Shown: piece by piece, positions 1-48,469 of the stretch
Position numbering within the stretch: the first letter of the stretch is position 1
Layout of the letters: the number at the start of each line of letters is the position of its first letter
Origin: Oscillospiraceae bacterium
Lineage (GTDB): Bacteria; Bacillota; Clostridia; Oscillospirales; Oscillospiraceae
Direction: 5' to 3'
NCBI GenBank assembly: GCA_017405865.1
Contig: JAFQZN010000018.1
Span: 1 to 48,469, forward strand
DNA length: 48,469 nucleotides
Notes under the pieces: generated by a model
Database searches by the model: none
Seen by the model: only the letters and a program-made list of their open reading frames with translations
Told to the model about the DNA's origin: nothing
Program-made: the position numbers and the translations under genes

Positions 1-1
1 C

Positions 2-397
2 GCTATGGGTATGCAGGGAGCCGGACCGATTACCGGACCGCAGCTTATGGCAGAGATTGGCGACGTTCGCCGTTTTACGAACAAAGCCGCGCTGGTGGCT
101 TTCGCCGGCGTGGATGCTCCGCCGTTTCAATCTGGTACGTTTGACTCCAAGTCCCGCCACGTTTCAAAGCGAGGATCTCCGCATCTCAGGCGGGCACTGT
201 TTACCGTTTGCAGCGTGATCCTGCAACTCTCCAATCCTGAAAATGCGGTCTTTCAATTTATGGACAGGAAACGGGCAGAGGGAAAACACTTCTATGTTTA
301 TACCGTGGCCGGCGGAGCAAAATTCTTGCGTATTTACTACGCGAAGGTCAAAGAACACCTTGATTTGTTGGCTTCGCAAAGCAGCAGTGCAGCGTAA
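2..397 (+). CDS. IS110-family transposase, C-terminal part (cut by window start)
   Basis: The reading frame is already open at the window edge, so only the last ~131 residues are visible. They match the C-terminal 'Transposase_20' part of IS110/IS116/IS902 transposases: a GAGPITGPQLMAEIGD-type start, then GVDAPPFQSG, then SKRGSPHLRRALF, with the catalytic serine region of this family expected in this half. IS110 enzymes are DEDD/serine recombinases that use a noncoding RNA from their own ends to pick targets. The usual RuvC-like N-terminal half would lie left of the window. The frame is intact up to its TAA stop, so nothing shows that the copy is dead. It borders the defence island and may have helped bring it in, which is inference. 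Confidence 0.88.
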   Translation, partial: AMGMQGAGPITGPQLMAEIGDVRRFTNKAALVAFAGVDAPPFQSGTFDSKSRHVSKRGSPHLRRALFTVCSVILQLSNPENAVFQFMDRKRAEGKHFYVYTVAGGAKFLRIYYAKVKEHLDLLASQSSSAA

Positions 398-664
398 TAT
401 TCCTATCCTTGTTTGATTGACTGCAGGGACGCTGCCGCAGTGCTCCTGCCACAGTACCCCTGGGCAATATCCACAGTTAATGTTCTCCCAGATCTGCGAA
501 GCAGTTTCCTTTGCAGGTCTGTTTGTTATGCCTACATTCGGTTCTCACGCGCAATACAATTCGTTTGCATTTTGGGGCTTGACAACTATTTGCAGGTTTG
601 CCCAAGACGTATGCCCCCTGAATGGACGCATAAATAATTGCGTTGTTCGGCGGCTTATGCCTGA
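398..664. other. Noncoding 3' flank of the IS110-type transposase
   Basis: This stretch has no supported gene. It should contain the right end of the insertion sequence, but IS110 elements lack clear terminal inverted repeats and I cannot place the boundary. Short self-complementary segments occur near 420-450 (gcagggacgctgccgc, then gtgctcctgccac). In the IS1111 subgroup the guide RNA is encoded downstream of the transposase, so this segment could encode it; in the IS110 subgroup it lies upstream and would be outside the window. Confidence 0.35.
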
Positions 665-2458
665 TCAAAGATTACGCAAGTATTCTTCAACGTTGATATA
701 TTCGACACCGTTTTCCGAATGCGGCTCTCCGCGGTAGATCACATATTTCCCCGCGATCGTGCCGTATTGGCGTTCCGTTTCGGCGCACTTCTGCGCATCT
801 GCCAAATGCCGGTACTGTTCGGCAACCGCTTCCGTAGAATGCTTGATTTCATAAATCTTGCAGGTAAGCGTCTGCGGATCGCATACCACCATATCGAATT
901 CTCCGATCGCAAACTGCAGCTTGAACACCTGCATATCTGGCTTCGCCAGCTTGGTTTCCAGCAGGACGATCTCTTCCATCATTCGGCCTTTGATCTCGCT
1001 GCGGATACGTTCAAGAACGGCGTTTCGTTCGACGATATCCAGCTCCGCAAAAACGGCGTCCGAAATAATGCTCTGCACCAGTTCTTCTGCCTGCACGTAC
1101 CGCATACCCGGCTGCGTAATCACAGAAACGGAATCCTTTTGCCCGGTGTACGGAATGTGATTCACGTCGATATCCATCACAAGATCAAGAAGTTTCAGGT
1201 ATTCGCGGATCTCGGATACGTGGGCGTCGTGAATCGCAACGCGCTGTTCTTCCTTGTTGAGGATCTCCAGCGCTTCTTTCAAGTGCGCCGTCACGGCAGG
1301 AATATCAATACGGTCAAGAATATCGTTGGGTCGGCTGCGATCGCGGCGAAGATTTCTTGCCGAGATGGCCAAATCGTTCGATTCAAACGTTCGCGTCAGC
1401 GTTTCAACCGCAAATCGGTGGTTCATATCTTCGATGACGCGATTGATCGCGCTGGTCAGCTCGTGCCTGTCATACAGTTCCCGAAGGCTTCTGAAATGCT
1501 CACCGTTCTGATAGCACTTCAAAGAGTGCTGAATGTTTTTCGCAATCGCGCTGTCGATGTATTCGCCTGTCTTTTTCGCGCTTGCAAAAGAAGAATTCTC
1601 GTTGTAATCAACACCGCTGAGGCTCATCGTCCCGCCGTAGCGAATATACTCGTCAATGCCCTTGATGCCCAGGACGCGCTCGAATTCGCGGTACGGGATG
1701 AACGTCGTGTGGAGCAGGACGCAGCGATCGAAAAGCTGCTCATCCTCCGAGAAAAGAAAGCCCAGAGAATCCGTGCCGGAAAGCACGATTTTCATACCGG
1801 AAGCAGCAAAAATGTCGGAGAACAGCGCTGCGCCTTCGATGAAGTCCTGCATCAAGGTCACTTCGTCCATAAAGACGTACTGATAACCGGCGGATTCCAG
1901 CCGTTTCAGGTCTGCGTTCACGTCTGCCAGCGTATCGGAGGACTTGATCTGAATGAAAACGGTCTTCTGCAGATCCGCCTCGCTCATATCCGCGATCACC
2001 TGACGGATCAGGGTCGTTTTGCCCGTCCGGCGCAGGCCGTAGAGGATCATTACCTTCTCCGTCGTGCCATCATACAGGTAATTCTTGAGTTTTGCAAAGC
2101 AGTCTCTTTTCTTGAAGCGCTTCACTTGTTCCACGTATCGTTTCAGCGAATCCCCGATGCGAACGTAGGTATGGAACGGCTCGGCGTCGTTCTTTTTGGG
2201 AGCGTTTTTTCGCACCGGCTTCGGCAAAGATGCTTTCAGGCCTTTCAGTTCCTTTTCAAGCGCCTTCCGCTTCTCGATCTGTGTCTTCATTTCCATTGCC
2301 TTTTCGGCATCGATATAGGTTTCCTTCCGTTTGCCGTTCACGGTAACGCGGTGATAATAATAGACGCCGCTTCCGACTTTTTTGGTCGTGATGCTTCCTG
2401 CGGGAAGCGAAGCGATTTCCCGTTCCAGCGCATAGATGCGATTTTCTGAATCATTCAT
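665..2458 (-). CDS. AAA (AAA_14-like) ATPase with C-terminal nuclease-like domain
   Basis: A 597-residue P-loop ATPase. Walker A is GLRRTGKTT (residues 141-149) and Walker B is QYVFMDE (193-199), followed by a sensor-like LSGTDS, the layout of the AAA_14/DUF4143 ATPases common in mobile and defence regions. The N-terminal ~50 residues (YYYHRVTVNGKRKETYID) resemble the short DUF6788-type DNA-associated module. Near the C-terminus GEFDMVV (519-525) followed by YEIKHS (536-541) fits a PD-(D/E)XK nuclease core, with E520/D522 and E537-x-K539 as candidate ligands. The start is ATG after an AGGAGGTGC-type ribosome binding site. Transcription should come from the adjacent palindromic promoter. The gene is divergent from the restriction operon at 2689. 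Function is unknown; an NTP-driven nuclease or toxin-like role is inference. Confidence 0.75.
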   Translation of the reverse strand: MNDSENRIYALEREIASLPAGSITTKKVGSGVYYYHRVTVNGKRKETYIDAEKAMEMKTQIEKRKALEKELKGLKASLPKPVRKNAPKKNDAEPFHTYVRIGDSLKRYVEQVKRFKKRDCFAKLKNYLYDGTTEKVMILYGLRRTGKTTLIRQVIADMSEADLQKTVFIQIKSSDTLADVNADLKRLESAGYQYVFMDEVTLMQDFIEGAALFSDIFAASGMKIVLSGTDSLGFLFSEDEQLFDRCVLLHTTFIPYREFERVLGIKGIDEYIRYGGTMSLSGVDYNENSSFASAKKTGEYIDSAIAKNIQHSLKCYQNGEHFRSLRELYDRHELTSAINRVIEDMNHRFAVETLTRTFESNDLAISARNLRRDRSRPNDILDRIDIPAVTAHLKEALEILNKEEQRVAIHDAHVSEIREYLKLLDLVMDIDVNHIPYTGQKDSVSVITQPGMRYVQAEELVQSIISDAVFAELDIVERNAVLERIRSEIKGRMMEEIVLLETKLAKPDMQVFKLQFAIGEFDMVVCDPQTLTCKIYEIKHSTEAVAEQYRHLADAQKCAETERQYGTIAGKYVIYRGEPHSENGVEYINVEEYLRNL

Positions 2459-2480
2459 CGTACTGCACCTCCTATGCTAC

Positions 2481-2533
2481 TATACCCAATTATACCCAAA
2501 ACATTCAATTTGTCAAGGGTATAATTGGGTATA
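2481..2533 (-). promoter_or_regulatory. Sigma-A promoter with perfect 17-bp inverted repeats (operator) for the AAA ATPase gene
   Basis: On the minus strand TTGACA (2516-2511) and TATAAT (2494-2489) are both perfect and 16 nt apart. The left arm tatacccaattataccc (2481-2497) contains the -10; its exact reverse complement lies at 2517-2533, just upstream of the -35. Two perfect 17-bp arms separated by 19 bp around a consensus promoter are best read as a repressor operator. No dedicated repressor gene is adjacent, so autoregulation by the ATPase itself or control by an island regulator is possible. Confidence 0.8.
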
Positions 2534-2621
2534 GTCCAAAAGTATTGTTAATGCCTGCTAATGCCGTTTGATATTGCAGTGCTGTCAAACCGTCGTGGCA
2601 GTTTCTTGGGCCATGATAAAA

Positions 2622-2650
2622 TTGACAGTTTGCCGCTTGTGCAGTATAAT
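2622..2650 (+). promoter_or_regulatory. Consensus sigma-A promoter for the restriction-modification operon
   Basis: TTGACA (2622-2627) and TATAAT (2645-2650) with 17-nt spacing form a perfect vegetative promoter. Transcription would start near 2657, giving a short leader of about 32 nt to the ATG at 2689. It is divergent from the ATPase promoter about 110 bp away. Confidence 0.8.
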
Positions 2651-2688
2651 GAGAATGGTAAGGATTAAGCAGGAATGTGGTAGACGCT

Positions 2689-3669
2689 ATGGAAAAGAAT
2701 TTGATCGATATAAAAGAAAACTTCATATATCGTCTTGATAACGAGTTGCTCGATATCCTCTTGAAAGATCGTTCCTCCGGCAAGAATATCATCTGGGCGA
2801 CAGATAACTATTCTGCTCGTGGGTACGGCTACCAGTGGTATGACAACATAACCGTTCCGTCCGTGACCGGGCATAACGGCAATGTTGTCAAGCCGCGCGT
2901 TGAGAAATCGAAGAAAGAGCAAACAGAGCGCATCAAGCAAAAAGCAGAGGTATTTACGCCTTCGTGGATCTGCAACAAGCAAAACAATCTCGTAGATAAT
3001 GCCTGGTTTGACAAGGATTTCGTTTTCAACACCGAGACTGGCACGGCCTGGATTTCTACGAAGGAGAAGATTACCTTCCCGACGCCGAGCGGCAAATCGT
3101 GGCAGGACTATGTTTCGGACACACGCCTTGAAATCACCTGCGGCGAAGCGCCGTATCTGGCAAGCCGCTATGATACCGTTACCGGTAAATACATCCCCGT
3201 TGAAGACCGTATCGGTCTGCTTGACAGGAAGCTGCGCGTTGTTTCGGAAAACACGGATTCTGGTGAAGACTGGCTCAAGTGGGCGATCGTCGCTTACCAG
3301 AGCACTTACGGGTTTGACTGGCAGGGGGATAATGTTCTTCTTGCCCGCGAAAACCTTCTGTTCACGTTTATAGACTACTATCAGACCAGGTTCATTGCGC
3401 CTGTAGCGGTTTCGCTGCTGCGGGAGATCGCCGAGATCCTTTCCTGGAACATCTGGCAGATGGACGGGCTGAAATTCGTCATACCGGATAGCTGCAAGGA
3501 AGTTGAGGAAGCGCAGCTTTCGTTGTTCAGCGATCAGGCCGAAAGAGCGCCTTGTCCCGGTTGTGCGAAAAATGATCCGTATTCGCATACCGGCATCTAC
3601 TGTAAAATCAAAGACTGGAAAGCAAATAAGACGGTGAAATTCGTTTCACTGCTGAAAGCAGGACGGTGA
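2689..3669 (+). CDS. Restriction-modification accessory protein ('subunit M'-like)
   Basis: A 326-residue soluble protein, first gene of the restriction operon; its stop is 4 nt before the methylase start. From memory, close relatives sit in the same position before large Eco57I-type methylases and are annotated 'restriction endonuclease subunit M'; the conserved block starts MEKNLIDIKENF, which supports the ATG at 2689 over the in-frame GTG at 2677. The segment AEVFTPSWICNKQNN (near residue 87) resembles the FTP/YTP substrate motif near the N-terminus of N6-adenine methyltransferases, and LEITCGEAPYLASRYD follows. I see no NPPY and no classical SAM-binding glycine motif, so it is probably a helper or specificity partner, not an independent methylase. 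A Cys pair cluster (PCPGCAKND...YC) near the end could bind zinc. Confidence 0.7.
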   Translation: MEKNLIDIKENFIYRLDNELLDILLKDRSSGKNIIWATDNYSARGYGYQWYDNITVPSVTGHNGNVVKPRVEKSKKEQTERIKQKAEVFTPSWICNKQNNLVDNAWFDKDFVFNTETGTAWISTKEKITFPTPSGKSWQDYVSDTRLEITCGEAPYLASRYDTVTGKYIPVEDRIGLLDRKLRVVSENTDSGEDWLKWAIVAYQSTYGFDWQGDNVLLARENLLFTFIDYYQTRFIAPVAVSLLREIAEILSWNIWQMDGLKFVIPDSCKEVEEAQLSLFSDQAERAPCPGCAKNDPYSHTGIYCKIKDWKANKTVKFVSLLKAGR

Positions 3670-3673
3670 AATA

Positions 3674-6600
3674 ATGGAATATTCAATTCTTGACAACATT
3701 ATCATAGGCAGAGTCGATCCGCACATCTATGCCTTTTCAACGAATACCGTCCCCAATTATCTCAAAGTCGGAGATACTTATCGTCCTGTCTCTGTTCGCC
3801 TGCAAGAATGGCGGGAGCATTTCCCGGATCTGCAAAAAGAATACGAAGGAATCGCAAAAGCTGATAACAACATATACTTCCGCGATTATGCCGTGCATTA
3901 TTTTCTCGAGCAAGATCGGAGAAAGATTCGTCTGCAACAAGCAGAGTTGCGCCCCGGTGTTTACTATTCCAAAGAGTTTTTCAAAGAAACAACGGCACAG
4001 GACGTTATTGATGCAGTTGACGACATAGTGCGTGATTACAATGAAAAGGGCGGAAAATATCAGTTTTATGACGCAGAAACGCGCCTGCCCGAAGCGCACA
4101 TATACGCCAGAACAGAATCATTCGAGCCGCGTCCGAATCAAGCGGCGACAATCCGGCAGTTCAAAGAGGCCGTGGCTTCCGGAAGAACAAATCTTCTGAT
4201 GTATGCGGTAATGCGTTTCGGCAAGTCTTTTACATCGATGTGTTGTGCGCTCGAAATGGACGCCGAAATTGTCACGGTCGTGTCCGCAAAAGCTGACGTA
4301 AAAGAAGAATGGAAAAAGACGGTTGAAAGCCATACCAAATTTGCTGACTACGCCTTTCTTACTGCAGATAATCTTGCTGCCGACCAGAGAGCTATTCGCA
4401 AAATCGTAGACGGCGGAAAGAAAGTCGTCGTTTTCTTGACCCTCCAGGACTTGCGGGGCGAAACGATCAAAGACAAACACAGAGAAGTGTTTGGCAATCA
4501 GATTGACTTGCTTATCGTAGACGAGACTCATTTTGGTGCGCGTGCTGAAAAGTACGGGCAGGTTCTGCGCGCGAACGGGTACGAAAAAGACGTCAAAAAC
4601 AAGATCGATACAGAAGAAGACTACGTCGAATCATCAGACGCGGACGAGCAGATCAAGGTGCTTGACGCGCGCATAAAACTGCACCTTTCCGGCACGCCTT
4701 ATCGCATCCTGATGGGAAGTGAATTCTCAAAGGACGACATTATTGCATTTTATCAGTTCACGGATATCGTAAAAGACCAGGAAAAATGGATCAAGGAAAA
4801 CAATGAGGCCGACGAGCCGGAAGAGGAATGGAATAACCCATACTATGGTTTTCCACAGATGGTTCGCTTTGCGTTCAATCCGAACGAGTCGTCCCGCCGA
4901 CGCCTCAAAGAGTTGCGCGAAAGCGGCATTTCCTACGCTTTTTCTGCCCTTTTAAAGCCTCAGTCGGTCAAAAAGTCGGTCGACGGAAAACACAAGAAGT
5001 TCATATTTGAGCAGGAGATCCTGGATCTGCTGGAAGTCATTGACGGCAGCAAAGATGACACAGAACTGCTCGGATTCTTGGATTATGAACGTATCAAGTC
5101 GGGCAATATGTGCCGCCATATCGTTATGGTTCTGCCCTATTGCGCTTCCTGCGATGCAATGGAAGAACTGATCCGCGCGAATTCGAACAGATTCAGAAAT
5201 CTCAACGGGTACGAGATTATCAACATTTCCGGCGTTGATCGGCAAAAGAATTATCGGTCTTCCAACGATATCAAAGTTAAAATACGCCAATGTGAGGCGG
5301 AAGGGAAGAAAACCTTCACTCTCACTGTAAACCGTATGCTGACCGGCAGCACGGTGGAGGAATGGGATACTATGCTCTTTTTGAAGGATACTGCTTCACC
5401 GCAGGAATACGATCAGGCGGTATTCCGTTTGCAGAATCAGCTTGTCAAGAAATATGTGGACAAGCAGGGTCATGTGATCAAGTATAATATGAAGCCGCAG
5501 ACGCTTCTCGTAGACTTCCTGCCGGACAGAATGTTCCGCATGCAGGAACAGAAGTCGCAAATCTACAATGTGAACGTGGAAGAGGCCGGTAACAGCCGCC
5601 TGGAAGACCGTATCCGCGAGGAACTTCGTGTATCCCCGATCATCGTTATGAACAGCGATAAAATGGAGCAGGTGCAGGCATCCGATATCCTCCACGCAGT
5701 CAGCGAATATTCCAAGACGCGCGGTGTGGCAGAAGAGACGGCAGAGATTCCTGTTGATTTGTCTCTTATGGACATTGCTGCGATCCGGGATGCTATTGAG
5801 CAGGAAAATGAGCTCGGTTCGAAAGCGGGCTTCTCCGCCAAGGCCCATGAGGGAGAGGGTGAAGGCAGCGACCTGGATACGCCGGAGGATGACGCTGGCA
5901 GCGATACGGGCGCTGGGAGCGGAGACGGCCATGGAGATGGCCAAGGCTCCGGTGGAGAGAATGGCGCTGAACAGAGCGAAAGCAAAAAAGATCCCATCAA
6001 GCAGTTCCGGTCATATTATGCGCGTATCCTGTTCTTTGCGTTCCTGACGCGGGATACACTGATTTCTCTCGAAGAGATTATCGCGAAAATGGATGCGCCG
6101 GAAAATGCCAGAATCGCTCGGAACATCGGCATTTCCAGACCCATTTTGGAAGCCATTCAGGGCAATATCAACAAGTTCATCTTGCGGGATTTGGACTATA
6201 AAATTCACAATCTGAACAAGCTCTCCCATGATGATACTGTTGACCCCATTGAACGGGCGTCTGTGGCAGTTCGCAAATTCGGCAAGCTGGGCGAATCGGA
6301 GGTCATCACCCCAAAGAATATCTGCGAGGATATGATCGCGCTGATCCCCGATGAGGGTTTTGCCAATGCGTTGCACAACGGGCACAAGGTTCTTGATATT
6401 GCCGGAAAGGCAGGCGAATTTGCCCTTGCTGTATATGAACGGTTGAAGAGGCTGGGATTTGATGATGCAGCCATTCGAAATTCCATATGCACAATCCCAA
6501 CGTCCGGCATCACCTATGAATTCACCCGTATGGTATACGAGATTCTCGACCTGAATGTTGCCTGCCTTGCGGACAAGTTTACCGCCTATGATCTGCTGGA

Positions 6601-7714
6601 AATGAAGAACGCCAGCGGGAAAATCGACTATGAAAAGATAGCGGCGCTGCTGACGCAGGCAAAGCCGTTCAACACGGTCACTCTGCACGATACGGTTGCG
6701 GAAGGAGATGAGAAAGTGAAATTTGATGTTGTAGTGGGCAATCCGCCCTATCAGATCAGCGATGGTGGCGCACAGGCAAGCGCAAAGCCAATCTATAACA
6801 ATTTTGTTGCTGTGGCAAAAGAACTGGCACCAGCATATATGACAATCATTATGCCTACACGCTGGTATGCAGGAGGCAAGGGGCTTGATGACTTCCGAAA
6901 CGCGATGCTTGAAGATGCCACGATCCAAGAGCTTCACGATTTCCTTCATCCGGAAGAAGTGTTCCCCGGGACTAACAATCGCGGCGGAATCTGTTATCTG
7001 ATGTGGAATGCTCAACATGATAACAGACGAAACCCTGTTACCATCACTACGCACGAAGGTGAGGGGCGCACTTCTGTTTCACATCGCAATCTGAGATTCA
7101 GAGATATGGATATATTCGTGCGGTATAGTAAAGCAATTGAGATTGTAAGCAAGGTTGTTCCCGAAGGCACAGATACAATAAGCAATTATGTTTCGGCAGC
7201 AAAAGCATTTGGATATAGAACATTCTTTATTAACGATCCAAACTTCAGGGAAAGCCCGACGGGGCTATCATCTCCAGTAAAGTGCTATGGCCGCGCTGGT
7301 AGAGTGGGATATGTCGAAAAAGACGAAGTCCCAAGCCATACAGATTGGATTTGTCGATGGAAGGTATATGTTCCTGAATCCAATAACATCGGCACAGAGC
7401 TAAATGATGATAATCAAAACGCATTCGTTGGCGAGCCGGAAACAATTTGCACTGAGACATTTTTGGTAATCGGCGCGGAATTGGAGTTGAACGAAGCAAG
7501 TGCGATTAATCTGTCAAACTATCTCAAAACAAGATTCGCACGTTTCCTTTTAAGCCTTGCAAAGATTAGTCAGCATGGAACGGCCAAAACATATCGCTTT
7601 GTTCCCCTCCAAGTTTTCTCAAGACCGTGGACGGACGAAGAACTGTATGCGAAGTATAATCTGACCGCTGACGAGATCGCTTTTATCGAAGCAACAATAA
7701 AGCCGATGGAGTAA
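3674..7714 (+). CDS. Single-chain restriction-modification enzyme: GIY-YIG nuclease, SF2 helicase, Eco57I-type N6-adenine methyltransferase
   Basis: A 1346-residue multidomain protein. Residues ~15-110 look like a GIY-YIG/T5orf172 nuclease (HIYAF...YLKVGDT...VRLQEW). An SF2 helicase/translocase follows: a Walker A-like MRFGKS (180-185), box II DETH (283-286), motif III SGTP (339-342) and a motif VI region with QAVFRLQNQ. A Gly/Asp/Glu-rich linker covers ~715-770. The methyltransferase has a TPKNICEDM block, a SAM-motif I-like DIAGKAGEF (from 908) and catalytic NPPY (1023-1026). The C-terminal ~300 residues are probably target recognition and end LTADEIAFIEATIKPME, a tail I know from Eco57I-like methylases. 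Cutting, translocation and methylation in one chain resemble type ISP/IIG logic, but with GIY-YIG in place of the usual PD-(D/E)XK nuclease. Intact frame; Shine-Dalgarno AGGACGG. Confidence 0.85.
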   Translation: MEYSILDNIIIGRVDPHIYAFSTNTVPNYLKVGDTYRPVSVRLQEWREHFPDLQKEYEGIAKADNNIYFRDYAVHYFLEQDRRKIRLQQAELRPGVYYSKEFFKETTAQDVIDAVDDIVRDYNEKGGKYQFYDAETRLPEAHIYARTESFEPRPNQAATIRQFKEAVASGRTNLLMYAVMRFGKSFTSMCCALEMDAEIVTVVSAKADVKEEWKKTVESHTKFADYAFLTADNLAADQRAIRKIVDGGKKVVVFLTLQDLRGETIKDKHREVFGNQIDLLIVDETHFGARAEKYGQVLRANGYEKDVKNKIDTEEDYVESSDADEQIKVLDARIKLHLSGTPYRILMGSEFSKDDIIAFYQFTDIVKDQEKWIKENNEADEPEEEWNNPYYGFPQMVRFAFNPNESSRRRLKELRESGISYAFSALLKPQSVKKSVDGKHKKFIFEQEILDLLEVIDGSKDDTELLGFLDYERIKSGNMCRHIVMVLPYCASCDAMEELIRANSNRFRNLNGYEIINISGVDRQKNYRSSNDIKVKIRQCEAEGKKTFTLTVNRMLTGSTVEEWDTMLFLKDTASPQEYDQAVFRLQNQLVKKYVDKQGHVIKYNMKPQTLLVDFLPDRMFRMQEQKSQIYNVNVEEAGNSRLEDRIREELRVSPIIVMNSDKMEQVQASDILHAVSEYSKTRGVAEETAEIPVDLSLMDIAAIRDAIEQENELGSKAGFSAKAHEGEGEGSDLDTPEDDAGSDTGAGSGDGHGDGQGSGGENGAEQSESKKDPIKQFRSYYARILFFAFLTRDTLISLEEIIAKMDAPENARIARNIGISRPILEAIQGNINKFILRDLDYKIHNLNKLSHDDTVDPIERASVAVRKFGKLGESEVITPKNICEDMIALIPDEGFANALHNGHKVLDIAGKAGEFALAVYERLKRLGFDDAAIRNSICTIPTSGITYEFTRMVYEILDLNVACLADKFTAYDLLEMKNASGKIDYEKIAALLTQAKPFNTVTLHDTVAEGDEKVKFDVVVGNPPYQISDGGAQASAKPIYNNFVAVAKELAPAYMTIIMPTRWYAGGKGLDDFRNAMLEDATIQELHDFLHPEEVFPGTNNRGGICYLMWNAQHDNRRNPVTITTHEGEGRTSVSHRNLRFRDMDIFVRYSKAIEIVSKVVPEGTDTISNYVSAAKAFGYRTFFINDPNFRESPTGLSSPVKCYGRAGRVGYVEKDEVPSHTDWICRWKVYVPESNNIGTELNDDNQNAFVGEPETICTETFLVIGAELELNEASAINLSNYLKTRFARFLLSLAKISQHGTAKTYRFVPLQVFSRPWTDEELYAKYNLTADEIAFIEATIKPME

Positions 7715-7720
7715 AAGGAA

Positions 7721-8059
7721 ATGAATGATTACCTGAACACATTTGAACAGTATAAAGACATCAAGGAAATCGCCGATCTGATCGACGAAGTTAGAAAGCT
7801 GCGGGAATACTATTGCACGCAGCAATTTGACAGGATGCAGCAGCTCATTAACGAGCTAACCGGCAAATACTTTGTCGAAACGCTCACTTGGAACGCAACC
7901 CATCCCGCAATGCCCATTACTGTACAGCAGGCATATTTGAATGCCGAAACCTTTCTGCGCCTGAAAGGGATCTCCATTTTGCTTCAAAAGGGCATAAAAC
8001 CGCAGGTACAGTTATCGGCTGAAGAAGCAGCCTTTATTGAATCCACCATCATGCCGTAG
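7721..8059 (+). CDS. Small protein sharing the C-terminal tail of the methylase
   Basis: A 112-residue protein starting 6 nt after the methylase stop. Its last residues, LSAEEAAFIESTIMP, closely mirror the methylase tail LTADEIAFIEATIKP, so the two probably share a short structural element. The N-terminal half (YKDIKEIADLIDEVRKLREYY) is predicted helical. It could be a decoy, a specificity modulator or a duplicated 3' fragment of the methylase gene that gained its own start. The Shine-Dalgarno AAAAGGAA abuts the ATG, so translation probably depends on coupling from upstream. I do not recognise a named family. Confidence 0.6.
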   Translation: MNDYLNTFEQYKDIKEIADLIDEVRKLREYYCTQQFDRMQQLINELTGKYFVETLTWNATHPAMPITVQQAYLNAETFLRLKGISILLQKGIKPQVQLSAEEAAFIESTIMP

Positions 8060-8071
8060 GAGTAACTGTTT

Positions 8072-8923
8072 ATGGATAGCCACGAATGTGATGGAAGCAC
8101 AATCCGCCTACTGAATCAGCAGATGATAGCTCAAGACAAAGAGTGCCAAAAGACGATAGCGGAAATGCGTGCTGTTGAAAAGTTTTTGAGCGATTTTGGC
8201 TTTCTGTCTTTTGGCCGTGATTTTGTCATTTGTGGGAGACATACGTTTTCTCTGCAAATGATCTCAACTGCCTTTGAACTCACGGCGGGCAGCATAATCT
8301 CCTGCTGTGAATCTGGCTGCATGGCGGACGCCTACTCATTGCTGCGAAAGTATCGAGATGATTTGTTTTTCTATCTGTACGTTGTGGTTTATGATTCTTG
8401 CAATAAGTTAGATAACAAATCGCCGGCAGTTACACAAATGGAAACTAATATTGAGCGGTGGATCAATAATGACCTTGATGATTTATATATCGGGACGGTT
8501 CTGCAGGCTATCGGCCAATCTCCAAAGGTAAGAGATGCTGTTCGGAAATATGACTTGAAGTCTTACTTTGATGATCTCGGAGTAAGACTAAATAACTACG
8601 TCCATAGCAATGGGGTATTTTTCTACAATCTTAATGTTAACACATTTCCAGGGAAAACCTTGCAAAAGCAGTTACTGTCATTACTGACAGATATGCGTTC
8701 TATTACGATTGCGTTTCTCTTTTTGCTCGCCCTCTGCTCGCCGTTATCAATCATGTCTACAGACTATGTAGACTATCTTGATTGCAATATGACCCCACCG
8801 GACGGCTCTCAATACTGGGTCGCGCCGTTCATTTCGGAGTTTTTCAAAAACAATCTGGATCTGATTGACGAAAGCTGTATGAAGTATTTGCAGGATAATA
8901 CACTTATGGAGTTTGAGTCGTAG
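8072..8923 (+). CDS. Unknown protein, HEPN-like features, last gene of the restriction operon
   Basis: A 283-residue, mostly helical protein with GGAG ribosome binding (taggagtaactgtttatg). The segment AYSLLRKYRDDLFFYLY (near residue 90) and later NNYVHSNG (near 175) match the pattern of HEPN-like/DUF5677-like proteins, in which an LLR...E/D helix is followed by a conserved (N/R)xxxH. A hydrophobic run with FLFLLALCSPLSIM (near 215) might touch a membrane or a protein core. It shares the operon and strand with the restriction genes, so an accessory or abortive role is plausible. No nuclease activity can be claimed, because the RxxxxH of toxin-type HEPN is not clearly present. Confidence 0.55.
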   Translation: MDSHECDGSTIRLLNQQMIAQDKECQKTIAEMRAVEKFLSDFGFLSFGRDFVICGRHTFSLQMISTAFELTAGSIISCCESGCMADAYSLLRKYRDDLFFYLYVVVYDSCNKLDNKSPAVTQMETNIERWINNDLDDLYIGTVLQAIGQSPKVRDAVRKYDLKSYFDDLGVRLNNYVHSNGVFFYNLNVNTFPGKTLQKQLLSLLTDMRSITIAFLFLLALCSPLSIMSTDYVDYLDCNMTPPDGSQYWVAPFISEFFKNNLDLIDESCMKYLQDNTLMEFES

Positions 8924-9139
8924 TCATTGCCACTGTTAGCGTCCGGCAGAAATGGCCAATTGGCGATTTCAGCCGTGCCCGAACACCACACCGAGACGAT
9001 TGCCGTGCGCATTTTCGTAATTGTTGGAAAGCGATTCCAGTCGATGTAATATGGCAAGAATGTACTTTTAGGTTCTCTCATAACAACCGGCCTTCGGCAG
9101 ATTGCCGAGGGCCGGTTGTTGCTGTTCACATATTCCTAT
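8924..9139. terminator. Intergenic stretch with convergent terminator hairpin (9082-9120)
   Basis: Arms aacaaccggccttcggca (9082-9099) and its complement (9103-9120, one G-T pair) form an 18-bp stem with a 3-nt loop, followed by a T-rich run. It lies between the convergent ends of the restriction operon and the minus-strand protease fusion and could stop both. The 150 bases before it contain no supported gene; both strands have short open frames, which I regard as chance or relics. Confidence 0.75.
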
Positions 9140-11203
9140 TCAGCATCCTTGCCTTGCAATATCCTGAAGTATTGTATTGATGGGGATGAATCCCTGCTTG
9201 GAGTTTGTCTGTGCCTCCTCCATAGATTCAACCCCTGCACAAATCATACCAACAATTTGATCGTCTTTATCCAATACAACACCGCCACTGGCACCATGGA
9301 AAACGGTACAAGCAACTTCAAAGAGGGGATGCCCAAAATGATGTGACTTTTTCCTGATGCATGTATGCAAAAATTCACAACTATCACCTTTACAATAATT
9401 GGGATATCCAATCAATTTTACAGAATCACCCAATCCCAACGTGTCGCTATCGCCGATCGGAAAATAATGCTCTGTCTCCTTGTTTATTTCGGCAAGTGCG
9501 TAGTCGTTTTCCTTGCTATGGCAAATAAGATTCATTGTTGTTCCAACCACCATAAAAGGCACGGGATATTTGTCGTATAAGCAGACGTTATAAAACTCGT
9601 TGTCCTCTATTACGTGGAAGCAAGACAGAAGCCCGTAATCATTAAGATAGAAGCCCGAGCCCTGCCTGGGATTTTCTTGCGATTGACTTTCAAGAACAAA
9701 TACTGAACTCCGTATCTTTTCCTCGAACAATTTTTGCGCTTTTTTCTCATGATTAGTTCTCTGCAGTACTCGTTCCATAAAAGAGGTCTCATTTATGTCT
9801 TCTGGGTCAGGAGTGGTTGCTGTCATATTATTTATCGCTCTTTTTATGGAATCCCTATAGCGCGAGTACAAATCGTAGATTTCGCTTAGGCTTTCTTCGT
9901 TCGAACCAGGCCAGTAATCAAGAATATCCATCAATTCTTGTGGGTGTTTTTTCAAAAAATCATATTTTGAGTCGCCTATCTCATGTTCAGTAAAGTATAG
10001 TAGCGCACCAACGCGCTGCTTTGTTTCATCATCCAGAGGATCATGCTCAATATCAAGCACGTAGGTATTATCGCTGTCTTGCAATCCCGCTGCAAATATT
10101 GCAAGCCGTCTATCAATGCACTGCGAACAACAGCCACAATGTGGAAACCATTCGTGGGTATCTCGAGTCGAACTGCAAGACACGGATAATTGAATCAACC
10201 CATTTTCTTGATGCTGATCAAACGTTTTAATGATATCCTCCTTTGTTTTTTTATAATATGGGGTCCGAATTTTAAATGATTTAGAAAAATTGGAATAGAA
10301 TTCTTGAAGCAAGCCCATTGCTTTCGGATGGGTTGTACGACTTGATCTCGCATTAATTACATCAGTCTGTTTTGAGAGATTTAGGCTTGTGACGCCATTT
10401 TCATAAATAAACATTTCGTCTTTTGAGTAGTAATTACATATGGCAAATGCAATAGACGAAAACAGAAACATTCTTGTGCGTTGCGTTTCATCACGGCTTT
10501 TCAGTCTTTTAAAGCGGCATTCAAAAGTATATTGCAAAATACGATTGGGATATTTTTCTTTCAATTTTGCAATTAGATTTCGTTGTGTCCGTATTGTTCG
10601 GTTATTTGACATATGATTAACTAAACACAACTGCCGATCCGGAAAAGAGTTTAGTCTGTCGATCGCTCCTGCTAATGAATCTAACCCTCCAGAAAATAGC
10701 ATAACATCCATTTTATTTCCAAATTCAACGTTTAGTTCATTATTTGAAAACAGATCCATTTGATAATCTTCACTTTTCAACGGCTCGGCAGTAGCCTTTG
10801 AAAAGCGGAACTCAAACGATTTATCCCCTGTCATAAAGACTAATGCCGCTGCAAGCGCATTTGAAACATTTGAAGCTGCCCAAAAATCATAATCAAGAAC
10901 AGGCACTTCAAAAACCCAGTTGCGGCTCCAACCAGAATTACTCAAACTGGACCTTTCGCCACGGTTTGCACAACGGTCTGCGCAAAAAACATAGGCTGCA
11001 ATATGTAAAAGATCTATTATTCTGTCTGGCAATTCTTGCGGTGTATTAATGAACTTATCAAACCGCGTCGTGATATTCTCTATTACTTGATCGTAGTGAT
11101 GATTTGACAAATTAATTATTTCACTTGTACATTCATTCGAAATGCATGCTTCGCCACAATAGACATGTATAGTTTTGGAGCTGTTTGCTGATGCAGCTTT
11201 CAT
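9140..11203 (-). CDS. QueC-like (QatC/Cap9-like) enzyme fused to a trypsin-like serine protease
   Basis: A 687-residue fusion. Residues 1-~390 are QueC-like: AAYVFCADRCANRG (69-82) matches the N-terminal part of defence QueC-like proteins, the ATP-pyrophosphatase P-loop is SGGLDS (171-176), and zinc ligands are C343 plus C356-G-x-C359-x-x-C362 (HCGCCSQCIDRR), all expected for 7-cyano-7-deazaguanine synthase chemistry. Residues ~495-687 form a chymotrypsin-fold domain: GSGF (515-518), His530 (SCFH), Asp567 (ENDYAL) and Ser639 (GASGG) give a full triad. A charged helical linker joins them. No queuosine genes are nearby. QueC-like proteins of the Qat and type IV CBASS systems act in phage defence. 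The start overlaps the upstream stop by 4 nt (ATGA), implying tight coupling. AT-rich, hence probably acquired. The fusion is clear; substrate and role are inference. Confidence 0.85.
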   Translation of the reverse strand: MKAASANSSKTIHVYCGEACISNECTSEIINLSNHHYDQVIENITTRFDKFINTPQELPDRIIDLLHIAAYVFCADRCANRGERSSLSNSGWSRNWVFEVPVLDYDFWAASNVSNALAAALVFMTGDKSFEFRFSKATAEPLKSEDYQMDLFSNNELNVEFGNKMDVMLFSGGLDSLAGAIDRLNSFPDRQLCLVNHMSNNRTIRTQRNLIAKLKEKYPNRILQYTFECRFKRLKSRDETQRTRMFLFSSIAFAICNYYSKDEMFIYENGVTSLNLSKQTDVINARSSRTTHPKAMGLLQEFYSNFSKSFKIRTPYYKKTKEDIIKTFDQHQENGLIQLSVSCSSTRDTHEWFPHCGCCSQCIDRRLAIFAAGLQDSDNTYVLDIEHDPLDDETKQRVGALLYFTEHEIGDSKYDFLKKHPQELMDILDYWPGSNEESLSEIYDLYSRYRDSIKRAINNMTATTPDPEDINETSFMERVLQRTNHEKKAQKLFEEKIRSSVFVLESQSQENPRQGSGFYLNDYGLLSCFHVIEDNEFYNVCLYDKYPVPFMVVGTTMNLICHSKENDYALAEINKETEHYFPIGDSDTLGLGDSVKLIGYPNYCKGDSCEFLHTCIRKKSHHFGHPLFEVACTVFHGASGGVVLDKDDQIVGMICAGVESMEEAQTNSKQGFIPINTILQDIARQGC

Positions 11204-11970
11204 TGTTCAGCCCCCTCTCTGCGGAATTCTTCTTTAATCTTTTTGAATGTTACTGACAAGAAATCGATAATTTTCTTGTCGTTTGGTACTGCTTCTGAGG
11301 AATGCTTGTTATACCATCCGGCAGCAAAGGATTGCATTAACTTAGAGATTTCTTGTGAATGTGTAGCAATTGCTGCAGATTGCTGCTTAAGTGTATGATT
11401 AAAAGATATTAGTGTGGAATAATCTCGGATCTCGCTGGCTGCTATTCTTTCCAAATAGTAGTTTAGATTTCGTTCAGTAAACTCTGCAACAAATGAACGC
11501 GCCATTTCGCAGAACGCAGCACCCGAATCAATACCATTCCAAATGCATTCGCTATCAACACTATCAAAACTTAGTTGATTGGTTTCATGAACCTGTTGGT
11601 AAGTGATTATTGCTCTCATTAACGAGTCTTTTGCCAACTTTCCTGTTTCTAAAGAATCGCTTTCGCTTGATAAATATTGATTAACTCCTCGAAGTAGCGA
11701 GTACATCGAGAGTTCGCTACCGTTTTCAATTCCGATTACCTTTAGTTTCTCTGTATCATTAGAATAACGACAAAGTATAGTTAAAAACCGAACAGAAGCA
11801 ATTATTGACTTATCATATGGAAGTGAGTTGTACAAACCTCTTAGAGCATCCAAAGTGTCGCTAGCAACTTTGGCCACAGCAGCATCTTCTTCATTATATC
11901 CTTGCAATTGCGAAACTATCGCTCGCCATTGCTTTGTTTTTGGGATGAATCCTATCCTTTCGTGACCCAT
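11200..11970 (-). CDS. Met-Gly-starting partner of the QueC/protease fusion (QatB-like position)
   Basis: A 256-residue helical protein of unknown family, first gene of the two-gene unit. It begins MGHERIGFIPKTKQW; a Met-Gly start is notable because partners of QueC-like defence enzymes are thought to be modified at an N-terminal glycine. No transmembrane segment or catalytic motif stands out; the C-terminus (IDFLSVTFKKIKEEF) is charged and helical. The ribosome binding site is AAGGGGG about 11 nt upstream. It overlaps the fusion gene by 4 nt, so the two should be made in fixed ratio. By position it corresponds to QatB. It could be the target of the QueC-like domain, the substrate of the protease, or the phage sensor. 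These are hypotheses. Confidence 0.6.
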   Translation of the reverse strand: MGHERIGFIPKTKQWRAIVSQLQGYNEEDAAVAKVASDTLDALRGLYNSLPYDKSIIASVRFLTILCRYSNDTEKLKVIGIENGSELSMYSLLRGVNQYLSSESDSLETGKLAKDSLMRAIITYQQVHETNQLSFDSVDSECIWNGIDSGAAFCEMARSFVAEFTERNLNYYLERIAASEIRDYSTLISFNHTLKQQSAAIATHSQEISKLMQSFAAGWYNKHSSEAVPNDKKIIDFLSVTFKKIKEEFRREGAEQ

Positions 11971-12128
11971 ATATAAAGCATCCCCCTTCTTTTTCTTTGA
12001 AATACTTTAAAAATCACTGATAGCGTTTAGCTATCGCCTGTGCTTTTTTTGTAAATAGTCGGGCAATTGTTTTAACGCTCCTGTTGTTGCCAAGAACATC
12101 ACATCATAATCGGCAAATATGAGGCGTT
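11971..12128. promoter_or_regulatory. AT-rich upstream region of the QueC/protease unit, with short hairpin
   Basis: This gap should hold the promoter of the two-gene unit, but no strong -35/-10 pair is evident on the minus strand. A GATAGC/GCTATC inverted repeat (12019-12035) could be a small operator. No gene is seen. Confidence 0.35.
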
Positions 12129-13124
12129 CTATGCGTTGATTTCATCTTCCAATCCTGAAACTGCCTCCAGGATCGCGTCAAAATCCGGTTTTTCGCCGAA
12201 GATCATATTCTGCATATGCTCGTAATCGTCGCGCAGCTTCGGGACGTTGTGTTCCGGCGGCATCAAGCGCATCGTGCCGCGCTTCGCAAGATCGTACCGC
12301 GCCCACGGGCAGCGGTAGAACTTGTCCTTGAACGCGACGACGCGGGCGAGTAGGTCGGTGTCGGCAAGCGCACGGTCTTTGACCGGCGATTTCGCCATAC
12401 AGTACAGATCGTAATAGTGCCGCGAATACCGGCCGGGAAGGGCGCTGCCTTCGGCGCGGAATGCCTCGCGGTGCAGGATCGTGATCTTTTCCCAGAACGT
12501 GCGTTCCGGCAGGACCGTCAGAATATCCGTCGACGGCTGCTCAAACACGCGCCCGTAGTATTCGGCGGCGTAAGGCGTGATCGTCTGCTCCGCAGCGGGC
12601 GTCCATGCGGCGAGCGCGCCGATCTCCAGACGGATTTCCTGCAGGATCGCCGTGTCGGAAAAGCTGTTCGGGTAGGTGAACTTGACCGTCTGCCCGTCGT
12701 AGGAATCGATCTCGCACTTTACGGGCAGCGCCAGTTCCTCGGTCAGATCCTTCTTGACGGCAGGCAGAAACACGTCCCGGAGGAACGCTGCCGCGCGCTC
12801 GTTCGCCTCTTTGTTGAAAGCGTCCTGCCTGGTATTGCTGCGCTGTTCCCACGGCTCGTCGATCCCGTAGCCGAGGACGCGCCAGTCGAGGATCAGGTCG
12901 ATGTCCTCCGAAAAGCGTTTGATCAGATCGTACGCTTTGGACAGGCTCGTGCCGCCCTTAAACGCCAGGCTGTCTTTCCAAGCACAGCGGTGGAAAAGAT
13001 AATCGAGCATATAACAGACCCAGAAGTCTTTTTCGATGACCGCTTCGCTGATGCCCATTTTGGCGGCAGTATTGCGGAAAAGCGCCTCGCGCTCTTTCGC
13101 TTCGATCACAGCTATCTTTCTCAT
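12129..13124 (-). CDS. abiEii: AbiEii-type nucleotidyltransferase toxin
   Basis: A 331-residue AbiEii/AbiGii-family protein. The nucleotidyltransferase signature is GGTS (57-60) and FSEDIDL (71-77), with Asp74/Asp76 as metal ligands. Toxins of this family (type IV AbiE systems; MenT relatives) add nucleotides to tRNA 3' ends and stop growth. The later conserved RHYYDLYCM block (in the second half) is also present. The ATG at 13124 is chosen because AGGTGA sits 4 nt upstream, even though the frame runs open further. It follows the antitoxin gene by only 4 nt, in the standard order. GC is higher than in the QueC unit, so it probably arrived separately. Both enzymatic motifs look intact. Confidence 0.9.
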   Translation of the reverse strand: MRKIAVIEAKEREALFRNTAAKMGISEAVIEKDFWVCYMLDYLFHRCAWKDSLAFKGGTSLSKAYDLIKRFSEDIDLILDWRVLGYGIDEPWEQRSNTRQDAFNKEANERAAAFLRDVFLPAVKKDLTEELALPVKCEIDSYDGQTVKFTYPNSFSDTAILQEIRLEIGALAAWTPAAEQTITPYAAEYYGRVFEQPSTDILTVLPERTFWEKITILHREAFRAEGSALPGRYSRHYYDLYCMAKSPVKDRALADTDLLARVVAFKDKFYRCPWARYDLAKRGTMRLMPPEHNVPKLRDDYEHMQNMIFGEKPDFDAILEAVSGLEDEINA

Positions 13125-13128
13125 TCTA

Positions 13129-13734
13129 TCACCTGCAAATCGTCTTGATGGTTTCGTAGATCCACGAAGTCGCATACTGCGCTTCCGTCAGCATTGCTTT
13201 TCGTTCATCCGGCGTGGTCTCGGCTTTGATCCGATTGATTGTTTTTCTCCGGACGCCGTCTTTGCCAAGCGTTTTCAACGCCTGAATGACCAGCGCCGTC
13301 TTCGGCGAAATCTTTGATATCTCCTTATTGGTCGTGTGTTTATACCGAATTGTCGTACGGTCAAAGGAGTACGCTTTATAGGGTCCGTCGCTAACGTAAG
13401 ACCAGACGACGGGGACCTGCGTCGACAGGCCGAGAAGATTCAGCGCCGTGTCGCCGCAGGGGATAATGCTCCATCCGTAATTGCGGGCGATTGCGTTGGC
13501 GACCGCATCCGGCGCAGGCGCAATATACTCGTCAAGCAGCTTGCTGTATTCGGGCTTATAATACACGCCGCGCATGACGCATTTGACGATGTTGTTTTCC
13601 GACAAGCGCACCAGATATTCACTGACTCGTTTTGTTTCAGTGATGTCCGCAAAGTCAGAGGCAACAAAAACAGAGCCGACTTTCGCGGCTTCGATTCTGT
13701 CCCGCATTTCCTGCATATAATTTCGTCTGTCCAT
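13129..13734 (-). CDS. abiEi: AbiEi-like antitoxin / transcriptional repressor (DUF6088 type)
   Basis: A 201-residue protein with an N-terminal winged-helix-like region (VFVASDFADITETKRVSEYLVRLSENNIV) and the C-terminal AbiEi domain (APDAVANAIARNYGWSIIPCGDTALNLLGLS). AbiEi proteins are type IV antitoxins that do not bind the toxin directly and repress their own promoter. The inverted repeat flanking the -10 of this operon fits that. The toxin gene follows after 4 nt. DUF6088 is the family name I would expect from a domain search. Confidence 0.85.
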   Translation of the reverse strand: MDRRNYMQEMRDRIEAAKVGSVFVASDFADITETKRVSEYLVRLSENNIVKCVMRGVYYKPEYSKLLDEYIAPAPDAVANAIARNYGWSIIPCGDTALNLLGLSTQVPVVWSYVSDGPYKAYSFDRTTIRYKHTTNKEISKISPKTALVIQALKTLGKDGVRRKTINRIKAETTPDERKAMLTEAQYATSWIYETIKTICR

Positions 13735-13745
13735 AACAGCACCTC

Positions 13746-13783
13746 GCAGAAAAAAGTATATATTATTTTCTGCAAAATGTCAA
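13746..13783 (-). promoter_or_regulatory. Promoter and operator of the AbiE operon
   Basis: On the minus strand TTGACA (13783-13778), a 17-nt spacer and TATACT (13760-13755) make a strong promoter. GCAGAAAA (13746-13753) and TTTTCTGC (13766-13773) are inverted repeats that flank the -10, the expected place for AbiEi autorepression. Confidence 0.75.
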
Positions 13784-13840
13784 GCATTATACGCTGCCAC
13801 TCTGATGCGTCCGCAGAAACCGACACTTTGAAAAAAGTTA

Positions 13841-13869
13841 TTGCAAACGTATGTTCTATATGATATACT
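13841..13869 (+). promoter_or_regulatory. Promoter for the small transcription unit at 13945
   Basis: TTGCAA (13841-13846), 17-nt spacer, TATACT (13864-13869). Transcription would start near 13876 and end at the terminator at 14164-14198, giving an RNA of about 320 nt. Confidence 0.65.
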
Positions 13870-13944
13870 GTTTTCAGAGGAACTCCGGCGGGTCGAAACG
13901 CCTCCAAAGCGACACTTCCCGGTACATCAAATAACGGAGGCAGT

Positions 13945-14153
13945 ATGATGAAGAAAGAAATGACCTCCCGACGAGGTGAGGCGAAACCGACACCTTAGAC
14001 CGGAGCAAATCTGAAAACGCCGAAATTCCGCAGCACGTGGTCGATTCGATCGCGCGGATGCTTCTGCCGGAACTGATCGCTTTCTATGAAAGCGAGGAAG
14101 GTCAACGGAAGTATGCGGAATGGAAGCAGGCGCAAGGCCGTCAGGACGGCTGA
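13945..14153 (+). pseudogene. Small protein gene with an apparent frameshift
   Basis: A good ribosome binding site (ACGGAGGCAGT) precedes tandem ATGs at 13945/13948, but that frame stops at TAG 13996 after 17 codons. The -1 frame is open from 13980 to TGA 14151-14153 and encodes a segment I recognise as a recurring small-protein motif of Clostridia: AEIPQHVVDSIARMLLPELI, then AFYESEEGQRKYAEWKQ. A one-base indel before 13996 would join the two into a ~69-residue protein. No slippery heptamer is obvious at the junction, so a mutation is more likely than programmed frameshifting. Promoter and terminator are intact, so the RNA is probably made. The family's function is unknown. Confidence 0.6.
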
Positions 14154-14163
14154 GCGCAAAAGT

Positions 14164-14198
14164 GGCGGGGTATGTGAACCATACCCCGCCCGATTTTT
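14164..14198 (+). terminator. Rho-independent terminator
   Basis: Perfect 11-bp stem GGCGGGGTATG/CATACCCCGCC (14164-14174, 14180-14190) with a 5-nt loop, then CGATTTTTCT. It ends the small transcript from 13876 and lies just past the convergent gene at 14204, which it may also serve. Confidence 0.85.
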
Positions 14199-14203
14199 CT
14201 CGT

Positions 14204-14452
14204 TTAATCCATCAATCGGTGTTCGTGATTGCCCTTCAGGTAGTCGCGGACGCTGCCGTTGAGCACGTGGTAGGCGTATTCGAGCGGGTTGTTGTAGATG
14301 AGCCAGTCCAGTTCAGAGCGATTGGCGATGCTGATGTCATAGAGTTCTTCGACGGCTTCGCAGTCGATGGCGAGCATCGTTCCGTCCGAGAACTTGACCT
14401 CTACGCAGTTGGCGTCCAGATTGAATTCGCAGTGCTTGATTTTCCGTTCCAT
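14204..14452 (-). CDS. DUF6061-like small protein
   Basis: An 82-residue protein starting MERKIKHCEFNLDANC; the ATG at 14452 is chosen because AAGGAGGTAATCAA directly precedes it, although the frame is open further upstream. The layout (short beta-strand start, VKFSDGTMLAIDCEAVEE, then LDWLIYNNPLEYAYHVLNG) matches a conserved small Firmicute family that I believe is DUF6061. There is no known function. It is convergent to the small unit at 13945 and lies between the AbiE operon and tRNA-Ala. Confidence 0.7.
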   Translation of the reverse strand: MERKIKHCEFNLDANCVEVKFSDGTMLAIDCEAVEELYDISIANRSELDWLIYNNPLEYAYHVLNGSVRDYLKGNHEHRLMD

Positions 14453-14511
14453 TTGATTACCTCCTTGTTTGTTTCCTTGTCGTTCGTCCGTACACGTTGT
14501 CATAGTCGAAA

Positions 14512-14560
14512 TATAAAAATAATCCGAACCCATTCCGTAAAGGAATGAAGTTCGGATTAT
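14512..14560 (-). terminator. Terminator of tRNA-Ala
   Basis: On the minus strand an 11-bp outer stem (ATAATCCGAAC/GTTCGGATTAT, 14519-14529 with 14550-14560) and an inner ATTCC/GGAAT stem are followed by a T-rich run. It is 8 nt downstream of the tRNA CCA end. Confidence 0.8.
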
Positions 14561-14567
14561 CTTCTCG

Positions 14568-14643
14568 TGGTGGACCTTAGGGGGATCGAACCCCTGACCT
14601 CAAGATTGCGAACCTTGCGCTCTCCCAGCTGAGCTAAAGGCCC
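14568..14643 (-). tRNA. tRNA-Ala (anticodon CGC)
   Basis: A 76-nt tRNA. The acceptor GGGCCTT pairs with AAGGTCC and includes the G3-U70 wobble that defines alanine tRNAs. The anticodon stem CAAGG/TCTTG encloses loop TTCGCAA, so the anticodon is CGC (reads GCG). T-arm GGTTCGATCC is intact and CCA is encoded. The 3' end points toward the defence island, the usual orientation for tRNA-associated islands. Confidence 0.95.
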
Positions 14644-14741
14644 AAATATTTTTTCAAACAGCGCGTGAATAATCAACCGGTCGGCTGATTGAGCGGCACG
14701 TTTGACGGGTTTGCGGGGCGAAATCCCGCTGCGCAAGGGTT

Positions 14742-14769
14742 ATTATAGCACATTCTTTGAAAAATGCAA
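14742..14769 (-). promoter_or_regulatory. Promoter of tRNA-Ala
   Basis: Minus strand TTGCAT (14769-14764), 16-nt spacer, TATAAT (14747-14742). The predicted start is about 90 nt before the mature tRNA, so a leader must be trimmed. Confidence 0.7.
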
Positions 14770-14829
14770 TCTTTTTTTTCGTTTTCTGCGGGAAAGTTTT
14801 CGGCACGGCGCGTCCGGCGGCACAGGGGC

Positions 14830-14858
14830 TTGCGTTTGCAGGGTTTGCGTGGTATGAT
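14830..14858 (+). promoter_or_regulatory. Promoter of the endonuclease/exonuclease/phosphatase-fold gene
   Basis: TTGCGT (14830-14835), 17-nt spacer, TATGAT (14853-14858). The start near 14865 leaves about 28 nt to the ATG at 14893 and excludes upstream in-frame ATGs. Confidence 0.65.
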
Positions 14859-14892
14859 AGGAATGAAAATTTATAAATCAGGAGGCACTTCT

Positions 14893-16542
14893 ATGGATCA
14901 ACCGACCATTCCTCCCGAGCAGCTTGACGAGCAGCTTGACGAGCAGCTCGACGATCTGCTTCGCGGCTTTGACCCGAACGGCGAACCGGAGCGCGCGGAG
15001 GAGCTTCCGTCTGTCGACGACATCCTCAATGAATTTACCGCACAAGAAGCAGCGGCGGAGACTCCCGCTGCGCAGGACGCGCCCGAAGGGGCGCCGTCCG
15101 TGGACGACATCCTCAACGAATTTGCCGTGGCGGAACAGACGCCGGACGGGGAAGAGCTGAACGCCGCGGAGGATAAGACCCGGACGCTCCCCACGGACGA
15201 GATCCGCAGCGAATTCTCCGCGCCGCTGGCGGAGGTTGCCGAGGGCTACCGTCCCGACGAGGCGGACGGGGAGCCGCAGTCGGCGGACGACGTTCTGCGC
15301 GAATACGCTGCGCAGCCGGAGGAGGCAGACCCGCTCTCGCAGGCGGAAGAGCTGCCTGATCTCTTCCCGTCTGAATATTACGACAAGGAGGCGTCCGAGC
15401 CGGAAGCGTACGAAGCGCCGACGGTCGTGGCCCGTCCTGCGCAGAAGAAGCGCTCGACCGCGCGCAAGGCGCTGCGCGTCTTCGCCGTGATCGGCAAGTA
15501 TCTGCTCGCGATCGTGATCGCCCTTGCGATCGCCGTCGTGGGTCTGTTCGGCTATCTGACGCTGGCCGAGTACAACCCCTCCCGCGCCGAGGTCGCGCAG
15601 CGCGGCGCTGTGACCGTCTCAAAGAAGCTGGATCAGAAGACCTTCTCGATCCTCACGCTGAACACCGGCTACGCCGCGCTGGGCGAGAATGCGGACTTCT
15701 TCATGGACGGCGGCACGGGTGTGCGCGCCAACTCCGAGGACGAGGTGCGCAACAACATGCTCGGCATCGAGGCGATCGTCCAGAGCGCCGAGGCGGACTT
15801 CGTCTTCCTGCAGGAGCTGGACACCGACTCCGACCGCAGCTTTGAACTGAACCAGTGGCTGCAGTACGAATACGATCTGGAGGACTACGAGACGCGCTTT
15901 GCGCTGAACTACTCCTGCGACTACGTGCCCTATCCGCTGCCGAAGACCATCGGCAAGGTGCATTCCGGCATTGCGACCTTCAGCCGCTACGACGTCTCGT
16001 CGGCGACGCGCTACAGCCTGCCGTGTCCCTTCTCGTGGCCGACGCGCATTGCCAACCTCAAGCGCTGCATGCTCGTCACGCGCATCCCGCTCGAAGGCAA
16101 GGAGGGGCAGGAGCTGATTCTGATCAACTTCCATCTGGAGGCATACGACGACGGCGAGGGCAAGGCCGCGCAGACCGAACAGCTCATGCAGTACATGACG
16201 GAGGAATATGAAAAGGGCAACTACGTGATCGCGGGAGGCGACTTCAACCAGTGCTTCCCCGGGACGCAGGACGCCTACCCGCTGAAGGAAACGAGCGGCT
16301 GGGCCGCCGGGCAGCTTGACCGTCTGCCGACCGGCTGGAAGTACGCCTATGACGACACCACACCGACCTGCCGCCTGCTCAACCAGCCCTACGATCCTGC
16401 AAGCCCGTTGACGCAGTACTACGTGATCGACGGCTTCCTCGTCTCGCCGAACGTAACCGTGACGTCGGTGAAAACGCTGAACGAGGGCTTCGTCTACACC
16501 GACCACAACCCCGTGCTGATGGAGGTCACGCTGACCCCGTGA
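14893..16542 (+). CDS. Membrane-anchored endonuclease/exonuclease/phosphatase-family protein with acidic repeats
   Basis: A 549-residue protein. The ATG at 14893 follows AGGAGGCACTTCT. Residues 1-~190 are acidic and carry four imperfect copies of one motif: SVDDILNEF (40-48), SVDDILNEF (69-77), TDEIRSEF (from 101) and SADDVLREY (130-138), preceded by tandem QLDE. A basic stretch and one transmembrane helix (about 203-224, YLLAIVIALAIAVVGLFGYL) follow, so the C-terminal domain is probably outside. That domain has the EEP fold: LTLNTGY, LQELDTDSD (Glu), NFHLEAY, GGDFNQ (Asp/Asn) and TDHNPV (Asp-His), all catalytic positions present. Substrates of such enzymes include nucleic acids, phosphoinositides and sphingomyelin; I cannot tell which applies. 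The cytoplasmic repeats may bind a partner. Confidence 0.85.
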   Translation: MDQPTIPPEQLDEQLDEQLDDLLRGFDPNGEPERAEELPSVDDILNEFTAQEAAAETPAAQDAPEGAPSVDDILNEFAVAEQTPDGEELNAAEDKTRTLPTDEIRSEFSAPLAEVAEGYRPDEADGEPQSADDVLREYAAQPEEADPLSQAEELPDLFPSEYYDKEASEPEAYEAPTVVARPAQKKRSTARKALRVFAVIGKYLLAIVIALAIAVVGLFGYLTLAEYNPSRAEVAQRGAVTVSKKLDQKTFSILTLNTGYAALGENADFFMDGGTGVRANSEDEVRNNMLGIEAIVQSAEADFVFLQELDTDSDRSFELNQWLQYEYDLEDYETRFALNYSCDYVPYPLPKTIGKVHSGIATFSRYDVSSATRYSLPCPFSWPTRIANLKRCMLVTRIPLEGKEGQELILINFHLEAYDDGEGKAAQTEQLMQYMTEEYEKGNYVIAGGDFNQCFPGTQDAYPLKETSGWAAGQLDRLPTGWKYAYDDTTPTCRLLNQPYDPASPLTQYYVIDGFLVSPNVTVTSVKTLNEGFVYTDHNPVLMEVTLTP

Positions 16543-16565
16543 CAGAAAATGAATAAAACGCTGCG

Positions 16566-16597
16566 CCGCGCAGGGGAGAGCCTCCCCTGCGCGGTTT
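16566..16597 (+). terminator. Terminator hairpin after the EEP gene
   Basis: 12-bp perfect stem CCGCGCAGGGGA/TCCCCTGCGCGG (16566-16577, 16583-16594) with a 5-nt loop and a short TTT. Stable, but the U-tract is weak. Confidence 0.7.
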
Positions 16598-16699
16598 GCA
16601 ATGATAAGGCGGGAACGTTCCGCAAGGAATCGAGTCGGTTTACACGAAAAAACGTTATGGTTTGTCATTGCGAAAATTTGAAAGTGGCGTACCCCTTTT

Positions 16700-16886
16700 G
16701 ACGGAGGGATTGTTACCGCTCTACGCAGTATTGCGCGTATCTTCAGCGTTGACAACCCCTCAGTCACGGCTGCGCCGTGCCAGCTCCCCTTACACAGGGG
16801 AGCCGTTGCGCAGGTCATTCGATAAAGCGTCCCGTGTCGATAGGGACAGATTGCCACGGCTCCTGCGGAGCCTCGCAATGGCACGG
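16700..16886. repeat. ~185-bp dispersed palindromic element, copy 1
   Basis: It aligns along its length with 44275-44454: it starts gacggagggattgtta, has the palindromic block ctcagtcacggctgcgccgtg, then ctccccttacacaggggag, and ends with gacagattgcc plus a small hairpin and gcaatggcacgg. It is noncoding and lies in the 575-bp gap between the EEP gene and the secreted protease-like gene, whose remainder shows no gene. Confidence 0.8.
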
Positions 16887-17046
16887 ATGGGGAAGGTTTC
16901 GGGCGTCAGCGAGGCGGATGAGGTGGTCGCAGGAACTGCGCACGTATTTCGATAACGCTCCGATTTTGGCGTTTCCCGTCTTTCGCGGCGGCATGTGGGC
17001 ATGCCGCCCTACGCGGTTCTTTTTTCAGGTATTTTCCCGGAATCCA

Positions 17047-17075
17047 TTGAGTTTTATCGGCGCAGGATGTATAAT
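17047..17075 (+). promoter_or_regulatory. Promoter of the large secreted protein gene
   Basis: TTGAGT (17047-17052), 17-nt spacer, TATAAT (17070-17075); the start near 17082 gives a leader of about 37 nt with AGGAGG at 17103-17108. Confidence 0.7.
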
Positions 17076-17118
17076 TATTCTGTACCTATGCTTATGATGC
17101 GGAGGAGGCGCTTTGGAG

Positions 17119-20100
17119 ATGAAAAAACATACGTACCGGCTTCTGTCATGGCTGCTCGCTGTCTTCCTGCTCTTATCCCTTCTGCCTGCGGCCTTTGCGC
17201 AGGACGCGCCGGCTGCCGGCGATCTGCTGTGGGCGGAGATTCTTGCGCTGCGTGACGGCGTGAAGAAGCGCGGTGAAACGCCGAACGTCGACGACTTTGC
17301 GGCGATCTCGGACGATGTGTACGCCCTCGTCGAGGCCTCCGGGACGGCGCGGGCGGATTCCCTGCTTGCCAACGGCGATTTCATCCGCTGGATCGACGAC
17401 GAGACGGGAATCTCCTGCTGCTATTCGCCCGCCCTCGAGGCGGACAAGGCGGCCGCGCGCGCCGGGCAGAACGACGCGCCTGACCTTCTGACGCTCGACG
17501 ACCTTCCCGTGCGCAGCGCAGCGCGCGGCGGCGGACCGTCGTCGTGGAACATCGGCCTGATCCAGCCCTGCTGGGAGAGCAGCTCCCACTACGCGGATTC
17601 CTCCTTCAGCAGTTATTCGCCCTACTACGTGCAGCAGGCGACAGCCCTCGCCTCGGCGACCGGCGGCAGTCTGATGCGTTACGCCATGGAGAACGCCACC
17701 GTCGACACGATCGCCTACGCCCTGCAGAACTGCGGCTTCGTGATCTTCGACTCGCACGGCGGCACGGACTATTCCAGCGGCAGCGACTACACCTCGCAGG
17801 CGAACACCTCCTACCTGTGGCTGTACGCCGGATCGAGCAGTCTGTCCGCCATTCAGACGCTGCTGGAGCCGCAGGACTATCAGGCGACGCACACCGGCGA
17901 ATACAGCGTCTATTCCGACGTGATCTACTCCGGCGACCTGTACGGCGTCAACGGCACGGTGATCGCCAATCACATGGACGCGGACGCGCCGCACAACATG
18001 CTCTATATGGGCATCTGCCTCGGCATGGCGACGGACGGCATCTACGCGCCGCTGCGCGAAAAGGGCGTAGAGGTCGTCTACGGTTACTCGCAGTCGATCA
18101 CCTTCGTCGGCGAAAAGGCGTATATGCTCGCCGTGACCAACAGTCTGCTGGATGACAAGAACGTTGCAGAGGCGGTCGCCGCTGCCAAGAGCGAGGTCGG
18201 CGTATGCGATCCCTACGAATCGTCCTACCCCGCCTATCCGATCGTCGTCTCCTCCGAGGACGCCTATCCTGGGCAGGGTCACGTGGACGCCCCGCAGACC
18301 GTCCTGTCCACCTGGAGGCTGATAGAGCCGCACACGGTCACGGTCAACGTCACCAACCCCGAATGCGGCGGCGCGACGGTGGACGCCTACGACATCACGA
18401 CGACCCCGATCGCAGGCTACTATCCGGCCGAGGTCACGGTCACGGAGGGCAGCGGCACCTTTACCGTCAGCGGCACGCACATCTACGTCCACTGTACCAC
18501 GGACGTCACGGTTTCCATTACCTTCGCGCCCAAGCCGCAGGTCACGCTGTCCTTTGCGGGCATTGCCTGCGACCCGATCTCCGGCACGGCGGACGACATC
18601 GTCACCCTGCCGCGCCCGACCTCGACCTGCGACGGCTACGACTTCGTCGGCTGGACGGAGGAGGAGGTCGCCGCCCACGAGGCGACGCCCGGCCTGTCCG
18701 AGGCGTATCTGCAGCCCGGCGCGCGTTATACGCTGCCCTACGAGGACACGGTCCTGCACGCGCTGTACCGCCATGTCGACCACAACGGTACGCCCTCCGT
18801 CGACCGCTACGTGCGCGTGACGAGCAGCGCCATGCTGCAGGAGGGCGGGAGCTACCTGCTCACCATCAATCCCTATTTCACCTCCGGCGCGTACGTCTTC
18901 AACGGCGGTCTGGCAGCGCCGAACGTCAACGAGAATTACAAGGGCTTCAGCTTTCTGGATGCGAGCGAGACTGCCATCGCGAGCAGCGGCGCGACCGACG
19001 CCTGCGCCATCCAGATCGAGCCGATCGACGGCACGGGCGCCTACGGTCTGCGCCTGCAGAACGGCGCGGGCAAATACTTCGGCAACCTCGGCTCAAGCGC
19101 GACCTTCTCGACCAGAGACGCGAGCAAGGGTCCCTATCCCATGACGGTCGACGTCGTCAACGGCTCGGCGGGGGCCTTCGTGCGGATCTATAACGCAGAG
19201 GGATCCAACACCTATTACTTCTGCTTCTACAGCCATTCCACCAGCTCCACCTCCACGGACAAATTCTGCTTCAAGGCGGCAAGCGCCTACTCGAGCAGCG
19301 ACGGGGTCTATTCCGTCGCCCTTTACAAGAAGGTCGCGGGCGTGGACGGAACGCTGCTCTACACCGGCGAGGCGATCGCCTGCGCCCATGAAAACGCCGT
19401 CGCCGCGGATACCGCACCGACCTGCACGGAGGCGGGCTACACGACCTACCTCTGCCCGACCTGCGGCTACAAGTGGACGGCGGCGGGCGAGGCTGCCCTC
19501 GGTCACAGCTACGAGGCGGTCGTCACTGCCCCGACCGCGACCGAGCAGGGCTATACCACCCACACCTGCGCCGTCTGCGGCGACGTTTATACCGACAGCT
19601 ACACCGACCCCTACGGCGTCGAATATCAGGTGACCTACAGCATTTTAGGGCATTTGAGCGAGCCGGTCGCGGTCAACAGCTTTATCGGCACGACCCTCCC
19701 CACGACCGACATTGCCCCCGAAGGCTATACGTTCGCCGGCTGGTCGCGGACGGAGCTTTTGAGCGAGACGACCTCCGCCGGGCTCCTCACCGGTACCTTC
19801 AAGCCCACCGCCGACACGACCCTCTACGCCGTCTACGTCCGCTCGGAGTTCATCGCGGGCAACGGCGACTACGTGCGGGTCGAATCCTCCTCCGGCCTGG
19901 CAAACGGCAAAACGCTGATCGTCTACGAGGCGGGCGGCATCGCTTTCAACGGCTCCTTTGCCACCACCTCCACCGCGCTGAACAAGGCGAACAACTACGT
20001 CAGCGTCAGCATCGAAAACGGCCGCATCGCCTCGACGGACGAGGTGGAGGCGGCAGCCGTGACGTTCAGCAGGATCAGCAGCACGAATTACTATTCCATT

Positions 20101-21747
20101 CTCCTGCCCTGCAGCAAATACATGGGCTCGACCGGATCGAGCACGGGCATCAACGTCAACGCATCCACGGTCTATCAGAACAGCGTCACGATCTCCGACG
20201 GCAAGGCGGCGATCGCCAACGTCTCCGGAAACAACATCTACTATTTCGTCTATAGCAGCGCCTCGTCCTCCAACCGCTTCGCCTACTACAACCCGAGCAA
20301 CAGCACCTCCCACGCCGTCGCGGTCTACCAGAAGGACAACGGGCACACGGTGAATTATTACACCACCGCGCCGGACGTCTCCGGCTGCGCACACGAGAAC
20401 GTCCGCACGGAGGTGACCGCGCCGACCTGCACGGAGGCAGGCTTCACCCTTTCCACCTGCCTGTCCTGCGGCGAAGCCTGGACGGGCGAGGAGACTGCCG
20501 CCCTCGGTCACGACTACGGCGACGGCGCCGTCGTGCTGCCCACGCCCGAGGCCTTCGGCTATACGGTCTACACCTGCAGCCGCTGCGGCGCCTCCTATCA
20601 GGACAGCTTCACCGGCTGGGATTATCAGATCACCTGCAGCGTCGCCGGCGTAGAGCGCGACCCCGTGACGGTCAACGGTCTGATCGGCGCGGCGCTGCCC
20701 GAAACCTGCGACCCGATCGACGGCTATACCTTCGTCGGCTGGTCGGCAAGTCCCATCGACCCCGAAAGCACGACGGCGGAGCTGCTGGACGGCGTATATT
20801 ACCCGACCGAGGACGCGACCGTCTACGCGGTCTATTCCCGTACGCAGGACGAAACGCCCCTCTATACCACCATGCCGGACTGCCTCGTGATCCGCTCGGC
20901 GGTCCTCGTCCTGAACGGCAAGCTCGACCTCGCCTTCACCGCGCAGGTGTCCGCGAAATATTCCAACGTCCGCATGGTCTTCGAGGGGCCGAACGGTGAA
21001 ACGACCGAGACCGATTACGAGGTGCGCGACGGCAAGTACGTCTTCACCTATACCGGGATCAACCCCCAGTGCATCGGCGACAGCCTCACCGCGACCCTCT
21101 GCGCGACGGCAAACGGCGTTTCTTCCGCCGTCAGCATCGAAAGCTACTCCGTCCGGCAGTACTGCGTCAATCAGCTGGCGAACGAAACGATCTCCGCCGA
21201 GCTGCGCACACTGCTGTCCGACCTGCTCGCCTACGGCGCGGCGGCGCAGACCTATATGGGCTACCGCGCCGATGCGCTCGTCACGCAGGACGTCGATACC
21301 TCCTCTTGCAGCAGCTTTGCCGAGCTGACGGACTTTGGCGCGGTCTTTGACGGCGTAGCGGACGCGGACGTCTACTGGATCTCCGCCGGGCTGACGCTGA
21401 CCGACAGCGTGGAAATGACCCTCCGCTTCCACGCCACCGCCGTGGACGGACTGTCCGTCTATCTCATCGAAGACGGCAGAACGCAGACCTTCACGGAATT
21501 TACCCCCGTGCCGGGAGAGGAGAACGTCTACGTGATCACCCGCTCCGGCATCAGTGCCGAGGACTACGGCAGCGTCGTGACCGCCGGCTTCGAGCGGGAC
21601 GACGAGCAGGTCGGCAACGACCTGTACTACAGCGTCAACGCTTACGTGCAGGCCAGGCAAAACGATGAAAACGCGGCCCTCGCCGCCCTCGTCCGCGCCC
21701 TGTATAATTACGGTGCCTCCGCTGCGGCCTACGCAGCTGCGGAATAA
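17119..21747 (+). CDS. Large secreted protein: clan CD (caspase/gingipain-like) peptidase signature, InlB-like repeats, Cys-rich modules
   Basis: 1542 residues from ATG 17119; an in-frame TTG at 17113 is better spaced from AGGAGG and is an alternative. A signal peptide (KKH...LLSWLLAVFLLLSLLPAAFA) ends near residue 27. Residues ~145-400 contain FDSHGG (His213) and GICLGM (Cys300), the His-Gly and Cys dyad of clan CD cysteine peptidases. Three InlB/Flg_new-like beta-grasp repeats end in YALY/YAVY-type strands (YDFVGW, YTFAGW, YTFVGW; from ~512, ~838 and ~1175). Cys-rich modules with PTCTEAGYTT and CPTCGY/CAVCGD lie near 755-835 and 1090-1160. The C-terminus has a domain seen in gut Clostridia surface proteins and no LPXTG, so attachment is unclear. 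Likely role: extracellular proteolysis or adhesion; peptidase activity is inferred. Confidence 0.75.
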   Translation: MKKHTYRLLSWLLAVFLLLSLLPAAFAQDAPAAGDLLWAEILALRDGVKKRGETPNVDDFAAISDDVYALVEASGTARADSLLANGDFIRWIDDETGISCCYSPALEADKAAARAGQNDAPDLLTLDDLPVRSAARGGGPSSWNIGLIQPCWESSSHYADSSFSSYSPYYVQQATALASATGGSLMRYAMENATVDTIAYALQNCGFVIFDSHGGTDYSSGSDYTSQANTSYLWLYAGSSSLSAIQTLLEPQDYQATHTGEYSVYSDVIYSGDLYGVNGTVIANHMDADAPHNMLYMGICLGMATDGIYAPLREKGVEVVYGYSQSITFVGEKAYMLAVTNSLLDDKNVAEAVAAAKSEVGVCDPYESSYPAYPIVVSSEDAYPGQGHVDAPQTVLSTWRLIEPHTVTVNVTNPECGGATVDAYDITTTPIAGYYPAEVTVTEGSGTFTVSGTHIYVHCTTDVTVSITFAPKPQVTLSFAGIACDPISGTADDIVTLPRPTSTCDGYDFVGWTEEEVAAHEATPGLSEAYLQPGARYTLPYEDTVLHALYRHVDHNGTPSVDRYVRVTSSAMLQEGGSYLLTINPYFTSGAYVFNGGLAAPNVNENYKGFSFLDASETAIASSGATDACAIQIEPIDGTGAYGLRLQNGAGKYFGNLGSSATFSTRDASKGPYPMTVDVVNGSAGAFVRIYNAEGSNTYYFCFYSHSTSSTSTDKFCFKAASAYSSSDGVYSVALYKKVAGVDGTLLYTGEAIACAHENAVAADTAPTCTEAGYTTYLCPTCGYKWTAAGEAALGHSYEAVVTAPTATEQGYTTHTCAVCGDVYTDSYTDPYGVEYQVTYSILGHLSEPVAVNSFIGTTLPTTDIAPEGYTFAGWSRTELLSETTSAGLLTGTFKPTADTTLYAVYVRSEFIAGNGDYVRVESSSGLANGKTLIVYEAGGIAFNGSFATTSTALNKANNYVSVSIENGRIASTDEVEAAAVTFSRISSTNYYSILLPCSKYMGSTGSSTGINVNASTVYQNSVTISDGKAAIANVSGNNIYYFVYSSASSSNRFAYYNPSNSTSHAVAVYQKDNGHTVNYYTTAPDVSGCAHENVRTEVTAPTCTEAGFTLSTCLSCGEAWTGEETAALGHDYGDGAVVLPTPEAFGYTVYTCSRCGASYQDSFTGWDYQITCSVAGVERDPVTVNGLIGAALPETCDPIDGYTFVGWSASPIDPESTTAELLDGVYYPTEDATVYAVYSRTQDETPLYTTMPDCLVIRSAVLVLNGKLDLAFTAQVSAKYSNVRMVFEGPNGETTETDYEVRDGKYVFTYTGINPQCIGDSLTATLCATANGVSSAVSIESYSVRQYCVNQLANETISAELRTLLSDLLAYGAAAQTYMGYRADALVTQDVDTSSCSSFAELTDFGAVFDGVADADVYWISAGLTLTDSVEMTLRFHATAVDGLSVYLIEDGRTQTFTEFTPVPGEENVYVITRSGISAEDYGSVVTAGFERDDEQVGNDLYYSVNAYVQARQNDENAALAALVRALYNYGASAAAYAAAE

Positions 21748-21769
21748 TGCCGTAACCGGCAAACAAAAC

Positions 21770-21810
21770 AAGCTGAGAAGAACGAAATCCGCTCTTCTCA
21801 GCTTCTTGCT
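21770..21810 (+). terminator. Terminator of the large secreted protein gene
   Basis: 11-bp stem AAGCTGAGAAG/CTTCTCAGCTT (21770-21780, 21794-21804) with a 13-nt loop, then CTTGCTTTATT. Confidence 0.75.
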
Positions 21811-21931
21811 TTATTGTGATGAACCGGGAACAGCGCCAGCCGCGTCCTTGCGTGGTCGCGCAGTGACCGTGGCAATCCCTGCGTCACAGGGCTGGGAATT
21901 GTATCGTTTTTCACGACAACCCCACCAACCG

Positions 21932-22059
21932 TGTCATTCCCTGCCTGACGCAGTCAGGCAGGGAATCTGTCCGTCGCAGGTATGGCATTTGTGCCGCATT
22001 ACGGGAAAGTGTCCCACATTGGTACGCACAGATTGCCCGCGTAAAGCGGACAATGACAG
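21932..22059. repeat. MITE-like element with TGTCATT/AATGACA termini, copy A
   Basis: It begins TGTCATTCCC and ends CAATGACAG, giving inverted 7-nt termini. Inside are a palindrome (ctgcctgacgcagtcaggcag), aatctgtccgtcgcagg and cgcacagattgcccgc. It is followed 40 bp later by copy B and recurs at 38197. The whole 22.0-kb gap holds no gene. Confidence 0.8.
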
Positions 22060-22099
22060 AACTGAAGGGTATGCCGTAATATGAAACCTCTGTCTTATC

Positions 22100-22233
22100 T
22101 GTCATTCCCGCAGCCGCAGGCTGCAAGGGAATCTGTCCGTCGCAGGCATGGCATTTGTGCCGTTTTACGAGAAAGTGTCCCGCATTGATACGCACAGATT
22201 GCCACGCCGCCTCACGGCGGCTCGCAATGGCGC
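22100..22233. repeat. MITE-like element, copy B
   Basis: It aligns with copy A from TGTCATTCCC through ggaatctgtccgtcgcagg and cgcacagattgcc; the 5' palindrome and the 3' hairpin loops differ and the right end has decayed to GCAATGGCG. Two copies in direct orientation. Confidence 0.75.
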
Positions 22234-22272
22234 GGGGAGGTGAAGCGCCGTCAAGCGCGCAGGGTGCGCGAT

Positions 22273-22752
22273 TCAGAATGCCTCGGCGGTGATGTCGCAG
22301 CAGCGCAGCGGAACGACCGACGCAAGCGACTGCGGCGAGGTCTCGATTTGCAGACCGATCCTGCCGGCGCTGAAAAAGATTGCTTCGCAATCCGCCGCCG
22401 TCGCGTCGATCACGGTCGGAAACTGCTTTTTCATCCCGATCGGGCTGCACCCGCCGTGAACGTAGCCCGTCAGCGGCAGAAGCTCCTTCTGCGGCAGCAT
22501 GGCGAGCGACTTTTCCCCGACGGCTGCCGCCGCTTTTTTAAGCTCCAGCTCCTGCGCGACCGGCACCATGAACACATAGTGCGCGCCGGATTTGCCGACG
22601 GTCACAAGGGTCTTGAACACGCAGTTCACGTCCTGCCCGAGCGCCCGCGCGACCTCCGTGCCGCTGAGCGCCCCGCCCTCATAGCTGTGAACGTTGTATG
22701 GCAGCTTCTTTTGATCCAGCTTCCGCATCGCGTTCGTCTTTTCCTGTTTCAT
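22273..22752 (-). CDS. ybaK: YbaK/EbsC-type Cys-tRNA(Pro) deacylase
   Basis: A 159-residue YbaK-family protein, a trans-editing enzyme that removes Cys from mis-charged tRNA-Pro. Start MKQEKTNAMRKLDQK at 22752 is preceded by GAGGGTGAGAAC. Conserved blocks: VFKTLVTVGKSG, FMVPVAQELELKKAA, GYVHGGCSPIGMKKQFPTVID and IFFSAGRIGLQIETSP. The catalytic Lys of the KTLV block and the GGCSPIG loop are present. Length is normal. Last gene of a minus-strand group; a heptamer/palindrome repeat array separates it from the sulfoxide reductase gene upstream. Confidence 0.93.
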   Translation of the reverse strand: MKQEKTNAMRKLDQKKLPYNVHSYEGGALSGTEVARALGQDVNCVFKTLVTVGKSGAHYVFMVPVAQELELKKAAAAVGEKSLAMLPQKELLPLTGYVHGGCSPIGMKKQFPTVIDATAADCEAIFFSAGRIGLQIETSPQSLASVVPLRCCDITAEAF

Positions 22753-22767
22753 GTTCTCACCCTCACT

Positions 22768-22843
22768 TTTGCGCAGCAAAAACTTCACTTTCTTTGAAAA
22801 CTTCACTGCGGAGCAACTTCACTTGCCGAAAGGCAAACTTCGT
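22768..22843. repeat. Array of a constant heptamer (acttcac) with palindromic spacers
   Basis: acttcac occurs at 22782, 22800 and 22816, and a variant at 22837. Between the copies lie mini-palindromes that differ each time: tttctttgaaa, tgcggagca, ttgccgaaaggcaa; ttttgcgcagcaaaa precedes the first. The array fills the gap between two co-oriented genes, so it would be in their mRNA, where each spacer can fold as a small hairpin. Confidence 0.8.
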
Positions 22844-23295
22844 TAGAAATCCGCCAAAAGACTGATTCGCTGCGCAAGCGCAGTCAGTCCCGCTGCGTCG
22901 GCTTTGGAAAAGCGCGCGGGGATCGGGCTGTCAATGTCCAGCACTGCGATCACTTCGCCGTTGCAGTGCAGCGGCACGACGATCTCGGAGTTTGACGCGC
23001 TGTCGCAGGCGATATGCCCCGGGAAGGCGTGCACGTCGTCGACGACCTGCACGCGATCCTGCGCCCAGGCCGTTCCGCAGACGCCGCGTCCCTTCTCGAT
23101 CCTGACGCAGGCGACCTTCCCCTGAAACGGTCCGAGCAGCAGCGCGCCGTCCTTCACGAGATAGAAGCCCGCCCAGTTGATTCTGTCCATGGAATGGTAC
23201 AGGAGAGCCGCCGCGTTCGCCATAAGGGCGATCGGGTCCTGGGAGATCTCCGTCAGCGCCTCTATTTGCTGTATAATGAGCGCATAGTCGGTCAT
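22843..23295 (-). CDS. msrC: Free methionine-(R)-sulfoxide reductase (GAF domain)
   Basis: A 150-residue single GAF domain. Cysteines C63, C73 and C97 sit at spacings of 10 and 24 (ACVRIEKGRGVCGTAW, then PGHIACDSASNSEIVVP), which is the catalytic arrangement of fRMsr enzymes. These reduce free Met-R-sulfoxide in the cytoplasm with thioredoxin-type electrons. It starts 1 nt after the DUF3795-like stop, so the two are translationally linked. The stop lies at the edge of the repeat array. Confidence 0.92.
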   Translation of the reverse strand: MTDYALIIQQIEALTEISQDPIALMANAAALLYHSMDRINWAGFYLVKDGALLLGPFQGKVACVRIEKGRGVCGTAWAQDRVQVVDDVHAFPGHIACDSASNSEIVVPLHCNGEVIAVLDIDSPIPARFSKADAAGLTALAQRISLLADF

Positions 23296-23296
23296 G

Positions 23297-23767
23297 TCAT
23301 CCTTCCTCCGCTTCGTTTCCTTCGCCTGCGCGCCGCTCTCTCTTTTTGAACAAAAGCAGCTCCGGGTCTGCGCCGTCGCAGCCGTATGAGCAGACCAGAA
23401 GGAAGTCCCGGTTTGCCACGACGCCGTAGCAGCGCTCGCTGCCCTCCCGCTCGACCTGCGCGCCGAGATAAACGTTATTCTCCCTCAAAAACTTTGCCTT
23501 CGCGCCGTTGGCGAGCGGATATTCGAGGTTTACATAATCTCCGTTCAGCAGGAACAGCCGCTCCGCCCGCAGACCCGGGATGCCGAGCGCGTTGATCTCC
23601 CGGAGCAGCGTTTCCTGCAGGGCTGCAAAGCCCTCCTGCCCCTCGGCGCTGATCGTCTGCGCCGCGACGCAGTCTCCGCCGAGCGGATGCCCGCCGCAGG
23701 CCTCGCAGCCGCCGCAGCGCTCCGCCTTGCTGCACGTGCGGCAGCAGTCCAGTCCGCAAATTTCCAT
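23297..23767 (-). CDS. DUF3795-like cysteine-rich protein
   Basis: A 156-residue protein; the ATG at 23767 follows AAAGGAGTAGACGTTGC. The N-terminus is Cys-rich (CGLDCCRTCSKAERCGGCEAC), followed by GHPLGGDCVAA, probably a zinc or Fe-S site. The middle (LLNGDYVNLEYPLANG, NNVYLGAQVE) and end (CYGVVANRDFLLVCSYG) match a recurrent Clostridial family I would place in DUF3795. Function unknown. Tightly packed between the methyltransferase (8 nt) and fRMsr genes. Confidence 0.75.
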   Translation of the reverse strand: MEICGLDCCRTCSKAERCGGCEACGGHPLGGDCVAAQTISAEGQEGFAALQETLLREINALGIPGLRAERLFLLNGDYVNLEYPLANGAKAKFLRENNVYLGAQVEREGSERCYGVVANRDFLLVCSYGCDGADPELLLFKKRERRAGEGNEAEEG

Positions 23768-23774
23768 GCAACGT

Positions 23775-24569
23775 CTACTCCTTTCTCTTGCAAATATACA
23801 GCAGATGGCTGGAATTACCCAGCATCTCCCGCTTTTCACAGATATGCAGCTGATAGTCCGCGAACGCCTCGAAATCCTCGTCCGTCATGGAGAAGTCCGC
23901 CCGCCGCTCGGCAATCTCCAGCACGTTGTCCGTCGCGACGGTCGTGATATGCTCGACGGGCTTGTCCGCAAACAGCGCTTCAAACTCACAGACGTCAAAG
24001 CCGGTGAACAGCTGCTCCTTAAAATGCTTCACGCGGTATTCGCCGTCGAAATTCTCCTTGATCCCCTGCGTGGTCGGCACCCAGTCGTACAGATAGTTGG
24101 TGCAGATGATCGCGTGGGCGGACAGAAACGCGGTCAGGATCGTGCCGCCCGGCCTGGTCACGCGGATCGCCTCGTCGATCGCCCTGTGCTGATCCGCTTT
24201 CTCATACAAATGATACATCGGACCGAAGAGCAGGGTCACGTCAAAGGAAGCCTCCGGAAAACGGCTGAGATCGAGCGCGTCGCCCTGAAACGCTTCGATA
24301 TCGGGCAGTCCGGCAGCGTTTTTCTTCAGCGCATCGAGGTTGCTTTCGACAAGCTCGACCGCCGAAACACGGAAGCCCTCCCGCGCAAGCGCGACGGAAT
24401 ACCGTCCGGTGCCTGCCCCGATTTCCAGCACGCGGTCGCCGCGCTTCAGGTATTTATGGATATACTCCATCGTAACGCGGTATTCCAGCTGCCCGTGCCG
24501 CGATCTTAGCAGCCGCGTGTCTTCATCGCTCTGTCCGTAAAACTTATTGATCATTTCTGTTCGTTCCAA
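23775..24569 (-). CDS. Class I SAM-dependent methyltransferase
   Basis: A 264-residue Rossmann-fold methyltransferase. Motif I is VLEIGAGTGRYS (near 45-56), followed by the acidic AVELVESN, then DVTLLFGPMYHL as the motif IV region. Relatives are small-molecule methyltransferases; the substrate is unknown. The start could be TTG at 24569 (GGAGG 10 nt upstream) or ATG at 24554; I prefer TTG on spacing. It follows the RlmD gene by 31 nt in the same operon. Confidence 0.85.
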   Translation of the reverse strand: MERTEMINKFYGQSDEDTRLLRSRHGQLEYRVTMEYIHKYLKRGDRVLEIGAGTGRYSVALAREGFRVSAVELVESNLDALKKNAAGLPDIEAFQGDALDLSRFPEASFDVTLLFGPMYHLYEKADQHRAIDEAIRVTRPGGTILTAFLSAHAIICTNYLYDWVPTTQGIKENFDGEYRVKHFKEQLFTGFDVCEFEALFADKPVEHITTVATDNVLEIAERRADFSMTDEDFEAFADYQLHICEKREMLGNSSHLLYICKRKE

Positions 24570-24600
24570 TTTTTCACCGCCTCCGCAAATCTCGATTGGT

Positions 24601-25950
24601 CTATTTCCTTGTCATCAAGCCGACTGTCTCCACATGGGAGCAGCGGGGGAACATGTCGACGGCTTCGGCGTGGGTCAGCTTATAGCCTTTTGTGCAAAGT
24701 AACTTGACGTCGCGCGCGAGGGTCGCGGGGTCGCAGGAGACGTAGACCACGCGGTCGGGCGACATTTTCTCAATCGCGTTGATCACGTCTGCACTCAAGC
24801 CCTTGCGCGGCGGGTCGACCGTGATCACATCCGGGCGGATGCCCTCGGCGCAGAGCTTTTGCGCCGCCTGTCCCGCGTCCGCGCAGAAAAAGCGCGCGTT
24901 TTCAATGCCGTTTCGTTCGGCGTTGCGCTTGGCGTCCTCGATGGCGGCGTCCACGACCTCCACGCCGATCACCTGTTTTGCGTGGCGCGCAAGGCAGAGC
25001 GTGATCGTGCCGGTGCCGCAGTAGAGGTCGAGCACCGTTTCCGTTCCCTTGAGGTCGACGGCAGCGATCGCCTTGCCGTAGAGCGTCTCCGCCTGCGTGC
25101 GGTTGACCTGATAGAACGAGCGCGGTGAAATGCGGAAGCGCAGTCCGCACAGAACGTCCTCGATCGCGTCCGCGCCCCAGAGAATACGCGTTTTTTCGCC
25201 CAGAATCGCGTTGCCCCTGCGCGTGTTGACGTTGACTGCGACGGACGCTACGCCCGGAACGCGCTGACGCAGCAGGTCGACCAATTCCGTTTCACGCGGG
25301 AGCTTCGCGCCGTTGACGACGAGGCAGACAAGGACTTCCCCGGTCGCCTCGGCGTGGCGGACGAAGATATGCCGCAGAAGCCCCTTGCCGCTTTCCTCGT
25401 CGTAGGCGCTGACGCGGTAGGCGCGCGCCCATTCCAGAACGGTCTGCTTTGCGGCATCGGCGCAGGGCGGCTGGATCAGGCAGCGGTCGATCGGGATCAG
25501 CTCGTGCGTGCCTTTTTTGAAAAACCCCGCCTCCACGCCGTTTTTTGCGGGAGCGACGGGAAACTGCGCCTTGTTGCGGTAGCTCTCGCAGGACGGGGCG
25601 CCGGTCAGTTCGATGGTTTCCAGCGCCTGCCCGCCGAGGCGGTTGAGCGCGTCGAGGACGCGCTGCCGCTTGATCTCGCACTCCGTTTCATAGTCCATGT
25701 GCCAGAAGTCGCAGCCGCCGCAGCGCTTGGCGTAGGGACAGCGGCGGTTGACACGGTGCGGCGAGCGTTGTATGATAGTTTCGATCCTGCCATGCGCGGC
25801 GGTCTTGCCGATGTGGGTGATGCGGATGTCGTATTCCTCGCCCGGGACGGCGTTCGGCACGAAAACGGCGCAGCCGTCCACGCGGCACACGCCCAGTCCT
25901 TCGCTGGTAAAGCCGCTGACGGCGGTGCGGTATATCTCATTCTTTTTCAT
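24601..25950 (-). CDS. rlmD: 23S rRNA (uracil-5-)methyltransferase RlmD/RumA family
   Basis: A 449-residue TrmA/RumA-family enzyme that makes m5U in 23S rRNA (in Firmicutes one RlmCD may act on two sites). An N-terminal TRAM domain (residues ~1-60) is followed by 4Fe-4S cysteines C71, C77, C80 (CPYAKRCGGC) and one near 157. The SAM site is LDLYCGTGTITL, the catalytic nucleophile is in VVYVSCDPATLARD and the motif before it is DPPRKGL. Full length. First gene of the minus-strand operon, with a promoter at 25992-26020 and a parS site in its leader. Confidence 0.93.
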   Translation of the reverse strand: MKKNEIYRTAVSGFTSEGLGVCRVDGCAVFVPNAVPGEEYDIRITHIGKTAAHGRIETIIQRSPHRVNRRCPYAKRCGGCDFWHMDYETECEIKRQRVLDALNRLGGQALETIELTGAPSCESYRNKAQFPVAPAKNGVEAGFFKKGTHELIPIDRCLIQPPCADAAKQTVLEWARAYRVSAYDEESGKGLLRHIFVRHAEATGEVLVCLVVNGAKLPRETELVDLLRQRVPGVASVAVNVNTRRGNAILGEKTRILWGADAIEDVLCGLRFRISPRSFYQVNRTQAETLYGKAIAAVDLKGTETVLDLYCGTGTITLCLARHAKQVIGVEVVDAAIEDAKRNAERNGIENARFFCADAGQAAQKLCAEGIRPDVITVDPPRKGLSADVINAIEKMSPDRVVYVSCDPATLARDVKLLCTKGYKLTHAEAVDMFPRCSHVETVGLMTRK

Positions 25951-25962
25951 AGAAATTTCCTC

Positions 25963-25978
25963 TGTTTCACGTGAAACA
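25963..25978. other. parS centromere site 1
   Basis: TGTTTCACGTGAAACA, a perfect 16-bp match to the B. subtilis-type parS consensus. It lies in the leader of rlmD, about 1.7 kb from parA/parB, and would be a ParB loading site. Confidence 0.92.
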
Positions 25979-25991
25979 ATCCGTTTGTTTC

Positions 25992-26020
25992 ATTCTATCA
26001 TACTTTCGTTCATTCGACAA
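25992..26020 (-). promoter_or_regulatory. Promoter of the rlmD operon
   Basis: Minus strand TTGTCG (26020-26015), 17-nt spacer, TAGAAT (25997-25992). The transcript would start near 25985 and read directly through parS site 1. Confidence 0.6.
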
Positions 26021-26038
26021 CCGAAATCAGGTGATTTG

Positions 26039-26920
26039 GTGCTGACTTATCAAAACTGTATGCTCTGCCCGCGCAAATGCGGCGTCGACCGCGCGAGCGG
26101 ACAGCTTGGCTTCTGCCGCATGCCCGCGCAGCTGCGCGCGGCGCGGGCGATGCTCCACTACGGCGAGGAACCGCCGGTCTCCGGCGCATTCGGCACGGGC
26201 GCGGTGTTTTTCAGTGGCTGCACGCTGCGCTGCGTCTACTGCCAGAACGGCGAGATTTCCGAGGGCGGGAAGGGAATTCCTCTGGTCGCGCGCCGTCTGC
26301 GCGAAATTTTCGAGCAATTGATCGACGAGGGCGCGCAGTCCATCGACCTCGTCACGCCGACGCACTTTCTGCCCGAAATACTGCCCGCGCTCACGCCGAA
26401 GCTGCCCGTGCCGGTCGTCTATAACTGCGGCGGCTATGAGCGCGTCGAGACGCTGCGCGAACTGGAAGGGCTTGTGGACGTGTATCTGCCCGATTTCAAA
26501 TACGCCGACCCCGTTCTCGCAGAAAAGCTCTCTCGCGCGCCGGACTATTTCGAGGTTGCCGCTGCGGCGATCCGGGAGATGTACCGGCAAGTCGGCGGCG
26601 CGGTCGTGACCGACGGGATCATGGAGCGTGGGCTGCTGATCCGGCATCTGGTCCTGCCGGGATATTTGGACAATTCGCTGCGCGTGATCGAGTGGGTTGC
26701 GGCAAATTTCCCGAAAAATGACGTGCTGTTCTCCCTGATGAGCCAGTACGTACCGACGGGGCGGGTCGCGCCGCCGCTGGATCGCCGCGTCAGCGCAGAG
26801 GAGTACGACGGAGCGGTATCGTGGATGGAGCTGTGCGGGATCACGAACGGCTACACGCAGGACGCCTCTGCCGCAACGATGGAATATCTGCCCAGCTTTG
26901 ATTTCAGCGGAATTTTGTGA
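26039..26920 (+). CDS. Radical SAM protein, PflX-like (COG1313)
   Basis: A 293-residue radical SAM protein. The GTG at 26039 follows AGGTGA; the frame is open further upstream but overlaps the divergent promoter. The N-terminal LCPRKCGVDRASGQLGFC is the Cys-rich start of COG1313 proteins, and the SAM cluster is CTLRCVYC (CxxxCxxC). Members resemble pyruvate-formate-lyase activases, but the target is unknown. It ends just before the lexA operator and is divergent from rlmD. Confidence 0.85.
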   Translation: MLTYQNCMLCPRKCGVDRASGQLGFCRMPAQLRAARAMLHYGEEPPVSGAFGTGAVFFSGCTLRCVYCQNGEISEGGKGIPLVARRLREIFEQLIDEGAQSIDLVTPTHFLPEILPALTPKLPVPVVYNCGGYERVETLRELEGLVDVYLPDFKYADPVLAEKLSRAPDYFEVAAAAIREMYRQVGGAVVTDGIMERGLLIRHLVLPGYLDNSLRVIEWVAANFPKNDVLFSLMSQYVPTGRVAPPLDRRVSAEEYDGAVSWMELCGITNGYTQDASAATMEYLPSFDFSGIL

Positions 26921-26922
26921 AA

Positions 26923-26958
26923 CAAACGTTTGCATTTTGAAAAGAAGTGTGCTATAAT
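26923..26958 (+). promoter_or_regulatory. lexA promoter with overlapping LexA-like operator
   Basis: TTGCAT (26930-26935), 17-nt spacer, TATAAT (26953-26958). The palindrome CAAACGTTTG (26923-26932), within GAAACAAACGTTTG, resembles the Gram-positive SOS box (CGAACN4GTTCG) with mismatches and overlaps the -35, as expected for LexA autorepression. Confidence 0.65.
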
Positions 26959-26988
26959 GGCAGTATGGAAAGGAAAGGAGCTGCGAAT

Positions 26989-27555
26989 ATGGCGCGAACG
27001 AGCAATAAGCGAGAGGAGATCCTCGCGTTTTTGAGAGAGTTTTCCGCGCAGTACGGCTACGCGCCGTCCGTGCGCGAGATCATGCAGGGCGTCGGGCTGA
27101 AGTCCACCGCCTCCGTCCACTACCACCTGCGCGCGCTGAACGACAGCGGCGCGATCGAAATGGACGCCGATAAGAACCGCGCCATCCGCCTGCCGGAGCG
27201 CGGCGTTCCGGTGGTCGGCACGGTCGCCGCAGGGCAGCCCATCCTCGCCGAGGAGAACATTGAAGGCTACCTGCCGTGGAGCGCCGACCCGGACTGCTTT
27301 GCGCTGCGCGTCAAGGGCGATTCGATGATCAACGCGCGCATCTTCGACGGCGACACGGTCATCGTCCGTCCGCAGGCGACCGCCGACAACGGCGAGATCG
27401 TTGTCGCGCTGATTGGCGACGAGGCGACGGTCAAGCGGCTCTCCCGCAAAAACGGCGCGGTCTGGCTCCTGCCGGAAAACCCCGCCTACCGTCCGATCGA
27501 CGGCAGAGAGGCGACGATCCTCGGCAAGGTCCGCGCCGTCGTCAGAGAAATTTGA
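26989..27555 (+). CDS. lexA: LexA repressor
   Basis: A 188-residue LexA, the SOS repressor that self-cleaves when RecA is active. Start ATG 26989 follows AAGGAAAGGAG. The N-terminal winged helix covers 1-~68 (YAPSVREIMQGVGLKSTASVH is the recognition region). The cleavage site is Ala81-Gly82, and the catalytic dyad is Ser112 (KGDSM) and Lys149 (EATVKR). All needed residues are present. Its terminator palindrome contains a parS site and separates it from parA. Confidence 0.96.
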   Translation: MARTSNKREEILAFLREFSAQYGYAPSVREIMQGVGLKSTASVHYHLRALNDSGAIEMDADKNRAIRLPERGVPVVGTVAAGQPILAEENIEGYLPWSADPDCFALRVKGDSMINARIFDGDTVIVRPQATADNGEIVVALIGDEATVKRLSRKNGAVWLLPENPAYRPIDGREATILGKVRAVVREI

Positions 27556-27558
27556 GCA

Positions 27559-27594
27559 AAAAAACCGATGTTTCACGTGAAACATCGGTTTTTT
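27559..27594. terminator. 36-nt perfect palindrome: lexA terminator with parS core
   Basis: AAAAAACCGATGTTTCAC (27559-27576) is followed directly by its exact reverse complement (27577-27594), which ends in six Ts. As RNA this is an A-tract, GC-containing stem and U-tract, i.e. a bidirectional terminator, 4 nt after the lexA stop. Confidence 0.85.
27569..27584. other. parS centromere site 2
   Basis: TGTTTCACGTGAAACA, identical to site 1, forming the centre of the lexA terminator palindrome and lying 73 bp before parA. Confidence 0.93.
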
Positions 27595-27597
27595 CTA

Positions 27598-27626
27598 TTG
27601 CAAACGCCGGGGGCGTGTGATATTAT
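27598..27626 (+). promoter_or_regulatory. Promoter of the parAB operon
   Basis: TTGCAA (27598-27603), 17-nt spacer, TATTAT (27621-27626). It starts 3 bp after the parS palindrome, so ParB spreading or bound ParB could affect it. Confidence 0.65.
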
Positions 27627-27656
27627 GTTTACGAAATTAGTGGAAGGAGGCTGGCC

Positions 27657-28412
27657 ATGGGTACCGTAATTGCGGTCGTCAACCAAAAGGGCGGCGTCGG
27701 CAAGACGACCACCGCCGTCAATCTGACCGCCGCGCTGACGGAGCTGGGCGCGCGTGTGCTGCTGTGCGACTTTGACCCGCAGGCGAATGCGACCTCCGGC
27801 CTCGGCGTGGAGAAGCGCTCCGTCGTGATGGGCGCATACGAAATGCTGATCGACAACGCGCTCCCGGAGCGCTGCATCGTGCGGACGAAGTACGGCAGCC
27901 TCATTCCCGCGACCTCCGCGCTGGCGGGTGCGACGGTGGAGCTGATCGCGCTGGACAACCGCGAATACAGATTAAAGGATCAGCTTGACCATTTACGCGA
28001 CGCCTACGACTATATCTTGATCGACTGCCCGCCCTCTCTGGAGCTGCTGACGGTCAACGCCCTGTGCGCCGCGGACAGCATTCTGATCCCGGTGCAGTGC
28101 GAATACTACGCGCTCGAGGGGCTGTCTGATCTGATGGCGACGATGCGCGCGATCAAGAAGCGGCTCAATCCGCGCCTGCAGATCTTCGGCGTATTGCTGA
28201 CGATGTTCGACGGGCGGACGAATTTCTCCAACCAGGTCGCGCAGGAGGTGCGCCGTCACTTCCCGGGCAAGGTTTTTGCCGCTGCAATCCCGCGCAACGT
28301 GCGCCTCGCAGAGGCGCCGAGCCACGGCCTGCCGGTCCTCGCCTACGACCGCAGCTCGCGCGGGGCCGCCGCCTATCTCGCGGTCGCGGAAGAATTCCGC
28401 AGAAAGGGGTAA
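27657..28412 (+). CDS. parA: ParA/Soj chromosome-partitioning ATPase
   Basis: A 251-residue Soj/ParA ATPase. The deviant Walker A is KGGVGKTTT (from residue 11), then LLCDFDPQANAT and ILIDCPPSLE. These ATPases bind DNA nonspecifically, move ParB-parS complexes and, in sporulating Firmicutes, also influence DnaA. ATG 27657 is preceded by GGAAGGAGG. It has no N-terminal HTH, as in the chromosomal type. The parB gene follows after 3 nt. Confidence 0.97.
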   Translation: MGTVIAVVNQKGGVGKTTTAVNLTAALTELGARVLLCDFDPQANATSGLGVEKRSVVMGAYEMLIDNALPERCIVRTKYGSLIPATSALAGATVELIALDNREYRLKDQLDHLRDAYDYILIDCPPSLELLTVNALCAADSILIPVQCEYYALEGLSDLMATMRAIKKRLNPRLQIFGVLLTMFDGRTNFSNQVAQEVRRHFPGKVFAAAIPRNVRLAEAPSHGLPVLAYDRSSRGAAAYLAVAEEFRRKG

Positions 28413-28415
28413 GCT

Positions 28416-29288
28416 ATGAAGCAAAAGGGTCTGGGGCGCGGACTGGGCGCTCTGATCGACGATTTTTCCGAGGTTTCCCCGCAGCAGGCGGTCACGGCGC
28501 TTCCCGTGCAGAAGGTCGAGCCGAACCCCCATCAGCCGCGCCGCGCCTTTGACGAGGCGGAGCTGCAGGCGCTGGCCGATTCGATCGCGGAGCACGGCAT
28601 CGTGCAGCCGCTCGCCGTCCGCGCGCTGGAAAACGGCTACTATCAGATCATCGCGGGAGAACGCCGCTGGAGAGCCGCCCGGCTGGCGGGGCTGAAGGAA
28701 GTCCCCGTCGTCGTGCTGGAGGCGGACGACCGGACGGTCATGGAGCTTGCGCTGATCGAGAATCTGCAGCGGCAGGATCTCAACCCGATGGAGGAGGCCG
28801 AGGGCTACCGCGCCCTGATCGAGGACTACGGTCTGACGCAGGAGCAGGCGGCGTCCCGGGTGGGAAAATCCCGCCCCGCCGTGGCAAACGCGCTGCGCCT
28901 GCTGGCACTGCCCGACGAGGTGCGCGCCATGGTCGTAGACGGTACGCTCTCGGCAGGACACGCCCGCGCGGTGCTGTCGCTGCCGTCGGAAAAGCTGCAG
29001 AAGGCTGCGGCGCAGAAGATCATCGCCCTGCGGCTTTCCGTGCGGCAGGCCGAGATGATGTGCAAGCGCATGGCGGCCGGGGAAAAGGAAAAACCCGCAA
29101 AGCAGTCCGCGCTGACCGTGGACTACGTTGCAGAATGCGAAAAGGCGCTGACGAGGCAGCTCGGCCGCAAGGTGCGGATCGTCAACGGCAAGCGCAAGGG
29201 GCGCTTCGAGCTGGAATTCTACGGGTCAGACGACCTGCAGCGTCTATATGACGCACTACTTTCCCTTACGGAGGAGAATCATGCCTGA
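28416..29288 (+). CDS. parB: ParB/Spo0J partition protein
   Basis: A 290-residue ParB CTPase that loads at parS and slides. The N-terminus KQKGLGRGLGALI is the ParA-stimulating peptide; NPHQPRR and GERRWRA (near 79) are the CTP-binding boxes; the HTH (LTQEQAASRVGKSRPAVANALRLL) binds parS. The C-terminal dimerisation domain is present. The two perfect parS sites nearby are its expected targets. The stop overlaps the next start by 8 nt. Confidence 0.97.
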   Translation: MKQKGLGRGLGALIDDFSEVSPQQAVTALPVQKVEPNPHQPRRAFDEAELQALADSIAEHGIVQPLAVRALENGYYQIIAGERRWRAARLAGLKEVPVVVLEADDRTVMELALIENLQRQDLNPMEEAEGYRALIEDYGLTQEQAASRVGKSRPAVANALRLLALPDEVRAMVVDGTLSAGHARAVLSLPSEKLQKAAAQKIIALRLSVRQAEMMCKRMAAGEKEKPAKQSALTVDYVAECEKALTRQLGRKVRIVNGKRKGRFELEFYGSDDLQRLYDALLSLTEENHA

Positions 29289-29478
29289 AACAGAAACAGC
29301 CGTCCGGCCGGCGAAGCGCAAGCGCGCCGCGCTGGAGTACATTGCAATTCTACTGGGTGCCGCCCTCGTGCTGGTGGCCCTCTCTCTGCTGCTGCGGCAG
29401 ACCGTGCAGCAGGAAAATTCCCCGGCCGATCCTCCCGCGATCGCCGGAGAGGCCGTCCCGAACGGCGCACATTCCTGA
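29281..29478 (+). CDS. Small single-pass membrane protein
   Basis: A 65-residue protein whose ATG (29281) overlaps the parB 3' end by 8 nt; GGAGGAGAATC lies directly upstream. The basic N-terminus (RPAKRKRAALEY) is followed by one transmembrane helix (IAILLGAALVLVALSLLLRQ), then a short tail, so topology is probably N-in. I know no family. The overlap ties its expression to ParB. Confidence 0.65.
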   Translation: MPETETAVRPAKRKRAALEYIAILLGAALVLVALSLLLRQTVQQENSPADPPAIAGEAVPNGAHS

Positions 29479-29493
29479 TTATGAGGTGATATT

Positions 29494-30783
29494 ATGCTGG
29501 ACATCAGAAGAATCAAAGACGATCCCGAGGGGGTCAAGGCAGGCTTGCGCGCCAAGGAGGTCGACTGCGATCAGCAGATCGACCGCATTCTGGAGCTGGA
29601 CGCACAGCGCCGCGCGCTGATCCTCGAAACGGAGACGAGCAAGGCAGAGCAGAACAAGGTCTCCCGGGAGATCCCGCTGCGCAAGAAAAACGGCGAGGAC
29701 GTCGCTCCGATCTTCAAGCGCATGGCAGAGCTGAAGGCAGCCATCGCCGCGAATGACGCGAAGCTCGGCGAGGTGGAGGCGGAGTACCGCACGCTGATGC
29801 TGTCGCTGCCCAATCTGCCCGATCCCGACCTCAAGCCGGGCGGCAAGGAGAACAACGAGCCGCTGCGCTACTACGGCGAGCCGCACAAATTCGACTTCGA
29901 GCCGAAGCACCATGTCGACCTGTGCACCGACCTCGGCCTCATCGACTACGAGCGCGGTACGAAGCTGGCAGGCTCCGGCTTCTGGATGTATCGCGGCATG
30001 GGCGCGCGGCTGGAGTGGGCGCTGCTCAACTACTTCATGGACTGCCACCTCGCAGACGGCTACGAAATGGTCATCCTGCCGCACATGCTGGAGTATAAGT
30101 GCGGCGAGACGGCCGGTCAGTTCCCGAAGTTTGCCGACGAGGTCTATAAGATCGAGAACCCGACCGACGAGCGCATGCACTTCATGCTCCCGACGGCGGA
30201 GACGGCGCTCGCCTCTCTGCACCGCGACGAGATCCTCTCCGAGGAAGAGCTGCCGCACAAGCTCTTTGCCTACACGCCGTGCTTCCGCCGCGAGGCAGGC
30301 TCCCACCGCGCCGACGAGCGCGGCATGGTGCGCGGCCACCAGTTCAACAAGGTCGAGATGTTCCAGTACTGCCTGCCCGAGAAGTCCGACGAGGCCTTCG
30401 ACGAGCTGGTGCGCAAGGCGGAGGATCTGGTCAAGGGGCTGGGCTTCCATTTCCGCACCGTGAAGCTGGCGGCGGGCGACTGCTCGGCGTCCATGGCACG
30501 CACCTACGACATCGAAATTCTGATCCCGTCCATGAACGGCTACAAGGAGGTCTCCTCTGTCTCCAACGCGCGCGACTATCAGGCGCGGCGCGGCAACATC
30601 CGCTTCCGCCGCGAGGCGACCGGCAAGACCGAGTTTGTCCACACGCTCAACGGCTCCGGCCTTGCGACCTCCCGCATTTTCCCGGCGATGGTCGAGCAGA
30701 ACCAGCGCGCCGACGGCTCCGTGGTCGTGCCGGAGGTCCTGCGCAACTATCTCGGCGGTCTTGAGATCATTGAGAAGAAATAA
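29494..30783 (+). CDS. serS: Seryl-tRNA synthetase
   Basis: A 429-residue class II synthetase. The N-terminal coiled-coil arm (residues ~1-110) binds the long variable arm of tRNA-Ser. The active site has motif 2 (CFRREAGSHRADERGMVRGH) and motif 3 (LNGSGLATSRI), with TAETALASLHRDE for the serine pocket. Length is standard. GAGGTGATATT precedes the ATG. It follows the small membrane protein by 15 nt and is probably in the parAB operon. Confidence 0.96.
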   Translation: MLDIRRIKDDPEGVKAGLRAKEVDCDQQIDRILELDAQRRALILETETSKAEQNKVSREIPLRKKNGEDVAPIFKRMAELKAAIAANDAKLGEVEAEYRTLMLSLPNLPDPDLKPGGKENNEPLRYYGEPHKFDFEPKHHVDLCTDLGLIDYERGTKLAGSGFWMYRGMGARLEWALLNYFMDCHLADGYEMVILPHMLEYKCGETAGQFPKFADEVYKIENPTDERMHFMLPTAETALASLHRDEILSEEELPHKLFAYTPCFRREAGSHRADERGMVRGHQFNKVEMFQYCLPEKSDEAFDELVRKAEDLVKGLGFHFRTVKLAAGDCSASMARTYDIEILIPSMNGYKEVSSVSNARDYQARRGNIRFRREATGKTEFVHTLNGSGLATSRIFPAMVEQNQRADGSVVVPEVLRNYLGGLEIIEKK

Positions 30784-30817
30784 GCGCTTCGTATAATTAT
30801 CGGCAGCTTCTGCCGAT
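30770..30817 (+). promoter_or_regulatory. Putative mscL promoter and leader hairpin
   Basis: TTGAGA (30770-30775), 16-nt spacer, TATAAT (30792-30797), overlapping the serS 3' end. ATCGGCA/TGCCGAT (30799-30805, 30811-30817) forms a 7-bp hairpin at the expected RNA 5' end; without a U-tract it is more likely a stabiliser than a terminator. Confidence 0.5.
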
Positions 30818-30851
30818 CGTTATAAAACTTTGAGAAAGGAGGAAAAAGAAA

Positions 30852-31319
30852 ATGGCAAAAGAGAAAAAGGGCTTTATCAAGGAATTTAAGGAATTCGCTA
30901 TTTCCGGCAACATGTTCGACATGGCCATCGGCATCATCATCGGCGGCGTTTTCAAGGATCTGGTCGCTTCCTTCACCAACAACGTGATCATGCCCATCAT
31001 TTCCATCTTCACCGGCGGCGTCGACTTCACCGAGTGGAAGCTCGCGCTCCCCTCGATCTTCGAGAAGACCGACCCCGAGACCGGCGAGGTCATCCAGAAT
31101 TACTTAAACTACGGCGAGTTCATCTCCGCGATCATCAGCTTCCTGATCCTGATGCTGGTGGTATTCCTGCTGGTCAAGGGCGTCAACAAGCTGCGCAAGG
31201 CTGCCGAGGCGAAGAAGGCCAAGAAGGAAGAAGAGGCAAAGGAAGAAGAACCGCCCGAACCCTCCGCAGAGGAAAAGCTCCTCACCGAGATCCGCGATCT
31301 TCTGGCAAAAAAGGAATAA
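30852..31319 (+). CDS. mscL: Large-conductance mechanosensitive channel MscL
   Basis: A 155-residue MscL, the pentameric emergency valve for hypo-osmotic shock. FIKEFKEFAISGNMFDMAIGIIIGGVF is the expected start, with N-terminal helix and TM1; TM2 is SAIISFLILMLVVFLLVKGV. The C-terminal helix EEKLLTEIRDLLAKK is the cytoplasmic bundle, preceded by an unusually long Lys/Glu-rich linker (KKAKKEEEAKEEE). AAGGAGGAAAAAGAAA precedes the ATG. It has its own terminator. Confidence 0.96.
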   Translation: MAKEKKGFIKEFKEFAISGNMFDMAIGIIIGGVFKDLVASFTNNVIMPIISIFTGGVDFTEWKLALPSIFEKTDPETGEVIQNYLNYGEFISAIISFLILMLVVFLLVKGVNKLRKAAEAKKAKKEEEAKEEEPPEPSAEEKLLTEIRDLLAKKE

Positions 31320-31327
31320 GCAGAATA

Positions 31328-31364
31328 AATGCCGCAAAGCGTTCTTCACGTTTTGCGGCATTTT
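31328..31364 (+). terminator. mscL terminator
   Basis: AATGCCGCAAA (31328-31338) pairs with TTTGCGGCATT (31352-31362), followed by TTTTC. Confidence 0.85.
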
Positions 31365-31397
31365 CTGTTGCGAAAAGAGAGAGCTCCCGTTGCCTTT

Positions 31398-31501
31398 CGT
31401 CGAATTTGGTAATATTGCTGTAAAATGTCGCTTTGTGTCGAATGGTATTTGGCTATTTTTGCTTAAAATTCCTTGCAAAACCGCGAACAGTATGCTAAAT
31501 T
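31398..31501 (+). promoter_or_regulatory. spo0A promoter with 0A boxes
   Basis: TTGCAA (31473-31478), 17-nt spacer, TAAATT (31496-31501) is a sigma-A promoter. A perfect 0A box TGTCGAA lies at 31436-31442 and a one-mismatch box CGTCGAA at 31398-31404, so Spo0A probably controls its own gene. Confidence 0.6.
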
Positions 31502-31550
31502 GAAACTACCGTTTTCAAGGTACGGAGTTTACGGAGGAGGAATGAAGAAA

Positions 31551-32327
31551 ATGGAAAAGATGTATCGTGTCCTGCTTGCCAACAGCAGCGAGGATTATTC
31601 CAAGCAGCTCGCCGCAACGCTGAAGCAGTCCGATCGGTACGAGGTCGTCGGCATGGCGAATGACGGGATCGAGGCAATTGATCTCCTGCGGGAGATCCGC
31701 CCCGAATTTCTCGTAGTAGATATGATGCTTCCCCAGGCGGACGGCGTCGCCGTCTTAAAAGCGGCGAACGCGCTGGAAAAGAAGCCGATGCTGCTGGTTT
31801 TGGCAGACTTTATGACGGAATTTGTTTCAAACCTGCTTGTCTCGCTCGGCGTGCAGTACGTCCTGCTCAAGCCCTGCACCCCGCGCGCCGTCTACGAGCG
31901 GCTCAACGAAATGCGCGACAGCATGACCCCGCGCAGCCCCTGGCAGCGCACCCGCGAGGCCAACGTCGAGGCGATGGTCACGTCCATGATCCACGAGATC
32001 GGCGTCCCGGCGCATATCAAGGGCTATCAGTACCTGCGTGAGGCGATCATCATCGCCGTCCGGGATATGGAGGTCATCAACGCCATCACGAAGGTGCTCT
32101 ACCCGCAGGTCGCCAAGACCTTCGCCACCACGCCGTCGCGTGTCGAGCGCGCGATCCGTCACGCCATCGAGGTCGCGTGGGATCGCGGCGATCTGGAGAC
32201 GCTGCAGCGGTTCTTCGGCTACACCGTGTCCAACACGAAGGGCAAGCCGACCAATTCGGAGTTCATCGCGCTGATTGCCGATAAGCTGCAGCTGCAGCTC
32301 AAGAGCATGGAGCCGATCGCGATTTAG
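31551..32327 (+). CDS. spo0A: Spo0A-type sporulation response regulator with degenerate receiver
   Basis: 258 residues from ATG 31551 (10 nt after GGAGGAGG; ATG 31542 is possible). The C-terminal Spo0A DNA-binding domain is well conserved: [20 protein letters not shown], then [20 protein letters not shown]. The receiver keeps the phosphoacceptor (Asp57 in VVDMMLP) and Lys107 (LLKPC), but the acidic pair is ANSSED instead of DD/DN, and the switch Thr/Ser is Ala85 (LVLADF). Phosphorylation may be weak or differently controlled. Canonical Spo0A commits cells to sporulation. Single gene with own promoter and terminator. Confidence 0.92.
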
Positions 32328-32359
32328 CCGAGGCAGGCAAGTATTCCGTTAATAAGACA

Positions 32360-32399
32360 CCCCCGGACGGAGATTACACTCCGTCCGGGGGAATTTTTT
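32360..32399 (+). terminator. spo0A terminator
   Basis: Perfect 13-bp stem CCCCCGGACGGAG/CTCCGTCCGGGGG (32360-32372, 32379-32391), loop of 6 nt, then AATTTTTT. Confidence 0.93.
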
Positions 32400-32577
32400 G
32401 CGATATATGCCTGCGGCAATGCGATATATTTGCTCCGCAAATGCGATATGTGACCGCTTTGCGCTCACGCGATATGATAAAACGCCCTTTCACGCGCCGA
32501 AGGCGCATATCGCGTGCAAAGCACATATCGCGCGCGTAAGCGCATCTCGCAACGCGCCGCATGGGGCGTTATATCGC
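32400..32577. repeat. Array of gcgatat heptamers with palindromic spacers, in two inverted halves
   Basis: gcgatat occurs at 32400, 32421, 32443 and 32469; then its reverse complement atatcgc at 32507, 32525, 32544 (one mismatch) and 32571. Spacers are different mini-palindromes: tgcctgcggca, tttgctccgcaaa, gtgcaaagcac, gcgcgtaagcgc and others. Same architecture as 22768-22843 with another heptamer. It fills the gap between the spo0A terminator and the MFS gene end. Confidence 0.85.
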
Positions 32578-32595
32578 TGCGAAGCTTCGCTTCGC

Positions 32596-33798
32596 CTACG
32601 CGCCGACAGTTTTCGTGACCTTCTGCCGCGACAGCAGCGCAAGCAGGAAGCCCGCCGCAGAGATCGCGATGCAGACGATCAGCATCCGTTCCACGCCGAC
32701 CGCGTCGATCAGCGACCCGCCCAGCACCCACGCGACAAGGCAGCCCAGCGTGTTCGCCGTGCCGAGGTAGGTCTGCCCCTTGACGACGTTTCGCTCCGGC
32801 ACGACCGAGCCGACGTAGTAGACCGTGCTGACGGCGAAGAGCGCAAAGCCCAGCATCTGCATCACCTGCGCCGCATAAAGCCCGCCCGCGCCGGGAAGCA
32901 GCAGGGTCAGCGCCAGCCGCAGCGTCATGCACAGGCACGAAAGCAGGAGCAGCCGGTCGCAGCGCACCTTCTTGACCACGGTGGTGAACAGGAACATGGC
33001 GGGAAGCTCCACCACGGCGGCGATCAGCAGCGCCGTTCCCTGCACCGCCGTCGCGGCGGCGTCGTCCGCGCCGGGCGTTTTAAGCTGCGCCACGCGGAAC
33101 ATGCAGTTGCTCAGGACGTTATGCCCCACGTAGAGCAGGATCGCGCCGAGCAGGAAGCCCGCCATCTTGGGATTCTCGCGGAAAAAGTCGCGCGCGGAGG
33201 TCGGCTTTTCCTCCCTGTGCGCGGTGAGTCTTCCCCCTTCGGGCATCAGGAACACGGACGGGATCAGAAGCGCAGCCGTGACCGCGCCGGCGATCGCCAC
33301 GCCCGCCATGCCGATCCTTGCGATCAGCAGTGGCGCGATGCGCGCGGTGACGCCGAAGCTCACCGAGCCGATGCCGCGCGCGAGTCCGAAGTTGATCCGC
33401 ATTCCGCCGCGGATGCCCTCCATGCCGAGCGCGTTGGCAAAGGACGGCAGGATCTGCAGCCCCGCGCACGACCCGGCGAACAGCGCCGCCGTCGCGCCCG
33501 TGCCGAGACCCGGCAGTAAGGTCGCGCCTGCGCAGAGGCTCGTCAGAAGCCCCCCGAAGGCGAGGATGCGCCGGACGTTCAGTCCCGTCCGGTCGGCCGC
33601 TGCGGTCAGAAGCGGCTGCAGCAGGCAGGCCAGTGCGGTCGCGGCGCACAGGATCAGCCCCGCCGCCGTGTCCGACAGCCGGAGCTTTTCTGTCATATAG
33701 GGGTTGGCGTAGGAAAAGAGGATGCCGTAGGTGCCCCAGATCATTGCCTGCACGAAGATATACGGCAGGGTCGCGGACGGTTGTTCTTTCTTTCTCAT
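32596..33798 (-). CDS. MFS transporter (LacY/nucleoside-symporter-like)
   Basis: A 400-residue protein with about 12 hydrophobic helices and a central basic loop (HREEKPTSARDFFREN), typical of the major facilitator superfamily. AAADRTGLNVRRI fits the loop 2-3 motif region. The overall pattern is closest to the MFS_1_like/LacY-type group; the substrate cannot be told. The start overlaps the DUF3810 gene stop by 4 nt, suggesting translational coupling. Confidence 0.85.
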   Translation of the reverse strand: MRKKEQPSATLPYIFVQAMIWGTYGILFSYANPYMTEKLRLSDTAAGLILCAATALACLLQPLLTAAADRTGLNVRRILAFGGLLTSLCAGATLLPGLGTGATAALFAGSCAGLQILPSFANALGMEGIRGGMRINFGLARGIGSVSFGVTARIAPLLIARIGMAGVAIAGAVTAALLIPSVFLMPEGGRLTAHREEKPTSARDFFRENPKMAGFLLGAILLYVGHNVLSNCMFRVAQLKTPGADDAAATAVQGTALLIAAVVELPAMFLFTTVVKKVRCDRLLLLSCLCMTLRLALTLLLPGAGGLYAAQVMQMLGFALFAVSTVYYVGSVVPERNVVKGQTYLGTANTLGCLVAWVLGGSLIDAVGVERMLIVCIAISAAGFLLALLSRQKVTKTVGA

Positions 33799-34862
33799 TT
33801 CAGCCTCTCAAAATACCAGACCAGCAGCAGATCCGTGACCTCGCCGTAGGACTGCACACCGCTTTCCACCGAAAAACTCTTGAGGTAGGCGTCGTAGACC
33901 GTGTCGCTCAATTCCGCCGCCGTTTCGTCTTCCAGCGCCTTGTAGTGCTCCACGGAGTCCGCCCAGTCGCGGGCAACCGCCCCGTAGACGCCGCTCCAGA
34001 CCTCCTGCGCGGCGGCGGGATCCTGCTGCGCCAGCGCGGCGTAGCAGTAGCGGAAGGCGGCGTAGCAGCCCGAATACTGGAATTCGGGGCGCATATTGGC
34101 GGAGCAGGCGAGGAAGGCCGCGAAATTTGCCTCGTCCTCGCGCGCGAACGCCATGCGATGCCCGATCTCGTGGCACATCGTATAGGGCATGGACGCGCTG
34201 TGCGTCGTGGTGCTGACGCAGCTTTCGCCCGTCAGGCAGATGAACACGCCCGTCGTATTCAGCTTCCCCTGCAGGGGGCTGGACAGGAGCTTCTTGACGC
34301 GCACGGTCGAGCCGTCGAAGTCCTCGATGGTCTGGCTTAAGGTCTCGTAGCCCTCCCCCGCCGCCTTGGCAAGGTCGTCAAAGTCATATTCGACCATCAC
34401 GCCCGTCTCGTCGCGCATCACCTTGTCGGCAAGCGCGCCCGCTCGGTCGCGGTAGTAGATCGTCGCCTCCTTCAGCTCCGCCACGGTGAATTGCCGGTCG
34501 GACAGGCCGAGCCGCTCGCGCATGGGCGGGGCGTAGTAGTTGAGCCCCCAGATGCCGACGAACGACGTCAGCAGGATGCAGACGGACAGCACCACGCCCG
34601 TCAGCCAGCGCACCATGCGCTTTTTGACGATCGCGCGGATCAGCGAGATGATAAACCAGAGGAGCAGCGCGCAGAGCAGGATCTCGCACAGGGCGAAGGG
34701 GACAATCGACGTCGCGCCCGCCAGCACCGCCGTCACCCAGCGGGAAAAGGCGGGATAAAAGTCGAAGAAGAACGCACCGAAGTACTTTGCCGCCACCACG
34801 GCCAGCGCCGTCACCAGCAGCAGAATGCCCGAGAGCGTCAGCCGCAGGACCGTTTTTGCCAT
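33795..34862 (-). CDS. DUF3810-like membrane metalloprotease
   Basis: A 355-residue protein. Three N-terminal transmembrane helices (LTLSGILLLVTALAVVAAKYF; FALCEILLCALLLWFIISLI; LTGVVLSVCILLTSFVGIW) are followed by an extracytoplasmic domain with HEIGH (231-235), a zincin HExxH site, and EDEANFAAFLAC as the likely third-ligand Glu. This layout matches DUF3810 proteins, which are uncharacterised. It sits between the M20 hydrolase (12 nt) and the MFS gene (4-nt overlap), suggesting a three-gene operon that may cleave and move peptides or amino-acid conjugates. Confidence 0.83.
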   Translation of the reverse strand: MAKTVLRLTLSGILLLVTALAVVAAKYFGAFFFDFYPAFSRWVTAVLAGATSIVPFALCEILLCALLLWFIISLIRAIVKKRMVRWLTGVVLSVCILLTSFVGIWGLNYYAPPMRERLGLSDRQFTVAELKEATIYYRDRAGALADKVMRDETGVMVEYDFDDLAKAAGEGYETLSQTIEDFDGSTVRVKKLLSSPLQGKLNTTGVFICLTGESCVSTTTHSASMPYTMCHEIGHRMAFAREDEANFAAFLACSANMRPEFQYSGCYAAFRYCYAALAQQDPAAAQEVWSGVYGAVARDWADSVEHYKALEDETAAELSDTVYDAYLKSFSVESGVQSYGEVTDLLLVWYFERLK

Positions 34863-34874
34863 ATCAGCCCCTCC

Positions 34875-35936
34875 TTACAGCAGCGCCTTGAACAGGGCAA
34901 GCCCCGTTTCCAGCACACGTTCGTCAAAGTCAAAGCGCGGCGAATGGAGCAGCTCCGTGCCGCCCGTGCCGAGGAAGAAGAACACGCCCGGCACCTGCCG
35001 CTGATAAACGGAGAAGTCCTCCGTGATGTAGGTCGGCCCGATCCCGGCAATCGGGAAGCGGCGTTTTGCCTCCTCCAGCAGCGCCGCGTCGTTCGTCACG
35101 GGCGGGTAGCCCGAGGTGCGGCGCACCTCGACGGCGCAGCCCGTCTCGCGCTCGACCTGCGCGGCCAACTCGCAGAGCATGGCGCGCGCCTCATCGTACA
35201 CCGCGTCGTTCAGGCAGCGCAGAGAGCCCTCCAGCACCGTCTCGCGGCTCACGGCGTTGCGTACCTCGCCGCTTTGCATCTTGCCGAAGCGCAGCAGGCA
35301 GCCATCCCTGCCACTCACGAAATCATACGCGCTTTGGATGAACTGCACGGCGGCAAAGAGGGCGTCTTTTCCCTCGCTCCAGCGGGCGATGTGGGTGCTT
35401 TGCCCCGTGAAGCGCACCGACACCTCGCACGAGCGCGACATCAGGCCACCCGCGCGGGAGAAGACCTTGCCTTTTTCCACGCCCGGCCAGAGATGCAGCC
35501 CGTAGATTTGGTTTACATAATATTTTTGCAGCAAGCCCGTTTCGCAGATCGCCGCCGCCCCGCCGGTCGTCTCCTCGGCAGGCTCGAAGATCAGAAGGAC
35601 GTTGCGCTGCGCCGTCGGCAGCTTCGCCAACTCCTGCGCAAGGCCGAGCAGGATCGCCATGTGTCCGTCGTGGCCGCAGGCGTGCATGAAGCCCGGCCGC
35701 TCGGAGGCGAAGGGCAGCCCGGTCTGCTCGGTCACGGGCAGCGCGTCCATGTCGCTGCGGAAGGCGACTGTTTCCGCCTTTCCGAAGTCAAAATAGGCGC
35801 AGACGGCGTTTCCGACCGGGGAAAACACCTCGCAGGGAAGCGAGGACAGCACGCTTTTGAGATAGGCGGCGGTCTTTTCCACCTCCCAGCCCGTTTCGGG
35901 GATGCGGTGCAGCGCGCGCCGGTATTCGGTTAACAT
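34875..35936 (-). CDS. M20-family amidohydrolase (aminoacylase/IAA-hydrolase type)
   Basis: A 353-residue M20D-type metallohydrolase. Metal ligands are in MHACGHDGHMA and FEPAEET, with GLHLWPG and a second His in the lid region (TGQSTHIARW). Such enzymes deacylate N-acyl or N-acetyl amino acids. The ATG at 35936 follows GGTGGTGATATT. The frame continues open upstream through the 52-bp repeats, but that extension is repeat translation, not protein. Confidence 0.9.
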   Translation of the reverse strand: MLTEYRRALHRIPETGWEVEKTAAYLKSVLSSLPCEVFSPVGNAVCAYFDFGKAETVAFRSDMDALPVTEQTGLPFASERPGFMHACGHDGHMAILLGLAQELAKLPTAQRNVLLIFEPAEETTGGAAAICETGLLQKYYVNQIYGLHLWPGVEKGKVFSRAGGLMSRSCEVSVRFTGQSTHIARWSEGKDALFAAVQFIQSAYDFVSGRDGCLLRFGKMQSGEVRNAVSRETVLEGSLRCLNDAVYDEARAMLCELAAQVERETGCAVEVRRTSGYPPVTNDAALLEEAKRRFPIAGIGPTYITEDFSVYQRQVPGVFFFLGTGGTELLHSPRFDFDERVLETGLALFKALL

Positions 35937-35968
35937 AATATCACCACCAAAAGGAGTATGTTTCAAAG

Positions 35969-36120
35969 CCTTCCCCTTGAGGGGAAGGTGGCACGCGCAG
36001 CGTGACGGATGAGGTGTCTGCCTTCCCCTTGAGGGGAAGGTGGCACGCGCAGCGTGACGGATGAGGTGTCTGCCTTCCCCTTGAGGGGAAGGTGGCACGC
36101 GCAGCGTGACGGATGAGGTG
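35969..36120. repeat. 52-bp tandem repeats, three copies (left of DUF559)
   Basis: Units start at 35969, 36021 and 36073: ccttccccttgaggggaagg, then tggcacgcgcagcgtgacgg, then atgaggtg(tctg). The first 20 nt are a palindrome. Copies 1 and 2 are identical; the third ends exactly at the stop codon of the DUF559 gene. The array is the inverted counterpart of the one at 36472-36624. Confidence 0.95.
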
Positions 36121-36465
36121 TTATACATACCTCAATATATCCTCGCACACGCCAGCAAAATTCCGCTTAATATCCTCATTGGAATATCTCAATACTCGAA
36201 TACCAAGTGATTGCAAATAAGCGTCGCGTTTTTCATCTGCTGCGACTCCTTTTTCTTCAAAGTGCTGCGAACCATCCAGTTCAATTACGAGCTTTGAAGA
36301 AGCGCAATAAAAATCTGCGATATAGTTTCCGATCACCTTTTGTCGGTTGAAGGTTGCCGGTAGGTCTTTCAGGAAGTCGTACCATAAGTGCCGTTCTTCC
36401 TTTGTCATCTCTCTGCGCAGCTTTTGGGCGAGGGGGGTTAGTTGCGGATTGTACGTTTTGTTCAT
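36121..36465 (-). CDS. DUF559 endonuclease-like protein
   Basis: A 114-residue DUF559 protein of the Vsr/PD-(D/E)XK-like superfamily: TPLAQKLRREMTKEERHLWY at the start, RQKVIGNYIADFYC, then KLVIELDGSQHFE, where the Asp of DFYC and the E-x-D of IELDG are candidate metal ligands. DUF559 proteins are presumed single-domain nucleases, and no role is established. GC is lower than that of its neighbours. The TAA stop abuts one 52-bp repeat array and the start codon is 6 nt from the other, so the gene and the repeats look like one unit. Confidence 0.9.
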   Translation of the reverse strand: MNKTYNPQLTPLAQKLRREMTKEERHLWYDFLKDLPATFNRQKVIGNYIADFYCASSKLVIELDGSQHFEEKGVAADEKRDAYLQSLGIRVLRYSNEDIKRNFAGVCEDILRYV

Positions 36466-36471
36466 TTATTC

Positions 36472-36624
36472 CACCTCATCCGCCTCACTGACGTTCGGCA
36501 CCTTCCCCTCAAGGGGAAGGCTTCACCTCATCCGCCTCACTAACGTTCGGCACCTTCCCCTCAAGGGGAAGGCTTCACCTCATCCGCCTCACTAATGTTC
36601 AGCACCTTCCCCTTGAGGGGAAGG
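36472..36624. repeat. 52-bp tandem repeats, three copies, inverted (right of DUF559)
   Basis: Units end at 36520, 36572 and 36624: cacctcatccgcctcactra, then cgttcggcaccttcccctca, then aggggaagg. Read in reverse complement, they share the palindrome ccttccccttgaggggaagg and the gcggatgaggtg end with the left array, differing mainly in the centre. Confidence 0.95.
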
Positions 36625-36706
36625 CTTTGTTCCCACATTTCGTATTGACAAGTATACCGCATTTGCCGCTGTTTTGCAAGTAGGCGGATTTTCCCATGCG
36701 CGGCAC

Positions 36707-36735
36707 TTGCAAAGCGGCGCGAAAAATGATAGAAT
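36707..36735 (+). promoter_or_regulatory. miaB promoter
   Basis: TTGCAA (36707-36712), 17-nt spacer, TAGAAT (36730-36735). The start near 36742 excludes the earlier in-frame GTG at 36739 and supports TTG 36772. Confidence 0.7.
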
Positions 36736-36771
36736 AAAGTGTTGAATTATCGCTTATTGGAGGGCTTCCCT

Positions 36772-38184
36772 TTGGATACGAAAACCACCGTCATTTCGCC
36801 CGAGCAGCTGCGCCGTCAGGCGGAGTTCTGCGACGAGATCAAGGCGTACTGGCTCGCGCAGGGCGTCACGCCCGTCGCCTTCGTCGACACCTACGGCTGC
36901 CAGCAGAACGAAGCGGATTCCGAGCGCATCCGCGGCATGCTGGAGGCCGCCGGCTACGGCTTCACGGACACCGAGGAGGGCGCGGACGTCGTCGTGCTCA
37001 ACACCTGCGCCATCCGCGAGCACGCCGAGCAGCGCGTGTTCGGCAACGTCGGCGCGCTGGTGCATACCAAGCGCCGCCACCCGCGCCAGAAGATCATCCT
37101 CTGCGGCTGCATGATGGGGCAGAGCGCGGTCACCGACCGCATCAAAAAGTCCTACCCCTACGTCGACGGCGTGTTTTCCACCCACCACCTGTGGGAGTTT
37201 CCTGCGCTGCTGCTGCGCCTGCTGAAGACGGGCAAGCGCGTCTTTTTGATCGAAGACAGCCCCGGCTCGATCGCCGAGGGCATCCCCGTCTGCCGCGAGA
37301 ACAGGCTCAAGGCGTGGGTTTCGATCATGTACGGCTGCAACAATTTCTGCTCCTACTGCATCGTCCCCTACGTGCGCGGCAGGGAGCGCTCGCGGCAGCC
37401 GGAGGACATTCTGGGCGAGTGCCGCGACCTGATCGCGCAGGGCTATAAGGAGATCACGCTTTTGGGGCAGAACGTCAATTCCTACGGCAAGGACCTCGCC
37501 CTCGGCATGGATTTTGCCGATCTGCTGGCGCAGGTCGCGCAGATCCCCGGCGACTTCCGCATCCGCTTTATGACCTCCCACCCGCGCGACGCCAGCCGCA
37601 AGCTGTTTGATACGATCGCAAAATACCCCAAGATCTGCAAGCACTTCCACCTGCCCTTCCAGTCCGGCAACGACCGCGTGCTCAAGGCGATGAACCGCCA
37701 TTACGACAGCGCGCAGTATCTGGAATTGGTCGAATACGGGCGGTTGGTCATGCCCGAGCTGGTCTTGACGAGCGACGTCATCGTGGGCTTCCCCGGCGAG
37801 ACGGAGGAGGAATTCGAGGACACGCTTCGTCTTGTTGAAAAAGTGCGCTACGACGCGCTGTTTACGTTTATTTTCTCGCCGCGCGGCGGCACACCGGCAG
37901 CGTCGATGGACGACCCCTATACGAAAGCGGACAAGAATCGCCGCTTCGACCGTCTTTTGCAGGTGCAGAACCGCATCTCCGAGGAAAAGCACCGCGCCTA
38001 TATCGGAAAGACCGTCCGCGTTCTCGTCGACGGGAGGGACGGCGATTTGCTGACCGCCCGCACCGACGGCGGCAGGCTCGTCCGCTTTGCAGGCGACGAC
38101 AGCCTGATCGGGCAGTTTTTGGACGTGAAAATCACCGACTGCACAACGTGGAGCCTGGTCGGGCAACGCCCGACAGCGATATAA
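36772..38184 (+). CDS. miaB: tRNA-2-methylthio-N6-dimethylallyladenosine synthase MiaB
   Basis: A 470-residue radical SAM methylthiotransferase that makes ms2i6A37 in tRNA. Start TTG 36772 lies after GGAGGGCTTCCCT. The UPF0004 domain has Cys in YGCQQNEADSE, LNTCAIREHA and LCGCMM (auxiliary 4Fe-4S). The radical SAM motif is CNNFCSYC with IVPYVRGRERSR. A C-terminal TRAM domain (KTVRVLVDG to DVKITDC) is present. It works downstream of MiaA, encoded in the same cluster. Confidence 0.96.
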   Translation: MDTKTTVISPEQLRRQAEFCDEIKAYWLAQGVTPVAFVDTYGCQQNEADSERIRGMLEAAGYGFTDTEEGADVVVLNTCAIREHAEQRVFGNVGALVHTKRRHPRQKIILCGCMMGQSAVTDRIKKSYPYVDGVFSTHHLWEFPALLLRLLKTGKRVFLIEDSPGSIAEGIPVCRENRLKAWVSIMYGCNNFCSYCIVPYVRGRERSRQPEDILGECRDLIAQGYKEITLLGQNVNSYGKDLALGMDFADLLAQVAQIPGDFRIRFMTSHPRDASRKLFDTIAKYPKICKHFHLPFQSGNDRVLKAMNRHYDSAQYLELVEYGRLVMPELVLTSDVIVGFPGETEEEFEDTLRLVEKVRYDALFTFIFSPRGGTPAASMDDPYTKADKNRRFDRLLQVQNRISEEKHRAYIGKTVRVLVDGRDGDLLTARTDGGRLVRFAGDDSLIGQFLDVKITDCTTWSLVGQRPTAI

Positions 38185-38196
38185 ATTCCCCAACCG

Positions 38197-38378
38197 TGTC
38201 ATTCCCGCCTGACGCAGTCAGGCAGGCTGCGCAGCCGTTGGCGGCTTTGCCGCCTTACGGATGCGGCGTACCCCTTGCGGGTGGAATCTGTCCCTCGCAG
38301 GCATGGCGCGTGTACCGTATATCGGTAAAGTGTCTCCCGCTCGGTACGGACAGATTGCCCGACAAGCGGGCAATGACA
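38197..38378. repeat. MITE-like element with TGTCATT/AATGACA termini, copy C
   Basis: Same family as 21932-22059: TGTCATTCCCGCCTGACGCA start, ggaatctgtccctcgcagg middle, acagattgcccgacaagcgg and CAATGACA end, with an extra ~45 bp (cgcagccgttggcggctttgccgc) inserted. It occupies most of the miaB-mutS gap; a further short hairpin (cctttccccgcgggggaagg) lies near 38405. Confidence 0.8.
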
Positions 38379-38468
38379 GACCTTTGGTGCATTTGAAATT
38401 ATGAAGCCTTTCCCCGCGGGGGAAGGCATTCCCTCTGACATACACTGAATCTTAACGGAGGATCCCCC

Positions 38469-41057
38469 ATGGCTGAACTCACCCCCATGATGCGGCAATA
38501 CCTTGACATCAAAGCGCAGCATCCGGACTGCGTGCTGTTCTTCCGCCTCGGCGATTTTTACGAGATGTTCGCGGACGACGCGCGCCTTGCCTCCAAGGAG
38601 CTGGATCTGACGCTGACGACCCGCGACCGCGGCAAGGAAAAATCCGAGCAGACGCCCATGTGCGGCGTTCCCTACCACAGCGCCGAGAGCTATATCGCGC
38701 GCCTCGTGCAGCGCGGCTACAAGGTCGCCATCTGCGAGCAGATGGAAGACCCCGCGCTGGCGAAGGGGCTGGTCAAGCGCGACCTGACCCGCATCGTCAC
38801 GCCCGGTACGGTCGTGGAAAGCTCCATGCTCGACGAGAGCCGCAACAACTATTTTGCCTGCGTGTTCGGCGAGGGCGGACGCTACGGCGTTTCCTTCTGC
38901 GACGTGTCGACCGGCGCGTTCTACGCGACAAGCGCCGAAGGCGCGCAGGCGATCGACCGCGTGATCTCCGAGCTGGGGCGCTTCATGCCGGCGGAGGTCC
39001 TGCGCGGCGGCGAGGCGGCGCAAAATGAAGCCTTGACGCAAGCGCTGCAGGAGCGGCTTTCCTGCTGCTCCGACCTCGGCGCGCAGGAGCTGTTCGACCC
39101 CGCCGTCACGGAGGAAACCGTGACGAAGCAGTTTGACAAATCGCTTGCCGCTCTCGGTCTGCAGGAGCACAGCGAGGTCTGGCGCAGCGCGGGCGCGCTG
39201 CTTGCCACCCTGCGCGAGCTGCAGAAGGTCAGCCTGACCCACGTGCGGAATCTGGAATTTTACGTCGAAGGACGGTTTTTGGAGCTGGACCTCACGGCGC
39301 GGCGCAATCTGGAGCTGACGGAGACCCTGCACGGCGACAAGCGCGGGAGCCTCCTCTGGGTGCTGGACAAGACCCGCACCGCCATGGGCAGCCGCATGCT
39401 CCGCTCGTGGCTGGAAAAGCCGCTGCTGAGCCCGAAGAAGATCGCCCAGCGGCTTGCCGCCGTGGAAGAGCTGACCGGGCTGACCGTGGAGCGCGACAAC
39501 CTCCGCGAGCTTTTGAAGCAGGTGTCCGATCTGGAGCGCGTCATGGCGCGCATCGTCACGGGCGCGGCGAACGGACGCGATCTGATCGCCCTGCGCAACG
39601 GCTGTGAGCCGCTCGGCGCGCTGAAAGCCGCGTTTTCGGGGCTGAACGCCCCCCTGTTCGGCATTCTGCAGGAGGAAATCGACGATCTGCAGGATTGCTT
39701 CGACCTGGTCTCCGCCGCCATCGTCGACGAGCCGCCGTTCACCGTCCGCGAGGGCGGCATCCTGCGCGACGGCTACTCGGACGAGCTGGACAAGCTGCGC
39801 GACATCGTCTCCGGCGGCAAGGGGACGCTTGCAAGGATCGAAGCCGAGGAGAAGGAAAAGACCGGCATCAAGAACCTGCGCGTGGGCTACACCCGCGTGT
39901 TCGGCTACTATATCGAGGTCGCCAAGGGGCAGGTCTCTCTGGTACCGGAGCACTATATCCGCCGCCAGACGCTGACCACCGGCGAGCGCTACATCACCCC
40001 CGAATTAAAGGAGCTGGAATCCACGATCCTGACGGCGAAGGATCGCATCACCGCGCTGGAATACGAGCTGTTTTCCACCGTGCGCGACTACCTTGCCGCG
40101 CAGTCGGCGCGCGTGCAGCGCACCGCCCGCGCCGTCGCCTGTCTGGACGTGATCGCAAATTTTGCAGAGCTTGCCGTCAAGCACAACTACTGCAAGCCCG
40201 AGGTCGATCTTTCCGGCGAGATCATCATCCGCGACGGACGGCATCCGGTCGTGGAGCAGATGCTCAAGGACAGTCTCTTCGTCCCGAACGACACCCTCCT
40301 CGACTGCGGGAACAACCGCACCGCCATCATCACCGGACCCAACATGGCGGGCAAATCCACCTACATGCGGCAGGTCGCGCTCATCGTCCTGATGGCGCAG
40401 ATCGGCTGCTTCGTCCCGGCAAAATCCGCGCGCATCGGCGTGGTCGACCGCATTTTCACGCGCATCGGCGCGTCGGACGACCTGTCGATGGGCAAATCGA
40501 CCTTCATGGTCGAAATGACCGAGGTTGCGGACATCCTCACGCACGCAACGGCGCGTTCGCTCCTGATTTTGGACGAGATCGGGCGCGGCACCTCCACCTT
40601 CGACGGCATGGCGATCGCCCGCGCCGTGCTGGAATACGCCGCAGATAAAAAACGCCTCGGCGCGAAGACCCTCTTTGCCACACACTATCACGAGCTGACC
40701 GACATCGAGCGCGAGATCGAGGGCGTGCGCAACTATAATATCGCGGTAAAGAAGCGCGGCAGCGACATCGTCTTTTTGCGCAAGATCGTCCCCGGCGCGG
40801 CCGACGACAGCTACGGCGTCGAGGTCGCAAAGCTGGCGGGTCTGCCGGACAAGGTCATCTCCCGCGCGCGGGACTTGCTGAAAGCGTTAGAGAGCGGCGC
40901 GCCCGTGCGCACCGTCACCGTCGCCGCCGACGACCAGATCTCCATCACGTCGATGGAAAACGACGCGCTTCGGAAGAAGCTGGAATCCCTCGCCGTCGAG
41001 ACGATGACCCCGATCGAGGCGATGAACGCGCTGTACGAACTGAAAAAGATGGTGTAA
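38469..41057 (+). CDS. mutS: DNA mismatch repair protein MutS
   Basis: An 862-residue MutS of standard length that detects mismatches and small loops and signals through MutL. The mismatch-binding Phe-x-Glu is FRLGDFYEMF near the N-terminus. Walker A is GPNMAGKST (near 622), the signature is SDDLSMGKSTFMVEMTE, and Walker B is LLILDEIGRGTSTFDG. ACGGAGGATCCCCC precedes the ATG. The partner mutL follows after a 260-bp repeat-bearing gap. Confidence 0.98.
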   Translation: MAELTPMMRQYLDIKAQHPDCVLFFRLGDFYEMFADDARLASKELDLTLTTRDRGKEKSEQTPMCGVPYHSAESYIARLVQRGYKVAICEQMEDPALAKGLVKRDLTRIVTPGTVVESSMLDESRNNYFACVFGEGGRYGVSFCDVSTGAFYATSAEGAQAIDRVISELGRFMPAEVLRGGEAAQNEALTQALQERLSCCSDLGAQELFDPAVTEETVTKQFDKSLAALGLQEHSEVWRSAGALLATLRELQKVSLTHVRNLEFYVEGRFLELDLTARRNLELTETLHGDKRGSLLWVLDKTRTAMGSRMLRSWLEKPLLSPKKIAQRLAAVEELTGLTVERDNLRELLKQVSDLERVMARIVTGAANGRDLIALRNGCEPLGALKAAFSGLNAPLFGILQEEIDDLQDCFDLVSAAIVDEPPFTVREGGILRDGYSDELDKLRDIVSGGKGTLARIEAEEKEKTGIKNLRVGYTRVFGYYIEVAKGQVSLVPEHYIRRQTLTTGERYITPELKELESTILTAKDRITALEYELFSTVRDYLAAQSARVQRTARAVACLDVIANFAELAVKHNYCKPEVDLSGEIIIRDGRHPVVEQMLKDSLFVPNDTLLDCGNNRTAIITGPNMAGKSTYMRQVALIVLMAQIGCFVPAKSARIGVVDRIFTRIGASDDLSMGKSTFMVEMTEVADILTHATARSLLILDEIGRGTSTFDGMAIARAVLEYAADKKRLGAKTLFATHYHELTDIEREIEGVRNYNIAVKKRGSDIVFLRKIVPGAADDSYGVEVAKLAGLPDKVISRARDLLKALESGAPVRTVTVAADDQISITSMENDALRKKLESLAVETMTPIEAMNALYELKKMV

Positions 41058-41092
41058 TGCGAAAGCCCGCTTTTCCGACCGCGCCCCTTCTG

Positions 41093-41278
41093 CCTCCCTT
41101 GTGTAATGGCCCAGGCCACCCTCTCTTGCCCCTTCGGGACAATTCACCTTGAGGGAGGTGGCACGGCGTCAGCCGTGACGGAGGGATTGTTCTATTGTTT
41201 CGCAACGTACGCAGAAGGAGGGTTGAAACAACCCCTCAGTCAGCTTCGCTGACAGCTCCCCTTACACAGGGGAGCCGT
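41093..41278. repeat. Dispersed palindromic element between mutS and mutL
   Basis: It shares cctccctygtgtartggccc...ttgccccttcggg and caattcaccttgagggaggt with 44190-44288, and ctccccttacacaggggagc with copies at 16700 and 44275. Noncoding. Confidence 0.75.
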
Positions 41279-41321
41279 TGACACGATACCTTGAAGTTTT
41301 TCTAAAAAGCAGGTGATCCAA

Positions 41322-43178
41322 ATGCCGAAAATACAACAGCTTTCGCCGCATGTCGCCGACCTGATCGCCGCAGGCGAGGTCGTGGAGCGTCCTGCCAGCG
41401 CCGCCAAGGAGCTGGTGGAGAACGCGATCGACGCGGGCGCAAAAAATATCACCGTCGAGGTGCAGAACGGCGGCATGACCTTCCTGCGCGTCACGGACGA
41501 CGGCTGCGGCATGACCGCCGAGGACGCGGAAATTGCCTTCCTGCGCCACGCCACGAGCAAGCTGCGCACGGCGGAGGACCTCGAGGCGATCCACACCCTC
41601 GGCTTCCGGGGCGAGGCGCTTGCCGCCATTTCCGCCGTCTCGCACATCGACCTCATGACCAAAACCGCAGACAGTCCCTTCGGCACGGGGCTGCACCTGG
41701 ACGCGGGCGTCGTGACCGAGCGCGACAGCGTCGGCTGCCCCGACGGCACGACAATCATCGTCCGCGACCTGTTTTATAACACCCCGGCGCGCATGAAATT
41801 CATGAAGCGCGACACCGTCGAGGCGTCCGCGCTCGTTTCCGCCGTCTCCCGGCTGGCGATCGCCCATCCGGAGGTCTCCGTCCGCATCCTGCGCGACGGC
41901 GAGGAGGTCTTGCACACCCCCGGCGACGGGAAGCTCTTCAGCGCGGTCTACGCCGTCCTCGGCAGACAGAGCGCGCAGGAGATGGTCGAGGTCAGCAGCC
42001 GCTGGGAGAGCTATACGCTGACGGGCTACGTTTCCAAGCCCAACGCGACGCGCGGCAACCGCGCCAATCAGCTCTTTTTCGTCAACGGACGCCACGTGCG
42101 CTCGAAGACGATGACCGCCGCTCTGGAGGAAGCGTACCGCAATCAGCTCATGGTCGGCAGGTTCCCCTCCTGTGTGCTGCAGCTGACCCTTCCGGAGCAT
42201 CTGGTGGACGTCAACGTCCACCCTGCGAAAATTGAGGTCAAATTCCTCAACGAGCGCGACCTCTTTGACTGCATCCGCTACGGGGTGGAGGGCGCGCTGG
42301 AGAAAGCCTCCGGCAGAGTGCAGATGAAGCTGCCGCAGCAGAAATCCGCAGACGTTCCCGCCGCGCCGCAGCCGCCCGCCGCGCCGTCGGCGAAGGTCGC
42401 CTCCCCGGCAAAGGACACCTTCTTCCGCACCATGAGCGCGGAAGATTACAAGGCGTTTGCCGAGGTCATCCGCGAGGCGCCGCGTCCGCAGCTGACGCCG
42501 GAATTGCGGGCGGCGCTGGAGCGGCAGCAGAAGAAGCCCGCCGCGCCGGAAAAGGCGCCCGAACCCCCGCAGAGGCAGCCGGAGGCGCAACAGGAGCTGC
42601 CGCTTTCCTCGGAGGGCTACCGCATCGTCGGCGAAGTGCTCAACACCTATATCATCGTCGAGGAGGGCAGCAATGTCCTGCTCATCGACAAGCACGCCGC
42701 CCACGAGCGGATCTTATTTGAAAAATTCCGCAGCAGCGCCGCGCCCATCGTGCCGCAGCTCCTGCTGACGCCGATATTATGTAAACCTGAATACGAAGAA
42801 GCCGCGCTCCTTCTGGAAAACGCCGCCCTGCTCGGCGAGGCGGGCTTTGAGATCAGCGACTACGGCGACGGCGTGCTCGCCATCCGCCAGATCCCCGCAG
42901 ACCTCGCCCCCGAGGACGCCGAGCAGACGCTCGGCGAGCTTGCCGCCGATCTGAAGGCGGGCAAGCGCGTCGACCCTTCCGCCATGCGAGATAACGTCCT
43001 GCACACCGTCGCCTGCAAGGCGGCGATCAAGGGCGGCTGGCACACGGACGAGCGGGAGCTTGCCGCGCTGGTCAAAGAGGTGCTCTCGCGCAGTGATCTC
43101 AAATACTGCCCGCACGGCAGACCGATCTGCGCCGTTCTGACCGCCTCGCAGCTGGAGCGGCAGTTCAAGAGGGCGTAG
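41322..43178 (+). CDS. mutL: DNA mismatch repair protein MutL
   Basis: A 618-residue MutL. The N-terminal GHKL ATPase has ELVENAIDAGA, DDGCGM, TLGFRGEAL and GT-rich motifs; a Pro-rich linker lies around 345-425; the C-terminal endonuclease domain has DKHAAHERILFE (metal-binding), ACKAAIKGG and CPHGRP, so this is the nicking type found in bacteria without MutH. ATG 41322 after AGCAGGTGATCCAA is preferred over GTG 41313. The miaA start follows the stop after 1 nt. Confidence 0.97.
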   Translation: MPKIQQLSPHVADLIAAGEVVERPASAAKELVENAIDAGAKNITVEVQNGGMTFLRVTDDGCGMTAEDAEIAFLRHATSKLRTAEDLEAIHTLGFRGEALAAISAVSHIDLMTKTADSPFGTGLHLDAGVVTERDSVGCPDGTTIIVRDLFYNTPARMKFMKRDTVEASALVSAVSRLAIAHPEVSVRILRDGEEVLHTPGDGKLFSAVYAVLGRQSAQEMVEVSSRWESYTLTGYVSKPNATRGNRANQLFFVNGRHVRSKTMTAALEEAYRNQLMVGRFPSCVLQLTLPEHLVDVNVHPAKIEVKFLNERDLFDCIRYGVEGALEKASGRVQMKLPQQKSADVPAAPQPPAAPSAKVASPAKDTFFRTMSAEDYKAFAEVIREAPRPQLTPELRAALERQQKKPAAPEKAPEPPQRQPEAQQELPLSSEGYRIVGEVLNTYIIVEEGSNVLLIDKHAAHERILFEKFRSSAAPIVPQLLLTPILCKPEYEEAALLLENAALLGEAGFEISDYGDGVLAIRQIPADLAPEDAEQTLGELAADLKAGKRVDPSAMRDNVLHTVACKAAIKGGWHTDERELAALVKEVLSRSDLKYCPHGRPICAVLTASQLERQFKRA

Positions 43179-43179
43179 C

Positions 43180-44139
43180 ATGAAGGACGTGATCTGCATC
43201 GTCGGTCCGACCGCGACCGGCAAGACCGCCCTTTCCGTCCGGCTGGCGCAGAAATACGGCGCAGAGATCGTCTCCTGCGACTCCATGCAGCTCTATCGCG
43301 GCATGGACGTCGGCACAGCCAAGCCGACCAAGGACGAGATGGGCGGCGTCCCGCACCACATGATCGACTGCCTTGACCCGCGCGAGCCCTATTCCGTCAG
43401 CCGCTACGTAGAAGACGCCGACCGCTGCGTGCAGGACATCCTGCGGCGCGACAGGCGCGTGATCGTCGTCGGCGGGACGGGGCTGTACGTCGATTCGCTG
43501 ATCGCCGGGCGGCAATTCGCGCCGTTTCCCGAGACGGGTCGGCGCGAGGAGCTGACGCGCATTGCCGAAACGCAGGGCATCGAGGTTCTGATGGAGCGGC
43601 TGCGGAGCGTCGACCCCGACGCGGCGGCGAAGATCCATCCCTCCAACCGCAAGCGCGTGATCCGCGCGCTGGAGATCTATCTGGAAACCGGCAAGACCAT
43701 GACCGCCCACGATCTGGAAACGAAAATGCAGCCTGCCAGGTATGACCCGTGCTGGATCGGTCTGGATTATGTAAACCGAGAGACGCTCTACCGCCGCATC
43801 GACCTGCGCGTGGAGCGCATGATGGAGCAGGGGCTTGCGGGCGAGGTGCGTGCCCTGCTTAACAGCGGCGTTCCGGCAGGCGCGACCGCCATGCAGGCGA
43901 TCGGCTACAAGGAGCTGACGGCGTACCTGCGCGGCGAAGGGACGCAGGAGGGCGCGGTCGCCGCGATCCAGCAGGCGAGCCGCCGCTACGCCAAGCGGCA
44001 GCGGACGTGGTTCCGCCGCAACGGAGCGATCCGCTGGATCGAGCTGCCGGATGCACCGTTCGACCCCTTCCCCGCCGCCTGCGCAATTTACGAAGCTCCG
44101 GACGAAGTGGTCGCAGGAACTGGGCGCGGATCACGATGA
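43180..44139 (+). CDS. miaA: tRNA dimethylallyltransferase MiaA
   Basis: A 319-residue MiaA that adds the isopentenyl group to A37 of UNN-reading tRNAs, giving the substrate of MiaB. P-loop GPTATGKT (9-16), DSMQLYRGMDVGTAK, GGTGLY and the C-terminal YAKRQRTWFRR are all present. The start is 1 nt after the mutL stop, so translation is coupled. Confidence 0.97.
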   Translation: MKDVICIVGPTATGKTALSVRLAQKYGAEIVSCDSMQLYRGMDVGTAKPTKDEMGGVPHHMIDCLDPREPYSVSRYVEDADRCVQDILRRDRRVIVVGGTGLYVDSLIAGRQFAPFPETGRREELTRIAETQGIEVLMERLRSVDPDAAAKIHPSNRKRVIRALEIYLETGKTMTAHDLETKMQPARYDPCWIGLDYVNRETLYRRIDLRVERMMEQGLAGEVRALLNSGVPAGATAMQAIGYKELTAYLRGEGTQEGAVAAIQQASRRYAKRQRTWFRRNGAIRWIELPDAPFDPFPAACAIYEAPDEVVAGTGRGSR

Positions 44140-44189
44140 AGCGTTCCACACAGGTATGGCGCGTGCGGCGTATTACGGTCGAGCCAAAG

Positions 44190-44454
44190 CCTCCCTCGTG
44201 TAGTGGCCCGGGTCACCCTCTCTTGCCCCTTCGGGGCAATTCACCTTGAGGGAGGTGGCAAAACCGCAGTTTTTGACGGAGGGATTGTTACACCCCTCGC
44301 AGTGTTGCGCTTATCCTTGTCGTTGACAACCCCTCAGTCACGGCTGCGCCGTGCCAGCTCCCCTTGCACAGGGGAGCCTTCGCGCACGTCATTCGGCAAA
44401 GTTGTCCCGTGTCGATAGGCACAGATTGCCCGAGCAAGTCGGGCAATGACACGG
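44190..44454. repeat. Composite of two dispersed palindromic elements (miaA-hfq gap)
   Basis: 44190-44288 repeats the mutS-mutL gap element; 44275-44454 is the second full copy of the ~185-bp element at 16700-16886 (starts gacggagggattgtta, ends gggcaatgacacgg). Together they fill most of the 450-bp gap; the rest before hfq contains a small hairpin (cttcccccg...cgggg) and no gene. Confidence 0.8.
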
Positions 44455-44590
44455 ACGGGAGAACATTCATCATTGAGCATTGCCTTTCGCATTGGAAAAA
44501 TTTTCCTCTCTTCGACGGTCTTCCCCCGTTTTTGCGGGGGTGGAACAATACAATATAGGTATCCCAAAAAACACGAGAAAAGAGGTACCT

Positions 44591-44818
44591 ATGATGGCAA
44601 ACACAGAAAACCTGCAGGATCTGATCCTCAACGAGGTGCGCCGGGAGCACACCCCGGTCACGATGTTCCTGATGAACGGCTTCCAGCTCAAGGGCATCGT
44701 CACCGGCTTCGACAGCTTCGTCGTCGTCTTAAGCTCCGAGGGCAAGCAGCAGATGATCTACAAGCACGCGATTTCCACGCTTGTGCCGCTGCAGCCCGTC
44801 CGCTTCCCGGTCGCGTAA
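44591..44818 (+). CDS. hfq: RNA chaperone Hfq
   Basis: A 75-residue Hfq of the short Gram-positive type. Sm1 is [20 protein letters not shown] through [19 protein letters not shown] and Sm2 is [13 protein letters not shown]. The C-terminal tail is minimal. The hexamer binds sRNA and mRNA U/A-rich segments. It follows miaA, the order conserved in many bacteria. Tandem ATGs at 44591/44594 follow AGAGGTACCT. Confidence 0.96.
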
Positions 44819-44848
44819 CCGCGCAGAAGTCCTGCAGCAGGGAGTATT

Positions 44849-46060
44849 ATGAAAAAGCAGGGCGAATTCTACTTAAAGCTAACCTCCATACTGCTGGCGG
44901 TGCTGCTGGCGGTCTTTCTTCTTTGCTCGATCTTTCTGCGGTCGGGTGAGGACTATACGACCGTTGCGCCCGTCTACTGCGAAGTCGGCGACGGTTTGAC
45001 CGTTTCCGGCTTTGTGGTGCGTTCGGAGGAGCTTCTGGTCAGCAGCAAGCCCTATCCCGTTGCGGCGCTGTCCGAGGGGCAGCGCGTCGGAAGCAGCCAG
45101 ACCGTCGCATACGGCTGCACGACGGAGGACGCCGCCCGCGATCAGAGGAAGCTGCTCGAGCTGCAGACCCAGCGCGACCGCCTGCTCTTTGCGGCAGAGG
45201 GAACGAGCGACCTTTCTGCAGCGGATGCTTCAATCGCTGCGAACATCATCCGCCTGTCGGCGCAGACGGCGTCGCAGTCTTTCTCTCGCATGCAGGCGAC
45301 GTGCGCCGCGCTGGAGCCGTATATCCTGCAGCGCAGTCTGACCGGCAGCGACGCGGCAAGGACGCAGGCGCGGCTATCCAATCTGGACGAGGACATCGCC
45401 GCCCTGCGGGCGCTGTGCGCAGAGGAAGCCGTGCCGATCACCGTCTCGCAGGCGGGGTATTTCTCCCTCGTGACAGACGGCTTCGAGGGCGTTCTCACGC
45501 CGGAGCTGCTGGAGGGCATGTCGCTGTCCGACCTGCGCGCCCTGGACAGCCGCCGCGCCGCCGTGCCGGAGCGCACGATCGGGCGGCTGATCTTCGGGCA
45601 GAAGTGGTATCTGGTCTGCGAGCTGCCGGAGGGCGCGGCAGACCGCTGCGCGGTGGGCGACACCCTGCTTCTGACGCTGCTGGGCGAGGAGATGACCGCC
45701 CAGCCGGTGCAGATCGAGCGCCTCGTCGCCGACCCGGACAGAGCGAGTCTGCTGGTCGTCTCCTGCTCCGAGCGGCTGCAGGACGTCACCGCCCTGCGCG
45801 CGGTCACGGCGTCGTTGAGCTTCCACTCCTACGAAGGGCTGCGCGTCCCGAAGGAGGCCGTGCGCGAGGAGGACGGCGAGACGGGCGTCTACGTTCTGAT
45901 CGGCGCAAAGGCGCGCTGGAAGCCGGTCGAGATTCTGTTTGAATACAAAGATTACTATATCCTCCGGCAGGAGACGGCAGGCACGGACGGCCTGCGGGCG
46001 GACGACGCCGTGATCCTGACCGAGGAACCCATACAGGACGGGAGTGTGATTGCAGAATGA
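44849..46060 (+). CDS. HlyD-like membrane adaptor protein of the division cluster
   Basis: A 403-residue protein with one N-terminal transmembrane helix (LTSILLAVLLAVFLLCSIFL), then a domain resembling HlyD/membrane-fusion proteins: a barrel-sandwich half (VSGFVVRSEELLVS), a helical hairpin (~95-195), the return strand (ITVSQAGYFSLVTDGFE) and beta-barrel C-terminus. Such proteins recur just before yggS and sepF in Clostridia. No transporter is encoded beside it, so an efflux role is doubtful. It overlaps yggS by 4 nt (ATGA). Function unknown. Confidence 0.8.
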   Translation: MKKQGEFYLKLTSILLAVLLAVFLLCSIFLRSGEDYTTVAPVYCEVGDGLTVSGFVVRSEELLVSSKPYPVAALSEGQRVGSSQTVAYGCTTEDAARDQRKLLELQTQRDRLLFAAEGTSDLSAADASIAANIIRLSAQTASQSFSRMQATCAALEPYILQRSLTGSDAARTQARLSNLDEDIAALRALCAEEAVPITVSQAGYFSLVTDGFEGVLTPELLEGMSLSDLRALDSRRAAVPERTIGRLIFGQKWYLVCELPEGAADRCAVGDTLLLTLLGEEMTAQPVQIERLVADPDRASLLVVSCSERLQDVTALRAVTASLSFHSYEGLRVPKEAVREEDGETGVYVLIGAKARWKPVEILFEYKDYYILRQETAGTDGLRADDAVILTEEPIQDGSVIAE

Positions 46061-46752
46061 TTGCGGAAAACATCGCCGGCATCCGTGCAAGAATGGATGC
46101 GGCGGCCAGAAAGGCAGGGCGCGACCCTGCGGACATTCTTCTGTGCGCGGCGACGAAGATGAACGACGCCGACCGCGTGCGCGAGGCGATCGCCGCCGGG
46201 ATTACCTGCTGCGGCGAAAACCGCGTGCAGGAGCTGACCGCCAAGCTGGCACAAAACGCCTACGACGGCGCGAGCGTCCATTTCATCGGGCATCTGCAGA
46301 CCAACAAGGTCAGGCAGGTCGTCGGCAAAGTGGCGCTGATCCAGTCGGTCGACCGCCCTGCGCTGCTGGAGGCGATCGAGAAGGAGGCGGCAAAGCAAAA
46401 TCTCGTGCAGGACGTCCTGCTGGAGGTCAACATCGGCGGCGAGGAGAGCAAGTCCGGCTACGCGCCGGAGGAGGTCGACGGCGTCGCCGCAGGCATGGCG
46501 CAATACCCGCATATTCGCCTGCGCGGACTCATGGCGATCCCGCCCGTATCGGAAAAAAGCGGGGATAATTGCAGATTTTTTGCAGAAATCCGGCGAATTG
46601 CTGTTGACATAACAGCAAAAAAATATCATAATACTAACATGGAAATTCTGTCGATGGGCATGACGGACGATTTTGAGGACGCCATCGCCTGCGGCAGTAC
46701 GATGATCCGCGTCGGGACGGCGATCTTCGGCGCACGGGATTACTCGAAATAG
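46057..46752 (+). CDS. yggS: PLP homeostasis protein YggS/YlmE (PLPBP)
   Basis: A 231-residue fold-type III PLP-binding protein. The PLP lysine is in LLCAATKMN (usually AVTK/AVSK), then GENRVQEL, HFIGHLQTNKV, SMGMTDDFEDAI and VRVGTAIFG-type sequence at the end. It buffers pyridoxal phosphate and has no known catalysis. Its place between the HlyD-like gene and sepF is the usual ylm cluster of Firmicutes. Confidence 0.96.
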   Translation: MIAENIAGIRARMDAAARKAGRDPADILLCAATKMNDADRVREAIAAGITCCGENRVQELTAKLAQNAYDGASVHFIGHLQTNKVRQVVGKVALIQSVDRPALLEAIEKEAAKQNLVQDVLLEVNIGGEESKSGYAPEEVDGVAAGMAQYPHIRLRGLMAIPPVSEKSGDNCRFFAEIRRIAVDITAKKYHNTNMEILSMGMTDDFEDAIACGSTMIRVGTAIFGARDYSK

Positions 46753-46771
46753 AAGTTACGGAGGAATAACC

Positions 46772-47278
46772 ATGAAATTTTTCAGTGAATTCAAGAAGCT
46801 GGTCAACCCCTACGGCGGGCGTGACGACGACGAATACGAATACGAAGAAGACGAGGAGCCGATCGACGAGGAGCCGGAGCAGCAGCCCGAGCCGTATCCC
46901 GCATCCGGCTACGGCCGTCCCGCCGTCGGAACCGCCGCGCCCGTGAGCTCCGAGCCGCGCCCCGTCTCCAACCGCGTTTCCGCGATCCACGGCGGCGGTC
47001 AGATGCAGATCGTTCTCTTCGCCCCCAAGGAGTATCCCGGGGTCAACGAGATCGGCGACTGCCTGCGCGCGAACAAGGCCGTCATGCTCAACGTCAAGAA
47101 GACCGACATCCATACCACCCGCCGCGTGGTGGACTTCATGTCCGGCTGCGCCTACGCGCTCGACGGCAAGATCAAGAAGGTCGCGGATTACGCCTTCCTC
47201 ATCACCCCGCGCAACGTGGACGTGGTCGGCAAGGCGGAAGAGGACGAGCAGGAAGTCGACGAGAGCACGAATTTCTGA
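46772..47278 (+). CDS. sepF: Cell division protein SepF
   Basis: A 168-residue SepF. The N-terminal amphipathic helix (MKFFSEFKKLVNPYG) binds the membrane, an acidic/Pro-rich linker (~18-75) follows, and the SepF core (MQIVLFAPKEYPGVNEIGDC, RVVDFMSGCAYALDGKI, FLITPRNVDV) polymerises and tethers FtsZ. TTACGGAGGAATAACC precedes the ATG. Confidence 0.96.
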   Translation: MKFFSEFKKLVNPYGGRDDDEYEYEEDEEPIDEEPEQQPEPYPASGYGRPAVGTAAPVSSEPRPVSNRVSAIHGGGQMQIVLFAPKEYPGVNEIGDCLRANKAVMLNVKKTDIHTTRRVVDFMSGCAYALDGKIKKVADYAFLITPRNVDVVGKAEEDEQEVDESTNF

Positions 47279-47318
47279 TTCTGCCGTTTTTCCTACATAA
47301 ATATAAGGAGGGTTCATT

Positions 47319-48089
47319 ATGCTGACACCGCAGCAGATCCAGGAGATCAGTTTTGAAAAAGCCATCTTCGGCGGCTACGACATGGACTCTGTCGACGAGG
47401 TCCTGGAACCGTTGACGGCTGACTATCTCGCGCTTTATAAAGAAAACTCCGTTTTGAAGAGCAAAATGCGGATCCTCGTGGAAAAGCTGGAGGAGTACCG
47501 CAATCAGGAGGCCTCCATGCAGAGCGCCATCCTCGCCGCGCAGAGGACCTGCGAGCAGATGACGGTCGAGGCCGAGAAAAAATGCGCAAAAATGCTGCGC
47601 GACGCCGAGGAGCAGGCCGCCTTCAAGGTGCAGAATGTGGATCAGATGATCGGCGCGGAAGCAGCGCGTCTGGAAGAGGCAAAGCAGCTGTCCGAGCAGT
47701 TTATCGGCAGCATGGAGCGCCGTCTGCACCGCCAGCTGGAGCTGCTGGCGCAGCTGCGCGAGGCGGAATTCCCCAAAATGGAGCCTGCCGCGCCCGAAGA
47801 AGAGCCCGACCGCGTGTTTGACTACGACAAGCACCCCCGCTCTCCCACCACGGAGGAGAAGGCCGACGCGCTGATCGAGGAGATCGGCAAGCAGATCGAG
47901 GACTCCATGGACGCCGACGAGCCGAGCATGCCCATCGACATCGAGACAGACGGGGAGGCCCCGGCGGAGGAAGCTCCGCAGAAGGAATCGCCCGTCACCG
48001 AGGACACCACCTCGCTGCACGGCGAGCTGTCCCCGGCCAAGCTGAAGGCCTTTGAAGAGCTGAACTTCGGCCGCAATAACAAGGAATAA
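47319..48089 (+). CDS. divIVA: DivIVA-family protein
   Basis: A 256-residue DivIVA-like protein. The N-terminal membrane-binding segment is LTPQQIQEISFEKAIFGGYDMDSVDEVLE, where F and the GYD..VD pattern are diagnostic; coiled coil follows (~35-150), then an acidic, probably disordered tail with a short conserved end (LKAFEELNFG). DivIVA proteins mark curved poles and septa. ATAAGGAGGGTTCATT precedes the ATG. Last gene of the cluster before the T-box. Confidence 0.93.
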   Translation: MLTPQQIQEISFEKAIFGGYDMDSVDEVLEPLTADYLALYKENSVLKSKMRILVEKLEEYRNQEASMQSAILAAQRTCEQMTVEAEKKCAKMLRDAEEQAAFKVQNVDQMIGAEAARLEEAKQLSEQFIGSMERRLHRQLELLAQLREAEFPKMEPAAPEEEPDRVFDYDKHPRSPTTEEKADALIEEIGKQIEDSMDADEPSMPIDIETDGEAPAEEAPQKESPVTEDTTSLHGELSPAKLKAFEELNFGRNNKE

Positions 48090-48099
48090 CGAACCACCT

Positions 48100-48332
48100 G
48101 CGACGATGGGGACAAACAGCACACCCTCCGCGTACAGAAAGCTGCCGGACGATGCGAGGCAGCCGCGCGATGTGCGAATATCACCCCGGAGCATCCGCCT
48201 GAACGAGCAGTAGGGCAGGACGGTTTACGCCCGTTACCGCGTGTTTGAGCGCCCCCGCGCGCGGGGGAACAGGAGTGGTACCGCAGAGGAACGATGATAA
48301 CACCTCTGTCTCTTGATGGAGACAGAGGTGTT
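48100..48332 (+). ncRNA. T-box leader, isoleucine type (probably for ileS)
   Basis: Stem I features: agaaagctgccgg and aggcagc distal part, then the specifier region gaatatcaccccgg with ATC (Ile) in the expected place. gaacgagcagtagggcagg ends stem I. The T-box core is caggagtggtaccgcag, whose TGGT can pair with a tRNA ACCA end. A terminator-type hairpin aacacctctgtctc/gagacagaggtgtt (48299-48312, 48319-48332) follows. divIVA-then-ileS is a common Firmicute order; the gene itself is beyond the window. Confidence 0.85.
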
Positions 48333-48364
48333 CAGCGTGTCGAAAAACCCTTTTCGACACGCTG
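48333..48364. repeat. Perfect 14-bp palindrome directly after the T-box terminator
   Basis: cagcgtgtcgaaaa/ttttcgacacgctg with a 4-nt loop, starting where the terminator U-tract should be. It resembles a mobile REP-like hairpin. Confidence 0.75.
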
Positions 48365-48392
48365 ACAGACGGTCAAAAAGTTCGGAAGACAA

Positions 48393-48440
48393 GCAACTCA
48401 CGACTGTAGGCGTATATAGATACGGTAAGTCGTGAGTTGC
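48393..48440. repeat. Long-loop inverted repeat at the window end
   Basis: gcaactcacgact (48393-48405) and agtcgtgagttgc (48428-48440), perfect 13-bp arms with a 22-nt loop. A further small palindrome (cttgcgaagcaag) ends the window. No gene is visible from 48090 to 48469. Confidence 0.7.
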
Positions 48441-48469
48441 GCAGTAAGTCAAAATCCTTGCGAAGCAAG

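Follow-up and report, generated by a model that had tools for sequence, protein, structure and literature searches.

The closest described system is the QatB-QatC core of qatABCD. QatB was reported as a helical protein with an unstructured N-terminal tail and was found to need Gly2 and the stretch 16-22, which includes Pro16 and Trp18; a loop of QatC that carries two invariant threonines packs on QatB, and QatB and QatC alone suffice against some phages (PMC13279940). According to the same report, the QatC reaction has not yet been reconstituted and the nucleobase-recognition residues of QatC are unlike those of Cap9; both the reaction and the mode by which phage is stopped are called an open question by the discoverers (PMC13279940). 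Cap9 of type IV CBASS is likewise a QueC-type enzyme in immunity, for which deazaguanylation was described (PMC11996544), and its system also has a partner with an N-terminal glycine (PMC13279940). Trypsin-like modules have been taken up by the Hachiman, AVAST, Lamassu, and DRT immune cores; in the Hachiman and AVAST cases the protease lies N-terminal to the core protein and cuts a gated MBL-fold pro-nuclease that is encoded upstream (PMC12799240).

The DNA analyzed here (the window) is the whole stretch of 48,469 nucleotides. It carries, on the minus strand, what is probably an anti-phage two-gene system, composed of a small helical protein and an enzyme with a protease tail. The features of the system and its defence neighbors are as follows.

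3674..7714, plus: type IIG restriction-modification gene (context; PADLOC, 1533 bits)
9140..11203, minus: gene for a QatC-like enzyme fused to a trypsin-like protease (687 aa, ATG start)
9158..9715, minus: trypsin-like module, putative effector, residues 497-682, with the triad H530/D567/S639 (Pfam Trypsin_2)
9824..11203, minus: QatC-like part, residues 1-460 (hhalign; mostly confident in the structure model)
10118..10177, minus: zinc site C343, C356, C359, and C362 (kept in 36/36 fused proteins)
10325..10354, minus: NARSSRTTHP, residues 284-293, end of the loop equivalent to the QatB-packing loop of QatC
10676..10693, minus: SGGLDS ATP-pyrophosphatase loop, residues 171-176 (SGGxDS in 36/36)
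11200..11970, minus: QatB-like partner gene (256 aa), upstream of the fusion gene
11200..11203, minus: ATGA stop/start overlap of the partner and fusion genes (from the sequence)
11926..11970, minus: conserved N-terminal tail of the partner, MGHERIGFIPKTKQW, residues 1-15 including Gly2 (from the alignment)
11982..11986, minus: GGGGG, possible ribosome-binding site, 11 bases before the partner ATG (from the sequence)
12129..13734, minus: AbiEi/AbiEii pair (context; PADLOC AbiEii E 2.5e-107, AbiEi E 6.7e-59)

The original prediction had described one intact frame at 9140..11203 that joins a QueC-like enzyme to a trypsin-like protease. The coordinates proved correct, with 687 codons and 0 internal stops on the minus strand and a stop-rich plus strand, and the SGGLDS loop, the four zinc cysteines, and the protease triad were all found at the residue numbers that it had named. 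Both domains exceeded their Pfam cut-offs (Trypsin_2, E 9.6e-14; QueC, E 6.6e-7). PADLOC assigned residues 35-396 to QatC (E 9.8e-53) and residues 475-682 to the protease end of RT-Protease_XI (E 1.2e-32), the NCBIfam QatC model scored 199 bits, below its cut-off of 280, and a PDB sequence search returned 2 QatC entries (E 6e-24 and 9e-24). When 32 fused proteins were compared with 12 classical QatCs using hhalign, the probability was 100 and the E value 4.1e-52 over residues 48-460 (380 columns); because the match spans these residues, both extensions that flank the QueC core in QatC are kept. By sequence, the enzyme part of the fusion is QatC-like, which narrows the earlier term "QueC-like". 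In the structure model, confidence was high across most of residues 11-480; the protease part was not modelled confidently, because just two rows carry that module.

Relatives were sought with a three-row profile of the partner, which identified 40 loci in genome contigs and 1 in viral contigs, from taxa that include Bacillota, Bacteroidales, Planctomycetota, Chloroflexi, Verrucomicrobia, Ignavibacteriae, Poribacteria, and Omnitrophota. One or more QatC-like frames lay directly downstream of the partner in 40 of the 41 loci (L076 is the one without), and were long enough to align in 34 and cut or broken in 6; the partner and QatC-like genes overlapped by 4 bases in 28/41. The set of 36 fused proteins used for the motif counts of the enzyme adds the window and L032 to these loci and leaves out L076, whose downstream frame is unrelated, together with L037, L054, L056, L072, L075, and L077, whose downstream frames fall short of 450 aa, being cut or broken or running into a contig end. 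Residues S171, G172, G173, D175, and S176 and the four zinc cysteines were invariant throughout this set, as were R286, R289, T290, H292, P293, T320, and K321. Serine occupied position 288 in 34 of the 36 and threonine in 2; in QatC, when the loop is numbered as in PMC13279940, one of the two invariant threonines aligns with this position.

The 256-aa upstream gene had not been described in the original prediction; on the strength of its predicted fold it is a QatB-like partner. It had no Pfam match at E 1 and nothing significant in NCBIfam or PADLOC, and a search of PDB sequences at E 10 was empty. Against the QatB profile it gave a full-length, weak match, and in its structure model, the fold of which is QatB-like, residues 1-10 had pLDDT below 50, as expected of a disordered tail. 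M1, G2, H3, R5, P10, and W15 were invariant (36-row alignment; partner alignment A4 omits L059, L070, L071, L072, L075, and L076). The genome scan used the seeds MGHER[IL]G[FI] and [MT]QSFAAGW and, because the first of these itself selects the N-terminus, conservation there was judged on the rows that only the second had found: [MVL]GHxR was present in 25 of these 27, and in the remaining two (L059 and L071) the N-terminus was unreadable in that frame. The sole partner relative in plasmid records, on a Leptospira noguchii plasmid, precedes a 621-aa QatC-like protein annotated as "hypothetical"; a second relative came from genome G720, and both of these partners start with MGHER. The QatC-like gene of G720 (L035, 4812-6685) is split into two frames, the second of which has a nuclease-like tail. 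On the plus strand of the window, frames of 112 and 283 aa lie at 7721-8923 between the type IIG and fusion genes and converge on the latter; neither had a significant family match in Pfam, PADLOC, or NCBIfam. The 283-aa gene (8072-8923) was considered as a partner homologue and rejected, no homology having been found.

The pair shares with the QatB-QatC core of qatABCD the QatC motifs, the ATP loop, the zinc site, both extensions, and the arrangement in two adjacent genes, as well as a helical partner with a disordered tail and an N-terminal glycine (PMC13279940). It differs from qatABCD in that QatA and QatD are absent and an effector is fused to QatC. A tblastn search with 8 QatA/QatD queries (E 1e-4) returned 0 of 43 fused loci and nothing in the window, whereas the same queries detected QatD in 16/16 and QatA in 12/16 classical loci, five of which had supplied queries. 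The classical QatBs start with MGTS (in 11/11 aligned sequences, where it is the sole invariant stretch) and have almost no sequence in common with the partner, which starts with MGHER here and with MGH[EV]R in relatives. L081 and L082 were left out of the QatB alignment, their annotated qatB starts lying elsewhere, and the L004 start is later than that of the longest frame; L081 was also left out of the classical QatC set. A branch supported at 100/100 set the 36 fused proteins apart from the classical QatCs in a tree of 48 QatC parts; several of the classical rows sit on long branches. From Cap9 the enzyme differs in having QatC-type residues in place of the Cap9 nucleobase-recognition residues. 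No CD-NTase was detected with Pfam, PADLOC, or NCBIfam among the seven proteins around the fusion gene; AbiEii is a nucleotidyltransferase of a family other than CD-NTase.

A search for other QueC-like/S1 fusions, suggested in the original prediction, yielded L038, a second intact QatC-like/protease fusion of 682 aa from a Bacillota MAG with the same domain order and 54% identity to the protein in the window, and a wider family with other C-terminal modules. Judged from sequence, the protease fusion is one member of this family and not a one-off. The tails of the 36 proteins comprise 28 nucleases, 2 TIR domains, 2 trypsin-like proteases (the window and L038), 3 others (L053, L062, and L071), and one protein (L059) that ends short of any effector. 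Nuclease and TIR tails were separated by Pfam because single-linkage BLAST clustering merged them through a shared linker. Within the nuclease group, 27 tails are complete and one (L042) is cut by the contig end; a Pfam DpnII-MboI match was obtained in all 4 of the 28 that were scanned, and a D...ExK signature, by a lenient pattern, in 27/27 complete tails. The TIR tails are close to Thoeris ThsB (L055, E 4.8e-64; L074, E 9.2e-52). These TIR and DpnII/MboI-type modules occupy the same place in relatives that the protease occupies in the window gene. The three further tails (L062, 6756-8726; L053, 2950-5034; L071, 597-2318) also sit on a QatC-like core; one of them matches PADLOC PDC-M36A and is presumably nuclease-like, and two are without a clear match.

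These tails suggest a family built as an immune core with an exchangeable effector. In the tree, the two protease rows grouped with support 100/100, inside a set of 8 rows that also holds six nuclease rows (99/97). The AU test did not reject the nuclease rows as a single clade (p 0.138); because that clade is left standing, exchange of modules is claimed and its direction is not, and a firm nuclease-to-protease direction was dropped. The two TIR rows stood at separate positions, where branch support was low, and two origins of the TIR fusion are for that reason not claimed.

Outside this family, the closest protease module among the matches listed belongs to L003 (412-2106), a 564-aa reverse transcriptase-protease that differs in its reverse transcriptase sensor part; the two modules are 40% identical, and the triad residues H530, D567, and S639 have identical counterparts at the aligned positions of L038 and L003. 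In the search of 391 class genomes, L003 ranked first among the other protease matches (E 8.9e-39, the next being 1.3e-12). With the RT-Protease_XI model, the window protein scored 113 bits and the other protease-region matches listed, from 249 phylum genomes, at most 79; scores alone were used here because 246 of the 249 genomes match through reverse transcriptases and HtrA-like proteases.

It is fairly probable, in our judgment, that the locus is a Qat-type immune core of a QatB-like and a QatC-like protein whose output is the effector fused to the QatC-like enzyme. The computed basis consists of the genes and domains, the invariant QatC active site, the glycine tail, the QatB-like fold, the swapped modules, and the absence of QatA and QatD nearby. 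We infer that the two proteins form a complex, that Gly2 is acted on, that infection is the trigger, and that the defensive output is proteolysis. The partner would dock on the QatC part and place its disordered tail in the ATP-pyrophosphatase pocket, where the QatC-like enzyme would act on Gly2; infection might then alter the state of the tail or of the complex, so that the C-terminal effector is released or clustered, and the trypsin-like protease would cleave host or phage proteins and stop the infection. The fused effector would in this way stand in for separate QatA and QatD proteins. More tentatively, and with less likelihood than not on our estimate, the arrangement could be a cross-phylum chassis in which the state of the partner glycine, set by QatC, gates the fused effector, the conjugate being not host CDG but another metabolite, perhaps one specific to infection.

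The original prediction had called the protease an effector or processing module. The effector half of that statement is favored, since the same place holds a nuclease or TIR domain in relatives. A protease that trims the partner or the fusion itself, switching the QatC part on or off, would suit the gene order, which puts the partner next to the protease, and the disordered N-terminal tail of the partner; the same core bears a nuclease or TIR domain in relatives and is therefore independent of proteolysis, which makes trimming quite improbable. Somewhat better placed, though still unlikely, is a protease that acts as an activator by cutting a separate pro-effector, as with the gated MBL-fold pro-nuclease of Hachiman and AVAST. 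Two immune systems with fused trypsin-like modules are published examples of this mechanism, the pair also occurs in Lamassu and DRT (PMC12799240), and the module of L003 shares 40% identity with the present one. A trypsin-like domain fused to an immune core is common to all these systems, but the core here is QatC, and the protease is C-terminal with a QatB-like gene upstream, as against the N-terminal protease and upstream nuclease of the published cases (PMC12799240). Moreover, a pattern search (HxHxDH type) revealed no adjacent MBL-type gene: L038 and L036 gave no match, and the sole match in the window is about 20 kb away, in an implausible H/R-rich frame of 177 aa.

That the gene might instead encode a queuosine/preQ0 biosynthesis enzyme with an incidental tail was given almost no weight, in agreement with the original prediction, which had set the protein apart from queuosine synthesis. 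The Pfam QueC match and the retained ATP loop and zinc site speak for such an enzyme; against it, TIGR00364 scored 19 bits where its cut-off is 150.3, the QatC motifs are kept, the host genome of the window (92% complete) had no PTPS/QueD match and no QueC above the cut-off, and an E. coli queC mutant did not regain queuosine from a QatC (PMC13329287). Across 40 host genomes (those of 38 of the 40 genome loci, G000, and G720), PTPS/QueD was present in 28 and canonical QueC above the cut-off in 18. The 12 genomes without PTPS include that of the window, G720 (99% complete), and L061 (a 3.18-Mb record titled chromosome), and QueC exceeded the cut-off in 0 of these 12, completeness being known for the window's genome and G720 alone. 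The QatC-like gene of G720 is itself broken, and the L061 system is intact. Because neither PTPS nor QueC above the cut-off was found in these 12 host genomes, host-made CDG is not to be assumed as the ligand. An enrichment of QueD in host genomes was considered and dropped (28/40 against 9/14 control genomes).

A chance or decaying fusion without function would fit the rarity of the system, which a profile search for the partner detected in 1/394 order genomes (its own), and the broken or cut relatives L054, L072, L037, L077, and G720. Both genes are intact, however, with all motif residues kept, and the independent fusion L038, at 54% identity, retains the triad; loss of function was accordingly rated very improbable, and a chance frame or assembly join is excluded by this second intact fusion of the same order. 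By sequence search, the partner was present in 2/398 phylum genomes, the window's own included, and no further full-length QatC-like/protease fusion was found in 391 class genomes. Single-sequence scans of genome and viral contigs with the 687-aa protein returned 0 relatives, whereas the partner profile did find some, and scans of viral contigs with both protease fusions returned nothing beyond the contig of L077. A tblastn search of plasmids with the fusion protein gave 131 records, 0 of which covered 80% of the query; phage records gave two Listeria phage matches (E 5e-8, QatC part only), and PHROGs one QueC-like family (E 3.9e-15) and two protease-like families. The partners closest to that of the window, both 71% identical, are those of L037 and L077, in which the QatC match ends at residues 219 and 255, respectively. 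The pair in L077 (6001-7562) sits on a viral-collection contig (IMGVR_UViG_3300012973_000028), and in L037 (526-2024) the partner is followed by the shortened QatC-like match.

The placement of the gene in an AT-rich segment beside defence genes was upheld: the two genes have a G+C content of 39%, compared with 62% across 14764-48469, and the AbiEi/AbiEii pair and type IIG gene adjoin them. Among the neighbors of relatives, PADLOC matches at E <= 1e-10 were obtained for type IIG (2 members), HmaC (2), type I RM (2), and PglZ, HEC-05, DrmD, and a TIR effector (1 each), as raw counts without a control set from the nearest 68 of 127 neighbors at 37 loci and the best 25 of 207 families.

No QatC-effector fusion was named in the titles and abstracts of the literature searched, in line with the earlier statement that no characterized QueC-protease fusion was known. 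The main text of PMC13329287 contains none of the words protease, peptidase, trypsin, or fused, its lone "fusion" concerning GMP synthase, and that of PMC12799240 contains no word starting with Que or Qat. A QatC core would add a class of sensor to the immune cores that borrow trypsin-like modules. With the same core wired to a nuclease, TIR domain, or protease, sensing is separated from output, and a system of two proteins could report its activation through DNA cleavage, NAD loss, or proteolysis. A natural test of CDG as ligand is provided by hosts that have neither QueD nor QueC; if the tentative chassis reading were true, such hosts, for example that of L061, would help to show what QatC conjugates.

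Two classical loci from Bradyrhizobium were also noted. The qatC annotated in L081 (2821-4950, Bradyrhizobium ottawaense) encodes 709 aa, as against a 467-aa QatC and a TatD protein in L082, and is possibly a QatC-QatD fusion. In L082 (6341-7206, Bradyrhizobium japonicum), the Qat locus is followed by a DUF6088/AbiEii pair; the pair of genes in the window also adjoins one.
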